A stretch of DNA of 64,000 bases, from the NCBI RefSeq assembly GCF_900107455.1, contig NZ_FNQB01000003.1:868001-932000 (forward strand), in the 5' to 3' direction. The stretch comes from Asanoa ishikariensis. GTDB lineage: Bacteria; Actinomycetota; Actinomycetes; Mycobacteriales; Micromonosporaceae. The notes under the pieces are model-generated. The model ran no database searches, was not told the origin of the DNA, and saw only the letters and a program-made list of their open reading frames with translations. Position 1 is the stretch's first letter. Each line of letters opens with the position of its first letter. The position numbers and the translations under genes are program-made. Below, in pieces: positions 1 through 64,000 of the stretch.

Positions 1-8
1 GGCCGCGC

Positions 9-62
9 GCGTTAACAAGGGTCCCTTCCTATGCGGAAAGCGTTAACAAGGGGCCCTTCCTT
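9..62. repeat. 54-bp dispersed repeat, copy 1
   Basis: The element consists of two direct copies of a roughly 22-bp unit, each joining GTTAAC to the palindrome AAGGG-N-CCCTT, separated by about 10 bp that include TATGCGGAAA. A second copy lies at 48467-48520 and matches at about 51 of 54 positions. Here it starts 7 bp beyond the stop codon of the minus-strand nitronate monooxygenase gene, the same position as copy 2 relative to its own minus-strand gene. It may act as a 3' end or terminator element; that role is inferred. Confidence 0.8.
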
Positions 63-69
63 GCACTGT

Positions 70-1092
70 TCAGGCTCCGGCCGCCAGGCGGGCCAGGATG
101 GTCCCGACCGGGTCGTCGGTGGCGTGGCGGAAGCCCGTGCCGGACCACAGGTGCACGCGTTCCGGGTCGCCGGCCGCGGCTGCCGCGCGGCGGATCGGGC
201 GGGTCAGGGTGTGCAGCGCCGGGTAGCCCGCCGGGGCCACGGCGCTGTAGCGGTCCGTGAAGTCGTTGCGCAGCCCGCGGGCCGGGCGGCCCGTGAACGC
301 CCGGGTGACCACGGTCGTCGTGCGGGCAGGGTCGGCCAGAGCGGCGCGGTGCGTGGCAGAGGTGCCGGCCTCCGCCGCACGCAGCAGGACTGTGCCGACC
401 GCGACCAGCGTCGCGCCGGCACCCAGGGCGGCGGCCACGTCGGCGGCGGTGCCCACACCGCCCGCCGCGATCACCGGCAGCGGCACGGCCGCGCGGATCT
501 CCGCGACCAGGGCCGGCAGCGGCACCACCGGCACCGGCAGGTCCGGTGTGAACGTGCCCGAGTGGCCCCCAGCGGCGGCGGCCTGGACGACCAGCACGTC
601 CAGGCCGGCCTCGGCGGCCGCCCGGGCCTCGGTCACCGAGGTCACCGTCTGGGCCAGCGCCGCACCGGTCGCCCGGAGCAGCGCCAGGTCGGCCGCCGGT
701 GGCAGGCCGAAGGTGAAGCTGACCAGCGGGACCGGCCACTGGCGGAGCACTTCCAGCTTGTCCCGCCAGGCGTCGTCGTCCTCCACCGGGTCGGGCGGCA
801 AACCCACCCCGAACCGCGCGGCCTCGGTTGCGAGCAGCGCGGCGTAGTCCCGGTAGGCGGCCGCGTCGACCGGCACCGTGTTGGGCGCGAACAGGTTGAC
901 CCCGAACGGCACCCCGGCGGCGGTGACCGTGGCGATCTCCTCCGCGAACGCCGTCGGCGGTTGGTATCCGCCGGCGAGGAAGCCCATCCCGCCCGCCCGG
1001 CCGGCGGCGACCACGAAGGCCGGTGTGCCGGGACCGCCGGCCATCGGTGCGGCGATGACCGGCAGCGCCAGGTCGGGCAGGACCGTCGTCAC
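70..1092 (-). CDS. nitronate monooxygenase (2-nitropropane dioxygenase family)
   Basis: This 340-residue protein is a flavin-dependent TIM-barrel enzyme of the NMO family, which oxidises alkyl nitronates such as propionate-3-nitronate and is probably cytosolic. The N-terminal strand reads LPVIAAPMAGG, the usual NMO opening, and the FMN phosphate-binding region is visible as AAAAGGHSGTF around residue 175, followed by VIAAGGVGTAADVAAALGAG. Length fits the family. The GTG start overlaps the TGA of the upstream M1 peptidase gene by 4 nt (GTGA), so the two are probably translationally coupled, although no functional link between them is known. A dispersed 54-bp repeat follows the stop codon. Confidence 0.9.
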   Translation of the reverse strand: MTTVLPDLALPVIAAPMAGGPGTPAFVVAAGRAGGMGFLAGGYQPPTAFAEEIATVTAAGVPFGVNLFAPNTVPVDAAAYRDYAALLATEAARFGVGLPPDPVEDDDAWRDKLEVLRQWPVPLVSFTFGLPPAADLALLRATGAALAQTVTSVTEARAAAEAGLDVLVVQAAAAGGHSGTFTPDLPVPVVPLPALVAEIRAAVPLPVIAAGGVGTAADVAAALGAGATLVAVGTVLLRAAEAGTSATHRAALADPARTTTVVTRAFTGRPARGLRNDFTDRYSAVAPAGYPALHTLTRPIRRAAAAAGDPERVHLWSGTGFRHATDDPVGTILARLAAGA

Positions 1093-2486
1093 CAGGCGGT
1101 CGGCTTCGACGGCTGGTAGAGCCAGGTCTGGAAGAACGCGTCGAGCTGCTGGTGGCCGCGCTTCTCGGCCAGCCGGATGAAGTCGGCGGTGGTGACGTTG
1201 CCGTCGCGGTTGTGTGCGTACCAGTCGCGGAGCAGGGCGAAGAACGCCTTGTCACCGATCTTCACGCGCAGTGCCTGGAGTGTCATCGCACCTCGATCGT
1301 AGACCGGGGAGCTGAACATGACGGCCGGTCCGCCGACGTTGGCCGGTGGGCGGGTCCAGAACGAGCTCGTCGCCGGGCGGGCGAAGGAGGCGTCGAACGA
1401 CTGCTGCGCGGTGTCGCCGCCGTGCCGCTCGTCGTAGATCCACTCGGAGAAGGCCGCGAAGCCCTCGTTGAGCCAGATGTCCTGCCACACCGTCAGGGTC
1501 ACGCTGTTGCCGAACCACTGGTGGGCGATCTCGTGCACCACGGTGCCCGCGCCCGGCGTCTCGTCGTACTGCGACTTGGTCTGCGACTCGAGTGCGTAGC
1601 CGACCTCGGGCGCGTGGTCGACGATGCCGCCGCCGCTGCTGAACGGGTACGGCCCGTACAGCTTCGAGAAGAACGTGATGACCTCGGCCTCGGCGGCGAG
1701 CCGGTCGAACGCGCCCTTGGGCACCTCGACGGGGTCGACCGCGTGGTAGAGCGGGATCCGGCCGACCTTGCTGACGCGTAGCTCGAACACGCCGTTGGTG
1801 GCGGTGGCCAGGTACGTCGCCATCGGCGAGTCCTCGCGCCAGCGCCAGGTGGTCTTGCCCTTGTGGTCGTGCTTGCCGACCAGCCGCCCGTTGCCGATCG
1901 CGGTGATCCCCTTGGGCACGGTGATCGCGAAGTCGAACGTCGCCTTGTCACGTGGGTTGTCGTTGGCCGGGTACCAGCCCGGCGAGCCCTGCGGCTCGTT
2001 GACCACGAACGCGCCGTCCGGGGTGGGCACCCAGCCCTCGCTGCTGCCGTCCGGGTCGATCACCTCGGTCGGCTCGCCGGCGTAGTCGACCCGCACGGTG
2101 AACGTACGCCCGGCGCGCAGCATCCGCTTCGGGGTGACGACCAGCTCCTGGCCGTCGCGGCTGAACTGGGCCTTCGCGCCGTCGACGCGCAGCGAGCTGA
2201 TCGTGAAGCCGCGCAGGTCGAGGTCGAACCGGGTGAGGTTCTGGGTGGCCCGCGCGGTGATCACGGCAGTGCCGTCGAGGTGGTTGCCGGCGCGCGTGTA
2301 GTCGAGGTCGAGGGAGTAGTGCCGCACGTCGTAGCCGCCGTTGCCGGCCAGGGGGAAGTAGGAGTCACCGAGGCCGGGCGAGCCGACGGTCGAGCCACCC
2401 CCGGCGAGGGCCGGTGTGGCGACCGCGAGGGCGGTCAACGCGGCGACGGCACCGGTGACGGCGCGTCGAAACAGGACAGACGGCAC
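1089..2486 (-). CDS. secreted M1-family metallopeptidase
   Basis: The 465-residue product has an export signal (VLFRRAVTGAVAALTALAVA then ATPALA-GGG) and the M1 zinc site HEIAH near residues 314-318, followed after exactly 18 residues by the third ligand Glu in LNEGFAAFSEW. The classical GAMEN exopeptidase motif is replaced by a VGYALES-type sequence, as in the short actinobacterial M1 proteins that lack the C-terminal helical domain. I chose GTG at 2486 because AGGAGG lies 6 nt before it; an in-frame ATG at 2501 actually overlaps that ribosome binding site. It is expected to cleave peptides outside the cell. It is followed directly by the nitronate monooxygenase gene. Confidence 0.88.
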   Translation of the reverse strand: MPSVLFRRAVTGAVAALTALAVATPALAGGGSTVGSPGLGDSYFPLAGNGGYDVRHYSLDLDYTRAGNHLDGTAVITARATQNLTRFDLDLRGFTISSLRVDGAKAQFSRDGQELVVTPKRMLRAGRTFTVRVDYAGEPTEVIDPDGSSEGWVPTPDGAFVVNEPQGSPGWYPANDNPRDKATFDFAITVPKGITAIGNGRLVGKHDHKGKTTWRWREDSPMATYLATATNGVFELRVSKVGRIPLYHAVDPVEVPKGAFDRLAAEAEVITFFSKLYGPYPFSSGGGIVDHAPEVGYALESQTKSQYDETPGAGTVVHEIAHQWFGNSVTLTVWQDIWLNEGFAAFSEWIYDERHGGDTAQQSFDASFARPATSSFWTRPPANVGGPAVMFSSPVYDRGAMTLQALRVKIGDKAFFALLRDWYAHNRDGNVTTADFIRLAEKRGHQQLDAFFQTWLYQPSKPTAW

Positions 2487-2563
2487 GGCGGTCCTCCTCA
2501 TCGAGTGATCGGGTGCGGCACCGCCGATCCTCGCACCGGCCACAGGAGAACGTCCAGCAACGA

Positions 2564-4972
2564 TCATCCCGTCGGATCGGCCGGCCAGGCATGCTTTGGG
2601 TACCGCCCGCGCAGCTCGGCCCGGACCTGCGGGTAGCCGGTGCGCCAGAACGAGGCGAGGTCGCGGGTCACCGCCACCGGTCGGCCGGCGGGCGAGAGCA
2701 GGTGCAGCAGCACGGGTACGCGGCCCTCGGCGACGGTCGGCGTGTCCCGCCAGCCGAACGCCTCCTGCACCTTGAGCGCGACCACCGGCGCCTCCGGGTC
2801 GGTGTAGTCCACCCGCAGCCGCCGCTCCCCCGGCCCGGCGACCCGCTCGGGCGCGACCGCCTCCAGCCGGCCGGCGATCTGCCAGGGCAGCAACCGGCGC
2901 AGGGCGGAGGCGACGTCGACCCGGGCGAGGTCGGCGCGGCGGCGCGCCCGGGCCAGCTCCGGGCCGAGCCAGCCGGCGGCGTTCTCGAGCAGGGCGGCGT
3001 CGCTCACGTCGGGCCACGGATCGCCGAGCGCGTGCCGCGCGAAGGCCAGCCGCTGCCGCAGCGCGACCGCCGCCTTCTCCCAGCGCAGCAGGCTCAGCCC
3101 CTCTTTCGCCAGACCGTCGCGGAGCGCGGCGGCGACCAGCTCGGCCGACGGTGTCGACAGTGGACGTCCGACGAGTGGGACGGCGCCGAGCCGCTCGACC
3201 CGGCGGGCCACCACGTCGCCACCGGACCAGGCGACCTCGTCCTGCGTGGCGAGCAGCGCCGCGCCGGCCTCCCGCGCGGTCGCCTCGTCGATGACCACCG
3301 CCGAGCGGATCCGGGCGGAGGCGCGGCCCGGCGGACGATCCGCGGCGGCGACGGCCAGCCAGTCGGAGCCGGACAGCGGCGACCCCGGCGTCAGGTCCGC
3401 CGCGGTCCCGCCGCTCATCAGGTACGCGGACGCGCCGGCGCCACGGGCCTTGGCCAGCCGCTCCGGGTACGCGAGCCCGACCAGCAGCCCGGCGGCGAGG
3501 TCGTCCGACAGCCGAGGGCCGCGGCCGGCGCGCACCGTGCCGAGGTCGGCGCGCAGGCGGCGTACCCCCTGCTGATAGGCCGTGTCGCCACGGACTCGGC
3601 GCCAGCCCGCGACCAGGTCCTCGGTGGCGCTCTCGCGGTCGAGCAGGGCGACCACCTCGGCGGCCCGGTCGGCGCCGACCACGGGGGCACCGTCGAGCAG
3701 CGCGCGGGCCAGCCGGGGGTGGGTGCCGACCCCGGCGATCCGCCGGCCGCGGTCGGTGACCCGGCCGGCGTCGTCGAGCGCGCCGAGCGCCCGCAGCGTC
3801 TCGGTCGCGACCGTCATCGGCCCGGCCGGAGGTTGGTCGGGCAGCGCCAGCCCCTGCCCGCCCGGCGCACCCCAGACCGCCAGGTCCAGCGCGAAACCGG
3901 TGAGGTCGGCGGCCGCGATCTCGGGCTCCGGGAAGGCCGGCAGCCGGTCGTGTGCCGCCTGGGACCAGCAGCGGTAGACGGTGCCCGGCGCCTCACGCCC
4001 CGCGCGGCCGGCCCGCTGTTCGGCGACGGCCTTCGAGACCGGGACGGTGACGAGCGCGCCCAGTCCGCGGGCGTGGTCGGTGCGGGGCACCCGGGCGAGT
4101 CCGGCGTCGACGACCACGCGTACACCTGGGACGGTCAGGCTGCTCTCCGCGACCGCCGTCGCCAGCACGACCCGGCGCTGCGCGGACGGGCGGAGCACGG
4201 CGTCCTGCTCGGCGGCGTCCTGACGGCCGAGCAGCGTACGCACGGGCAGGTCACGCAGCCGCTCGCCGACGGAGGCGATCTCGCCGGCACCCGGCAGGAA
4301 CACCAGGATGTCGCCGTCCCGCTCGGCGAACGCCCGGCGGACGGTGGCGGCGACATGGTCGAGCAGCCGCGGGTCGACCCGCAGCCCGCGCGGCGGATCC
4401 ACTTTGGATGGTGGCGTCCAGACCGCGTCGACGGGGTGCAGCGCGTCGTCCGCGGTGACGGTCGGCCCGAGCAGTTCGGCCAGCCGGGCCGTGTCGGCGG
4501 TCGCCGAGGTGGCCAGCAGGCGCAGGTCGGGTCGCAGGTTGGCGCGCACGTCGACGCAGAAGGCGAGCGCGAGGTCGGAGTCGAGGTGCCGCTCGTGGCA
4601 CTCGTCGAGGATGACGGTGTCGACGCCGTCCAGGCCCGGGTCGTGCTGGAGCCGCCGGACCAGCAGGCCCGTGGTGACGACCTCGACGCGGGTGTCGGGG
4701 CCGGTCCGGCGCTCGCCGCGCACGGCGTACCCGACCCGCTCGCCGACCCGTTCCCCGAGCAGGGAGGCCATCCGCCGAGCGGCGGCCCGGGTGGCCAGGC
4801 GCCGCGGCTCGGCGATCAGCACCCGGCCGTGGTCCGCGAGGTCGAGCGGCACGAGGGTGGTCTTGCCGGTGCCCGGCGGTGCGACCAGCACGGCACTGCC
4901 GTGCCCGTCCAGCGCCTCCCGCACCCGCGGCAGAACGCGGCGGATCGGCAGGTCGGGCTCAGGAGGCAGCAC
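2564..4972 (-). CDS. ATP-dependent RNA helicase HrpB
   Basis: This 802-residue DEAH-box helicase matches HrpB in length and domain order: Walker A APPGTGKTT at residues 31-39, motif II DECH at 123-126, SATADTARLAELLG (motif III), VLATAVAESSLTVPGVRVVVD (motif V region) and QRAGRAGREAPG (motif VI), then the HA2-like and C-terminal HrpB domains ending in a conserved ELRGRYPKHAWPADP tail. The start is GTG with no clear ribosome binding site. The enzyme is a cytosolic helicase of poorly defined physiological role. It stands alone between the M1 gene and a small acidic protein gene. Confidence 0.93.
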   Translation of the reverse strand: MLPPEPDLPIRRVLPRVREALDGHGSAVLVAPPGTGKTTLVPLDLADHGRVLIAEPRRLATRAAARRMASLLGERVGERVGYAVRGERRTGPDTRVEVVTTGLLVRRLQHDPGLDGVDTVILDECHERHLDSDLALAFCVDVRANLRPDLRLLATSATADTARLAELLGPTVTADDALHPVDAVWTPPSKVDPPRGLRVDPRLLDHVAATVRRAFAERDGDILVFLPGAGEIASVGERLRDLPVRTLLGRQDAAEQDAVLRPSAQRRVVLATAVAESSLTVPGVRVVVDAGLARVPRTDHARGLGALVTVPVSKAVAEQRAGRAGREAPGTVYRCWSQAAHDRLPAFPEPEIAAADLTGFALDLAVWGAPGGQGLALPDQPPAGPMTVATETLRALGALDDAGRVTDRGRRIAGVGTHPRLARALLDGAPVVGADRAAEVVALLDRESATEDLVAGWRRVRGDTAYQQGVRRLRADLGTVRAGRGPRLSDDLAAGLLVGLAYPERLAKARGAGASAYLMSGGTAADLTPGSPLSGSDWLAVAAADRPPGRASARIRSAVVIDEATAREAGAALLATQDEVAWSGGDVVARRVERLGAVPLVGRPLSTPSAELVAAALRDGLAKEGLSLLRWEKAAVALRQRLAFARHALGDPWPDVSDAALLENAAGWLGPELARARRRADLARVDVASALRRLLPWQIAGRLEAVAPERVAGPGERRLRVDYTDPEAPVVALKVQEAFGWRDTPTVAEGRVPVLLHLLSPAGRPVAVTRDLASFWRTGYPQVRAELRGRYPKHAWPADPTG

Positions 4973-5013
4973 GGCACCATCTTGTCCGGTGCCCGACCAT
5001 GGCCGGCGACCGA

Positions 5014-5184
5014 CTAGGGCTTGGCGTCCTCCGGCGTCGCCGGCGGCTGCACCGCGAACGGGTCACGAAGCTGGCGCATCGCCTCGGCCCCGGCCTCGGC
5101 AACCTGGCCGGCGTCCTCGACGGACTCGGCGGCGGGGCCGTCCGCTGCCCGGAACAAACTCGCGTGGTCGTGATTCGTTGTCAT
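5014..5184 (-). CDS. small acidic hypothetical protein (56 aa)
   Basis: I do not recognise this 56-residue protein. It starts MTTNHDHASLF, has an Ala/Glu-rich helical-looking middle (ESVEDAGQVAEAGAEAMRQL) and ends in a proline-rich tail. The ATG is preceded by AGGA at a spacing of about 8 nt, which is why I prefer it to longer upstream readings. There are no membrane segments or cysteines. It lies 41 bp upstream of hrpB on the same strand, so it may share a transcript with it. Its reading frame has normal codon bias (high third-position GC), which supports real coding. Confidence 0.6.
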   Translation of the reverse strand: MTTNHDHASLFRAADGPAAESVEDAGQVAEAGAEAMRQLRDPFAVQPPATPEDAKP

Positions 5185-5496
5185 CAAAGGTCCTCGTTGC
5201 GTGGTTTCGCTGGAGTTCGACCCACCGGCGTGCGATCGCCGTGCATGTGCTGGTGGCGCCGGGTGGCTTGGCCGTGGTCGTCGCGCTGCTACTGACAGCG
5301 TCGTCGCGGTGCGAGGTGGCGGGAGCTCTCCCCTGCGCACCATCTTCGTCGGCCGACCGTACTCATTGTGACAGACGATGAGCGAACGGGTGGGCCGGCA
5401 CGGCGATCAGGGCTTTATCCAGGCCAAACAGGAGATGCGCACCGATGGTAGCGTTTCGCGCACTTAGGGTCCCGCAGCGCGCGAAAGGGTGCCGCG
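5185..5496. other. 312-bp intergenic region between divergent genes
   Basis: No open frame with coding character or homology is visible here. The region must carry the divergent promoters of the small acidic protein gene (minus) and the NACHT gene (plus). A TAGCGT box at 5449-5454 is a possible -10 element for the plus strand, but no good -35 accompanies it. An inverted repeat at 5454-5486 is annotated separately. Confidence 0.5.
5454..5486 (+). promoter_or_regulatory. inverted repeat in the NACHT gene leader
   Basis: TTTCGCGC (5454-5461) and GCGCGAAA (5479-5486) form an 8-bp perfect inverted repeat with a 17-nt loop. The right arm runs directly into the AAGGG ribosome binding site of the NACHT gene (ATG at 5497, spacing 7 nt). 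It could be an operator or a leader hairpin that limits translation. Both readings are inference. Confidence 0.4.
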
Positions 5497-8322
5497 ATGA
5501 GCACTGGGCTCGAGGCCACGCTCGCCCGCACGGCCGGGCGGGTCGTCAGTTCGCTGGTCCACGGCGCCCGCGCTGAGGTGCGCGTCCGCCGGCTGCGTGA
5601 CTGCGCCCGTCCGCTCATCGCCCAGGAGACCGCCACCGGCCTGCTGGACGAACTGTCCTCCGGCGAGGCCGCCGCCGTGGCCGGCTACCTCGCCTCTCCG
5701 GACTTCGAGCAGGTCGCCCTCCAGGTGGTGATCGCCCGGATGCCCGGTCGCGCCAGTGTCCGGGAGGAGCACCTGTCGGCCGCTCGCGAGCAGATCCGGC
5801 ACGGACTGCGCCTGGCCGCCGCCGTGCCCGGCGAACGCCTGCTCGGCCTGACCGACGTGGTGCTCGACGCCCTGCTGGCCGCCGCCGGCCCGCACGTGAC
5901 CGCAGGGACCGCGCCGCCCGAAGTGTTGGTCGCCGAAGGCCACGTCGCCGCCGCGGGGGCGCGCAACGGTGTGCTCCTCGGCCGGTTGACCGGGCTGGGT
6001 CGCACGCACGCCGAAGTGGCACGGCTCAGGTCGCAGGTCGCCCACCTGCACGCCGACATGCGGATGCCGCACAACGGCAAGGTGCGCAGCGTGTCGTGGG
6101 ACCGGCTCCACGTCGCTCCGGCGTTGCACCTCGACTCGCGTGAGGCGGCCACGGTCGGGTTCGACGAGCTGACCGAACCCGGGCAGCGCCATGTGATTCT
6201 CGGCGATCCAGGAGCGGGCAAGTCGACGCTCGCCGCGAAGCTGGCGTACGACCTCGCCGCCGACAACGACGGCACGGTCGTGCCGCTGCTCGTCGTGCTC
6301 CGTCACTTCTCGGCCGCACTGCAGGCCGGCGAACGGACGCTGGCCGAGCACCTGATCGCGGTGGGCAAGGACCCGTACAACATCGTCCTCACCCCCGACA
6401 TGGTCGACTACCTGCTGATGAACGGCCGCGCGGTGGTCATCCTGGACGGCCTGGACGAGCTCACCGACGTCGCCCTTCGGCGGCGCGTGAGCGACCTGGT
6501 CAAGGGCTTCGCGCTGCTCCACCCGCTGGTCCCGGTCGTCGTGACCTCGCGGCGGGTCGGCTACGCGGAGGCCGGTCTCGATCCCGAACTGTTCCGCACC
6601 TGTGCGCTCGCGCCGTTCGACACCGAGCGGGTCGCGGCCTATGTGCGGCGGTGGTTCCAGCTCGACGACGGTTCCGCACCCGCCGAACGGGACCGGTTGG
6701 CGACCGCCTTCCTGACCGAGAGCGAGTCGATCGAGGATCTGCGCAGCAGCCCGCTCCTGCTCAGCGTGCTGTGCGCGATGTACGCCGCGGACCACTTCAT
6801 CCCGCGCAACCGGGGCCAGGTCTACGAGCGATGCGCGTTGATGGTCTTCGAGCAATGGGACCAGCTCCGCGGCATCTCACGCGCGCTCGGGTTCGAGGGC
6901 CGCGTCCGATCGGCCGTCCAGGAGTTGGCCTGGACGCTGCTCACCGAGCACCCCTCTCCGGAACAGCCCCGCCACCGGATCAAGCGGATCCTCGAACAGC
7001 ACCTGATCGGCAAAGGCTTCGACGAGGACCAGGCGGCAGCCGTGGCCGTGGAGTTCCTCGACTACTGCTCCGGCCGCGCCTGGATCCTGGCTGAGATCGG
7101 CTCGACCAGCACCGAACCGATCTTCGGCTTCGCGCATCGGACCTTCCTCGAATACTTCGCGGCCGAACACCTGGTCCGCCGGTCGGGCACGCCGGAGCAG
7201 GTGTGGGAGCGACTGGCCCCGCAGGTGCGCGCCAACCAGTGGGAGGTGGTCGCGCAGCTCGCGCTGCAACTGATCGACCGGAACGTGGACGACGGCGGTG
7301 ACGCGTTGCTCCGCCTCGCACTGCACGACGCCCAGCGGGCCTCGGAGAGCGAGCGGGCCGCTCTCATCGCCTTCTGCGCACGTTCGCTGGGCGATGTCTG
7401 TGTGTCTCCGGAGGTGGTGCGGCGGATCGTCGAGGCGGCGGTGGACTGGGCGTGCGCCCTGGGCGAGGCGGACCGCTTTCAGGCGATGCCACTCTCGGAC
7501 TGGTTCGCCGTACTCACTGCCGCGGACGGCCCGCTCTACGCCGTCCTGTACCGGAGCCTGCCTGGGAACCTGCCATTCGTCCGCCGCTCGCTCGCCGAAG
7601 CGTTCGGGGTGCGGCTGGATGGGGGCGACGACATCGCGGCCTTCCTGGTCTCGAACCTCAGCCGATGCCTCCTGACCGAGGACGAGACACGTCGGGCGCT
7701 CTGGTCCGGACTCCAGCACGAACTGGAGGAGCGGCACAGGCCCGCGTACGACCGGTGGCGGCGACGCCGGCCGTGGGCGTGGCTCCGCGACGACGACGCT
7801 GCGGCCGCCGTGCTTGCGGGGCATGGTGTCCTGCCTTTCTATGTCGCTGACCTGGCGCTCTCGGGATCGGGCTACCCCTGGGTCGTCGCACTGCTCGTCA
7901 ACAACCTCGCGGTCCCGGCCGACGATCCGCGCCCCTTGACGGAGGCCGCCCATCTCTTGCGCGACCAGTTGCTGCGCCAGCCGACGCCGTGGCTGCCGTG
8001 GATCGAACCCAACTACTCCTTCACCGTCGAACGCATCGACCAGGAACCGATGCCAACCGCCGGCGAGGATCTCGCCACCCGGCTGGTGCTGTTCCTGCCC
8101 TACGTCGAGTACGGGATCGTCTGGTTGACGTCCCAGACCTCTCTCGTCGATCTACTGGCGCGTAGCCGCGACGGCGAAGCGTTTGCGCGTCAGGGGCTCG
8201 AGCGTGAGCTGACCGAACGCGCGATCCCGCGGCACGTCTCCACGTTCCTCATGCGGTGGGCGGACCGGAAAGTGGACCTCGTGGGTGGGCCAAGCGGTGA
8301 GGTTCTACGCTCGGCGCGGTGA
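5497..8322 (+). CDS. NACHT-domain STAND NTPase (bacterial NLR-like)
   Basis: The 941-residue protein has a helical N-terminal region (about 1-220), a NACHT ATPase with Walker A GDPGAGKST near 236-244, Walker B VVILDGLDEL near 312-321 and a sensor region PVVVTSRRVGYAEAGL, followed by the NACHT-associated helical part (FAHRTFLEYFAAEHLV near 545) and a long C-terminal segment of about 370 residues without recognisable LRR or TPR repeats. This architecture resembles actinobacterial NACHT proteins with N-terminal helical domains, a group that includes antiphage bNACHT proteins. No nuclease, TIR or protease effector is visible in the chain. The stop codon overlaps the start of the downstream MpaB-like gene (GTGA), which makes that protein a candidate partner or effector. 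Confidence 0.85.
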   Translation: MSTGLEATLARTAGRVVSSLVHGARAEVRVRRLRDCARPLIAQETATGLLDELSSGEAAAVAGYLASPDFEQVALQVVIARMPGRASVREEHLSAAREQIRHGLRLAAAVPGERLLGLTDVVLDALLAAAGPHVTAGTAPPEVLVAEGHVAAAGARNGVLLGRLTGLGRTHAEVARLRSQVAHLHADMRMPHNGKVRSVSWDRLHVAPALHLDSREAATVGFDELTEPGQRHVILGDPGAGKSTLAAKLAYDLAADNDGTVVPLLVVLRHFSAALQAGERTLAEHLIAVGKDPYNIVLTPDMVDYLLMNGRAVVILDGLDELTDVALRRRVSDLVKGFALLHPLVPVVVTSRRVGYAEAGLDPELFRTCALAPFDTERVAAYVRRWFQLDDGSAPAERDRLATAFLTESESIEDLRSSPLLLSVLCAMYAADHFIPRNRGQVYERCALMVFEQWDQLRGISRALGFEGRVRSAVQELAWTLLTEHPSPEQPRHRIKRILEQHLIGKGFDEDQAAAVAVEFLDYCSGRAWILAEIGSTSTEPIFGFAHRTFLEYFAAEHLVRRSGTPEQVWERLAPQVRANQWEVVAQLALQLIDRNVDDGGDALLRLALHDAQRASESERAALIAFCARSLGDVCVSPEVVRRIVEAAVDWACALGEADRFQAMPLSDWFAVLTAADGPLYAVLYRSLPGNLPFVRRSLAEAFGVRLDGGDDIAAFLVSNLSRCLLTEDETRRALWSGLQHELEERHRPAYDRWRRRRPWAWLRDDDAAAAVLAGHGVLPFYVADLALSGSGYPWVVALLVNNLAVPADDPRPLTEAAHLLRDQLLRQPTPWLPWIEPNYSFTVERIDQEPMPTAGEDLATRLVLFLPYVEYGIVWLTSQTSLVDLLARSRDGEAFARQGLERELTERAIPRHVSTFLMRWADRKVDLVGGPSGEVLRSAR

Positions 8323-9170
8323 AGAACCGGTACGGGAACCTGGAGCGGGTTCGCGCCCTCGATCCGGTCCGCGACCACGCCGAGATCTACCGGATGATGG
8401 TGCGCTTCGAGTTTCCGTGGGACCTCAAGCTCGCGCTCAACCTGGCCTTCAACCGCACGTTCTCGATGCCGACCGTCGCGGCGATCCTGGTCGGCACCGG
8501 TGAGCTGACCGAACGCACCCGGCGGCGCGTCGACGACACCGGACTGCTGATGTTCGAGATCGTGTTGCACGGCTTCGACCACCCGCGAAGCCGGGACGCG
8601 ATCCGCCGGATGAACCAGCTTCACCGGCCGCACCGGGACGTCCCGGCCGAGGAGTTCGTCTACGTCCTCGCCTGCCTGACCATCGTCCCGCTGCGCTGGC
8701 TCGACCATTATGGCTGGCGGCGGCCCTGCTGCCACGAGCGCGAGGCCAGCTATCGCTTCTACCGCGAGCTCGGCGAGCTCATGAACGTCGCGGGCATCCC
8801 TGACTCGCTGGCGTCGCTGGAGCTATGGTTCGACGACTACGACCGCGAGCACCTGCGGCCCGACGCGCACGCGGCCACGATCGAGCGGGCCACCCGCACG
8901 CTCCTGCTCACGCGGCTCCCCCGTGCGTTGTCCCCGCTGGGCGACGCGCTGGTCAGCGCCCTCTACGACGAGCGGCTGCGGGCCGCGACCGGGGTGCCCG
9001 CTCCCGCCTGGCCGGTCCGCGCCGGCCTGCACGTGGGCCTGCGTACCCGCGCGGCGATCCTGCGTCACCTCGGCCGGCCGCGGGCCGTCGGGATGTTCGA
9101 GGGCGGCATTCGCACGAAGTCCTATCCCGACGGGTACGAGATCAGCCGGCTCGGACCAGAAGCACGGTAG
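8319..9170 (+). CDS. DUF2236 / MpaB-family oxygenase-like protein
   Basis: This 283-residue protein belongs to the DUF2236 family, related to MpaB and to latex-clearing heme oxygenases. The family signature is seen in MFEIVLHGFDHPRSRDAIRRMNQLHR, with an ALTxxPIRW-like segment (TIVPLRWLDHYGWRRP) and FYRELGELMNVAGIPDS. The N-terminus is shorter than in many relatives. GTG at 8319 overlaps the TGA of the NACHT gene by 4 nt, so translation is almost certainly coupled. Family members are thought to be heme- or metal-dependent oxidoreductases, but the substrate is unknown. Its last 29 bp overlap the convergent lipoprotein gene. Confidence 0.8.
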   Translation: MKNRYGNLERVRALDPVRDHAEIYRMMVRFEFPWDLKLALNLAFNRTFSMPTVAAILVGTGELTERTRRRVDDTGLLMFEIVLHGFDHPRSRDAIRRMNQLHRPHRDVPAEEFVYVLACLTIVPLRWLDHYGWRRPCCHEREASYRFYRELGELMNVAGIPDSLASLELWFDDYDREHLRPDAHAATIERATRTLLLTRLPRALSPLGDALVSALYDERLRAATGVPAPAWPVRAGLHVGLRTRAAILRHLGRPRAVGMFEGGIRTKSYPDGYEISRLGPEAR

Positions 9171-9621
9171 CGGTGACCCGGGTGCGGTCGTCGTAGCCGC
9201 CGGTGACCAGGACCGAGCCGTCCGGCAGTGGCGCCGCCGCGGGGTACTGCCGTTCCACCGTGCCCCGTGCCGCCGCGCTGAACCGGCCGTCCGCGTACAC
9301 CTCGACTCCGTAACCGCCCGCGACCGCGAGCCGGCCGTCCGGCAGGGCGACCACCGCGTCCGAGATCTTGTATCGGGGCTCGGCCATCGGCGCCGCCGGC
9401 GTGAACCGGCCGCCGCGCGGGTCGAAGAGGAGGGTCGTGGCCAGCCGGGCCTCGGCGTCGTCCGCCGTCTGTCCACCGATGACCAGTGCCCGGCCGTCCG
9501 GCAGCGGCGTCGCGGTGTGCGCGGCGCGGGCCACCCGCATGGTCGTGGAGTCCGGCAGGGGTGGATCACCGGCGCAGCCGGCCAACACGAGGGCCACGAG
9601 CACGATCGGGACATGCCTCAT
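9142..9621 (-). CDS. kelch-repeat-like lipoprotein
   Basis: The 159-residue product carries a lipoprotein signal peptide (VPIVLVALVLAGCAGD, lipobox LAGC) and about three kelch-like blades, each with a G-G pair after a short strand: ALVIGGQT, LAVAGGYG and VLVTGGYD. It should be anchored on the outer face of the membrane. A full kelch propeller needs 5-7 blades, so this protein is a fragment-length version or assembles with another chain. ATG at 9621 places the signal peptide at the N-terminus. It converges on the MpaB-like gene with a 29-bp overlap. Confidence 0.7.
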   Translation of the reverse strand: MRHVPIVLVALVLAGCAGDPPLPDSTTMRVARAAHTATPLPDGRALVIGGQTADDAEARLATTLLFDPRGGRFTPAAPMAEPRYKISDAVVALPDGRLAVAGGYGVEVYADGRFSAAARGTVERQYPAAAPLPDGSVLVTGGYDDRTRVTATVLLVRAG

Positions 9622-9694
9622 GCGGCTGACGAGTCCTGCGGATGTAGTCAGGTTCACACCGGCCCGCTTTCAGGCGATTCTCACCGACCCGCGC

Positions 9695-9700
9695 TAGGTT
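9695..9700 (+). promoter_or_regulatory. leaderless -10 box (TAGGTT)
   Basis: TAGGTT ends 7 nt before ATG 9708, the spacing expected when the transcript begins at the start codon. No clear -35 is visible. It supports ATG 9708 over a TTG at 9699. Confidence 0.45.
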
Positions 9701-9707
9701 GCATGGC

Positions 9708-10088
9708 ATGGACGAGAACCGTGCCCGCCGGGTGGTCGACGCCCTACGCGATCGGGGTGTTCCGGCACACATGGCCCAGGCCAGCGCCGGCCGTTCGGAG
9801 ACCGGCGTCCGCGTCGTGCTGCCCGGTGACCGTGAGGCGCTCTGGGACACCGACGGCACCGCCGGGCTGGAGGCGCAGGTGATGCGCGACGGCATGCTGG
9901 TCGGGTTCGTGCCGAGGATTCCGGGCTCTGAGGACTTCACCGAGGCCCAGGTGATCGACGCGATCGCCAACACCGACTACGACCAGCCGGTCGCCCGCCG
10001 GGCCACCCAGCCGGTGCCGGCAGCGCCGGCGCTGCCGCGCGAGGGCGGGTTCTTCCGCCGCATGCGCGACGGCTTCCGCGAGCGCTGA
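9708..10088 (+). CDS. hypothetical protein (126 aa)
   Basis: I do not recognise a named family. The 126-residue protein begins MDENRARRVVDALRDRGVPAH, has a compact alpha/beta-looking region with LGDREALWDTDGTAGLEAQVMRDG-type strands up to about residue 85, then a low-complexity Ala/Pro linker and a basic C-terminal tail (RRMRDGFRER). It has no signal peptide or membrane helix. The leaderless -10 box just upstream fixes the start. It lies 44 bp upstream of smpB and might be co-transcribed with it. Confidence 0.65.
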   Translation: MDENRARRVVDALRDRGVPAHMAQASAGRSETGVRVVLPGDREALWDTDGTAGLEAQVMRDGMLVGFVPRIPGSEDFTEAQVIDAIANTDYDQPVARRATQPVPAAPALPREGGFFRRMRDGFRER

Positions 10089-10132
10089 TAATCGCGGGTG
10101 CCCACCGTGATCCGCTGGCAGACTGAGCGGTC

Positions 10133-10645
10133 ATGAGACGCGACACGCCACGCCCGGAGCGGGCGCGCCGGGAGACGCCGCGCCGGATGGTCGCGTCGAA
10201 CAAGAAGGCCCGCCACGAGTACGAGATCCTCAAGACCTACGAGGCCGGGCTCGTGCTGCTCGGCACCGAGGTCAAGTCGCTGCGGCTCGGGCACGCCTCG
10301 CTGAACGAGGCGTTCGCCCAGGAACGCGACGGCGAACTGCACCTCTACGGCCTGCACATCGCGGAATACGGGCTGCGCGGCTGGTCGGCGCACGGGCCGC
10401 GGCGGATCCGCAAGCTGCTCCTGCACCGGTCCGAGATCCACCGCATCCTCGACAAGATCCGCGAGCCGGGGCTGACCCTGGTGCCGCTGGCGCTCTATTT
10501 CGACAACGGCTGGGCGAAGGTGGAGCTGGGCATCGCCAAGGGCCGCCGCGAGTACGACAAGCGCCAGGTCCTGGCCCAACGCGACGCCGACCGGGAGATC
10601 GCCCGCGCCATGGGCCGCGCGCTGAAGGGACGTCCCGCCGGGTGA
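10133..10645 (+). CDS. SsrA-binding protein SmpB
   Basis: The 170-residue protein is SmpB, which delivers tmRNA to stalled ribosomes. Conserved blocks are ASNKKARHEYEILKTYEAGL, VLLGTEVKSLRLGHASLNEAF, GLHIAEY, RKLLLH, and the C-terminal VELGIAKGRREYDKRQ tail that mimics a codon-anticodon helix. The N-terminus has a basic extension of about 18 residues before VASNKKA, as in many actinobacteria; an internal ATG at 10187 is an alternative start. No tmRNA gene follows within the 81 bp before the next gene, so ssrA is elsewhere. Confidence 0.95.
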   Translation: MRRDTPRPERARRETPRRMVASNKKARHEYEILKTYEAGLVLLGTEVKSLRLGHASLNEAFAQERDGELHLYGLHIAEYGLRGWSAHGPRRIRKLLLHRSEIHRILDKIREPGLTLVPLALYFDNGWAKVELGIAKGRREYDKRQVLAQRDADREIARAMGRALKGRPAG

Positions 10646-10656
10646 TCGGGCTCTCG

Positions 10657-10713
10657 TTGTAACGACAGACAGGTCTGTCTAGTGTGAGAGGCGCACTAGA
10701 CAGACCTGTCTAT
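10657..10713 (+). promoter_or_regulatory. promoter with twin TetR-type palindromic operators
   Basis: Two copies of the palindrome AGACAG-NN-CTGTCT lie at 10667-10680 and 10698-10711. Their centres are 31 bp apart (about three helical turns), and together they form a larger inverted repeat. A possible -35 TTGTAA (10657-10662), 17-bp spacer and -10 TAGTGT (10680-10685) would place operator 1 inside the promoter and operator 2 over the start of transcription. The likely repressor is the TetR protein encoded after the exporter gene. Confidence 0.7.
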
Positions 10714-10726
10714 CCAGGGAGCCGCC

Positions 10727-11959
10727 GTGAGCACGTCCGTCCTGACCGATCGGCCGGCAACCCCCACGGGTCGCTTCCGCCTCGGCCGCACCCCGTCGCT
10801 GGTGCTGCTGGCCTCGATCGTCGTGTCGCTGCTCGCCGCGTCCAGCGCGCCGACCCCGCTCTACGCGACCTACCAGGCCGAGTGGGGCTTCTCGCCGATG
10901 ACCACCACGGTCGTGTTCGGCGTGTACGCCGTCGCCGTCCTGCTCTCCCTCCTCGTCTTCGGCCGCCTCTCCGACCACGTCGGCCGGCGGCCGGTCCTGC
11001 TCGTGGCGCTGCTGGTGCAGGCGGCCGCGCTGGTGGTGTTCGCGTTCGCCGGCGGCGTACCCGAGCTGCTCGCCGCCCGGGTCGTCCAGGGCCTGGCCAC
11101 CGGCGCGGCGCTGGCCGCGCTCGGCGCCGGGATGCTCGACATCGACCGGGCGCGCGGCACGTTCGCCAACGCGGTCGCGCCCGGCATCGGCACCGGCGGC
11201 GGCGCCCTGCTCTCCGCCCTGGTCGTGCAGTTCCTGCCGGCACCGACCCACCTGATCTACCTGGCGCTGCTCGGTGTGCTCGCCGTCCAGGCGGCCGGCG
11301 TCGCGCTGATGCCCGAGACGGTCACCCGCGCGCCCGGCGCCCGGCACTCCCTGATCCCCGAGGTCAAGCTGCCCCGCAACGTCCGCGGTCCGATCGCGAT
11401 CGCCGCACCGGTGCTGTTCGCGGTGTGGGCCCTCGCCGGCTTCTACGCGTCACTCGGCCCGGCCCTGGTCCGCGGCCTGGCCGGCTCCACGTCCGCGGTC
11501 TACGGCGGCCTCGGCCTGTTCGTGCTGGCGGCCGTGGCCGCCCTGACCGTGCTGGCGGTCGACAAGCGCCCGGCCAGGACCGCACTCGCGATCGGCATCA
11601 TCGGCCTGATCGCCGGCGTCACGGGTTCCCTGTTCGCGATCTCCGCCGGATCGACCGTGGCCTTCCTGATCGCGACCGGCGTGGCCGGCATCGGCTTCGG
11701 CAGCGGCTTCCAGGGCGCGATCCGGATCGTGGTCCCGCTGGTCGCCGCGCACGAGCGGGCCGGCGTGCTCGCCCTCCTGTACGTGGTGTCCTACCTGGGC
11801 CTCGGCGTGCCGGCCGTGATCGCCGGCTACCTGGTGGTGCACGCCGGCGGCCTGCTCGACACCGCCCGGGAGTACGGCATCGCGGTGATCGTCCTGGCCG
11901 CACTCGCGGGTGTGGCGTTGCTGCGGCGGCAGGCACCCCGGGTCCAGCCGGCCGGTTGA
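10727..11959 (+). CDS. MFS exporter (drug-resistance type)
   Basis: The 410-residue protein has twelve predicted membrane segments and a motif A-like loop (FGRLSDHVGRRPVLL, residues ~86-100), and belongs to the drug:H+ antiporter side of the major facilitator superfamily. The GTG start is preceded by GGGAG at 5 nt. It sits directly downstream of twin palindromic operators and 40 bp upstream of a TetR regulator gene on the same strand, an arrangement typical of a self-limiting efflux cassette. The substrate cannot be read from the sequence. Confidence 0.88.
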   Translation: MSTSVLTDRPATPTGRFRLGRTPSLVLLASIVVSLLAASSAPTPLYATYQAEWGFSPMTTTVVFGVYAVAVLLSLLVFGRLSDHVGRRPVLLVALLVQAAALVVFAFAGGVPELLAARVVQGLATGAALAALGAGMLDIDRARGTFANAVAPGIGTGGGALLSALVVQFLPAPTHLIYLALLGVLAVQAAGVALMPETVTRAPGARHSLIPEVKLPRNVRGPIAIAAPVLFAVWALAGFYASLGPALVRGLAGSTSAVYGGLGLFVLAAVAALTVLAVDKRPARTALAIGIIGLIAGVTGSLFAISAGSTVAFLIATGVAGIGFGSGFQGAIRIVVPLVAAHERAGVLALLYVVSYLGLGVPAVIAGYLVVHAGGLLDTAREYGIAVIVLAALAGVALLRRQAPRVQPAG

Positions 11960-11999
11960 ACGTACGATGACGACGGTTTGGTGAAAGGCGGTGAGTGAG

Positions 12000-12584
12000 A
12001 TGGCAGCGGTGACCAACGCGCGGCCCTCGGCCCGGGAGCGGCTGCTGGCCTCGGCCGACGAGCTGTTCTACCGCGAGGGCGTGCACGTGGTCGGCATCGA
12101 CCGGGTGATCGAACACGCCGGCGTCGCCAAGGCCACGCTCTACAACACGTTCGGCAGCAAGGATGAGCTGATCCGGGCTTACCTGCAGGGCCGGCACGCG
12201 GCGATCGACAAGCGGGTCACCGAAGGCCTCAACGCGTACGCCACGCCCCGCGAGAAGATCGTCGGCGTCTTCGACATCCAGGGCGGCCGGTTCACCAACC
12301 CCGAGTACCGCGGCTGCCCGTTCGTCTCGGCCACTGCGGAAGCCATGCCGGGCGCGGCCTCGGTCTCCGCGGCCGACGACTACCGGGCCTGGGTCCGCGA
12401 CCTGTTCACGGACCTGTCCCGCCAGGCCGGCGCCACCGACCCGGAGTCCCTGGGCCAACAGCTCCAGATCATCTACGACGGGATCGCGGTCGGCATGCGG
12501 ATGGACCGCGACCGGACGGAGAGCCTCGCCGCCGGCCTCACCCTCGTCCGCAACCTCCTCGCCGCGACGCTGGACCAGGGCTAG
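12000..12584 (+). CDS. TetR/AcrR-family transcriptional regulator
   Basis: This 194-residue protein has an N-terminal TetR helix-turn-helix (ERLLASADELFYREGVHVVG then GVAKATLYNTFGSKDELI) and a divergent ligand-binding C-terminal domain with a Cys in EYRGCPFVSATAEAMPG. AGGCGG lies 8 nt before ATG 12000; a GTG at 11991 is the alternative start. It probably binds the two AGACAG-NN-CTGTCT sites upstream of the preceding exporter gene and represses the pair. Its last 4 nt overlap the convergent GNAT gene. Confidence 0.9.
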   Translation: MAAVTNARPSARERLLASADELFYREGVHVVGIDRVIEHAGVAKATLYNTFGSKDELIRAYLQGRHAAIDKRVTEGLNAYATPREKIVGVFDIQGGRFTNPEYRGCPFVSATAEAMPGAASVSAADDYRAWVRDLFTDLSRQAGATDPESLGQQLQIIYDGIAVGMRMDRDRTESLAAGLTLVRNLLAATLDQG

Positions 12585-13057
12585 GGCGTGCCGGTCCAGC
12601 GCAGCCAGGTGTACGGGCGGGGCTGCGGCGCGTTCCACTCCGCCTGAAGCTCGGGCGCGACGTCGGCGAAACCCGCGGCCCGGTAGGTGGCCAGGGCGGC
12701 CGCGTTGTCCGGGCGTACCCGCAGGAACACGTCGTCGAACCCGGCCCGGGCCGCCAGCGCGCGGGTCAGCGCCTTCCCGACGCCCCGGCCCCGCTCCCCC
12801 GGCGCCACCAGCAGGCGGGCCAGCTCGGCCTCGTCCTCCTCGTCGTCGGACCAGACCTCGCCGTAGCCGACCGCGCGACCGGCGTCGAGCAGCAGGTAGG
12901 CGGCGACGTCGTCCTGTGTGGACCAGCCGGCGACCACCTCGGCGGGGAACGGGTGCTCGGCGCGCGAGCACCACAGGTCGGCCTCGTCCGCCGACCTGAC
13001 CCACCCGGCGACCAGCGCGGCCCGGTCGACGGTGAACGGAACCAGAGCGAACGTCAT
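12581..13057 (-). CDS. GNAT-family N-acetyltransferase
   Basis: The 158-residue protein has a single GNAT fold. The acetyl-CoA pyrophosphate loop is seen in ARLLVAPGERGRGVGKALTRAL (motif Q/RxxGxG/A), followed by the typical NAAALATYRAAGF segment of motif B. It is cytosolic, and its acceptor is unknown. It is transcribed convergently to the TetR gene with a 4-bp overlap. The ATG at 13057 gives the canonical N-terminal strand LVPFTVDRAALVAGWV. Confidence 0.88.
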   Translation of the reverse strand: MTFALVPFTVDRAALVAGWVRSADEADLWCSRAEHPFPAEVVAGWSTQDDVAAYLLLDAGRAVGYGEVWSDDEEDEAELARLLVAPGERGRGVGKALTRALAARAGFDDVFLRVRPDNAAALATYRAAGFADVAPELQAEWNAPQPRPYTWLRWTGTP

Positions 13058-13109
13058 GATGCCGTAGAGGGTAGTAGCCGCGCCTGGCAGCGAGACCGAT
13101 ACTCAGCAC

Positions 13110-13601
13110 ATGGGCCCGTGGATCTCGATGATCTCCGCGCTCGCCGGGCTGCTCGTCGGCGGCGCCGTCAGTTACGTGACCAGCCGTGCGCAACTGCGCG
13201 TCCAGGCCGAGCACGAGTACGACCGCAGCCTCCGTGACCTGCGGTTGCCGCACTATCAACGGCTGTTCCATCTCACCGAGCGCATTCCGCGGCAGTGGCT
13301 GTCGTCGAGCGTTCCGGACCAGGCCAGGCTGCGCGACATCCGGGAGACTTTCCACAGCTGGTACTTCAGCGAGCAGGCCGGCGGCCTGTTCCTGTCCCAG
13401 GCCGCCCGGGACGCCTACTTCGCACTCCAGAACGCGCTTCAAGAGACGGCCGACCGGACGACCGCCGCGTTGACCGACGACGACTCGGTGACCTTGCGCG
13501 CGAAGGCCAGCGCGCTGCGGCACCAACTGTCCGCCGACCTGGGCGTCGCCCAGCAACCCCGCCACTCGTGGATCACGCCCAGGAGCGTGCCGGCGCCCTA
13601 G
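13110..13601 (+). CDS. membrane-anchored hypothetical protein
   Basis: The family is not recognised. The 163-residue protein has one N-terminal hydrophobic segment (WISMISALAGLLVGGAVSYV) followed by a soluble, mostly helical region with a coiled-coil-like stretch (QLRVQAEHEYDRSLRDLRL). This topology, a single N-terminal anchor plus cytosolic helical domain, is common in small actinobacterial proteins of unknown role. It has no cysteines, no catalytic motif and no linked operon partner; the following DUF1810 gene has its own leaderless promoter. Confidence 0.65.
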   Translation: MGPWISMISALAGLLVGGAVSYVTSRAQLRVQAEHEYDRSLRDLRLPHYQRLFHLTERIPRQWLSSSVPDQARLRDIRETFHSWYFSEQAGGLFLSQAARDAYFALQNALQETADRTTAALTDDDSVTLRAKASALRHQLSADLGVAQQPRHSWITPRSVPAP

Positions 13602-13609
13602 GGGGTGTC

Positions 13610-13615
13610 TAGGCT
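13610..13615 (+). promoter_or_regulatory. leaderless -10 box (TAGGCT)
   Basis: TAGGCT ends 6 nt before GTG 13622, which suggests a leaderless transcript for the DUF1810 gene. No convincing -35 is present. Confidence 0.45.
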
Positions 13616-13621
13616 GGCCGG

Positions 13622-14046
13622 GTGAGTGACGACGACCCCTGGCAGCTACGGCGCTTTGTCGAGGCGCAGGACGGCACCTATGAGCGCGCGGCGGCTGAGC
13701 TTCGTGAGGGCAGCAAGCGCAGCCACTGGATGTGGTTCGTGTTCCCGCAGATCGCCGGCCTCGGGCGAAGCTCGATGGCGCAGGCGTACGCGATCTCCGG
13801 GCTCGACGAGGCCCGCGCCTACCTGGGCCACCCGGTGCTCGGCCCCCGGCTGCGCGAGTGCGCCGGCATCCTGGTCGACGGCGCGGAGAGCGACGAGGTC
13901 CGCATCTTCGGCCCTGTCGACGCGCTCAAGCTGCGCTCGTCGATGACGCTGTTCGCCCACGCGGCGCCGGGCGAACCGGTGTTCCGCGGCGTCCTCGACC
14001 GCTTCTACGACGGGGCCGAGGACGACGCGACGCTCGCGCGGCTGCA

Positions 14047-14050
<4 letters not shown>
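13622..14050 (+). CDS. DUF1810 domain-containing protein
   Basis: The 142-residue protein spans one complete DUF1810 domain: [19 protein letters not shown], the signature [40 protein letters not shown] and [11 protein letters not shown]. The family is widespread, cytosolic and biochemically uncharacterised. A leaderless promoter supports the GTG start. The last 4 nt overlap the convergent phosphoglucomutase gene, leaving no room for a separate terminator between them. Confidence 0.9.
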
Positions 14051-15690
<1,640 letters not shown>

Positions 15691-15697
15691 GTCCCGC

Positions 15698-15703
15698 ATC
15701 GTA
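15698..15703 (-). promoter_or_regulatory. leaderless -10 box of pgm (TACGAT)
   Basis: On the minus strand TACGAT is followed by 7 nt and then GTG 15690. If correct, transcription starts at the GTG and excludes the ATG at 15699, which lies inside this box. Confidence 0.5.
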
Positions 15704-15730
15704 ACGCCGGTCCCGCGGACCGGCCGGGAA

Positions 15731-16261
15731 CTACTGGCCGACCCGGCCGTCGACGGACTCACGCAGAAGGTCGGCGTGTCCCATGTGTCGCGCGTACTCC
15801 TCGATCATGTGGATGAGGATCGAGCGCAGGTTCTCGCCGCCCTTGCCGACGAGCTCCAGGTCGGACGCCGTTACGAACTCCTCGGCGAAGGCCACCTCGG
15901 CACGCCATGCCCGCCAGGCCTCGTCGACCATCGCCTGGTCGGGCTCGACGTCCCACTCGGTCCGGCCCTCGGCGCGGAACAGCCTGGGCACGTCCTGGCC
16001 GTCGAAGTAGATGCGGAACCAGTACTGCTCGACCCCGGCCAGGTGCCTGACCAGCCCGAGCAGCGACATGGCCGACGGCGCCACCGAGCGCGTGGCGAGC
16101 TGGGCGGCGTCGAGGCCGGCGCACTTGAGCTCCAGCGTCAGTCGGTAGTCGCGCAGGTAGCCGACGAGGTTGTCGCGCTCCGAGACCCACCCGGTGTCCG
16201 AGCGGGGATCGTCGTCCGGACTGACGAACATGCCATTGAAGCCGACCTGACCTTGTGCCAT
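15731..16261 (-). CDS. DinB/DUF664-family protein (mycothiol-transferase-like)
   Basis: The 176-residue four-helix protein belongs to the DUF664 branch of the DinB superfamily, related to mycothiol-dependent enzymes of actinobacteria. Family features are [41 protein letters not shown] (first metal-ligand histidine) and the C-terminal [20 protein letters not shown], whose histidines complete the HxxxH-like site. It probably detoxifies electrophiles using mycothiol; the substrate is unknown. A TAGCCT box 7 nt upstream suggests a leaderless mRNA. Confidence 0.88.
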
Positions 16262-16268
16262 GCCGGGC

Positions 16269-16274
16269 AGGCTA
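16269..16274 (-). promoter_or_regulatory. leaderless -10 box (TAGCCT)
   Basis: On the minus strand TAGCCT is separated by 7 nt from ATG 16261 of the DUF664 gene. Confidence 0.45.
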
Positions 16275-16299
16275 CCCCCCGTATGGCACCGTGATCGGT

Positions 16300-17097
16300 G
16301 TGCGGGTGATGACGTGGAACCTGTGGTGGCGGTTCGGGGACCCGGAGCGGCGGCGTGCGGCGATCCTGTCGGTGCTTCGTGAGCAGCAGCCGGACCTGGT
16401 CGGGCTCCAGGAGGTCTGGGCCGACGACGACGAGAACCTGGCGGAGTGGCTGGCCGACGCGCTCGGTCTGCACTGGGCCTTCGGCACCGGCAGCGACCAG
16501 GAGACCTGGCGGGTCCGCGTCGACGGCGGCCCCGGCCTGCGCAACGGCGTCGCGGTGCTCAGCCGCTGGCCGATCAGCACCGAGAAGGCGTACGACCTGC
16601 CCGGCGACCCGAGCCGGTCCGCGCTGAGCGTGCTGGTCGACGCTCCACAGGGGACGATTCCGTTGGTCACCACCCACCTGAGCGTGCTGTCCGGCTCGGG
16701 CGGCCGCTCGGCTCAGCTCGACTGGCTCGCCCGGCACGTGGCCGGCCTGCCGCACGACGGCCACCCGCCGCTGGTGGTCGGCGACCTCAACGCGATGCCG
16801 GACTCCGACGAGCTGCGCCGCTTCGCCGGCGTGCTGACCGTCGGCTTCGTGCCCGACCAGGTGCTGCTCGACGCCTGGTGGTTCGCCGACCCGGGCGACC
16901 CGGGCTTCACCTGGGACCGGGCCAACCCGCACGCGGCGGCCTGGGTCGCGCCCAGCGGCCGGATCGACTACATCCACGTGCTCCAGAGCGCCCACCGGGC
17001 GGGTCGGGTGCTCGGCGTGCACCGTGCCGGCACCACCGCCGTCGACGGCGTCTGGCCCACCGACCACGCCGCGGTGGTGGCCGACCTGAGCGACTAG
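16300..17097 (+). CDS. endonuclease/exonuclease/phosphatase-family protein
   Basis: The 265-residue protein has the complete EEP catalytic fold: RVMTWNLWWRFGD, the metal-binding Glu in VGLQEVW, LVTTHLSVLSGS, the VVGDLNAMPDS metal/His site, and the C-terminal RIDYIHV plus PTDHAAVVADL. Relatives cleave phosphodiesters in nucleic acids, lipids or inositol phosphates, so the substrate is open. No signal peptide is seen. The start is uncertain among in-frame GTG 16291, GTG 16300, GTG 16306 and ATG 16309; I prefer GTG 16300 by family N-termini. Confidence 0.85.
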   Translation: MRVMTWNLWWRFGDPERRRAAILSVLREQQPDLVGLQEVWADDDENLAEWLADALGLHWAFGTGSDQETWRVRVDGGPGLRNGVAVLSRWPISTEKAYDLPGDPSRSALSVLVDAPQGTIPLVTTHLSVLSGSGGRSAQLDWLARHVAGLPHDGHPPLVVGDLNAMPDSDELRRFAGVLTVGFVPDQVLLDAWWFADPGDPGFTWDRANPHAAAWVAPSGRIDYIHVLQSAHRAGRVLGVHRAGTTAVDGVWPTDHAAVVADLSD

Positions 17098-17100
17098 CTC

Positions 17101-17145
17101 TGGACAAGAAAGTCCTCCTTGACAAATAAAGTTGTCGGTGACACC
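17101..17145 (+). promoter_or_regulatory. AT-richer control region with small inverted repeats
   Basis: This short gap stands out as unusually AT-rich. It holds GGAC-N6-GTCC (17102-17115) and TGTC-GGT-GACA (17134-17144), plus TTGACA at 17119-17124 with no matching -10 at the right distance. These are candidate operators for the ArsR-like regulator that follows. Confidence is low. Confidence 0.35.
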
Positions 17146-17154
17146 GTTGGAGGC

Positions 17155-17760
17155 ATGCAGGAAGTCGCAGTGATCGAGGACGCCGCCGTCGCGGAGGTCT
17201 CGCTCGATCCGATCCGGGCCCGGATGCTCGCGGAGCTGGCCGAGCCACACACCGCGACCAGCCTGGCAGCGCGGCTCGGGCTGCCTCGGCAGAAGGTCAA
17301 CTACCACGTCAAGACCCTGGAGCAGCACGGTCTCGTCGAACTGGTCCAGGAGCGGCGCAAGGGCAACATGACCGAGCGGGTGATGCGGGCCTCCGCCGCC
17401 GCCTACGTGATCTCGCCGGCCGCGCTCGCCGCGGTCGCCCCCGATCCGGCCCGGTCCCCCGATCGCCTGTCCGCGCGCTGGTTGCTCGCGCTCGCCGCGC
17501 GGCTCGTGCGGGAGACGGGGGCGCTCATCAACGGGGCGGCGCGGGCCGGCAAGCCACTGGCCACCTTCGGGCTCGATGCCGAGGTGCGGTTCGCGAAGCC
17601 GGCCGACCGTGCCGCGTTCGTGGGTGAGCTCACGGACGCCCTAGCCGGAATTATCAGCAAATATCACACCGAATCTGGTCGGCCACACCGCGTCATCGTC
17701 GCGGTGCACCCGAGCATCACCGAAGACGCCGACCCACCAGCCAAGGAGCAGCAGTCATGA
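17155..17760 (+). CDS. ArsR-like winged-helix transcriptional regulator
   Basis: The 201-residue protein has an N-terminal winged helix of the ArsR/HTH_20 type (VSLDPIRARMLAELAEPHTA, ATSLAARLGLPRQKVNYHVK, LEQHGLVELVQERRKGNMTERV) and a longer helical C-terminal domain with no ArsR metal-binding cysteines. ATG 17155 is the natural start by homology although GGAGG lies only 1 nt before it. The gene overlaps the SRPBCC gene by ATGA, so the two are co-translated. Such regulator/SRPBCC pairs are common in actinobacteria, where the SRPBCC partner may bind or process the inducer. Confidence 0.85.
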   Translation: MQEVAVIEDAAVAEVSLDPIRARMLAELAEPHTATSLAARLGLPRQKVNYHVKTLEQHGLVELVQERRKGNMTERVMRASAAAYVISPAALAAVAPDPARSPDRLSARWLLALAARLVRETGALINGAARAGKPLATFGLDAEVRFAKPADRAAFVGELTDALAGIISKYHTESGRPHRVIVAVHPSITEDADPPAKEQQS

Positions 17761-18497
17761 CGCACCCGTTCGAGGTACGCGAAGAGTTCACCGTCGACGC
17801 CACGCCGGACCAGGTCTGGGAGGCGATCACGTCGGGGGCGGCGGTCGACTCCTGGCTCATGGGGCGCACCGAGGTCGACAGCGCCAGCAAGAGCGCGACG
17901 TTCGAGATGTTCGGGCACACCTCCCGCTCCAGCATCACGGCCTGGGAGCCCGGCCGGCACTTCGCGACGCAGGAGGACAAGAACCCGGACGGCACGTTCA
18001 TGGCCATGGAGTGGCTCATCGAGTCGCGCGACGGCGGCGGCGCGGTGGTGCGCTTCGTCCACAGTGGCCTGCTCGGCGACGACTGGGAAGCGGAATACAA
18101 CGGCCTGTCGATCGGCGACCGCGCGTACATGACGAAGCTCGCCGTCTATCTGAAGCACTTCGCTCCCCGCACCGCGACGAAGTCGGTCTTCCTGCCGGGG
18201 CCGATCACCAAGGACTCGTGGGCGGCCATGACGGCCGCGGTCGGCGCCGGCGCGGACGCCGCGAACGGCCAGCCGGCCCGGCTCGACGTGCCCGGGATCG
18301 CGCCGGTCGACGGGACGGTGGAGTTCGTGATCTCGCCGAGCTTCGTGGGCATGCGCACCGACGACGCGATCTACACGCTGATCCACGGCTACAACGACAT
18401 GGTCTTCGCGACCGCGCACTACTTCGACGACCGCGACCGGTCGACCGAGACCGAGGCGTGGCAGAACTGGCTGAGCAGCCTCGCCACGGCCGACTAG
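17757..18497 (+). CDS. SRPBCC (AHSA1-like) domain protein
   Basis: This 246-residue protein begins with an AHSA1-type START/SRPBCC fold (EVREEFTVDATPDQVWEAIT, then a WLIESRDGGGAVVRFVHSGLLGDDW strand pair), which forms a hydrophobic ligand pocket. The C-terminal half (about 150-246) is an extra domain with FVISPSFVGMRTDDAIYTL. It is cytosolic and its ligand is unknown. The ATG overlaps the regulator stop codon, and the gene ends 4 bp into the convergent FAH gene. Confidence 0.82.
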   Translation: MTHPFEVREEFTVDATPDQVWEAITSGAAVDSWLMGRTEVDSASKSATFEMFGHTSRSSITAWEPGRHFATQEDKNPDGTFMAMEWLIESRDGGGAVVRFVHSGLLGDDWEAEYNGLSIGDRAYMTKLAVYLKHFAPRTATKSVFLPGPITKDSWAAMTAAVGAGADAANGQPARLDVPGIAPVDGTVEFVISPSFVGMRTDDAIYTLIHGYNDMVFATAHYFDDRDRSTETEAWQNWLSSLATAD

Positions 18498-19354
18498 GGA
18501 CGCTGGAAGTCGAAGTGCTCCTTGCCCACCACGACGGGGTTGGTCAGTTCGCCGACTCCGTCGATGGTGATGGTGACGACGTCGTCAGGGCGCAGCGTGA
18601 AGTCCATCGCGGGGGCCAGGCCGGTGCCGGTCGACAGGACGGCACCGTCCGGGAAGTTGTCGGCCCGGAACAGATAGTCGACGAGCTCCGCGTACGGGCG
18701 CTTGAGCCGGGCGGTCGACGTCGCGCCGGACCAGACCGCCACGCCTTCCCGGGTGACCCGCACGGACACGGTCAGGTCGCTGCCGTCGACCTCCCACGCC
18801 GGGCGGATGCCGGCCGACAGGGCGCACGCACCCGCGTACACCTTGGCCTGTGGCAGGTAGAGGGGGTTCTCCCCCTCGATCGACCGGGAGCTCATGTCGT
18901 TCGAGACCAGGTAGCCGGCGACCTCGCCGAACCGGTTGATCACCAGGGCCAGCTCCGGCTCCGGCACGTCGAGGCCGGAGTCGGCGCGGATAGCCACCGG
19001 CTCGCCGTCGACGACCACGCGCCAGGCAGCGGACTTGAAGAACAGCTCGGGGCGGGCGGCGTCGTAGACGCGGCCGTAGATGTCGGCCTCGCTGCTCTCC
19101 TCCATCCGCGCCTCGCGCGAACGCAGGTAGGTCACACCGGCCGCCCAGACCTCGGTGCCACCGTCGACCGGCGCGAGCAGCCGGGCGTCGTCGACCACGT
19201 CACCGGGCGCGGCGACCAGGTCGCGAATGTCGGCGACCGACTCGTGGAGCAGCGCGGCGACGGACGGCGCGGTCAGCTCGCGGACGACCCCGTCGACGCG
19301 AACGCCGACGCGCGCGGTGGCATCGTGTTCGCGGCGGTACCGGACAATGTGCAT
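18494..19354 (-). CDS. fumarylacetoacetate hydrolase-family protein (KdaD-like)
   Basis: The 286-residue protein belongs to the FAH superfamily of Mg-dependent C-C hydrolases and dehydratases. The segment AAGVTYLRSREARMEES then RPELFFKSAAWRVV, EPELALVINRFGEVAGY, NDMSSRSIEGENPLYLPQAK resembles 2-keto-3-deoxy-D-arabinonate dehydratases more than true fumarylacetoacetases, so a sugar-acid dehydratase role is my preferred inference. Metal ligands are likely the Glu residues of PEPEL and EES. A TACGCT box 7 nt before ATG 19354 suggests its own leaderless promoter downstream of the SDR gene. Confidence 0.82.
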   Translation of the reverse strand: MHIVRYRREHDATARVGVRVDGVVRELTAPSVAALLHESVADIRDLVAAPGDVVDDARLLAPVDGGTEVWAAGVTYLRSREARMEESSEADIYGRVYDAARPELFFKSAAWRVVVDGEPVAIRADSGLDVPEPELALVINRFGEVAGYLVSNDMSSRSIEGENPLYLPQAKVYAGACALSAGIRPAWEVDGSDLTVSVRVTREGVAVWSGATSTARLKRPYAELVDYLFRADNFPDGAVLSTGTGLAPAMDFTLRPDDVVTITIDGVGELTNPVVVGKEHFDFQRP

Positions 19355-19361
19355 GACCGGC

Positions 19362-19367
19362 AGCGTA
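19362..19367 (-). promoter_or_regulatory. leaderless -10 box (TACGCT)
   Basis: Minus-strand TACGCT lies 7 nt before ATG 19354 in the 16-bp gap after the SDR gene. Confidence 0.4.
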
Positions 19368-19370
19368 CGG

Positions 19371-20261
19371 CTAGCCGGCGCCGACCGCCTCTGCCGAAAT
19401 CTCCCACAATCGGGCGGCGTTGGCCGGGTCGACGGCGTACGGCGCGACGCCGGCCGCGGTGCCCGGCTGGTGCAGCCCCGCTTCGTGACAGTCCTCGAAG
19501 TACCGTCCGGACTCGCCCGCCAGCACGGGTGCGGTCGCCACGTAGGCCGAGGTCGCGGCGCCCTGCTCCGGCGACTTCCAGCCCGGGCCCGACGCGGCGC
19601 GGGCGTCCATCTCGGAGAGCTCCGCGTCCGACAGATGGTGCTGGAGGTGGCCGCGCACCCCACCCGGGTTGACCGCGTTGACAGTGACCCCGTCGTGCGC
19701 CCAGCGCCGCGCCGCCTCGACCGCGAACAGCACGTTGGCGGTCTTCGACTGGTCGTACGCGGTCGTCGGGTCGTACGTCCGGTGCTCGAAGTTGATGTCG
19801 TCGAAGTCGACCGGCGCGCGCAGATGCGATGCCGAGGTGACCGCGACGACCCGCCCACCGTCGTCGGTCTCGCCGAGCGCCGGATGCAGCGCGACGCTCA
19901 ACGCGAAATGACCGAGGTGGTTGGTCGCGAACTGAAGCTCCCAGCCCTGCGACGTGTGTGCCTCGGGGGTACGCATGACACCGGCGTTGTTGACCAGAAT
20001 GTGCAGCGGCCCGGTCCAGCGGTTGGCGAACGCCCGGACCGAGCCAAGATCGGAGAGGTCGAGCAACTCCCAACGCAGTCCCGCCGCGCGGCCCTGCGCG
20101 GGATCCCGCACCGCGACGGTGACCTGCGCGCCCGCGGCGGCAAGCGCCTTCGCGGTCGCCAGCCCGATCCCGGAGCCACCGCCGGTGACCACGGCCCGCT
20201 GTCCGGTGAGGTCGACATCCGCCACCACCTCGGCGGCGGTGGAGTCCGCGCCGAATGCCAT
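19371..20261 (-). CDS. short-chain dehydrogenase/reductase
   Basis: The 296-residue protein is a classical-type SDR. It shows the NAD(P) glycine motif VTGGGSGIG (residues ~26-34), LVNNAGVM, the active-site Ser in VVAVTSASHLRAP, and YDQSKTANVLFAVEAA carrying the YxxxK pair (Tyr-Asp-Gln-Ser-Lys), then VNAVNPGGVRG. It resembles the retinol/WW-domain-oxidoreductase-like SDR group. The ATG is at 20261. It lies 35 bp downstream of the KAP NTPase gene and 16 bp upstream of the FAH gene on the same strand, so a three-gene transcript is possible. Confidence 0.9.
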   Translation of the reverse strand: MAFGADSTAAEVVADVDLTGQRAVVTGGGSGIGLATAKALAAAGAQVTVAVRDPAQGRAAGLRWELLDLSDLGSVRAFANRWTGPLHILVNNAGVMRTPEAHTSQGWELQFATNHLGHFALSVALHPALGETDDGGRVVAVTSASHLRAPVDFDDINFEHRTYDPTTAYDQSKTANVLFAVEAARRWAHDGVTVNAVNPGGVRGHLQHHLSDAELSEMDARAASGPGWKSPEQGAATSAYVATAPVLAGESGRYFEDCHEAGLHQPGTAAGVAPYAVDPANAARLWEISAEAVGAG

Positions 20262-20296
20262 ACCTGGCACTTCCCCGGATCCGATGGTCGAAACGG

Positions 20297-22837
20297 TCAG
20301 GACTCGGGTGGGTCGATCACGGCCATTCCCCACGCGGCCCGGAACTCCGAGACGCGCCGCCACGCGAGGGCCCAGCTCGCGGCCATCTCGGCGCGGGCCC
20401 GGGCCAGCGTCTCGACGCCGGTGCCGGTCTCGACCCGCTCTCGCTCGTCGCTGCCCGCGGTGCCCAGGAAGGTGGCCACGGTCGCGAGGTGGTAGAGCGA
20501 CGTCGCGTGCGCCTGAAGCAACGCCGTGGCCGCCGGGTCGTCTATGTCCTTCGGCAGGTTGGCGATCTCGGCAACGTTGTCGAGCGTGCGAGTGTCGGCC
20601 CAGTCCGTGATGGCGACGACCTGCCGCCAGTCATTCTGCGCCCGCGCCGCCGTGCGCAGCGCGTGCAGTTGGGCTCGCGCCTGCTCTGTGCAGACCCGGC
20701 GGGCCAGGTCGCCGATCTCGTCCTTGCCCGTCCGGTCGCGGGCGGCGACCGTCGCACGGACCACGCGCACGACGTCGCGAGGCAGCCCACCGGCGAGCGC
20801 GTGGCACAGCACGGTCACCCCGCGCGGCAGGTCGATGACCCGTCTGGCGAGCATCGTGACCGTCGCGTCGTAGCTCAGCGGCTCCAGCCGGAGCATCTCG
20901 TCGAACGCGGTGTCGAACACGTCGCGGGTGGGCAGGCCGCGCTGGGCGAACCCGGCGAGCGCCTCCTCCGACACTGACACCAGGAAGTAGCAGCCGGGCA
21001 CGTGCGCCTCGAAGATCGCCTTGATGTCGTTCATGAACCGCACCGCAGCCTCGGGCGTCAGCTTGTCCAGTTCGTCGATCCCGATCACCACGGCCGCACC
21101 GTCCCGGGTCAGCGATGCGACATACGCGTGGAAGGCGGCGACGATCTCCGGATAGGTCAGTGGGACCCGGGCCATGCTCTCGCCACCGCTGACGGTGTGC
21201 TCGACGGCGACCGGGGTCTTCGGGATCGCGCCGATCTTGACCGCGTCGACCCAGCCGGTGGTGATGGTCTGCTGGTAGCGGATCCGGCGTAGCTGGGCCC
21301 GCGCCCGCTCAGCGAGCGGTTCGGGCGGCCGTGGTTCCGCCTCGAACCCGGCGTGCCAGCGCCGCCGTGCGGTCTCGAACCCGAAGCACCCGGCCAGGAA
21401 CACCGGGCCCCACAGGAACCCAGTATCAGGTGAGGTGTTCCAGGCCTGCGCCGCGGTCACCGCCAGCCCACCGATCAACGCCGCGACGGTCGCACTGGTC
21501 AGGCCCGCGTCCAGGGGCTGACCCGACCGAAGCGGCAGCGAATGCCGCCTCAGCACCGCTCGCATCCATGCGAGGGCGGCTGCCACGACGAAGACCACGA
21601 CGGCGAGCTGGTCGCCGGCCGTCACCGTGCCGGTCATCACCACGCCCGCGGTCAGGAGCCCCAGGCTGCCGAGGACCCCCGCGCCGGCGGCGTGCGGCAA
21701 CGCGACTGGCTCCTCGTCGATCACGGCGAGAGCGACCAGCGCCGGCAGGCCCAGGACAGCGAGCCCCAGGTAGGTGTCGGAGCGAGGGTTTCCGATGATC
21801 AACCACGCGGCGCCGGTGATGGCGAGACCGAGCGCCGCCAGGGCGACGACGATCCACATCACACGGCGATCGGCCTGCCGCCCCACCTGTTCCAGCGGCG
21901 AGCGGTATGTGCCCGTCTTGACCCGCAGGTCGGCGGCGCTGACCACCAGGTACGGTCCCAGCGCCCAGAGCGCCGCGACGACTGCCATCGCGGAGCCGGC
22001 GCCGGCCACCGTCGCGGGCGCCGACCGCACCGCTGCGACACCGGTGGCCACGAGGGCGACTCCGGCGGCCGCGGCCAGGATGGCACCGAAGAGGGGGATC
22101 TCGGACGTGAAGGTCGAGCCCCGCCGTGGTTCGTCCGGTTCCTCCGCCTGCGGATCGACCCGTAGGCAGAGCGAGGCGAACAGGTGCAGGAGGAAGTCCC
22201 GGGGCACGTACTCGACGGGAGCCGGAACGAACACCCCATGGGTCCTGTGGCGTTTGGCGAGCCAACCCGGTCCACATGCCGATCTGATCAACGTGGACTT
22301 GCCAATGCCGCGCGGCCCGGAGATACCGATCGCGCCGCCGCCGATCTGGTTCATCAGTAGGCGGAGCCGCACGAAGGACCCGGTGGCGAGCTCGTGCTCC
22401 GGTGCCGACATCTGGCGCAGGCCGGACGTGTCGGCGGCCTCGAACCGCGGCCGGTAACGCAGCTCGTGGTCCCGCTCGAGCGCGACGTTGATCCACTCGC
22501 GCATGGCCGGCAGGACAGCGCGCTCCAACAGCGACTTGACCAGAGCGTTCCGGGCCGTTACGCGGGCAGAGGGCGGCGAGCGCATCGCCAACAGATCTTC
22601 TAGATCTTGCAGATCGACTGCGTCGGGTGTGACGGGGGAGGTCGCCTCATAGGCCTCGGCCTCCGCGACGACGAGGCTACGCATGTCCGTCCAACCGGCG
22701 CGGACGTGCTCGGTCAGCTCGGCTTCGAGGGCTGTCCGTCGGTCGGCTCGGCCCACGGCCAGCCGGGTCAGCGCGCTCACGATCTCGCTGCTGGCCGTAG
22801 CGCGCGTGACGGCCGCCTCGAACACTTTGTCATCCAC
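20297..22837 (-). CDS. KAP-like P-loop NTPase with membrane insertion
   Basis: The 846-residue protein has a helical N-terminal region (1-165), Walker A SGPRGIGKST near 173-182, then roughly eight hydrophobic segments between about 240 and 500 (for example LFGAILAAAAGVALVATGVA and MWIVVALAALGLAITGAAW), and Walker B AVVIGIDELDK near 577-587, followed by a C-terminal helical domain with LPRDVVRVVRAT. Membrane helices placed inside the P-loop domain are the hallmark of KAP NTPases, the family of Kidins220/ARMS and the phage-exclusion protein PifA. The GTG start at 22837 is preceded by a weak GGTGG; the first in-frame ATG is about 50 codons further in. The protein probably acts at the inner membrane. 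Confidence 0.75.
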   Translation of the reverse strand: MDDKVFEAAVTRATASSEIVSALTRLAVGRADRRTALEAELTEHVRAGWTDMRSLVVAEAEAYEATSPVTPDAVDLQDLEDLLAMRSPPSARVTARNALVKSLLERAVLPAMREWINVALERDHELRYRPRFEAADTSGLRQMSAPEHELATGSFVRLRLLMNQIGGGAIGISGPRGIGKSTLIRSACGPGWLAKRHRTHGVFVPAPVEYVPRDFLLHLFASLCLRVDPQAEEPDEPRRGSTFTSEIPLFGAILAAAAGVALVATGVAAVRSAPATVAGAGSAMAVVAALWALGPYLVVSAADLRVKTGTYRSPLEQVGRQADRRVMWIVVALAALGLAITGAAWLIIGNPRSDTYLGLAVLGLPALVALAVIDEEPVALPHAAGAGVLGSLGLLTAGVVMTGTVTAGDQLAVVVFVVAAALAWMRAVLRRHSLPLRSGQPLDAGLTSATVAALIGGLAVTAAQAWNTSPDTGFLWGPVFLAGCFGFETARRRWHAGFEAEPRPPEPLAERARAQLRRIRYQQTITTGWVDAVKIGAIPKTPVAVEHTVSGGESMARVPLTYPEIVAAFHAYVASLTRDGAAVVIGIDELDKLTPEAAVRFMNDIKAIFEAHVPGCYFLVSVSEEALAGFAQRGLPTRDVFDTAFDEMLRLEPLSYDATVTMLARRVIDLPRGVTVLCHALAGGLPRDVVRVVRATVAARDRTGKDEIGDLARRVCTEQARAQLHALRTAARAQNDWRQVVAITDWADTRTLDNVAEIANLPKDIDDPAATALLQAHATSLYHLATVATFLGTAGSDERERVETGTGVETLARARAEMAASWALAWRRVSEFRAAWGMAVIDPPES

Positions 22838-22930
22838 TGTGCCACCATCGTGGCCACCTCGGCGGCGGTGCGGCAACGCCTGTCCGGGTGTCCGGTTGCG
22901 ACTCTTGGTCACGGCTGGTGAGCTGTGGGT

Positions 22931-23296
22931 ATGTCGGTAGGTGCGGTTTCGCAGATCCACGTCAGTGTGAGCGAGCTCGAGCGGTCCGTCCGGTTCTACC
23001 GGGACGTGCTCGGGGTGCCCTTCCTGTTTGATGTGCCGGGGCAGTCGATGGCGTTCTTCCAGAGCGGCGACGTGCGCCTCTATCTCGGCGTGCCCGAGTC
23101 CGAGGCGTTCGCCAGCAAGGTGACGCTCTACTTCAGCGTCGACGACCTCGTGGCCGAGCGCGAGCGGCTCGTCAAGGAAGGGGTCGGCTTCCTCGACGAG
23201 CCGCATCTCGTGCACCGCGACGAGCAGGGCGAGCTGTGGATGACGTTCTTCCGTGATCCGGACGGCCACAACCTGGCCCTGACCGAGACGCGTTAG
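22931..23296 (+). CDS. VOC-family (glyoxalase/bleomycin resistance) protein
   Basis: The 121-residue protein forms one vicinal-oxygen-chelate domain: QIHVSVSELERSVRFYRDVLGVPFLFDV, RLYLGVPE, and the C-terminal ELWMTFFRDPDGHNLALTE, with His in the first strand and Glu in the last as potential metal ligands. It may be a glyoxalase-like lyase or an antibiotic-binding protein. GTG 22925 is an alternative start. The last 4 bp overlap the convergent GH3 gene. Confidence 0.85.
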   Translation: MSVGAVSQIHVSVSELERSVRFYRDVLGVPFLFDVPGQSMAFFQSGDVRLYLGVPESEAFASKVTLYFSVDDLVAERERLVKEGVGFLDEPHLVHRDEQGELWMTFFRDPDGHNLALTETR

Positions 23297-26200
23297 AAGC
23301 CGGTCCGTCCGGCTCCGTACTGGTAGAGCGGGTTGCCGGTCGGCGTCGGCTGCTGGCCGGCGTCGATCTGGGCCCGCAGCGTGGCGCGCTGCGCCGCCGT
23401 GGCACCGAGGTCGTAGGGCAGGTCCCAGGCCTCGGTGGCGTCGGCCAGCACGTCACTGCCGCCCGGGCGGAGCACGTCGGCCAGGCTGCGCGGCAGTTGC
23501 CAGGGCAGCTTGCCGGTCGGCGCGTAGTCGCCGAACAGCAGGCTGGCCAGCGCCGGACCCATCTCCTCGCCACCGCGGTAGGTGACCACGATCGCGTTGG
23601 CGTCGGCGTTCCAGTCGGTGATCACGTACGGGCGGGGCAGCACCAGCGCGACCACCACCGGGATTCCGCGTGCCCGGAAACCCCTGATCAGCGCGAGCTG
23701 GTCCGGCGGCAGGTACGGTTGCTCCTTCACCCACTGTGTCCCGTGCGTGTAGGAGCCCTCCCCGACCGCCACGATCGCCACCTTCGGCGACGGCGCGTCA
23801 CCGGAGACCACGTTCACGCCCGCCTGTGCACCCCGGGCTCGGATGGCGTCCAGCATGGTCTGCGACCCGTACTCCTGGTGGAAGTAGCTGGTCCAGATGC
23901 AGCACGCCGAGGTGTCCGTGGCCCGCGGGCCGGCGACGACGACCGTGTCCCCCGCGTTCAGGCGCAACGGCAGCACCGCGCCGTCGTTCTTCAGCAGCGT
24001 CATCGCCTCGCGGGAGGCCTGGTTCGCCAACGCCGTGTACGACGGCTGGTGCATCCGGTACGGGCCGTTGACCGGGTCGCCGTAGGGGTTCTCGAAGAGC
24101 CCTAGCTGGAACTTGATCCGCAGGACCCGGCGCACCGCGTCGTCGATCCGCGCCGCGGGGACACCGGCGACGAACGAGGCGATCGAGAAGCCGACCGCGC
24201 CCGGGTCCGCGCCGCCCATCACGTCGGAGCCCGCGCGAGCCGCGCCGACCCAGGAGCCCCAGGGCAGCCAGTCGGTGGTGATCAGGCCCTGGTAGCCCAG
24301 GTTCTGCCGGAGGTACGCGAGGATCGGCGCGCTGTCACCGGCACCGGGGCCGCCCGGGTCCAGCAGCGACGAACCGGCGTACCCGGGCATGATGTTGACC
24401 GCGCCGGCCTCCATCGCGGCCCGGAACGGGATCATGTGGTACTTGATCGTGACCCCGTCGTACACGATCAGGGCCTCGCCGCCCGCACCCTCACCGGGCC
24501 AGTGCTTGACGGTGGCCAGCACCGAGGCCGGGTTGAGCTCCGGGCCACCCTGCAGGCCCGCCACCAGCGCCCGGGTCTGTGCCGCGGCCACGTACGCGTT
24601 CTCGCCGTTGCCCTCCTGGATGCGCGGGTAGAGCACCTTGGTGCCGACCTCGGCCAGCGGGCCGAGCACGCCGCGGGTGCCGACCTCGAGCTGCTCCCGG
24701 CGCTGCATGTCGCCGAGCTTGTAGTCCAGCGCGTAGTTGCGGGCCGCGGCCAGCGCGCTCTGCGTCGGGTACGTCGTCTGGTAGCCGTGGATGGTGTCGC
24801 CGGCCGAAACGAACGGGATGCCCAGCCGGGTGCCGGACGAGCCGAGCAGCGCCGCGTGCAGGTCGGCCGCACCGGCCGGGCCGAAGTGCCAGCCGGAGCG
24901 CGGGAAGGCCTGCGCGTTGTAGAACATCTGGTACGCCTTCTCCTCGGCCGTCATCCGGCCGAGCAGGTCGTTGACCCGCGTCTCGATCGGCTGCCGCCAG
25001 TCCTCGTACGGCGCGATCGAGCCGTTGCGGTCGAGGTCCCGCGCACCGGCGACGACGTTCACGCCGTCGGCGACGGTCTCCAGCGTGGGCACGTAGACGC
25101 TGAAGCGGCGGATGTTCGACGTGCTGCTGCCGGTGGTGACGTACCACTTGTAGGTCCAGCGGTCGGCCATGTCCCAGCTCGGGGTGTAGCTGGTGCCGGT
25201 CACGGTGGCGACCCGCGTGTAGAGGTCGATCAGGTTGCCGGCCGCGGAGAAGTCGTAGTCGGTGCGGCTGACGTTGATCCAGACCTGGTAGCTCGTCGCG
25301 CCGCCGACCGCGGCCCAGGACAGCACCGGGCGTCGGGTGGTGGTGACCATCGCGGCGTCGGCCGGCGCGGTCAACGCGAACTGCCCGGTCGTCGCAGGTG
25401 GGCGGGTCGGGCTGGACAGCAACGGCGGGGTTGTGGCGCTGGTGTCGAGCGTGCCGAACGCCTGGAACTCCCAGAGCGAGTAGCCGTAGCCGGTCGCCCG
25501 CGCGGTGCCGTACATCCGCAGGAACCGACCGCTGCCGTTGACCGCGAGCCGCTCGACGCCGCCACGCCCGGCGGCGGTCGTGTAGATGGTCGTCCAGGTG
25601 GTGCCGTTGGTCGAGGTCTCCAGGCGGTACGCCGAGGCGTAGGCCCCCTCCCAGTTGAGCACCACCTGGTTGATGCTGGCGGTGCCGCCGAAGTCGATGC
25701 TGATCCACTGTGGATCGGCGAAGAGGCTGGACCAGCGGGTGTTGGTGCGGCCGTCGAGCGCGGCCGCCGGGGCGTTGCCGCCCTCGTACGACGAGGCGGC
25801 GACCGTCTTGAACGCGGAGATCGGCGTGCCGCCGGCCGGTGGTGGGTCGGTGGGCCCGCCGCCGCCGGTGGTGCCGAAGACCCGGAACTCCCACAGCGAG
25901 TAGCCATAGCCGGTGGTCCGGGCGGTGCCGTACATCCGCACGTAGCGCCCGGATCCGGTGACGGCCAGCGTCTGCGTGCCGCCGGCCCCGGTGGTGGTCG
26001 AGTAGATCGACTGCCATGGCCCGCCGGCCGCGGCGGAGACCTGGAGCTCGAAGGACCGCGCGGCCGCGGTCTCCCATACGAGCTCGACCTGGTCGACGGC
26101 GTACGTGGCACCGAGGTCGATCTGGATCCACTGTGGATCGGTGAAGACGCTGGACCAGCGGGTGCCGGCGTTGCCGTCGACGGCGGCCGACGCGGGGGTG

Positions 26201-26352
26201 CCGGCGTTCTCCGCCGAGGAGGCGGTGGCCGTCTTGCCCTGGGAGATCAGCGGGCCGGCGGCCGCGGCCGGTGTGGCGGTCAGCGCGCCGGCGACGAGCA
26301 GGGTGAGGATCGCGCCGGCGACGAGCAGCCGGCGGCGGGGTGGGGCTGGCAT
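23293..26352 (-). CDS. secreted GH3 beta-glucosidase with two discoidin domains
   Basis: The 1019-residue protein has a signal peptide (LLVAGAILTLLVAGALTATPAAAA), two F5/8 type C (discoidin) carbohydrate-binding domains at about 35-165 and 185-305, an Ig-like linker domain (about 320-405) and a GH3 catalytic region from about 430 to the end. GH3 marks are RLGIPFVSAGDTIHGYQ, ATVKHWPGEG, the nucleophile Asp in GLITTDWLPW near residue 693 and MTLLKNDGAVLPL. GGAG lies 5 nt before ATG 26352. It likely trims glucans outside the cell. It is divergent from the GH64 gene, with shared palindromic operators between them. Confidence 0.9.
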   Translation of the reverse strand: MPAPPRRRLLVAGAILTLLVAGALTATPAAAAGPLISQGKTATASSAENAGTPASAAVDGNAGTRWSSVFTDPQWIQIDLGATYAVDQVELVWETAAARSFELQVSAAAGGPWQSIYSTTTGAGGTQTLAVTGSGRYVRMYGTARTTGYGYSLWEFRVFGTTGGGGPTDPPPAGGTPISAFKTVAASSYEGGNAPAAALDGRTNTRWSSLFADPQWISIDFGGTASINQVVLNWEGAYASAYRLETSTNGTTWTTIYTTAAGRGGVERLAVNGSGRFLRMYGTARATGYGYSLWEFQAFGTLDTSATTPPLLSSPTRPPATTGQFALTAPADAAMVTTTRRPVLSWAAVGGATSYQVWINVSRTDYDFSAAGNLIDLYTRVATVTGTSYTPSWDMADRWTYKWYVTTGSSTSNIRRFSVYVPTLETVADGVNVVAGARDLDRNGSIAPYEDWRQPIETRVNDLLGRMTAEEKAYQMFYNAQAFPRSGWHFGPAGAADLHAALLGSSGTRLGIPFVSAGDTIHGYQTTYPTQSALAAARNYALDYKLGDMQRREQLEVGTRGVLGPLAEVGTKVLYPRIQEGNGENAYVAAAQTRALVAGLQGGPELNPASVLATVKHWPGEGAGGEALIVYDGVTIKYHMIPFRAAMEAGAVNIMPGYAGSSLLDPGGPGAGDSAPILAYLRQNLGYQGLITTDWLPWGSWVGAARAGSDVMGGADPGAVGFSIASFVAGVPAARIDDAVRRVLRIKFQLGLFENPYGDPVNGPYRMHQPSYTALANQASREAMTLLKNDGAVLPLRLNAGDTVVVAGPRATDTSACCIWTSYFHQEYGSQTMLDAIRARGAQAGVNVVSGDAPSPKVAIVAVGEGSYTHGTQWVKEQPYLPPDQLALIRGFRARGIPVVVALVLPRPYVITDWNADANAIVVTYRGGEEMGPALASLLFGDYAPTGKLPWQLPRSLADVLRPGGSDVLADATEAWDLPYDLGATAAQRATLRAQIDAGQQPTPTGNPLYQYGAGRTGF

Positions 26353-26382
26353 GTGCACTCCAATACGGGGACGGTCGGATTT

Positions 26383-26396
26383 GGAGAGCGCTCTCC
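26383..26396 (-). promoter_or_regulatory. LacI-type operator 1 (upstream of GH3)
   Basis: GGAGAGCGCTCTCC is a perfect 14-bp palindrome with the central CG pair typical of LacI-family sites such as CebR boxes. It lies 31 bp upstream of the GH3 start codon, where a repressor would block the transcript. Confidence 0.65.
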
Positions 26397-26432
26397 CACA
26401 GGGTCACGACTCGGGCCGCTCCAGTCAAGGGC

Positions 26433-26444
26433 GCGAATATTCGC
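26433..26444. promoter_or_regulatory. central palindrome GCGAATATTCGC
   Basis: This 12-bp perfect palindrome sits in the AT-richest part of the 189-bp divergent region. Beside it, TTGTC (26447-26451) and GACAA (26464-26468) form a further inverted repeat that also contains TTGACA on the plus strand. It may be a second operator type or part of the promoter DNA. Confidence 0.4.
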
Positions 26445-26498
26445 CGTTGTCGAATTGGTTCTTGACAAGGCCGCCGGACGGGACGAGCGTCTCCGCCT

Positions 26499-26510
26499 GA
26501 GAGCGCTCTC
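26499..26510 (+). promoter_or_regulatory. LacI-type operator 2 (upstream of GH64)
   Basis: GAGAGCGCTCTC is identical in its 12-bp core to operator 1 and lies 32 bp before the GH64 start codon. The symmetric placement suggests that one LacI-family repressor controls both genes; no such regulator gene is in this window. Confidence 0.65.
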
Positions 26511-26541
26511 TCACCCTGCTTCCGTCCCCGCAGGAGTCGCG

Positions 26542-35208: not shown

Positions 35209-35255
35209 AAAAGTGGACCATACTCCGGCGCCACTACGCGCCTAGCGTTGTCCGC
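35209..35255. promoter_or_regulatory. divergent MocR/aquaporin promoters and operator
   Basis: TAGCGT at 35243-35248, 7 nt before ATG 35256, is a leaderless -10 for the aquaporin gene. On the minus strand TATGGT lies 8 nt before ATG 35208. Between them AAAAGTGGACCATACT carries TGG-A-CCA symmetry and resembles MocR target half-sites, placed where it could control both promoters. Confidence 0.55.
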
Positions 35256-36053
35256 ATGACGAACAAGGAAGCTCACGAGGCAGGCCGGCTCAGCCCGACC
35301 CTGACGCGTGCCGCCGACGAGTTCGTGCTCACCACGGTGCTGCTGTTCCTGGCGTTGACGGTGATCCGGTGGCTACGCGATCCAAGCTCGCCACTGTTCG
35401 TCGCCGACCTGGGTTCCGCACTCGCCGTCGTCGGTGCGGTCAGCGGTGTGATCTTGACGGCGCTGATCCTGTCACCACTCGGCCGCCGCAGCGGCGGCCA
35501 TATGAACCCTGCGGTCACGTTGACCCTGTGGCTGATGAGGCTGTTTCCCGGCCGCAACGTCCTGCCGTACGTGCTCGCCCAGCTCGCGGGTTCGGCGGCG
35601 GGGACGTTCCTCGGACGCCTAGTATGGGGCAGCCACGCCAGCACGCCGACGGTCAACTACGCGGCGATCAGGCCCGCGCCGACCTGGCAACCGGTGTCCG
35701 TCTTCGTGGCCGAGGTCCTCGGGATGCTGGTGCTGATCGCGCTGATCGGGTTCCTGCTCGACCGTCCGTCCTGGGCGCGCACGGTCCCGTACGTCATCGG
35801 CATCTATGTCGGCCTGGTCATCGCCCTGCTCGGACCGCTCAGCGGCGGCTCGATCAACCCGGCCCGACAGCTCGGCCCGGCCCTGCTGTCAGGGCAGAGC
35901 CTCGACCTGTGGATCTACCTGGTCGCGCCGATGCTCGGAGCGGCGCTGGGCGTCCTGGCCCACCGCCTGCTGGCCCAGCGGATCGCCTGCTTCACCACAC
36001 CGCTGCGTCGGCACGCACACACCGAGCCTCCGCTGCCCAGCACCTGCCATTGA
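35256..36053 (+). CDS. aquaporin (MIP-family channel)
   Basis: The 265-residue protein has six predicted membrane helices and both MIP pore signatures: the first NPA in SGGHMNPAVTLTLWLM and the second in SGGSINPARQLGPALLSG. This makes it a water or small-solute channel; the selectivity residues suggest neither a strict AqpZ nor a GlpF type, so substrate remains open. The C-terminus is a basic, His/Pro-rich cytosolic tail. A leaderless -10 box precedes the ATG. The MocR regulator is divergent, and the epimerase gene follows 28 bp downstream. Confidence 0.9.
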   Translation: MTNKEAHEAGRLSPTLTRAADEFVLTTVLLFLALTVIRWLRDPSSPLFVADLGSALAVVGAVSGVILTALILSPLGRRSGGHMNPAVTLTLWLMRLFPGRNVLPYVLAQLAGSAAGTFLGRLVWGSHASTPTVNYAAIRPAPTWQPVSVFVAEVLGMLVLIALIGFLLDRPSWARTVPYVIGIYVGLVIALLGPLSGGSINPARQLGPALLSGQSLDLWIYLVAPMLGAALGVLAHRLLAQRIACFTTPLRRHAHTEPPLPSTCH

Positions 36054-36081
36054 CCGAACACCTCATGGGGGAATGATCAAC

Positions 36082-36954
36082 ATGCGTATCTTCGTCGCGG
36101 GCGCCACCGGCGCTGTTGGCCGGCAGCTCGTTCCACTCCTGCTCGAAGCGGGACACCAGGTCACCGGGATCTCCCGCAACCAGGCCGGCGCCGAGGCCAT
36201 CCGGCGCCAGGGTGCGACCGCCCTGCTGGCGGACGCGTTCGACCGGGACGCGCTGCACCGGGCGGTGGCGGCCGCCGAACCGGACGCGGTCATCCACCAG
36301 CTCACCGACCTCGCCGGCGCCGACGGCGCGGCCACCGACCGGCTGCGCAAGGACGGCACTCGCAACCTCGTGGACGCGGCCAAGGCTGCCGGCGTCGGGC
36401 GGTTCATCGTCCAGTCGCTCGCCTGGGTGTACGAGCCCGGCGAGAAGCCGGCCGACGAGGCCACCCCGCTGGACTTCGGCGCGGAGCAGCCGCGCGGCGC
36501 GATGGTCGACGGCATCAAGGCGATGGAGGACACGGCCGCCGAGATCGGCACCGCGGTGTCCCTGCGGTTCGGCATCCTCTACGGCCCCGGCACCTGGTAC
36601 GTGCCCGGCGGCCCGGTCGCCGCGGCGCTGTCCGGCGACCAGAGCGCGCGAATCCTCGCCTACCTCAAGGCCGACGGTTCGGTGAGCTCGTTCGTGCACG
36701 TGGTCGACGCCGCAAGGGCCACCGTCGCCGCGCTGGACTGGCCGTCCGGGCCCGTCAACGTGGTCGACGACGAGCCCGCGCCGGGCCGCGACTGGCTGCC
36801 GGTGCTGTCCGCCGCGCTGGGCGTTCCCACGCCCGGGCCGACCCCGGGCCAGCTCGAGTGGGCCCGCGGCGCGTCCAACGAGCTCGCCCGGACCCGGGAC
36901 TGGAACCCGCTGCACCCGACGTGGCGGTCCGGCTTCGCGGCGCAGCAGGCATGA
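36082..36954 (+). CDS. NAD-dependent epimerase/dehydratase-family protein
   Basis: The 290-residue extended SDR starts with the Rossmann motif RIFVAGATGAVGRQLVPLL, followed by AVIHQLTDLAG, a Ser-containing strand FIVQSLAWVYEPG and LRFGILYGPGTWYV. The classical YxxxK motif is not obvious (the region reads RGAMVDGIKAMED), so it is probably an atypical NAD(P)-binding reductase. GGGGGA lies 9 nt before ATG 36082; ATG 36073 is the alternative. Its stop codon overlaps (ATGA) the start of the frameshifted PEP-mutase-like gene. Confidence 0.85.
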   Translation: MRIFVAGATGAVGRQLVPLLLEAGHQVTGISRNQAGAEAIRRQGATALLADAFDRDALHRAVAAAEPDAVIHQLTDLAGADGAATDRLRKDGTRNLVDAAKAAGVGRFIVQSLAWVYEPGEKPADEATPLDFGAEQPRGAMVDGIKAMEDTAAEIGTAVSLRFGILYGPGTWYVPGGPVAAALSGDQSARILAYLKADGSVSSFVHVVDAARATVAALDWPSGPVNVVDDEPAPGRDWLPVLSAALGVPTPGPTPGQLEWARGASNELARTRDWNPLHPTWRSGFAAQQA

Positions 36955-37668
36955 CCGCGGCGACCTTCCGCGCCCTGCACCACGGCCGCGCCGCCGGGGA
37001 CCCGCTCGTTCTGCCGGGCCCCTGGGACGCGGCCAGCGCCCGGGTCTTCGCCGAAGCCGGCTTCCCGGCGCTCGCCATCCCCGAGCGCCGGGATCGCCGC
37101 GTCGCTCGGTCACCATGACGGTTCCACGCCACCCGACGAGATGTTCGCCGCGGTGGCGCGGATCGTCCGGGCCGTCGAGGTGCCGGTCTCCGCCGACGTC
37201 GAGGACGGGTACGGCCTCGCGCCGAAGGAGCTGGTCTACCGGCTGCTCGAGGCCGGCGCCGTCGGCTGCAACCTCGAGGACTCCGTCGGGCACGCCGTGT
37301 TGAAAGACCCCGCCCGGCACGCGGACTGGCTGGCCGAGGTGCGCGCGGAGGCCGGCGACGAGCTGTTCGTCAACGCCCGCGTCGACACCTTCCTGTTCGG
37401 CACCGGTGACCCCGCCGACGCCGTGGCGCGCGCCCGGTTCTACCTGGCCGCCGGCGCCGACTGCGTCTATCCGCTGCTGGCACCCCACGAGGTCTTCCCC
37501 GTGCTGCGTGCCGGCATCGAGGGCCCGATCAACATGGCAGCCGGCCCGGAGTCGGTCGCCGAGGTTGCCCGGCTGGGCGCGACCCGGATCACCTTCGGCC
37601 CTTCGCTGCTGCAATACGCGATGTCGGCGACCAGCGAGGTGGCGGCCAGGCTGATCATGGCGTCGTGA
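36951..37668 (+). pseudogene. frameshifted isocitrate lyase/PEP mutase-family gene
   Basis: The first part (36951 to about 37080) encodes MTAATFRALHH...WDAASARVFAEAGFPALA, and after a +1 shift between 37074 and 37084 the family sequence resumes in the next frame (AGIAASLGHHDGSTPPDEMF, VPVSADVEDGYG, GCNLEDSVGH, ELFVNARVDTFLFG). The metal-binding and loop regions are intact downstream, so the lesion is a single-base insertion or equivalent. It overlaps the upstream epimerase gene by ATGA and the MmpL gene at its end. It may be a recent pseudogene or a sequencing error; an intact paralogue is at 41254. Confidence 0.8.
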
Positions 37669-39835
37669 CGTCGGCCAGCTCGCGATCCTCCGAGGTCGCG
37701 TCCAGGTGCCGGCGCAGCTTCGCGCCCTCCAGGTCGACGTCCGGCAGGATCCGGTCGAGCCAGCGCGGCAGCCACCACGCCGACCGGCCGAGCATCGACA
37801 TCACCGCGGGTACGAGGGTCAGCCGCACCACGAACGCGTCGATGGCGACACCCACGGCCAGCGCGAAGCCGATCGACTTGATCACGGGATCGTCCAGCAG
37901 GATGAAGCCGGCGAACACCGCGGTCATGATCAGGGCAGCCGCGGTCACCACCCGGGCGCCGTGGCCCATCCCGCTGACGGTGGCCCGCGTCGGCGTGTCA
38001 CCGTGCACGAAGTCCTCGCGCATCCGCGACACCAGGAAGACCTCGTAGTCCATCGCCAGGCCGAACAGGATGCCGATCAGCAGGATCGGCAGGAAGCTGA
38101 CCAGCGGTCCCGGGGTGTCGAGACCGACGAGCCCGGCCAGGTGGCCCTGCTGGAACACGAGGGTGGTCAGCCCGAACGTCGCGCCGACCGTGAGCAGGAA
38201 GCCCAGCGCCGCCTTGATCGGCACCAGCACCGACCGGAACACGACGCCCAGGAGCAGGACCGACAGCCCGACGACCAGCAGCAGGTACGTGGGCAGCGCG
38301 TGGGACAGCTTCGTCGACACGTCGATGCCGACCGCGGTCTGGCCCGTGATTGCGACATCGGCACCGGCCACGTCGTGGACCTTGGCCCGGACGTCGTGCA
38401 CCAGCGTCTCGGTGGCGGGGTCGGTCGGCCCGGTCTTGGGCAGCACGCCGAGCAGCGCGGTCTTCCCGTCCTGGCTGAGGTTCGGCGGCGTCACGGCCAG
38501 CAGGTTGGGCGTACCCGCGAGGTCATGGGAGACCTCGGCCACCGCGGCGGTGGTGGAAGCCGCGCTGTCGGTGCTGACCACCAGGGCGAGGCGCCCGGTG
38601 AAGCCGGGACCGAAGCCCTCGGTGATCAGATCGTTGGCGGCCCGGGCGGGGCTGCCGACGGGCGCGGTGCTGGCGTCGGGCAGCGCGAGGCGCATGTCCA
38701 TGGCCGGCAGGGCCAGCGCGCCGATTCCGAGCACGCCGGCCAGCAGCAACGGCACCCGGAACCGGATCACCAGACGGGCCCACCGGAAGCCGGCCGGCTC
38801 GCGGCGGTGTGCCTGCTCGAGGGTGACCGCCTTGCGGGGCAGCACGCGCCGACCGGCGAAGCCGAGCAGCGCGGGCAACAGGGTGATCGCGACCAGCACC
38901 GCGACCGCGACGGTGCCGGCGGCGGCGAGGCCCATGACCGTCAGGAACGGGATGCCGACCAGGGCGAGCCCGGCCAGCGCGATGACCACCGTGCCGCCGG
39001 CGAACAACACGGCCGAGCCGGCGGTGCCCAGGGCCCGGCCGGCGGCCTCGGGCGGTGGCACGCCGTCACGGACGTGCTGGCGGTAGCGGGAGGTGATGAA
39101 CAGCGAGTAGTCGATGCCGACGGCCAGGCCGAGCATCAGCGCGAGGATCGGCGCGGTGCTGGTCAGCCCCACGAAGCCGCTGAGCGCGAACAGCCCGGCC
39201 ATGCCGGCGCCGACCCCGATCAGCGCGGTCAGCATGGTCATCCCGGCGGCGACCAGCGAGCCGAAGGTGACCACGAGGACCACCAGCGCGATCAGCACGC
39301 CGATGCCCTCGGTGCCGCCTACCTCCGCCTTGTTGTGCATGACCTCGCCGCCGTGCTCGACCCGCAGGCCGGCCTGCTCGGCGGCGGTGCCGGAGTGGGC
39401 GTACGCGGCGCGCTGCGCGTCGGTGATCGCGTCGTCCTGGGCCGCGAACTGCACCTGGACCAGCGCGTGCCGGCCGTCCTGCGAGACCGCGCCGGTCTTG
39501 AACGGGTCGACCGCCGCGACCGCGCCCGGCAGGGATCCCGCCTCGCGGACCACCGCCTCGACGGCCGCCTTGGCATCGGTGTCCTGCAACGTGCGGCCCT
39601 GCGGCGCGGCGATCACGATCGTGCCGGTGGTGCCGCTGGCCGCCGGGAACTCGCGGGCTAGCGCGTCGATAGCGTGCTGCGACTCCGTACCCGGCATGGT
39701 GAAGTCGTTGGTGGTCGGCTTCATGAACGCGGCGGCGGCACCGCCGAGCGCGACCAGGGCGACGAGCCAGAGGGCGACGACCAGCCGGCGCCGTTGGAAG
39801 GACGCGCGGCCGAGGCGATAAAGGGCAGTTGCCAT
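37655..39835 (-). CDS. MMPL-family RND transporter
   Basis: The 726-residue protein has the RND topology of actinobacterial MmpL carriers: helix 1 (LVVALWLVALVALGGAAAAFM), a large extracytoplasmic loop, five helices including LGLAVGIDYSLFITSRYR (the Asp-Tyr pair of the proton relay), a second loop, and five more helices with LFGLAMDYEVFLVSRMREDF. It exports lipids or drugs. The N-terminal GTESQHAIDALAREFPA is typical of the family. The ATG is preceded by AGGGAG and a perfect palindrome CCCTCATGAGGG. No regulator gene is adjacent. Confidence 0.92.
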   Translation of the reverse strand: MATALYRLGRASFQRRRLVVALWLVALVALGGAAAAFMKPTTNDFTMPGTESQHAIDALAREFPAASGTTGTIVIAAPQGRTLQDTDAKAAVEAVVREAGSLPGAVAAVDPFKTGAVSQDGRHALVQVQFAAQDDAITDAQRAAYAHSGTAAEQAGLRVEHGGEVMHNKAEVGGTEGIGVLIALVVLVVTFGSLVAAGMTMLTALIGVGAGMAGLFALSGFVGLTSTAPILALMLGLAVGIDYSLFITSRYRQHVRDGVPPPEAAGRALGTAGSAVLFAGGTVVIALAGLALVGIPFLTVMGLAAAGTVAVAVLVAITLLPALLGFAGRRVLPRKAVTLEQAHRREPAGFRWARLVIRFRVPLLLAGVLGIGALALPAMDMRLALPDASTAPVGSPARAANDLITEGFGPGFTGRLALVVSTDSAASTTAAVAEVSHDLAGTPNLLAVTPPNLSQDGKTALLGVLPKTGPTDPATETLVHDVRAKVHDVAGADVAITGQTAVGIDVSTKLSHALPTYLLLVVGLSVLLLGVVFRSVLVPIKAALGFLLTVGATFGLTTLVFQQGHLAGLVGLDTPGPLVSFLPILLIGILFGLAMDYEVFLVSRMREDFVHGDTPTRATVSGMGHGARVVTAAALIMTAVFAGFILLDDPVIKSIGFALAVGVAIDAFVVRLTLVPAVMSMLGRSAWWLPRWLDRILPDVDLEGAKLRRHLDATSEDRELADVTTP

Positions 39836-39839
39836 GTCT

Positions 39840-39902
39840 CCCTCATGAGGGCGGGGGTGGCATGGACCATGCCCGGCAAAGCTGATTATCGGCTCTCAGC
39901 TT
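39840..39902 (-). promoter_or_regulatory. palindromes and candidate -10 upstream of the MMPL gene
   Basis: CCCTCATGAGGG (39840-39851) is a perfect 12-bp palindrome beside the ribosome binding site. AAGCTGA (39879-39885) and TCAGCTT (39896-39902) form a 7-bp inverted repeat around GATAAT (minus strand, 39885-39890), a good -10 match without a well-spaced -35. These look like operator sites of an unlinked regulator. Confidence 0.4.
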
Positions 39903-39984
39903 GACCCGGATGTGAAAAACGTCCCAGGTTGCGGCGTGATCAGAAACCCGGCGTCATCTACATGAGTCGTGCCAAACTGGCGCG

Positions 39985-40602
39985 GTGCGAGCGGTGCCGG
40001 GGTGGGCCCTGGTCTCGGCGATCCTGGCCCCGATCTTTCTCCTTGCTGGACTCGTGCTGGGCACCGCCCGCCAGTCGGCCAGCTACAGCTCGACCCGCGA
40101 CACCATCAGCGCGCTCGGCGGGCTCGGTGCCACCGACCGCTGGATCATGGTGATCGGCTTCACGGGCATGGGCATCTGCTTCATCCTGACCGGCATCGGC
40201 CTGCGCCCCGCCATGATGGCCGGCCGGGTCGTGATGGTCTTCGGCGGCAGCGTCTCACTGATCTCCGCGTTCTTCCCGCAGCCGGTGCAGGGCACCTCCG
40301 CGATGCACGGCCTGGTGGCCGGGGCGGCCTTCGTCGCGCTGGCGGTCTGGCCCGCCTTCGCCTTCCGCACGGACGACCTCGCGCCCTGGTCGTTGCGGCC
40401 GACCGCGTCGCTGGTCGCGACCGGGATAATGATCGGCCTGATGTTCTGGTTCGCCACCGAGCTGTTCAACCGCGGGGACCAGATCGGTCTCACCGAACGC
40501 TTCCTGGCCGCCGCCGAGTGCCTCTGGCCGGTCGTGGTGGTGTTCAACGCCCGCCAACTCGCCCCGGTGGTCAGCCACGCGGTCACCGACGAGCCGGGTT
40601 GA
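39985..40602 (+). CDS. DUF998 family membrane protein
   Basis: The 205-residue protein has six predicted membrane helices and the DUF998 pattern: ARQSASYSSTRDTISALGG, IMVIGFTGMGICFILTGIGL, VFGGSVSLISAFFPQPVQGTSAMHGLVAGAAFVAL. The family has no established function. The GTG start has no clear ribosome binding site. It lies 149 bp from the divergent MMPL gene and 21 bp upstream of the RBBP9-like hydrolase gene, with which it may be co-transcribed. Confidence 0.82.
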   Translation: MRAVPGWALVSAILAPIFLLAGLVLGTARQSASYSSTRDTISALGGLGATDRWIMVIGFTGMGICFILTGIGLRPAMMAGRVVMVFGGSVSLISAFFPQPVQGTSAMHGLVAGAAFVALAVWPAFAFRTDDLAPWSLRPTASLVATGIMIGLMFWFATELFNRGDQIGLTERFLAAAECLWPVVVVFNARQLAPVVSHAVTDEPG

Positions 40603-40623
40603 CGGACGCAGCATGCTTTCCCC

Positions 40624-41208
40624 ATGGCGCCCAACGCGGTCATCGTCCACGGCATGCCCCCATGGAACGAGTTCTACGATCCGACGCAGCCCTCCCCCTC
40701 CAACCACCATTGGCTGCCCTGGCTGGCCAAGCAGCTGATCATCCGGGAGATCCCGGCACACACACCGGAGATGCCGCACGCGTTCCGGCCCGAGTTCGGC
40801 GCCTGGAGCCGCGAGTTCGCCCGCTACGACGTGGGACCCGAGACGCTGCTGGTCGGGCACAGTTGCGGCGCCGGTTTCCTGGTGCGGTGGCTGACCGAGC
40901 ACCCCGCGGTGCGGGTCGGGCGGGTGCTGCTCGTCGCGCCCTTCCTTGACCCGACCGGCCGGCGGGCGACCGGAATGCGGTTCCGTGAGGTGCTGCTGCG
41001 GCCCACGCTGGTCGGGCAGACCGCCGGACTGACCATCCTGCACTCCGACGACGACAACCCCGACATCCAGCGCAGCGTCGCCGAGCTCCGGGCGGCCCTG
41101 CCGGATGCGGGCTACGTCGAGGTGCACGGGCGCGGCCACCTGGCCGACGGTCCGGGCAGCACGCTGCCGGAGGCGCTCGTCGCGCTCGGGCTCGGCCCGC
41201 CCCGATAG
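40624..41208 (+). CDS. RBBP9/YdeN-family serine hydrolase
   Basis: The 194-residue alpha/beta hydrolase begins NAVIVHGMPPW, has the nucleophile elbow VGHSCGAGFLVRWL (Ser near residue 80), the acid in LTILHSDDDNPD and the catalytic His in VEVHGRGHLADG. RBBP9-type proteins are small cytosolic hydrolases or esterases with loosely defined substrates. It follows the DUF998 gene by 21 bp. Confidence 0.88.
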   Translation: MAPNAVIVHGMPPWNEFYDPTQPSPSNHHWLPWLAKQLIIREIPAHTPEMPHAFRPEFGAWSREFARYDVGPETLLVGHSCGAGFLVRWLTEHPAVRVGRVLLVAPFLDPTGRRATGMRFREVLLRPTLVGQTAGLTILHSDDDNPDIQRSVAELRAALPDAGYVEVHGRGHLADGPGSTLPEALVALGLGPPR

Positions 41209-41241
41209 GACATTGCCGCCGCGCGGCCCGGTGCGGCCCGG

Positions 41242-41247
41242 TAGCGT
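41242..41247 (+). promoter_or_regulatory. leaderless -10 box (TAGCGT)
   Basis: TAGCGT, then 6 nt, then ATG 41254 of the PEP-mutase-family gene. Confidence 0.45.
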
Positions 41248-41253
41248 CCGGGC

Positions 41254-42015
41254 ATGACGTTCCGAGAGCTCCACGACGGCGCGTTGCCCCTGCTGCTGCC
41301 CAACGCGTGGGACGTCGCCTCGGCGCTCGCGTTCGTCGAGGCCGGCTTCCCCGCGGTCGGCACCACGAGCTTCGGTGTCGCCGCGGGCCTGGGCATACCG
41401 GACGGCCGGGCCGCGACCCGCGACGCCTCCCGTGCCCTCGCCCACGCCCTGTCGGCCCTGCCGGCCTTCGTCTCCGTCGACATCGAGGACGGCTACTCGG
41501 CCGACCCGGGTGAGGTCGCGGAGTACGTCGCGAGCCTGGGCGTCGCGGGTGTCAACGTGGAGGACAGCACCGACGGACGGCTGGTCGAACCGGCCGCGCA
41601 CGCCGAGAAGATCGCCGCGATCAAGGCCCGCAACCCCGACGTGTACGTCAACGCCCGCAGCGACACGTACTGGCTGGGCCAGGACGCCACCCTGTCGGCG
41701 ACGCTGGAGCGGGCCGCGGCCTACGTCTCGGCCGGTGCGGACGGCATCTTCGTTCCCGGCGCGACGAAGCCGGCCGAGTTGCGCGACCTGGCGGTCAACC
41801 TCCCGGTGCCGCTCAACGTGTTGGTGATCCCGGAGCTGTCCCTGCCGCATCTGGCCGACCTGGGCATCCGCCGGGTCAGCACGGGCTCACTCCCCTACCG
41901 GGCCGCCCTCGACGCGGCGGTCGCGGTGGCCATCGGCGTACGCGACGGGGTGGCGCCGCCGGCGGTGACCTCATATGCGGAGATACAGGACCGCCTGATC
42001 CGCTACGCCCGTTAG
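41254..42015 (+). CDS. isocitrate lyase/PEP mutase-family protein (intact paralogue)
   Basis: The 253-residue protein spans the full ICL/PEPM fold: LLLPNAWDVASALAFVEAGFPAVGTTSFGVA, VSVDIEDGYSADPGEVAEYV (metal-binding Asp/Glu), GVNVEDSTDG, VYVNARSDTYWLG and GADGIFVPGA. Members cleave C-C or C-P bonds of oxaloacetate-like acids; substrate is unknown and the PEPM lid residues cannot be judged here. A leaderless -10 box precedes the ATG. It is the intact relative of the frameshifted gene at 36951. A tandem-repeat array follows its stop codon. Confidence 0.9.
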   Translation: MTFRELHDGALPLLLPNAWDVASALAFVEAGFPAVGTTSFGVAAGLGIPDGRAATRDASRALAHALSALPAFVSVDIEDGYSADPGEVAEYVASLGVAGVNVEDSTDGRLVEPAAHAEKIAAIKARNPDVYVNARSDTYWLGQDATLSATLERAAAYVSAGADGIFVPGATKPAELRDLAVNLPVPLNVLVIPELSLPHLADLGIRRVSTGSLPYRAALDAAVAVAIGVRDGVAPPAVTSYAEIQDRLIRYAR

Positions 42016-42029
42016 TCCATGGCCAGGTC

Positions 42030-42133
42030 GTTCGTGGCCCGGCCGTTCGTGGCCCGGCCGTTCGTGGCCCGGCCGTTCGTGGCCTGGCCCGTTCGCGGCC
42101 TGGCCCGTTCGCGGCCCGGCCTGTTCGTGGCCC
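42030..42133. repeat. 15/16-bp tandem array between convergent genes
   Basis: Seven units based on GTTCGTGGCCCGGCC start at 42030, 42045, 42060, 42075, 42091, 42107 and 42123; the first four have period 15 and the rest 16. The array fills the gap between two convergent genes and is bordered on both sides by the similar sequence CCCGTTAGTCC-N-TGGC, which carries the stop codon on each side. Units are near-identical, so the array is probably unstable in length. Confidence 0.85.
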
Positions 42134-42134
42134 G

Positions 42135-42704
42135 TTAGTCCGTGGCGAGGCGGGCGTGCAGGTGCGTGTCGTGCCACCCGTCGGCGTGCTTGGCCTCGGC
42201 CCGCTTGGTGCCCTCCAGGACGAAGCCGGCCCGTTCGGCGACCGCGCACGAGGCCGGGTTGGCGGTCGAATGGGCGACCTCGATCCGGTGCAGCCCGAGC
42301 TTGCCGAACGACCAGCCCGTGAGCGCGGTCAGCGCCCGCCCGGCGATCCCGGCGCCGCGGGCGGTGGGTAGCACCCAGTAGGAGACCTCCGCCAGACCCT
42401 CGGCCAGATCGATCCGGCGCAGGCTGATCTGGCCGGCCACCGCGCCGTCGCGCTCGATCGCGAAACCGGCGCCGCTCTCCCCGCTCCAGCGGCCGCGCCA
42501 CGAGGCGATCCAGGCGTCGGCCTCCAGCGGGGTCATCGAGCGGCAGTGCCAGCGCTGGACGTCCGGGTCGGCGTAGCCGGCCAGCACCAGCTCGCGGTCA
42601 TCCGGACGCCAGGGCCGCAACCGGACACCGTCGCCGTCGATCTCGGGCTGTTTGGTCGCGGACATCGCGCCGGGCGGCACCGCGGGAGTCACAAGAGAAG
42701 GCAC
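42135..42704 (-). CDS. RimJ/RimL-type GNAT acetyltransferase
   Basis: The 189-residue protein has the RimJ/RimL-like GNAT pattern: GVRLRPWRPDDRELVLAGYADP, AGFAIERDGAVAGQISLRRID, VSYWVLPTARGAGIAGRAL (acetyl-CoA loop), and LHRIEVAHSTANPASCAVAERAGF. It probably acetylates an amine of a small molecule or protein terminus. The GTG at 42704 is favoured by a TATCGT -10 box 6 nt upstream; ATG 42665 (MSATKQPEIDG) would give a shorter protein closer to the domain start. Confidence 0.85.
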   Translation of the reverse strand: MPSLVTPAVPPGAMSATKQPEIDGDGVRLRPWRPDDRELVLAGYADPDVQRWHCRSMTPLEADAWIASWRGRWSGESGAGFAIERDGAVAGQISLRRIDLAEGLAEVSYWVLPTARGAGIAGRALTALTGWSFGKLGLHRIEVAHSTANPASCAVAERAGFVLEGTKRAEAKHADGWHDTHLHARLATD

Positions 42705-42710
42705 CCGGCG

Positions 42711-42716
42711 ACGATA
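42711..42716 (-). promoter_or_regulatory. leaderless -10 box (TATCGT)
   Basis: Minus-strand TATCGT, 6 nt before GTG 42704 of the GNAT gene. Confidence 0.4.
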
Positions 42717-42747
42717 TCCGCGCTGATCAGCCTGTTGCTCCGGGGGG

Positions 42748-42815
42748 CTTTGCTCTGCACCCACATACGCACCACCCCTGGGCGGCGGTGGTGCGTATGT
42801 GGGTGCAGAGCAAAG
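42748..42815. repeat. perfect 29-bp-arm inverted repeat
   Basis: Arms at 42748-42776 and 42787-42815 are exact reverse complements over 29 bp with a 10-nt GC-rich loop. The left arm starts CTTTGCTCTGCACCCAC. The element lies between divergent genes and has no open frame. A stem of this length and perfection is too strong for a simple operator; it may be a mobile palindromic repeat, a strong hairpin RNA, or a nucleoid/recombination site. I recall similar TTTGCTCTGCA-type palindromes in Micromonosporaceae genomes but cannot verify this here. Confidence 0.9.
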
Positions 42816-42896
42816 GACTGGGCGGCATGAAGGTCGCCGGGCTGGGTATGCGCCGATATGTACGGCATGACCACAGGTTGTACGGAGGCGATGGCC

Positions 42897-43187
42897 GTGC
42901 TCAGTCAGAGCGACCGGCAGCGGTTGGCCGAGATCGAGCGGCACCTGGCGCTCGAAGATCCGCGGTTCGCCAGGCGGATGCGAGGGCGCAGCCGGCAATG
43001 GTTGGGGCTCGTGGTGCCTATCGTGATCATCGTCGCGCTGCTCGCCCTGACGCCGATGATGCTGATCATGTGGAACCGGCCCGGCGTGGCCGCGCTGGGT
43101 GTCGTCGCGGCGCTCGCCATGATGACCTGGTTCGTCGGCCGCACCGCCTCCCCGCGCTGGCGCCGACGATCCCGCAACCCGTGGTGA
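42897..43187 (+). CDS. DUF3040 membrane protein
   Basis: The 96-residue protein is a typical DUF3040 member: an N-terminal helix LSQSDRQRLAEIERHLALEDPRFARRM followed by two membrane helices (WLGLVVPIVIIVALLALTPM and GVAALGVVAALAMMTWFV) and a basic tail. Function is unknown. GTG 42897 has GGAGG at 8 nt; an upstream ATG 42891 is only 2 nt from it. The stop codon overlaps the LigD-type gene start by GTGA, so the two are translationally coupled. Confidence 0.82.
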   Translation: MLSQSDRQRLAEIERHLALEDPRFARRMRGRSRQWLGLVVPIVIIVALLALTPMMLIMWNRPGVAALGVVAALAMMTWFVGRTASPRWRRRSRNPW

Positions 43188-44764
43188 CCGCACGCGAGAA
43201 GCTCGCGCCCTATCGAGGCAAGCGGGACTTCGGCAAGACGCCCGAGCCGTCCGGCGCACGGAAGGCCGGCCCCAACTCTCCCGAGCGGCGCTTCGTGGTG
43301 CAGCGGCACCGGGCCCGCAACCTCCATTACGACTTTCGCCTCGAGATCGACGGTGTGCTGGTGAGCTGGGCGGTGCCGAAGGGCCCGACGCTCAGTGCCG
43401 GGGTGCGCCGCGGCGCGTACCACGTCGAGGACCACCCCATGGAGTACATCGACTTCGAGGGCGTGATCCCGGCCGGCGAGTACGGCGGCGGCGACGTGAT
43501 CGTCTGGGACATCGGCACGTGGGAGCCGCAGGAGCAGGACCCGGCCAAGGCGATCGCCGACGGTGAGTTGCACGCCGACCTGCACGGCGAGAAGCTCAAC
43601 GGCCGGTTCGTCTTCGTACGCACCCGGGCCGACGACTGGATCCTCCTGCACAAGAAGGACGCGTACGCGAAGCCGAACTGGGATCCGGAGAAGCATCCCC
43701 AGTCGGTCCTCTCCGGGCGCACCAACGACGAGGTGAAGGCGGACCCGGACCGGCTGTGGCGGTCGGACCTGCCGGCGGCGACGGCCAGCCTGGCCCTGAA
43801 GCCCGACGCCGGGACCGAGGCCGACCCGGACGAGCTCAAGGCGCTGGACCGGCTCAAGACCCAGGGCACCTGGCACGTCTTCGGCCGCGACCTCAAGGTG
43901 ACCAACCTCGACAAGGTGCTGTTTCCGGGGCGCGGGCGGGGCAAGCCGATCACCAAGCGGGACTTCCTGCGCTACACGGCCCAGATCGCGCCGACGATCC
44001 TGCCCTACCTGACCCGGCGGCCGCTCAACCTGCACCGCTATCCCGACGGCGCGGGCACCAAGGGGTTCTGGCAGAAGGAGCTCCCCGGGCACGCGCCCGA
44101 CTGGCTCGCCCGCTGGGACAACCCGGACGCCGCACCGGGCGACTCGCGGACCTATCTTGTCGCCGACGAACCGGCGGCGCTGCTGTGGGCGGCCAACTCC
44201 GGGGCGCTGGAGTGGCACGCGTGGACGTCCCAGGTGGACAAGCCGGACAAGCCGACGTACGCCCTGATCGATCTCGACCCGGGCACCGACACGAAGTGGG
44301 CGGACCTGGTGGCGCTGGCCCGGCTGCACCGCGACGCGCTGGACCATCTCGGCGTGCTGTCCCGGGCCAAGCTGACCGGCAAGCGCGGCATCCAGATCTG
44401 GATCCCGATCACCCGCGGCCCGTCGTACGCGACCACGCGCGCCTGGGTCGAGAAGCTGTCCCGCACGGTCGCCGCGGCGGCACCGGAGCTGGTGAGCTGG
44501 AAGTGGCAGAAGTCCGAGCGGGACGGTCTGGCGCGGCTGGACTACACCCAGAACGCGATCGGCAACACGCTGGTCGCGCCCTACAGTCCCCGGCCGGCGG
44601 CCGGTGCGCCGGTGTCGGCGCCGATCCACTGGGACGAGCTCTCCGACCGCAAGCTGCGACCGGACACGTTCACCATGAAGACGGTTCTGCGTCGGCTGGC
44701 GACCGAGGGCGACCCGTTCCACGACGTGGTGGTGGCCCGGCAGAAGCTGCCCCGGCTGAAGTGA
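43184..44764 (+). CDS. LigD-type 3'-phosphoesterase-polymerase (no ligase domain)
   Basis: The 526-residue protein contains an N-terminal LigD phosphoesterase domain (about 25-155, NLHYDFRLEIDGVLVSWAVP, HVEDHPMEYIDFEG, ILLHKKD) and a C-terminal LigD primase-polymerase domain (about 225-520) with RRPLNLHRYPDG, metal-binding Asp pair in LIDLDPG near residues 363 and 365, and KRGIQIWIPI. The ATP-ligase module of full LigD is absent, so joining would need a separate ligase and Ku, as in actinobacterial NHEJ. GTG 43184 overlaps the DUF3040 stop codon. The length fits PE-POL fusions. Confidence 0.9.
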   Translation: MTAREKLAPYRGKRDFGKTPEPSGARKAGPNSPERRFVVQRHRARNLHYDFRLEIDGVLVSWAVPKGPTLSAGVRRGAYHVEDHPMEYIDFEGVIPAGEYGGGDVIVWDIGTWEPQEQDPAKAIADGELHADLHGEKLNGRFVFVRTRADDWILLHKKDAYAKPNWDPEKHPQSVLSGRTNDEVKADPDRLWRSDLPAATASLALKPDAGTEADPDELKALDRLKTQGTWHVFGRDLKVTNLDKVLFPGRGRGKPITKRDFLRYTAQIAPTILPYLTRRPLNLHRYPDGAGTKGFWQKELPGHAPDWLARWDNPDAAPGDSRTYLVADEPAALLWAANSGALEWHAWTSQVDKPDKPTYALIDLDPGTDTKWADLVALARLHRDALDHLGVLSRAKLTGKRGIQIWIPITRGPSYATTRAWVEKLSRTVAAAAPELVSWKWQKSERDGLARLDYTQNAIGNTLVAPYSPRPAAGAPVSAPIHWDELSDRKLRPDTFTMKTVLRRLATEGDPFHDVVVARQKLPRLK

Positions 44765-44820
44765 CGGAACTTTTTGCCGCGCGGCTGTCGTTAACCGGCG
44801 ATTATTGACGTCGCCATCTC

Positions 44821-44876
44821 GCATGGAGATACTTCCATCCGTCAATGTTTCCCACTTGACGGGAGGCGCTCCATGC
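44821..44876 (+). promoter_or_regulatory. leader hairpin covering the M15 peptidase start codon
   Basis: An inner stem CCGTCAA (44839-44845)/TTGACGG (44856-44862) and an outer stem GCATGGAG (44821-44828)/CTCCATGC (44869-44876) nest around the ribosome binding site GGGAGG and include the ATG at 44873. If the transcript includes this leader, initiation would be sequestered until the structure opens. Confidence 0.45.
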
Positions 44877-45646
44877 GCCGCGTACTCACCAAGCTTCTCG
44901 CAGTCCTCTCCCTCGCCGTCGCGTCGACGGCGGTCGGCCTGGTCACGACCGCGGGCGCCGCGCAGGCCGACGGTTGCTACACCTGGGGTCGCACGCTGTC
45001 CGAGGGCATGTCCGGCGAAGACGTGCGCCAGCTTCAGATCCGAGTCGCCGGCTACCCCGGCACCGGCGGCGTCATCGGGATCGACGGCGCCTTCGGCCCG
45101 GCGACCCGGTCGGCGGTGGTCCGGTTCCAGCAGGCGTACGGCCTGGGCGCCGACGGCATCGCCGGCCCCAACACGTTCAACCGCCTCTACGCGCTGCAGG
45201 ACGACGACTGCACGCCGGTCAACTTCGCCTACGCGGAGCTCAACAACTGCAACAGCACCTGGGCGGGCGGCAACGTCTCGGCGGCCACGGCGCGGTTCAA
45301 CGCCCTGGTCACCATGTGGAAGCTCCAGGCGCTCCGGCACGCCCTCGGCGACCAACAGATCCGGGTCACGAGCGGGTTCCGCAGCCAGGCCTGCAACTCC
45401 GCGGTCGGCGGGGCGAGCAGCAGCCGTCACCTCTACGGCGACGCCGCCGACCTCGGCGCCGGGCCGCACTCGCTGTGCACGTTGGCCCAGGCGGCCCGCA
45501 ATCACGGGTTCGCGGGCATCCTCGGCCCCGGCTACCCGGACCACAACGACCACACCCACGTCGACGGCCGCCCGAGCCGCTTCTGGTCGGCACCCAACTG
45601 CGGCGTCGGCGGCCGAAGCATGCGGGACCCGCTAGACGACAACTGA
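44873..45646 (+). CDS. secreted peptidoglycan-binding M15 peptidase
   Basis: The 257-residue protein has a signal peptide (LTKLLAVLSLAVASTAVGLVTTAGAAQA), a PG_binding_1 domain (about 40-100, SEGMSGEDVRQLQIRVAGYPG, RSAVVRFQQAYGLGADGIAG) and an M15-type D,D-carboxypeptidase-like domain with zinc ligands in SSRHLYGDAADLG (HxxxxxxD) and DHNDHTHVD. It should trim or remodel peptidoglycan outside the membrane. GGGAGG lies 6 nt before the ATG inside a nested leader hairpin. The family is common beside envelope genes, but neighbours here are unrelated. Confidence 0.88.
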   Translation: MRRVLTKLLAVLSLAVASTAVGLVTTAGAAQADGCYTWGRTLSEGMSGEDVRQLQIRVAGYPGTGGVIGIDGAFGPATRSAVVRFQQAYGLGADGIAGPNTFNRLYALQDDDCTPVNFAYAELNNCNSTWAGGNVSAATARFNALVTMWKLQALRHALGDQQIRVTSGFRSQACNSAVGGASSSRHLYGDAADLGAGPHSLCTLAQAARNHGFAGILGPGYPDHNDHTHVDGRPSRFWSAPNCGVGGRSMRDPLDDN

Positions 45647-45681
45647 CCCCTTCGGGCGCCGCGGCACGGCATGTTGGAGCC

Positions 45682-46068
45682 ATGGAGGTACTCAGCAGCC
45701 GCATCCTGCTCCGACCGTCCGACGTCGAGCGCAGCCAGCGTTTCTACCGGGAGGTGCTCGGGCTCGCGGTCTACCGCGAGTTCGGGCCGCCTTCGCATCC
45801 GGGGCTGGTCTTCTTCCTCGGCCAGGGGTTGCTGGAGGTCTCCGGCGGCTCGCCCGGTGAGGCGCCGGGGCCGGTGCAGATCTGGCTCCAGGTGCGCGAC
45901 GTGCGGGCCGAGCATTCACGTCTGGTCGCGGCCGGGGTGACCGTCACCCGTTCGCCACGGACGGAGCCCTGGGGGCTGGTCGAGATGTCGATCGAAGATC
46001 CGGACGGCGTACGTATCGTCCTCGTCGAAGTGCCGCCTGAGCACCCGCTGCGCCGCGATCCTCGGTGA
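45682..46068 (+). CDS. VOC-family protein
   Basis: The 128-residue VOC domain includes SRILLRPSDVERSQRFYREVLGLAV, LVFFLGQGLLEVSGG and a C-terminal GLVEMSIEDPDGVRIVLVEVP, close to bleomycin-resistance and lactoylglutathione lyase relatives. Its last 15 codons lie in the first copy of a 64-bp tandem repeat, so the C-terminal tail PPEHPLRRDPR and the stop codon are repeat-encoded. GGAG is only 2 nt before the ATG. Confidence 0.85.
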   Translation: MEVLSSRILLRPSDVERSQRFYREVLGLAVYREFGPPSHPGLVFFLGQGLLEVSGGSPGEAPGPVQIWLQVRDVRAEHSRLVAAGVTVTRSPRTEPWGLVEMSIEDPDGVRIVLVEVPPEHPLRRDPR

Positions 46069-46215
46069 CCGCACGCCGGCGAGCCCTGTCGAAGTGCCGC
46101 CTGAGCACCCGCTACGCCGCGATCCTCGGTGACCGCACGCCAGCGAGCCCTGTCGAAGTGCCGCCTGAGCACCCGCTGCGCCGCGATCCTCGGTGACCGC
46201 ACGCCAGCGAGCGCT
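46024..46215. repeat. 64-bp tandem repeat, three copies
   Basis: Copies at 46024-46087, 46088-46151 and 46152-46215 are nearly identical, differing at a few bases, with the third diverging at its end. Copy 1 contains the 3' end and TGA stop of the VOC gene, so the array arose by tandem duplication across a gene end. The extra copies are non-coding. Confidence 0.9.
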
Positions 46216-46297
46216 GGGCGCGGACGGCGACCCGCGCGGGTGACCCGCCGCCGCGACCCTGCGCCGTGAACCGCCCTCCGCCGCGACCGTCGGTGGA

Positions 46298-46315
46298 TGC
46301 GGCGCGGACGCCGCA
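46298..46315. terminator. short hairpin between convergent VOC and P450 genes
   Basis: TGCGGCG (46298-46304) and CGCCGCA (46309-46315) with a 4-nt loop form a 7-bp stem; GGTGTG-GT-CACACC follows at 46322-46335. Both lie downstream of convergent genes and may end one or both transcripts. No T tract. Confidence 0.35.
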
Positions 46316-46364
46316 CTGTCCGGTGTGGTCACACCCTCTAAAGCGTCCTAGGAAGATGGATTGG

Positions 46365-47561
46365 TCAGGTCGTGGTGACCGGGAGCGTGGCGTAGCCGCG
46401 CAGGACCAGGCGGTCGCGGCGCTCGGCGCCCTCGGCCAGGGCCAGCCGGGGCAGCATGGTCAGCAGGAGCGGGAACGCGACCTGGGCCTCGAGCCGGGCC
46501 AGCGGCGCGCCGAGGCAGTAGTGGGCGCCGCCGCCGAAGGAGACCGGCTGGATGTTGGGGCGGTCCGGGTCGAAGCGGTGCGGGTCCGGGTAGCGAGCCG
46601 GGTCCCGGTTGGCGGCGCCGAGCAGGATGGTCAGATCCGCTCCCGCCGGCAGCGTGAGCCCGTCCCCGACGTCGAGCGGCTCGGTGGTGGAGCGGGAGGT
46701 TAGCTGCACCGGCGAGTCGTACCGCAGCATCTCCTCGACGTACGCCGGCGCGAGGTCCGGATCGGCGCGCAGCCGGTCGGCGAGATCTGGACGCTCCAGC
46801 AGGATCGCGATGCCGGTGCCGAGCAGGTTGGTGGTCGTCTCGAAGCCGGCGACCAGCAACAGCACGAGGTTGGCCAGTAGTTCCGCGCCGGTCAGGCCGG
46901 CGTCGTCGGCCGCGGCGGCGACGAGGGCGCTGGTCAGGTCCTCCTGCGGTGCCCGCTGGCGCTCGGCGATCAGGCCGATGAAGTAGTCCTCCAGGTCGCG
47001 CCCGGCCACGTCCGCGAGCCGCATCTCCTCCTCGGTGCTGACCATCTCGAGCACCGCGGTCAGGTCGGCGGCCCGCTGGCGGAACCACGGCCGGTCGGCC
47101 TCCGGAATGCCGAGCAGAGCGCAGATCACACCGATCGGCAGCGGGTACGCGAACGCGGTCATGAAGTCCGCCTCGCCCGGCATCTCCTTGACGAGGTCCT
47201 GCGCCTGGGCGGCGATGACGTCGCGGAGGGCGGCGACACGCCGGGCGGTGAAGGTTGCGGCGGCTGCCCGGCGTACCCGCGTGTGGTCCGGCGCGTTGGT
47301 CTGCAACATGGACAGCACGATCGACGCGACACCACGGTTGTCCCGCCAGGTCGGCCAGAAACCGTCGTAGTCGGCGGCGTCCGCGACACGCAGGCCCGGG
47401 TCGCGCAGCAGGCGGCTGGTCAGCGCGTGGGTGCTGACGTACCAGCGGCCGTCCGGCGTGTCGAAGACCGGCGCGTGGGCGCGGATGACGTCGTACGCGG
47501 GGTACGGATCGAGGCGTCCTTCCGGCCTGGACAGCGACGTCAGAGCGGTCTGAAAGTCCAT
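46365..47561 (-). CDS. cytochrome P450
   Basis: The 398-residue soluble P450 has the I-helix oxygen-binding motif LVAGFETTTN, the ExxR pair in EEMLRYDSP, and the heme-binding loop SFGGGAHYCLGAPLARLE with the cysteine ligand near residue 347. It resembles CYP107/CYP105-like actinobacterial P450s used in secondary metabolism or detoxification. GGAGG lies 7 nt before ATG 47561. No ferredoxin gene is adjacent, and no biosynthetic cluster is visible, so the substrate is unknown. Confidence 0.92.
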   Translation of the reverse strand: MDFQTALTSLSRPEGRLDPYPAYDVIRAHAPVFDTPDGRWYVSTHALTSRLLRDPGLRVADAADYDGFWPTWRDNRGVASIVLSMLQTNAPDHTRVRRAAAATFTARRVAALRDVIAAQAQDLVKEMPGEADFMTAFAYPLPIGVICALLGIPEADRPWFRQRAADLTAVLEMVSTEEEMRLADVAGRDLEDYFIGLIAERQRAPQEDLTSALVAAAADDAGLTGAELLANLVLLLVAGFETTTNLLGTGIAILLERPDLADRLRADPDLAPAYVEEMLRYDSPVQLTSRSTTEPLDVGDGLTLPAGADLTILLGAANRDPARYPDPHRFDPDRPNIQPVSFGGGAHYCLGAPLARLEAQVAFPLLLTMLPRLALAEGAERRDRLVLRGYATLPVTTT

Positions 47562-47764
47562 TTCGTGCCCTCCCCTGCCCCCAGCCACCCTAACGGCCGC
47601 GGGCCAATGCCGAGCGGACAGCTGATCATGACTGATCCGACGACCGCAATAGGATGAATTGGACGATTCGGACGTTACGGGACGTTTTTGACGTGCTTTT
47701 GGTGCCAGATGTCCGCAATGATCTGAACATCCCCGTTACACCAAGGACACCTTCGGAGGAAGTT

Positions 47765-48388
47765 GTGCGCAAGATCGTCGGAATCGCTTCCGCTTCACTG
47801 ATCGCCCTCGGGTCCGTCCTCGTCGGTGCCGCATCGGCCTCGGCGGCGCCGCGCCCGCAGCGTCCGGCTCCGGCCGTCGTGCAGATCCAGTCGATCCAGT
47901 ACGACGCACCCGGCCGCGACACCCGCACCAACCAGAGCCTCAACGGCGAGTTCCTGACGCTGGTCAACCACGGCCGCCGCGCCGTGAACCTGAACGGCTA
48001 CGAGATCTCGGACCGCGTGAACCACGTCTACCGGTTCGGCAACGTGTGGATCGCGGGCGACGGCGGCACGGTCCGCCTGCACACCGGTAACGGCCGCAAC
48101 ACCAACCGCGCCGTCTTCTGGCGGAGTGGCAACCACATCTGGAACAACGACGGCGACACCGCCACCCTGACCGGCCCGCGCGGCCGGGCGATCGACAGCT
48201 GCTCGTACCGCGAGCGCGACTTCCGTGACGGCGATGGCCGTGACGGTCGCGATGGCCGTGACGGTCGTGATGGCCGTGACGGTCGTGACGGTCGCGATGG
48301 CCGTGACGGTCGCGATGGTGACGGTCGCGATGGCCGTGACGGCCGGGGCGACCGCGACCGCGACGGGGTGGGCCGGGTCGCCTGCTGA
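47765..48388 (+). CDS. secreted lamin-tail-domain protein with Gly-Arg-Asp repeats
   Basis: The 207-residue protein has a signal peptide (KIVGIASASLIALGSVLVGAASASAA), a lamin-tail (LTD) domain at about 38-150 (QIQSIQYDAPGRD, LNGEFLTLVNHGRRAVNLNGYEISD, DTATLTGPRGRAIDSCSY) and a C-terminal tail of tandem GRD triplets from about residue 155. LTD domains occur in secreted bacterial nucleases and surface proteins; no catalytic domain is present here. GGAGGA precedes the GTG start. A strong terminator follows. Confidence 0.82.
   Translation: MRKIVGIASASLIALGSVLVGAASASAAPRPQRPAPAVVQIQSIQYDAPGRDTRTNQSLNGEFLTLVNHGRRAVNLNGYEISDRVNHVYRFGNVWIAGDGGTVRLHTGNGRNTNRAVFWRSGNHIWNNDGDTATLTGPRGRAIDSCSYRERDFRDGDGRDGRDGRDGRDGRDGRDGRDGRDGRDGDGRDGRDGRGDRDRDGVGRVAC
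48228..48345 (+). repeat. GGCCGTGACGGTCGTGAT-type 18-bp coding repeats
   Basis: The array encodes (GRD)n, mainly as 18-bp units of two GRD triplets, with codon variation GAT/GAC and CGT/CGC. It is imperfect, so it is old enough to have drifted. It lies wholly within the lamin-tail gene. Confidence 0.85.
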
Positions 48389-48402
48389 CCCAGGTTTGAT
48401 CG

Positions 48403-48445
48403 GGGAGGGCTCCGGTGGCTTCTGCCACCGGAGTCCTCCCGTTTT
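48403..48445 (+). terminator. strong intrinsic terminator of the lamin-tail gene
   Basis: A stem of about 17 bp (48403-48419 with 48424-48440, one G-U pair) with a TTCT loop is followed by GTTTT at 48441-48445. It lies 14 bp after the stop codon and is one of the few classical terminators with a T run in the window. Confidence 0.85.
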
Positions 48446-48466
48446 ACCGTGGGCAGCCCTCGCGGT

Positions 48467-48520
48467 GCGTTAGCAAGGGTCCCTTCCTATGCGGAAAGCG
48501 TTAACAAGGGTCCCTTGCTT
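48467..48520. repeat. 54-bp dispersed repeat, copy 2
   Basis: This copy matches the element at 9-62 at about 51 of 54 positions; differences are GTTAGC for GTTAAC, T for G in one AAGGG-N-CCCTT centre, and one base near the end. It lies 4 bp beyond the stop codon of the minus-strand EAL-DICT gene, and downstream of the plus-strand lamin-tail gene and its terminator. Confidence 0.85.
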
Positions 48521-48524
48521 GGTC

Positions 48525-49751
48525 TTAGATCTGCTCGACGCGGCTGACCAGCGGCAGGGTGGCTTCGACGACGCGATCCCACTCGTAGCAGGTGCCGGCG
48601 ACGAAGGCGTCGCTGCCGGGCTGGCGGCGGGCGAAGACACCGCTGCCGTAGCTGCTGCCGACCAGCAGGGTCGTCCGCTCCTGGCGCAACGGGTCGTCCT
48701 CGGCCAGCGGGATGCCGCGCACCCGGCCGCCCGGGGTGAACGGCACGCCGTGGCCGACCAGGAAGACCTCGACGCCGCGGCTGTTCAAGTAGGCGTACGT
48801 GATCAGGCTGTCCACCGCCATGTACCGCAGGTCGCCGATGTTGACGACGAGGATCGCCGCGTCCTTCGCCTGGGTCGCCTGGTTCTCGATCTGCGCCGAC
48901 ATCGCGTCCAGTTCGGCGGCCGCAGTTGGGCTGACCGGTTCGGTGCGGGCCAGCACGTCGTACGGGGTTGTGCGCTGCGCCGGCCGCGGGCCCACCCGCG
49001 CGAGCAGTTGGTCCGACGGACGGATGGCGGTCGGCAGCGGCCCCGGCCGGCCGAAAAGCCACCCCTGGCCGAGGGTCGCGCCGAGTGAACGGGCGACGTC
49101 CACGTGCTCGTGCCGCTCGACTCCCTCGGCCACGATCTGCGCGCCACGCAGCAGCGCGTCCTCGAGGACGGCGTTGATGACATGCGAGTCCGCCGCGTCG
49201 TTCTGGATGATCGTGCGGTCGAGCTTGATCACGTCGGGGTTGATCAGCGGCATCGCGGCCAGGCTCGCCGGGTCGACGCCGATGTCGTCGAGCGCGATCC
49301 GCGCGGTGCGCTTACGCGCGTCGCCGACGGCGTCGAGCAGCCCGGCGGGGCGGCGGGTCACCGCCTTCTCGGTGATCTCCACGACCACGTTGCTGTCACC
49401 CATCACCTCGGCGTACGCGGGTGTCACCCCGTCCTCGGTCTCGTTGCTGAGGGTGTCGGGGTTGAAGTTGATGAACAGGGCGAGCTCCCGCATCCCGGCG
49501 TCGTGGAACGCCCGGCTCGCGAGGACCGCGCACAACTCGTCGAGCTCGGCCGCCCGGCCGGCCTCCGTGGCCGCCGCGAACAACGCGGCCGGGCTACGCA
49601 GCCGACCTTCCGGCCCCCGGGCGAACGCCTCGTAGCCGACCGGCCGTTGGTCGACGAGCGAGACCACCGGCTGGAAGACCGGCTCGATCAGCCGCTCCCG
49701 CATGATGTCGTCGAACTCTTCGTCAACCGGAAGGTCTACCTCGAAGCCCAT
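48525..49751 (-). CDS. EAL-domain protein with DICT sensory domain
   Basis: The 408-residue protein has an EAL domain (about 18-250) and a C-terminal DICT domain (about 260-400, ILVVNIGDLRYMAVDS, YLNSRGVEVFLVGHGVPF, TTLLVGSSYGSGVFA). EAL catalytic positions are only partly kept: EAL reads EAF in VGYEAFARG, the DDFG loop reads DDIG, while EITEK, IKLDRTII and AEGVERHEH look intact. It may be a weak c-di-GMP phosphodiesterase or a c-di-GMP sensor. ATG 49751 starts MGFEVDLPVDEEFDD. No signal peptide is present. Confidence 0.85.
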   Translation of the reverse strand: MGFEVDLPVDEEFDDIMRERLIEPVFQPVVSLVDQRPVGYEAFARGPEGRLRSPAALFAAATEAGRAAELDELCAVLASRAFHDAGMRELALFINFNPDTLSNETEDGVTPAYAEVMGDSNVVVEITEKAVTRRPAGLLDAVGDARKRTARIALDDIGVDPASLAAMPLINPDVIKLDRTIIQNDAADSHVINAVLEDALLRGAQIVAEGVERHEHVDVARSLGATLGQGWLFGRPGPLPTAIRPSDQLLARVGPRPAQRTTPYDVLARTEPVSPTAAAELDAMSAQIENQATQAKDAAILVVNIGDLRYMAVDSLITYAYLNSRGVEVFLVGHGVPFTPGGRVRGIPLAEDDPLRQERTTLLVGSSYGSGVFARRQPGSDAFVAGTCYEWDRVVEATLPLVSRVEQI

Positions 49752-49894
49752 ACTCCGAGCCTGCGATGAAGGCCGTGTCACCGCCACCGCTTCTGGTAGC
49801 TCGGGTCCGTTTTTATCCCGACGAAGAGCCAGTAAGAACCCATAGCGGGACGACCGCCATACTCTCCGGAAGCCGCGAAGGAGGTGTGGCCCCA

Positions 49895-50701
49895 GTGGCG
49901 GACCCGCCCGGACCCACGACGACGAGCCGGCTGGCGGTATGGGCGCTGGTCGCACTCGCCGCCGCCGACGTGCTGCGCACGGTGCTCGCGGTGGGCCATT
50001 ACGAGCAGCGGATCGACTCGGTGACGCACGGGAACCTCGACCCGATCACGCCCGCGCTGTACGCCTATCTGCTGCTGGACCACCTCTCTCCGACTGGTGT
50101 TGAACCGTCCACTGTGGGGCGTCAGGTGTGGTTCGTCGTCGCTCTGGTCGCCGGGGCCGCCTTCATCGCCTGGCTGTACCAGGCGTCCCGCACCGCGCAA
50201 CGACTCGCCGGCGCGTCGACCTGGGCGCCTGGGTGGGCGGTGGGCGGCTGGTTCATCCCGATCGCCAACCTGGCCATCCCCTACCTCGTGGTGCGAGACC
50301 TACACCGGGCCAGCGACATTCGGCCGCCCGACCAGGCGCGCGACCTGCACCAGGCCAGCGACATTCGGCCGCCCGACCAGATGCGCGACCCGCACGGGGG
50401 CGGCGACGCTCTGCCTCCTGAACAGGTGCTTCGGTCGCCTCGGCGTCAGCCGGAGCAGCGAATCCGGATCGGTCGATGGTGGACGCTCGTTCTCCTCACC
50501 GTTGCCTGCGTCGTGGTGCGGTGGCTCTACGACCTGACCACCGCGCGCGGTGGCGCATTGCACGGGACACAGGCCGACATGCGGTTCGTGACGTATCCCT
50601 TGTGGACTATCACCACCATCCTGTTCGTGAGAACGGCGAACCGCAGCGTCCGCCTCGTCAGGGAGGTGTGGCAGGGCCTGGGTTCTCTCTCGAAGGGCTG
50701 A
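49895..50701 (+). CDS. DUF4328 membrane protein with internal 15-residue duplication
   Basis: The 268-residue protein has about four predicted membrane helices (LAVWALVALAAADVLRTVLA, VWFVVALVAGAAFIAWLY, WWTLVLLTVACVVVRWLY, then YPLWTITTILFV) and the DUF4328 signature WAPGWAVGGWFIPIANLAIPYLVVRDLHRASD. After it a 15-residue unit (RDLHxASDIRPPDQ) is repeated in tandem with a 45-bp period. Function is unknown. AGGAGG lies 10 nt before GTG 49895; GTG 49886 directly abuts the ribosome binding site and is less likely. Confidence 0.78.
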   Translation: MADPPGPTTTSRLAVWALVALAAADVLRTVLAVGHYEQRIDSVTHGNLDPITPALYAYLLLDHLSPTGVEPSTVGRQVWFVVALVAGAAFIAWLYQASRTAQRLAGASTWAPGWAVGGWFIPIANLAIPYLVVRDLHRASDIRPPDQARDLHQASDIRPPDQMRDPHGGGDALPPEQVLRSPRRQPEQRIRIGRWWTLVLLTVACVVVRWLYDLTTARGGALHGTQADMRFVTYPLWTITTILFVRTANRSVRLVREVWQGLGSLSKG

Positions 50702-50780
50702 CCGGCCCGGACCAGGCCGACGAGACCGCGGCCTGGTCCGGGCCTCGCCTCGGTCCGCCGCTCACCGACTCGCGCGGACC

Positions 50781-51632
50781 CTACGCCGCCACCCGTGCTT
50801 CGTGGGTGGCGCGGACCCGGTCCCACAGGGCCGTGCGTTCCTCGGCGGTCACGTCGTCGAGGCCTAGGTTGAACAGGCCGGCAAGCATGGCCCACCACTC
50901 TTCCCGGTTGGTGACGTCGCGCCGGGCGATGCCGGTTGCGCTGACCGTCGTCAGGGTCAGGCCGCGCAGGATGTCGGCTCCCGCGACGTGCCTGCGTTGG
51001 GCGGTCAGTGTGCGGACGAAGCCGGACTCCGGCGACGTGGTCAGCTCGACGTGCATCGCCGCGAAGTCGGCAGGCATCGCCTCGGCCGTGCGGAAGTCCA
51101 TGCCGACGAAGGCGCCGAACGGGGCGTGGGTCAGGCGCCAGCCGTCGGGCTCGACCGCCGAGTGGCCTAGGTGGAACGCGTAGGGGCCCTGCTCGAAGGA
51201 GCCCGGCGTCAACGGGACCGGTGCGTGCAGGCCGTCGCCTAGGCCCACGTCGGCGAACCAGACGCCGGCCGGGCACTCCGGTGTGGGTAGGCCGTGGACG
51301 GTCAGCACCAGGTGGTTGCCGTTGGCACCGACCGGCTCGGCGGCCGCGTGGCCCTGGACGCCGCCCACGTGCCAGCGCACGTCGTAGCCCAGCTCGGTGA
51401 GCAGCGCGGACATCGCGCCGTTGAGGTGGTAGCAGTAGCCGCCCCGGCCGAGACGGGCGATCCGGTCGGCTGACTCGAGCGGATCGACAGTGGTGGTGCG
51501 GCCGAGGTGGATGTCGAACGTGGTGTAGGCGATGCGCTCGGCGTGGGCACGGTGCAGCGTGGCGAGGGCGGCGGCGCTCGGCGGCTCGGCGCGCAGGCCG
51601 AGCCGACGGAGGTAGGTGGACACGTCGATCAT
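50781..51632 (-). CDS. arylamine N-acetyltransferase
   Basis: The 283-residue enzyme has the cysteine-protease-like NAT triad: Cys67 in RGGYCYHLN, His107 in GNHLVLTV and Asp128 in ADVGLGD. The usual RGGxCxE motif has His instead of Glu two residues after the catalytic Cys. NATs move acetyl groups from acetyl-CoA to arylamines or hydrazines. A TAGCGT box 6 nt before ATG 51632 suggests a leaderless mRNA. It is divergent from the repeat-containing MFS gene. Confidence 0.9.
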   Translation of the reverse strand: MIDVSTYLRRLGLRAEPPSAAALATLHRAHAERIAYTTFDIHLGRTTTVDPLESADRIARLGRGGYCYHLNGAMSALLTELGYDVRWHVGGVQGHAAAEPVGANGNHLVLTVHGLPTPECPAGVWFADVGLGDGLHAPVPLTPGSFEQGPYAFHLGHSAVEPDGWRLTHAPFGAFVGMDFRTAEAMPADFAAMHVELTTSPESGFVRTLTAQRRHVAGADILRGLTLTTVSATGIARRDVTNREEWWAMLAGLFNLGLDDVTAEERTALWDRVRATHEARVAA

Positions 51633-51638
51633 GCGGTG

Positions 51639-51644
51639 ACGCTA
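51639..51644 (-). promoter_or_regulatory. leaderless -10 box of the NAT gene (TAGCGT)
   Basis: Minus-strand TAGCGT, then 6 nt, then ATG 51632. Confidence 0.45.
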
Positions 51645-51713
51645 ACGCGAGGGTGCGACGTTTTCCGTGGCGCGCCCACGCATCCCGGGCGGTGCGCCGG
51701 GTATGCGGCATTG

Positions 51714-53633
51714 GTGGAAGGCCGGCTGCCGGGGGTACGCGCGGGGGCCGGGCCGAGGCGTTTGATCGCCCGACTGTCGGAAGCTCTGGGCGGGCCGGTC
51801 CGGGCCCGCGTGATCGTCCTGTTGGCGTTCGTGCTGGCGCTGAACTCCGCCGACAGCGGGACGATCGGAGCGGTCGGCGCGCCGTTGGAGGCCGACCTCG
51901 GCATCTCGCACGCGCAGCTCGGCCTCTTCGCGACCGTCTCGTCCGGGGTCGGCGCTGTCGCCGCCCCGATAGCCGGCGTGCTCGCCGACCGGACCCTCCG
52001 GGTCCGGCTGCTCGCGATCACGATCGCCGTCTGGGGCGCCTCGATGGTGGTCGGCGGGCTCGCGCCGGACTACCTCTGGCTGCTGCTGTCCCGGATCACC
52101 CTCGGCGCCGCGGTGGCCGCCTCCGGCCCGATCGTCGCTTCGCTGATCGGCGACCTCTTTCCCGCCGGCGAACGGGCGAAGATCTACGGCTGGGTACTCA
52201 CCGGTGAGCTGGTCGGCGCCGGCCTCGCCCTACTGGTCGGCGGCGACGTCGCTGCCTGGCTCTCGTGGCGGGCGCCCTTCCTCGGGCTTGCCGTGCTCAG
52301 CCTCGGGCTGGCTGCCGCGCTCTGGCGGCTGATGCCCGAGCCCAGCCGCACCGGCGCCAGCCGCTTACCACCCGCCGCAGGCCTGCACCGGCGACGGGAC
52401 CAAGACCGCAGCCAGGATCCGATCCACGGCCGGGACCACGGCCGGGACCACGGCCCGGACCACGGCCCGGACCACGGCCCGGACCAGAGCCACAGCCGGG
52501 ACGACGGCCAGCACCAGGTCCGCAGTCGGGACCTGGACCAGGGTCAGGATCCGGACTACGGCCAAGGCCAGGAAATGGGCCACGGCCGAAAACAGGCGGC
52601 GGACCACGCCCAGGAACAGGCCGCAGACCACGCCCAGGAACAGGCGCTGAGCCCCAGCCGGAAGCAGGCGCCGGACCGCGGTCAGGAACAGGCCGCAGAC
52701 CACGCCCGGGAACAGGCGCTGAGCCCCAGCCGGAAGCAGGCGCCGGACCGCGGTCAGGAACAGGCCGCAGACCACGCCCGGGAACAGGCGCTGGGCCACG
52801 GCCGGGAACAGGCGCTGGGCCACGGCCGGGAACAGGCGGCGGACCCCGATCACGGCCAGGTGTTGGACCGTGGCCGGGAGGCTGTTCTTGACGAGGGGGT
52901 TCCGCCCGATCCGGGTCGGGTGCTGCGTGACGACCCGAACGCCATGAGCTTCTGGCAGGCCGCGCGGTACGTGCTCGGTATTCGTACTGTCCGGACGCTG
53001 ATCGTTGCCACCGCGATCGGGTACTTCTTCTTCGCCGGGCTGCGCACCTTCGCATTGATCTTCGCCCTCGATCGGTACGGGCTGTCGCAGGGTCTGGTCA
53101 GCCTGGTCGTCATTCCGATCGGGCTGGGGGCGGTGGCCGGCACCCTGTTCGGCGGCCGGCTGACCGACCGGGCATTACGCCGACGCCACACGCGGGCGCG
53201 GGTCACGGTGCCGGCGGTCGCTTACTCGGCGGCCGCACTGTTCTTCCTGCCCGGCCTGCTCGTCGCCGAGATCTGGTTGTCGATCGGCTTCTTCACCCTC
53301 GGCGCCTGCTGCCTCGCCGCCGCCAATCCGCCGCTCGGCGCCGCCCGGCTCGACATCGTGCCCGCCGCGCTGTGGGGGCGCGCGGAGAGCGTGCGCACCG
53401 TGCTCCAGCTCGCCGCCGAAGCGGCCGGCCCCGTCGCCTTCGGATTCGTCGCCGACGAGCTCGGTGGCCCGGCCGGGCGCGGTGGCGGGCTGCGCTCCGC
53501 GTTCCTCATCATGCTCGTGCCACTGCTGCTCAACGGCCTGCTCCTGCTTCGGGCCCGGCGCACCTACCGCACCGACGTGGCCACCGCCGCCGCGGCCCGC
53601 CCGGCCGACACCCAGCTCACGAAGCCGCGTTGA
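51714..53633 (+). CDS. MFS transporter with 200-residue octapeptide-repeat insertion
   Basis: The 639-residue protein contains a complete 12-helix MFS fold split by a long insertion. Helices 1-6 occupy about residues 25-210 (AFVLALNSADSGTIGAVGAP, motif A-like VLADRTLRVRLL) and helices 7-12 lie at about 410-625 (VATAIGYFFFAGLRTF). Between them residues ~212-409 form a His/Asp/Gln/Arg-rich low-complexity domain with HGPD and octapeptide repeats in the cytosolic central loop. Family members normally have 400-450 residues. The start is uncertain: GTG 51714 or TTG 51711 lack a ribosome binding site. Substrate unknown. Confidence 0.82.
   Translation: MEGRLPGVRAGAGPRRLIARLSEALGGPVRARVIVLLAFVLALNSADSGTIGAVGAPLEADLGISHAQLGLFATVSSGVGAVAAPIAGVLADRTLRVRLLAITIAVWGASMVVGGLAPDYLWLLLSRITLGAAVAASGPIVASLIGDLFPAGERAKIYGWVLTGELVGAGLALLVGGDVAAWLSWRAPFLGLAVLSLGLAAALWRLMPEPSRTGASRLPPAAGLHRRRDQDRSQDPIHGRDHGRDHGPDHGPDHGPDQSHSRDDGQHQVRSRDLDQGQDPDYGQGQEMGHGRKQAADHAQEQAADHAQEQALSPSRKQAPDRGQEQAADHAREQALSPSRKQAPDRGQEQAADHAREQALGHGREQALGHGREQAADPDHGQVLDRGREAVLDEGVPPDPGRVLRDDPNAMSFWQAARYVLGIRTVRTLIVATAIGYFFFAGLRTFALIFALDRYGLSQGLVSLVVIPIGLGAVAGTLFGGRLTDRALRRRHTRARVTVPAVAYSAAALFFLPGLLVAEIWLSIGFFTLGACCLAAANPPLGAARLDIVPAALWGRAESVRTVLQLAAEAAGPVAFGFVADELGGPAGRGGGLRSAFLIMLVPLLLNGLLLLRARRTYRTDVATAAAARPADTQLTKPR
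52573..52860 (+). repeat. 24-bp/72-bp nested coding repeats
   Basis: The region is built of 24-bp units encoding octapeptides such as AADHAQEQ, ALSPSRKQ, APDRGQEQ and ALGHGREQ. Two successive 72-bp blocks (three octapeptides, period 72 from about 52641) are almost identical at the DNA level, which points to recent tandem duplication. A separate run of 12-bp HGPD/HGRD units lies just upstream (about 52426-52485). Confidence 0.88.
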
Positions 53634-54714
53634 CCGCGGAGCCCAGCCGCTCCAGAGCCTCCCCGAAGACGTCCGGCGGCAGGTGTCCGAACCCCAGCCG
53701 GAACACCCGGTCGGACTCGAAGAACCAGGACCCTCGCCCCACCCGCACATCGCGCGCGGCAAGCGCGGCGTAGAACCGCGAGACCGACACCTCCGGCCGC
53801 AACCGCAGGCAGCAGAGCGCGCCGGCATCCGGGCGAAGCAGCTCCAGCGAAGGCACCTCCGACACCCAGGACGTCAGGGTGGCCAGGGCAAAGCCCAACG
53901 CCTCCCGCCGCGAACCCAGCACCGAATCCCGCTGCCGCAGCACCTCCAACGCCAGCAGCTCGTCGACGCCCGACCCGGTGATCAGCGTCGTGAACTTGGC
54001 TCGGCGCAGCCGCTCGTACAACGCGGGCGCGGTCGCGGTCAGCCAGCCGACCCGCAGGCCTGGGGCGCCATAGGCCTTCGACAGCGACGAGCACGTCACC
54101 ACCGACGGGCCGAGCGACGCGGCCGACGGTGCCGGCACACCGTCGTACGCGCCGTCCCGGTAGGTCTCGTCCACCAGCACCACCGCGTCCGGTGCCACCG
54201 CCGCCACCCCGGCCACCAGGTCGGCCAGGTCGCGGGCGGCAAGACGTACGCCGGACGGGTTCTGGGGTGAGGCGACCGAGACCAGCCGGGTCGTGGGGCG
54301 GACGGCCGCCACAACAGCGGGCACGTCGAGCCGGTAGCCCGCGTCGAAGGACAGCGGCACCGTCGAGACCGAGGCGCGCAGTGAGTTCAGCACCGACACC
54401 GCCGGCGGGAAGCACGGCGTCGCCACCACCGCGTGGTCGCCGGCCTCGCAGGTGACCATGGCGAGCAGGAACATCCCCGCGACACCGCCGGGCGTCAGCA
54501 GCACCTCGTCGGCGTCGACACCAAGATCCTTGGCCACCACGGTACGCAGCGCGGGCGAACCGGGCGTCGTCCCGTACCCGATGGCCAGGTCGTCGAGCAG
54601 CCCCGGAGTGAGCAGCGAACCGAGGCGCAGCGGCGGGCTCGTGCTCTCCCCCAGGTCGTACCGGCACGGCTCGTCGACGAGGTCGGACATCGGCGTGGGC
54701 GGAAAGCGTTCCAT
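53617..54714 (-). CDS. PLP-dependent aminotransferase (class I/II)
   Basis: The 365-residue enzyme has the fold-type I pattern: DDLAIGYGTTPGSPALRTVVA, LTPGGVAGMFLLAM, ASPQNPSGVRLAARDLADLV, VVLVDETYRDGAYDG and the PLP lysine in VTCSSLSKAYGAPGLRVGW, then an arginine in VFRLGFGHLP for the carboxylate. Substrate unknown. ATG 54714 follows a weak GGTGG. It overlaps the repeat MFS gene end by 17 bp and is divergent from the oxalate/formate-type carrier, whose substrates might be related acids. Confidence 0.88.
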   Translation of the reverse strand: MERFPPTPMSDLVDEPCRYDLGESTSPPLRLGSLLTPGLLDDLAIGYGTTPGSPALRTVVAKDLGVDADEVLLTPGGVAGMFLLAMVTCEAGDHAVVATPCFPPAVSVLNSLRASVSTVPLSFDAGYRLDVPAVVAAVRPTTRLVSVASPQNPSGVRLAARDLADLVAGVAAVAPDAVVLVDETYRDGAYDGVPAPSAASLGPSVVTCSSLSKAYGAPGLRVGWLTATAPALYERLRRAKFTTLITGSGVDELLALEVLRQRDSVLGSRREALGFALATLTSWVSEVPSLELLRPDAGALCCLRLRPEVSVSRFYAALAARDVRVGRGSWFFESDRVFRLGFGHLPPDVFGEALERLGSAVNAAS

Positions 54715-54889
54715 CCACCGATGGTGGCCACAAAGCCGACGCGAGAGGCAGAGCCAATCGGCGGACGGTGGTCCGGTCGGCGACCCACCACGACCGCTCA
54801 CCGCGAAGATCCGACCGCGCGCTTCGACATGCGAGACATTCATGATCGTCTTACTATCGAAACGGTTCATTGCGGCAGGAGGCACACCA

Positions 54890-56299
54890 ATGGCCCTGTT
54901 ATCCGCTCTCGATCGTGAGCACACCGTCGCACCCCCGGGGTTCAGCAGGTGGCTGATTCCCCCCGCGGCGCTCGCCGTGCATCTGTGCATCGGCCAGGCG
55001 TACGCCACCAGCGTCTACAAGAACTCGTTCGTCGCGCACTTCGGCGCGAGCCAGACCGCGATCGGCATCATCTTCAGCATCGCGATCGTCATGCTCGGCC
55101 TGTCGGCCGCCGTCGCCGGCACCTGGGTGGAGAACAACGGACCGCGCAAGGCGATGTTCGTCTCGGCCTCGTTCTGGGCCACCGGCTTCCTGGTCAGCGC
55201 GCTCGGCATCGCGACCGAACAGCTCTGGCTGGTCTACCTCGGGTACGGGGTGATCGGCGGCATCGGCCTGGGCATCGGCTACATCTCCCCCGTCTCCACC
55301 CTGATCAAGTGGTTCCCCGACCGGCCGGGCCTCGCCACCGGGCTGGCCATCATGGGCTTCGGCGGCGGCGCGCTGATCGCCGGCCCGGCCTCTCGCCAGC
55401 TCCTGTCGTTCTACGACGCGGGCTACGACCCCAACGTCAGCACCTCGGTCGCGTCGGGCGGCGCGCTCGTGGCGCTCTTCCTGACCCTGGGCATCGGGTA
55501 CTTCCTGATCATGATGTTCGGGGTGTTCAACGTGCGGGTGCCGGCCGAGGGCTGGCGGCCGGAGGGCTTCGACCCGGCCACCGTGGCGGCCAAGCCGCTG
55601 GTCACCACCGCGAGCGTGTCGGCCGCCAACGCGATCAGGACGCGCTCGTTCTGGCTGCTCTGGATCGTGCTGTTCTGCAACGTGACCGCCGGCATCGGCA
55701 TCCTGGAGCAGGCCAGCCCGATGATCCAGGACTTCTTCCGGGAGGGTACGACGTCGACCGTCGCCGTCTCGGCGGCCGCCGGCTTCGTCGGCGTGCTCTC
55801 GCTGTTCAACATGGCCGGCCGGTTCGCCTGGTCGTCCACCTCGGATCTGATCGGCCGCAAGCCGATCTACCTGGTGTACCTCGGCGTCGGCATGGTGCTC
55901 TACGCCCTGCTGGCCTCGGTCGGGCACACCGCGACCGCACTGTTCGTGCTGCTCGCGGGCGTGATCCTGTCGTTCTACGGCGGCGGGTTCGCGACCGTGC
56001 CGGCGTACCTGCGCGACCTGTTCGGCACCTACCAGGTGGGCGCGATCCACGGCCGGCTGCTGACCGCCTGGTCGGCGGCGGGCGTGGCCGGACCGCTGAT
56101 CATCAACGGGTTCCTCGACGCGCAGGGCAAGCCTGGCTCGCTGACCGCCGAGGCGTACCGGCCGGCGCTGTTCACCATGGTCGGTGTGCTGGCGATCGGG
56201 TTCCTGGCGAACCTGCTGATCCGGCCGGTGCCGGAGCGGTATCACGAGCAGGCGGCAACTCAGGCGAAACCGACCAAACACAAGGAGGCGGCGGCATGA
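54890..56299 (+). CDS. oxalate/formate antiporter-family MFS transporter
   Basis: The 469-residue carrier is of the OFA family: HLCIGQAYATSVYKNSF in helix 1, GTWVENNGPRKAMFVSASFW (motif A), GYISPVSTLIKWFPDRPGLATGLAIMGFGGGALI, and FNMAGRFAWSSTSDLIGRKPIYL. It exchanges small mono- or dicarboxylates such as oxalate/formate. AGGAGG lies 7 nt before ATG 54890. The stop codon overlaps (ATGA) the start of a 32-residue single-helix protein, the small subunit typical of this subgroup. Confidence 0.9.
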   Translation: MALLSALDREHTVAPPGFSRWLIPPAALAVHLCIGQAYATSVYKNSFVAHFGASQTAIGIIFSIAIVMLGLSAAVAGTWVENNGPRKAMFVSASFWATGFLVSALGIATEQLWLVYLGYGVIGGIGLGIGYISPVSTLIKWFPDRPGLATGLAIMGFGGGALIAGPASRQLLSFYDAGYDPNVSTSVASGGALVALFLTLGIGYFLIMMFGVFNVRVPAEGWRPEGFDPATVAAKPLVTTASVSAANAIRTRSFWLLWIVLFCNVTAGIGILEQASPMIQDFFREGTTSTVAVSAAAGFVGVLSLFNMAGRFAWSSTSDLIGRKPIYLVYLGVGMVLYALLASVGHTATALFVLLAGVILSFYGGGFATVPAYLRDLFGTYQVGAIHGRLLTAWSAAGVAGPLIINGFLDAQGKPGSLTAEAYRPALFTMVGVLAIGFLANLLIRPVPERYHEQAATQAKPTKHKEAAA

Positions 56300-56394
56300 G
56301 TACGCGGCTCGCGGTGTCCTGGACCTTGATCGCGATCCTGTTGGGCTACGGAGTGGTGGAGACCGTGATCACCGCGGTCAAGCTGTTCCAGTGA
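56296..56394 (+). CDS. MFS transporter small subunit (32-residue membrane peptide)
   Basis: The 32-residue product STRLAVSWTLIAILLGYGVV-type sequence forms a single membrane helix with a basic N-terminus, and ends AVKLFQ. Such peptides directly follow OFA-family MFS genes in many actinobacteria and proteobacteria and are annotated as their small subunit; the role is unproven. ATG overlaps the MFS stop codon, GGAGG lies 8 nt upstream within the MFS gene, and the end overlaps the convergent TDT gene by 17 bp. Confidence 0.78.
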   Translation: MSTRLAVSWTLIAILLGYGVVETVITAVKLFQ

Positions 56395-57349
56395 CCTTCG
56401 TCGGCGGCGTCGGCCTGGGCAGGTATCGGCCGCGGGCGACCGCGACCAGCGTGCGCAGGGCGATGCCGCCGACCAGCAGTGTGATCAGGCCGATCACCAA
56501 CCAGCTCAGCGCGAGGTGGGGCGCCGGCCGGCCCATGTTGATCCAGATCAGCGTGACGTTGGCGACGACGGCGTAGGCGAACGAGAACGCCCAGAACCCG
56601 GGGCCGAACTTCAGCCGGACGAACGCGGGCAGGAAACGGAACTGGGCGATCACGAGGAGCACGCCGTACCCGGCGATGGCCGTGGCGACCAGGTCGATCC
56701 GGTTGCCGTTGAGTGCGAGGTAGGCCAGGCTGGCGACCGCCGCCGGCGCCGCCTCGATGGCCAGCGTCGGGATCAGTGGCGGCGCCAGCAGCGGGTTCAC
56801 GAACAGCCGGTTCATGATGATCGAACCCATCACCAGCCAGCAGATCAGGCCCAGCCCGAACAGGAACTCGGCGAGCCGGCGCTGGCCGATGTCGGACGCG
56901 GCGGCGGACGCGACGAGTCCACCGGCGACGGTGGGCAGGAAGTAGCCCGGATGGATCTTCGGCGCGTCCAGCGGTGCGTAGATCCATTGCCCCGTGATCC
57001 AGCCGCCGAACAGCACCGTGAGCGCGATGAAGACGTCGACCACCGCCACCGCTGCCGTGTGCGCCCGAGGTTCCAGCCCCTGCGCGGCCAGCAGCATGGG
57101 CGTGATCAACGCGAGCGAGATGAACGGCGCGAAGATGTCGTCGGTCAGGTCGGCCCGCACGTCGCGGGGATGCCGGAAGTAGACGACGCAGCACACCGCC
57201 CAGACGACCCCCGCCAGGACCAGCAGTGCGTCGGTGACCCCCGCCGGGGAGATGCCGTACGACTGCGCCGTCTCCCAAACCCCCGCCAGGCCGGTCAGTC
57301 CGAACGGCATGCTGAAGACGTTTGGTGGCACTTTGGTGTGAGCTGCCAC
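56378..57349 (-). CDS. TehA/SLAC1-family (TDT) anion or C4-acid transporter
   Basis: The 323-residue protein has about ten predicted membrane helices and the TDT family pattern: PNVFSMPFGLTGLAGVWETAQSYG, FGGWITGQWIYAPLDAPKIHPGYFLPTVAGGLVAS, and a conserved GYGVLL helix. Members carry tellurite, dicarboxylates, or act as anion channels. A TAACGT box 7 nt before GTG 57349 suggests leaderless transcription. It is convergent with the OFA carrier and may handle related organic anions. Confidence 0.85.
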   Translation of the reverse strand: MAAHTKVPPNVFSMPFGLTGLAGVWETAQSYGISPAGVTDALLVLAGVVWAVCCVVYFRHPRDVRADLTDDIFAPFISLALITPMLLAAQGLEPRAHTAAVAVVDVFIALTVLFGGWITGQWIYAPLDAPKIHPGYFLPTVAGGLVASAAASDIGQRRLAEFLFGLGLICWLVMGSIIMNRLFVNPLLAPPLIPTLAIEAAPAAVASLAYLALNGNRIDLVATAIAGYGVLLVIAQFRFLPAFVRLKFGPGFWAFSFAYAVVANVTLIWINMGRPAPHLALSWLVIGLITLLVGGIALRTLVAVARGRYLPRPTPPTKVTGTA

Positions 57350-57356
57350 GAATGCG

Positions 57357-57362
57357 ACGTTA
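57357..57362 (-). promoter_or_regulatory. leaderless -10 box (TAACGT)
   Basis: Minus-strand TAACGT, then 7 nt, then GTG 57349 of the TDT gene. Confidence 0.45.
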
Positions 57363-57408
57363 CCGGCTCAGGGTTCCCTCGCGCGGCCGCATCCGGCATC
57401 CTCGATGG

Positions 57409-57648
57409 ATGGGTGAGGTCTACCCGCTCCCGGGAGTTGGCGACACCTTCGACGACGTACGCGACGGCGGACGCCGACTGCGGGTCAGCGTGTACGCGGA
57501 CCGCGGCATGGTGGTGCTCTCGCTGTGGTCCGGTGTGGCCTGCCGGGCGTCGTTCCGGCTGGCCGCCGCCGACGCCGAGCGGCTGCGGGCCGCCCTCGAA
57601 CTGCCGGCGGAGACCGCACCGGACCCGCCCGTCAGCGCTTGCGGATGA
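57409..57648 (+). CDS. hypothetical protein (79 aa)
   Basis: I do not recognise a family. The 79-residue protein begins MGEVYPLPGVGDTFDDVRDGG, has three or four beta strands (LRVSVYADRGMVVLSLW) and a helix LAAADAERLRAALEL, and ends in a short Pro-rich tail. It resembles small DUF-type proteins found in actinobacteria. It lies between divergent and convergent neighbours and overlaps the convergent O-methyltransferase gene by 17 bp. Confidence 0.65.
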   Translation: MGEVYPLPGVGDTFDDVRDGGRRLRVSVYADRGMVVLSLWSGVACRASFRLAAADAERLRAALELPAETAPDPPVSACG

Positions 57649-58282
57649 GAGTGACCCCGTCGCGCACCGGCAGCATGACGACACTGACCCGCGGGTCGGC
57701 GACGACGCGGTCGTTGATCTCGCGGATCGCGAGGTCGCCCTCGTCGGTGGCCGTCGGGTCGACGACCCGGCCGCCGCGCAGCACGTTGTCGAGCACGATC
57801 AGGCCGCCCGGGCGCAGCCGGGTGACCAGCTCCTCGTAGTACGCGGGGTAGCCCGGCTTGTCGGCGTCGATGAAGGCGAAGTCGATGTTCTCCTCGGCCG
57901 GCAGCGCCCGCAGCGTCTCGATCGCCGGCGCGATCCGCAGGTCGATCCGGTCGGCGACGCCGGCCCGGTCCCAGTAGCGCCGGGCGATCGAGGTCCACTC
58001 GTCACTGACGTCGCAGGCCAGCAGCGTGCCGCCGGGCGCCAGCCCCCGGGCGACGCAGATCGAGGAGTAGCCGGTGAACACACCCACCTCGACGGCCCGG
58101 GTGGCGCCGACGAGCTGGACCAACATGGTCAGCAGCTCACCTTCGTCGTGCGAGATCTGCATGCCGGCCGCGTCGGGAAACGCACGGTTGGTCTCGATGG
58201 CGAGCTCGCGCAACAGGTTGTCGGCCGCCGAGGAATGGGCAAGCACGTAGTCACTGATGGCTGGGCTGGTGATGTCGGGCAT
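57632..58282 (-). CDS. class I O-methyltransferase (COMT-like, caffeoyl-CoA type)
   Basis: The 216-residue SAM-dependent enzyme has motif I VEVGVFTGYSSICVARGL, AFIDADKPGYPAYYEEL (acidic metal/substrate site) and VLDNVLRGGRVVDP, the arrangement of metal-dependent catechol/caffeoyl-CoA-type O-methyltransferases. The ATG at 58282 follows a TAGGCT -10 box at 7 nt. The -35 region of this promoter falls inside the adjacent MITE-like element, whose end abuts the box. Confidence 0.9.
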   Translation of the reverse strand: MPDITSPAISDYVLAHSSAADNLLRELAIETNRAFPDAAGMQISHDEGELLTMLVQLVGATRAVEVGVFTGYSSICVARGLAPGGTLLACDVSDEWTSIARRYWDRAGVADRIDLRIAPAIETLRALPAEENIDFAFIDADKPGYPAYYEELVTRLRPGGLIVLDNVLRGGRVVDPTATDEGDLAIREINDRVVADPRVSVVMLPVRDGVTLIRKR

Positions 58283-58289
58283 GATCCCT

Positions 58290-58295
58290 AGCCTA
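58290..58295 (-). promoter_or_regulatory. leaderless -10 box of the O-methyltransferase gene (TAGGCT)
   Basis: Minus-strand TAGGCT, then 7 nt, then ATG 58282. Its first base is the outermost base of the inverted-repeat element at 58295-58458. Confidence 0.5.
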
Positions 58296-58458
58296 GGTCG
58301 TGTCCTGTCGCTCATCGCGAGCCGAGACGGAGTCCAGGTGTCGTCTGGTGGTGGCCCGGGATTGCCGGGATACCGGTGTTGTATCTCGGTGATCCCGGGA
58401 CGCCGCCAGGCGGCGGCTGGGCCCGTCGCAGGCCGCGATGAGCGACAGGACACGACCT
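58295..58458. mobile_element. MITE-like element with 25-bp perfect terminal inverted repeats
   Basis: The 164-bp element has terminal arms at 58295-58319 and 58434-58458 that are exact reverse complements; the left starts AGGTCGTGTCCTGTCGCTC. It contains internal inverted repeats (CCCGGGAT...ATCCCGGG and GCCGCC-A-GGCGGC) and no open frame. These are the features of a miniature inverted-repeat transposable element mobilised by a transposase elsewhere. No obvious long target duplication is seen; CTAG at the left and ACCT-TT at the right leave at most a short duplication. It separates divergent genes. Confidence 0.85.
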
Positions 58459-58497
58459 TTGATCGTGGGCACGCCGGGGTGGCAGGATGAGGCGGTT

Positions 58498-62102
<3,605 letters not shown>

Positions 62103-62152
62103 TGTTCCGCCGGGCCGCCCCACGGGTGGCCCGGCGGATGCATCATGTGAGC

Positions 62153-62332
62153 ATGGAGGACGACGAGCGCGTGGTGTTCAACGACGAGGAGGCCGCGTTC
62201 CTGCGGCACGCCCGGTTCGGCGAGCTGCCGCCCCGGGTGCTTCCGGACGAGCTGGTCGAGCTCCAGGAGACCGAGCCGCGCCCGATCCGGCCCGACGTGC
62301 TCCCCGACGAGGACGTCTGGCGCTCTTCCTGA
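62153..62332 (+). CDS. small acidic hypothetical protein (59 aa)
   Basis: No family recognised. The 59-residue protein is strongly acidic and proline-containing (MEDDERVVFNDEEAAFLRHA, then LPPRVLPDELVEL and RPDVLPDEDVW). It has no membrane helix. GTG 62147 is an alternative start. It lies 50 bp after the GH2 gene and ends 1 bp from the convergent AhpD-like gene. Confidence 0.6.
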   Translation: MEDDERVVFNDEEAAFLRHARFGELPPRVLPDELVELQETEPRPIRPDVLPDEDVWRSS

Positions 62333-62333
62333 C

Positions 62334-62783
62334 TCACCAGGTCTTGCCGGCCCGCTCCTGGAGCGTCCGGTTGATCCGGTTGAAGAAGTTGGTCAGCGCG
62401 ATCTCCGTGACGATCGCCGACAGTTGCGCCTCGTCGAAATGGGCGGCCGCCGCCTCCCAGATCGCGTCGGTCACGCCCGGCGAGCCGTCCTGGATCCGGG
62501 TCGCGGCCTCGGCCAGCGCGAGCGCCGCCCGCTCCGCCTGGGTGAACAGGGCCGTCTCGCGCCACGCGACCACGTTGTGCAGCCGCTCGTCCGTCTCGCC
62601 GTGCCGCTTGGCCGACGCGACTCCGGCGTACACGCAGGGGCTGCAGCCGTTGATCTGACTGGCCCGCAGATGGACCAGCTCGAGCACGAGCGGATCGGCG
62701 CCACCGGCCTGGATCCCCTTGATGAGCTGCTGGATCGCGCTCACGACGTCGGGGTTGCTCTGGTTCTTCAGACGTGCTGACAT
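62334..62783 (-). CDS. carboxymuconolactone decarboxylase/AhpD-family protein
   Basis: The 149-residue protein is an all-helical AhpD-like member with the redox CxxC site in INGCSPCVYAGVASAKRHGET and the family region RLHNVVAWRETALFTQAERAALALAEAATR. It may act as an alkylhydroperoxidase or a decarboxylase-like partner in stress response. AAGGAG lies 9 nt before ATG 62783. It is divergent from a sigma factor gene of the ECF41 type, whose predicted target promoter lies just upstream of this gene. Confidence 0.88.
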   Translation of the reverse strand: MSARLKNQSNPDVVSAIQQLIKGIQAGGADPLVLELVHLRASQINGCSPCVYAGVASAKRHGETDERLHNVVAWRETALFTQAERAALALAEAATRIQDGSPGVTDAIWEAAAAHFDEAQLSAIVTEIALTNFFNRINRTLQERAGKTW

Positions 62784-62838
62784 CCTTGCTTGCTCCTTCA
62801 TCGGTTACCTGTGCGGTTCCGGGAGCGTCATCACCCAT

Positions 62839-62865
62839 GACGGAGCAAGCGCGAGGAAGGTAACA
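62839..62865 (-). promoter_or_regulatory. candidate ECF41-type promoter for the AhpD-like gene
   Basis: On the minus strand TGTTACC (62859-62865) and CGTC (62839-62842) are separated by exactly 16 bp. From memory of published work, ECF41 sigma factors use TGTCACA-N16-CGTC, so this fits at 5 of 7 and 4 of 4 positions. It would fire toward the AhpD-like gene and overlaps the ribosome binding site of the sigma gene. Confidence 0.6.
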
Positions 62866-62867
62866 CC

Positions 62868-63713
62868 ATGCTGGCCGAGGCCTTCGAAGCCCAACGCGAC
62901 CGCCTGCGGGCGGTCGCCTATCGCCTGCTCGGCTCGCACGCCGATGCCGAGGACGTGGTCCAGGAAGCCTGGCTGCGGCTCTCCCGCCAGGACCCGGCCG
63001 GCATCCACAACCTTTCCGGCTGGCTGACCACGGTCGTCGGCCGGATCAGCCTTGACGTGCTGCGGTCGCGCCGCCCTTCGGCGTCGTACGACGAGCTCGT
63101 CGTGACAGTCGACGACGGCTCATCGCCCGCGGACGACGCCGCGCTGGCCGACTCGGTCGGGCTGGCGCTCCTGGTCGTCCTGGAGTCGCTGCGGCCGGAC
63201 GAACGGCTGGCGTTCGTGCTGCACGACCTGTTCGCGGTGCCGTTCGAGGAGATCGGCCAGATTCTCGGCAGGTCCACCGACGCGACCAAGATGCTCGCCA
63301 GCCGCGCCCGCCGGAAGGTGGGCGGGACCTCTCCGCCGGTCTCGGACCTACGCGCGCAGCGCCAGGTGGTCCGGGCCTTCCTGGGCGCGGCGCGCACGGG
63401 CGACTTCGCGGCGCTGCTGCGCGTGCTCGACCCGGACGTGCGGCTGACCGCCGACACCGCCGACGGGGCGACCGTGACCATCGGTGCCACCGAGGTCGCG
63501 GCCGGGGCACGGTTCGGCGCCCAGGACGGCGCGCGCGGGCGCGGGGTGCTCGTCAACGGCCGACCAGGCTTCCTGGCCTGGCGCGCGGACGGCAGCCCGC
63601 TCACGCTCCTCGCGTTCGTCGTGGCCGACGGGAAGATCACCGCCATCACGACGATCAGCAATCCGGCCCGGCTCGCGGCTCTCGACCTGCCGGCTCAGCC
63701 GACCTGGAAGTAG
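62868..63713 (+). CDS. ECF41/SigJ-type RNA polymerase sigma factor with SnoaL-like C-terminal domain
   Basis: The 281-residue protein has sigma region 2 (RLRAVAYRLLGSHADAEDVVQEAWLRL), region 4 (LRPDERLAFVLHDLFAVPFEEIGQILGRST) and a C-terminal SnoaL-like domain (about 165-275) with an ADGATVTIGATEVAAG segment and the NPxxL-type tail ISNPARLAAL. In the ECF41 group this extension replaces an anti-sigma factor and regulates activity directly. Neighbours are a CMD/AhpD protein and an epimerase, two of the COE set typical of ECF41. Confidence 0.9.
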   Translation: MLAEAFEAQRDRLRAVAYRLLGSHADAEDVVQEAWLRLSRQDPAGIHNLSGWLTTVVGRISLDVLRSRRPSASYDELVVTVDDGSSPADDAALADSVGLALLVVLESLRPDERLAFVLHDLFAVPFEEIGQILGRSTDATKMLASRARRKVGGTSPPVSDLRAQRQVVRAFLGAARTGDFAALLRVLDPDVRLTADTADGATVTIGATEVAAGARFGAQDGARGRGVLVNGRPGFLAWRADGSPLTLLAFVVADGKITAITTISNPARLAALDLPAQPTWK

Positions 63714-64000
63714 TGGCCCTTCTCGAGGTCGTCGAGCAGCCCCGGCTGCATCGGCCGCCAGTCGAGCAGGTCGCGGGTCAGCGCGCTGGACGCCGGGTTG
63801 TCCAGCGCGATCACGTGCGCGAGCCAGCCGAAGTGCGCGCCCGGGTCGGTCACTTCGACGACGGGCAGGTCGAGCTGCCGGCCGATCACCTCGGCGACGG
63901 CGCGGATCGGCACACCCTCGTCGGCGACGGCGTGCAGAACGGTGCCCGCCGGTGCCTGCTCCAGCGCGAGGCGGAACAGCCGGGCGGCGTCGAGGCGGTG
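63695..64000 (-). CDS. NAD-dependent epimerase/SDR, partial at window edge
   Basis: Only the last 101 residues of this minus-strand gene are in the window. They read LDAARLFRLALEQAP, GTVLHAVADEGVPIRAVAEVIG, LDNPASSALTRDLLDWRPMQPGLL, which is the C-terminal part of extended SDR epimerase-like proteins. The 5' end lies beyond position 64000. It overlaps the sigma gene end by 19 bp in convergent orientation and completes the CMD-sigma-epimerase context of ECF41. Confidence 0.8.
   Translation of the reverse strand, partial: HRLDAARLFRLALEQAPAGTVLHAVADEGVPIRAVAEVIGRQLDLPVVEVTDPGAHFGWLAHVIALDNPASSALTRDLLDWRPMQPGLLDDLEKGHYFQVG

Follow-up and report, generated by a model that had tools for sequence, protein, structure and literature searches.

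Among transporters of known structure, the closest in sequence to the carrier described here is a Spinster protein (6e8j, E 7.3e-30 with a family profile), and the named Spns systems available for comparison are HnSpns (6e8j/6e9c) and human SPNS1 and SPNS2. For HnSpns, the published account assigns roles to the TM1 aspartate D41, the TM4 arginine R122, and a charge relay formed by D87, R91, and D142, and it identifies R42 as the substrate arginine and E129 as the proton-switch glutamate (PMC9440201). Spns proteins also have a periplasmic salt bridge that links an aspartate of TM2 to an arginine of TM7, D60-R289 in HnSpns numbering (PMC9440201 and PMC13192786). Arg233 of the HnSpns hinge is tethered to motif A and loses this tether in the occluded state (PMC9440201). 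The portions of the literature on these structures that were available make no mention of hinge repeats for HnSpns or other Spns proteins.

The window analyzed here is a 64,000-nucleotide stretch of Asanoa ishikariensis DNA, lying on a 1.94-Mb contig of an assembly of 9.09 Mb in 11 contigs. It encodes a 12-helix MFS protein of Asanoa (Micromonosporaceae), the features of which are collected in Table 1. No stop interrupts the frame between a point upstream of 51714 and the stop codon at 53633; the putative start is a GTG at 51714, and an in-frame TTG is also present at 51711. The product matches Pfam MFS_1 (PF07690) at E 2.4e-38, with 132.4 bits against a curated cut-off of 33.4; none of the 25 NCBIfam models that match it at E ≤ 0.001 reaches its own cut-off. 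An AlphaFold model with a mean pLDDT of 80.4, made with a 40-sequence alignment as input, displays the two-bundle helical fold of the MFS, and its top Foldseek matches are MFS structures, namely a mycobacterial MFS carrier, Spinster proteins, and other MFS carriers. The alignment drew on 39 of 62 homologue loci; 42 were tried, of which L025, L032, and L047 were left out because of a stop near the end of their stretch.

Table 1. Features of the transporter locus, in coordinates of the window.
Feature	Coordinates	Strand	Evidence
MFS transporter gene	51714..53633	+	open frame; Pfam MFS_1; AF2 core mostly pLDDT >90
N-terminal six-helix half, residues 1-212, ending in conserved PEP-x-R segment	51714..52349	+	
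TM6-TM7 hinge, 203 residues, from after the PEP motif to W414	52344..52952	+	
12-bp tandem array, five units: IHGR, DHGR, DHGP, DHGP, DHGP	52422..52481	+	
Degenerate 12-bp-based stretch	52482..52577	+	listed units
Eleven 24-bp units, octapeptides such as DHAREQAL, 72-bp higher-order period	52578..52841	+	
Region with exact 85-bp duplication, 52637-52721 = 52709-52793	52637..52793	+	
Conserved segment before and into TM7, DEGVPPDPGRVLRDDPNAMSFWQAARYVLG, 3' of the insertion	52890..52979	+	alignments; pLDDT
C-terminal half, residues 405-639	52926..53630	+	
Arylamine N-acetyltransferase gene, divergent neighbor of the MFS gene	50781..51632	-	Pfam Acetyltransf_2

The overall fold is like that of the Spinster protein SPNS2 (8ex5, TM-score 0.86 by target length). 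Residues corresponding to HnSpns D41, R122, D87, R91, and D142 are present as D47, R127, D92, R96, and D147, and all five are invariant in the 40 sequences. However, other Spns features are replaced in the profile alignment: R42 of TM1 and E129 of TM4 correspond to S48 and V134, and D60 and R289 correspond to H66 and D453, the R289/D453 pairing resting on a weak stretch of the alignment. Membership of the Spns family is not assigned, because R42, E129, and the D60-R289 pair are lacking by this alignment. The hinge arginine R233 of HnSpns aligns with R212, which precedes the repeats, and E209, P210, and R212 are invariant in the 40-sequence alignment.

An earlier sequence-only reading described this gene as an MFS transporter with a repeat-bearing central loop, split by an octapeptide-repeat domain of about 200 residues. 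Both the transporter and the repeats in its loop are real, as evidenced by the Pfam match and by TRF scores above those of all 200 codon shuffles. The stated length fits the hinge as a whole, but the octapeptide part comprises just 11 units, 8 of them distinct, and totals 88 residues. Ahead of it come five 12-bp units and then a degenerate stretch. Repeat-like codons (52422-52865) number 148 out of the 203 residues of the hinge. TRF reports one array at 52424-52486 (period 12, 5.2 copies, score 112, 98% matches) and another at 52585-52845, which scores 389 as 3.6 copies of period 72 and is also read as 11.1 copies of period 24. Shuffling the hinge codons 200 times gives scores of at most 82, compared with the observed best of 389; 23 of the shuffles reach a score of 50 and none a score of 100.

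The 72-bp period and the exact duplication listed in Table 1 bear out the suggestion that 72-bp blocks were recently duplicated. The duplication is the longest exact one found, and its exactness indicates that part of the expansion is recent. As in a coding minisatellite, the copies lie head to tail with constant periods of 12, 24, and 72, and the reading frame is kept because all three periods are multiples of 3. Bacterial in-frame coding minisatellites/VNTRs, the kind to which we take the hinge array to belong, share its constant multiple-of-3 period, its recent exact duplication, and its predicted disordered product; the array differs from them in sitting inside the hinge of a membrane carrier.

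Structure prediction agrees with the proposal that the loop is a disordered linker. AlphaFold assigns pLDDT values below 50 to residues 246-325, 337-348, 361-367, and 369-378, and within residues 326-378 such values are found at 29 of 53 positions. Short helices of low confidence are predicted at 323-335 and 349-361, between and around the hinge parts with pLDDT below 50. Confidence returns from about residue 391, ahead of TM7, with pLDDT values of 95, 94, and 96 at residues 391-400, 401-410, and 411-420. Conserved hinge segments flank the insertion on both sides, namely the PEP-x-R tether that follows TM6 and the pre-TM7 stretch; for this reason the transporter should work with or without the repeats, and near-neutral tolerance of them would be expected. 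This is also the placement at which disturbance of gating should be least.

Loops of this kind had been expected to span 20 to 60 residues. The measured family range is wider (10-107 residues, median 57, n=60), and no homologue exceeds 107 residues, compared with 203 here. Of the 62 loci examined, 59 were measured; L029 and L082 were left out because one half has no match and L060 because its halves lie in different frames, and G002, another Asanoa with a hinge of 107 residues, was added to give n=60. Loops of ordinary short length throughout the orthologues had been put forward as grounds for doubting the repeat. All 60 homologue hinges are indeed no longer than 107 residues, which marks the repeat as lineage-specific, not as unreal. 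A linker of variable length had also been proposed, and lengths do differ between species across the 60 homologues. The difference in copy number is one between species, as the genome collections hold one genome per species.

The closest species, Asanoa hainanensis, provides the most direct comparison. Its protein is 96% identical in the N half and 95% identical in the C half, and its hinge has 72 residues, with no array at a TRF score of at least 30. Direct alignment of the two proteins places the extra residues as gaps within the hinge, with both flanks conserved. The shorter hinge, the absence of a detectable array, and this alignment together indicate that the expansion is lineage-specific. 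The five intact Asanoa proteins have hinges of 51, 72, 93, 107, and 203 aa, and the four other than the present one (51-107 aa) show no array at a TRF score of 30.

Asanoa orthologues beside the N-acetyltransferase gene resemble the present locus in their halves and in this divergent neighbor. In each of the five other Asanoa genomes the N-acetyltransferase gene and the MFS gene are neighbors, although in G004 the latter is a remnant. Transporter matches are found in all five, four of them intact frames, and in G004 only C-terminal MFS matches are present, at about 9912-10407 of L097 (G004:C1:5928000-5947999). At E ≤ 1e-40 the N half is unmatched both beside this remnant and elsewhere in the G004 genome, so the carrier seems dispensable there. 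Across 61 genomes, the source genome included, 10 have a transporter match at E ≤ 1e-40.

The best explanation, to which we assign a probability of roughly 0.83, is near-neutral, in-frame growth of a minisatellite in the tolerant, predicted-disordered hinge of an ordinary Spinster-like 12-helix MFS carrier. A GC-rich minisatellite would have grown in-frame inside a TM6-TM7 hinge that was already variable and is predicted to be disordered. Growth probably proceeded in 12-, 24-, and 72-bp steps, by replication slippage or by unequal recombination, and the repeats may act as a passive, longer tether between the transporter halves. The expansion looks like common lineage-specific repeat growth and not like a new functional domain.

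Codon comparisons bear on whether selection acts on the repeat. Between the transmembrane halves of this protein and those of A. hainanensis, there are, with the N and C halves added together, 22 differences at the first codon position, 9 at the second, and 110 at the third. Pairwise comparison of the 8 distinct repeat units gives 42, 74, and 45 differences at the same positions, and among 121 codon differences 24 are synonymous and 97 nonsynonymous; these are raw counts that are not independent, as the units share descent. Amino-acid constraint would give an excess at third positions; the repeat units have no such excess, and constraint on them therefore shows no sign.

This absence of a sign of constraint weighs against the leading alternative, in which hinge length and charge tune the transporter. 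A long, acidic, His-containing linker would shift the gating rate or the pH response, with repeat number as the knob. The idea draws on HnSpns, where the L6-7 hinge is tethered and is released with proton-dependent gating (PMC9440201), and it is consistent with the differing hinge lengths in Asanoa and with the net charge of -10 for residues 226-392, His not counted. The insertion nevertheless avoids the conserved hinge segments, and the carrier seems dispensable in G004; we regard this alternative as unlikely. Somewhat more doubtful still is its most specific form, in which slippage makes in-frame steps in repeat number that alter the length and charge of a tether controlling alternating access, yielding gating or pH variants within Asanoa.

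The composition of the loop had also suggested a metal-binding domain, but the analysis gave this no positive support. A His/Asp domain for metal sensing or buffering, comparable to His-rich loops found in certain metal transporters, would account for the 16 His and 27 Asp among the 203 hinge residues, and prokaryotic His-rich low-complexity regions have been linked with metal-binding proteins (PMC6821194). However, the His fraction of the array is 0.101, compared with 0.107 expected from positional base composition. Histidine enrichment beyond base composition, as a sign of metal binding, was rejected on this comparison, and the predominance of nonsynonymous differences among the units speaks against such a domain as well. 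Second codon positions of the array are 47% A; Gln, Ala, and Ser lie above the positional-composition expectation, and Glu, Arg, and Pro lie below it. No two His residues are adjacent anywhere in the hinge, each octapeptide unit carries one His or none, no metal carrier is named among the solved relatives listed, and A. hainanensis lacks the array. Taken with these observations, a metal-responsive loop is very improbable.

Hinge His content may nevertheless be considered at the level of the genus. It ranges from 3.9 to 10.3% in the five intact Asanoa proteins, three of which have 6.5-10.3%, whereas the median of 56 hinges from outside the genus is 1.9%. Among the Asanoa hinges only that of G002 exceeds its own compositional expectation (0.103 versus 0.072). 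This is a weak clade-level trend that could be a selected property, and it tells against the near-neutral explanation, as does the excess of Gln, Ala, and Ser in the array.

That the array is partly an artefact of assembly or sequencing has a similarly slight chance of being correct. Assemblies are error-prone at tandem repeats, but the error described is collapse, which would shorten the array and not lengthen it (PMC6868369). The length of the contig also argues against an artefact, as do the modest size of the longest exact duplicate, only 85 bp, the differences between units, and the intact frame. An exact repeat of this size is shorter than common read lengths.

The least credible alternative, that the repeat DNA itself is functional, whether as structured RNA, as a regulatory repeat, or as a gene read in a different frame, is highly improbable: of the five other frames, three are open across the array, as is usual at such GC content, and 51400-53900 has no Rfam match, no promoter-like site, and two terminator-like sites that both fall outside the array. 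A structured RNA was rejected on the Rfam result, and an alternative-frame gene on the frame survey and the search for promoter- and terminator-like sites across the same interval. A dispersed repeat was rejected because the genome has no close second copy of the array, the next match having an E of 0.0036 with 40 of 188 candidates scored.

Tandem arrays are found throughout the sampled genomes, at rates that are rough because the samples are evenly spaced or orthologous stretches. For arrays with a TRF score of at least 100, the source genome has 5.0 per 100 kb (300 kb sampled, as fifteen 20-kb stretches); the corresponding rates are 3.6 and 6.3 in the Asanoa genomes G002 (280 kb) and G004 (160 kb), and 6.5 and 19 in G015 and G006 (200 kb each). 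One such array is present in 20 kb of A. hainanensis (G003) and one in 40 kb of G005 and G001. Periods that are multiples of 3 predominate among arrays with a score of at least 50, with 55 of 66 in the source genome, 33 of 48 in G002, 26 of 33 in G004, 40 of 49 in G015, and 86 of 112 in G006. The window contains six TRF rows with a score of at least 100 in 64 kb, two of them in the MFS hinge, and is thus somewhat richer than the genome samples. The hinge array is one case of a genome-wide habit of in-frame arrays.

Several other arrays in the window and in related genomes are worth recording. The repeats of two nearby genes are also longer than in A. hainanensis. At 48231-48345, a 9-bp-based array codes for GRD repeats in the C-terminal tail of a protein that is putatively secreted (47654-48388), with fewer copies in A. 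hainanensis. A DUF4328 protein contains an in-frame 45-bp array of 2.6 copies at 50292-50407; the A. hainanensis copy is without this repeat, and its matches lie in two different frames. Three 64-bp copies at 46024-46216 (96% matches), with a period not divisible by three, overlap the 3' end of an open frame ending at 46068, and the corresponding A. hainanensis interval is about 140 bp shorter, as judged from blastn gaps. Just 3' of the open frame 41254-42015 lies a 15-bp array of 7.5 copies (42020-42134). Near the counterpart of this place, A. hainanensis has a 28-bp array of its own (L093 3335-3460), indicating that this species is not simply repeat-poor. The same-family genome G006 is dense in tandem arrays, with 38 of score at least 100 in 200 kb (L143-L152).

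This locus is a clean natural case of how much additional disordered sequence may be carried in an MFS hinge with the conserved tether and the pre-TM7 stretch intact. It also illustrates the growth of coding minisatellites in actinobacterial genomes rich in GC. Should the length of the hinge prove to tune transport, natural variants of this kind would allow the role of the hinge in MFS carriers to be tested.
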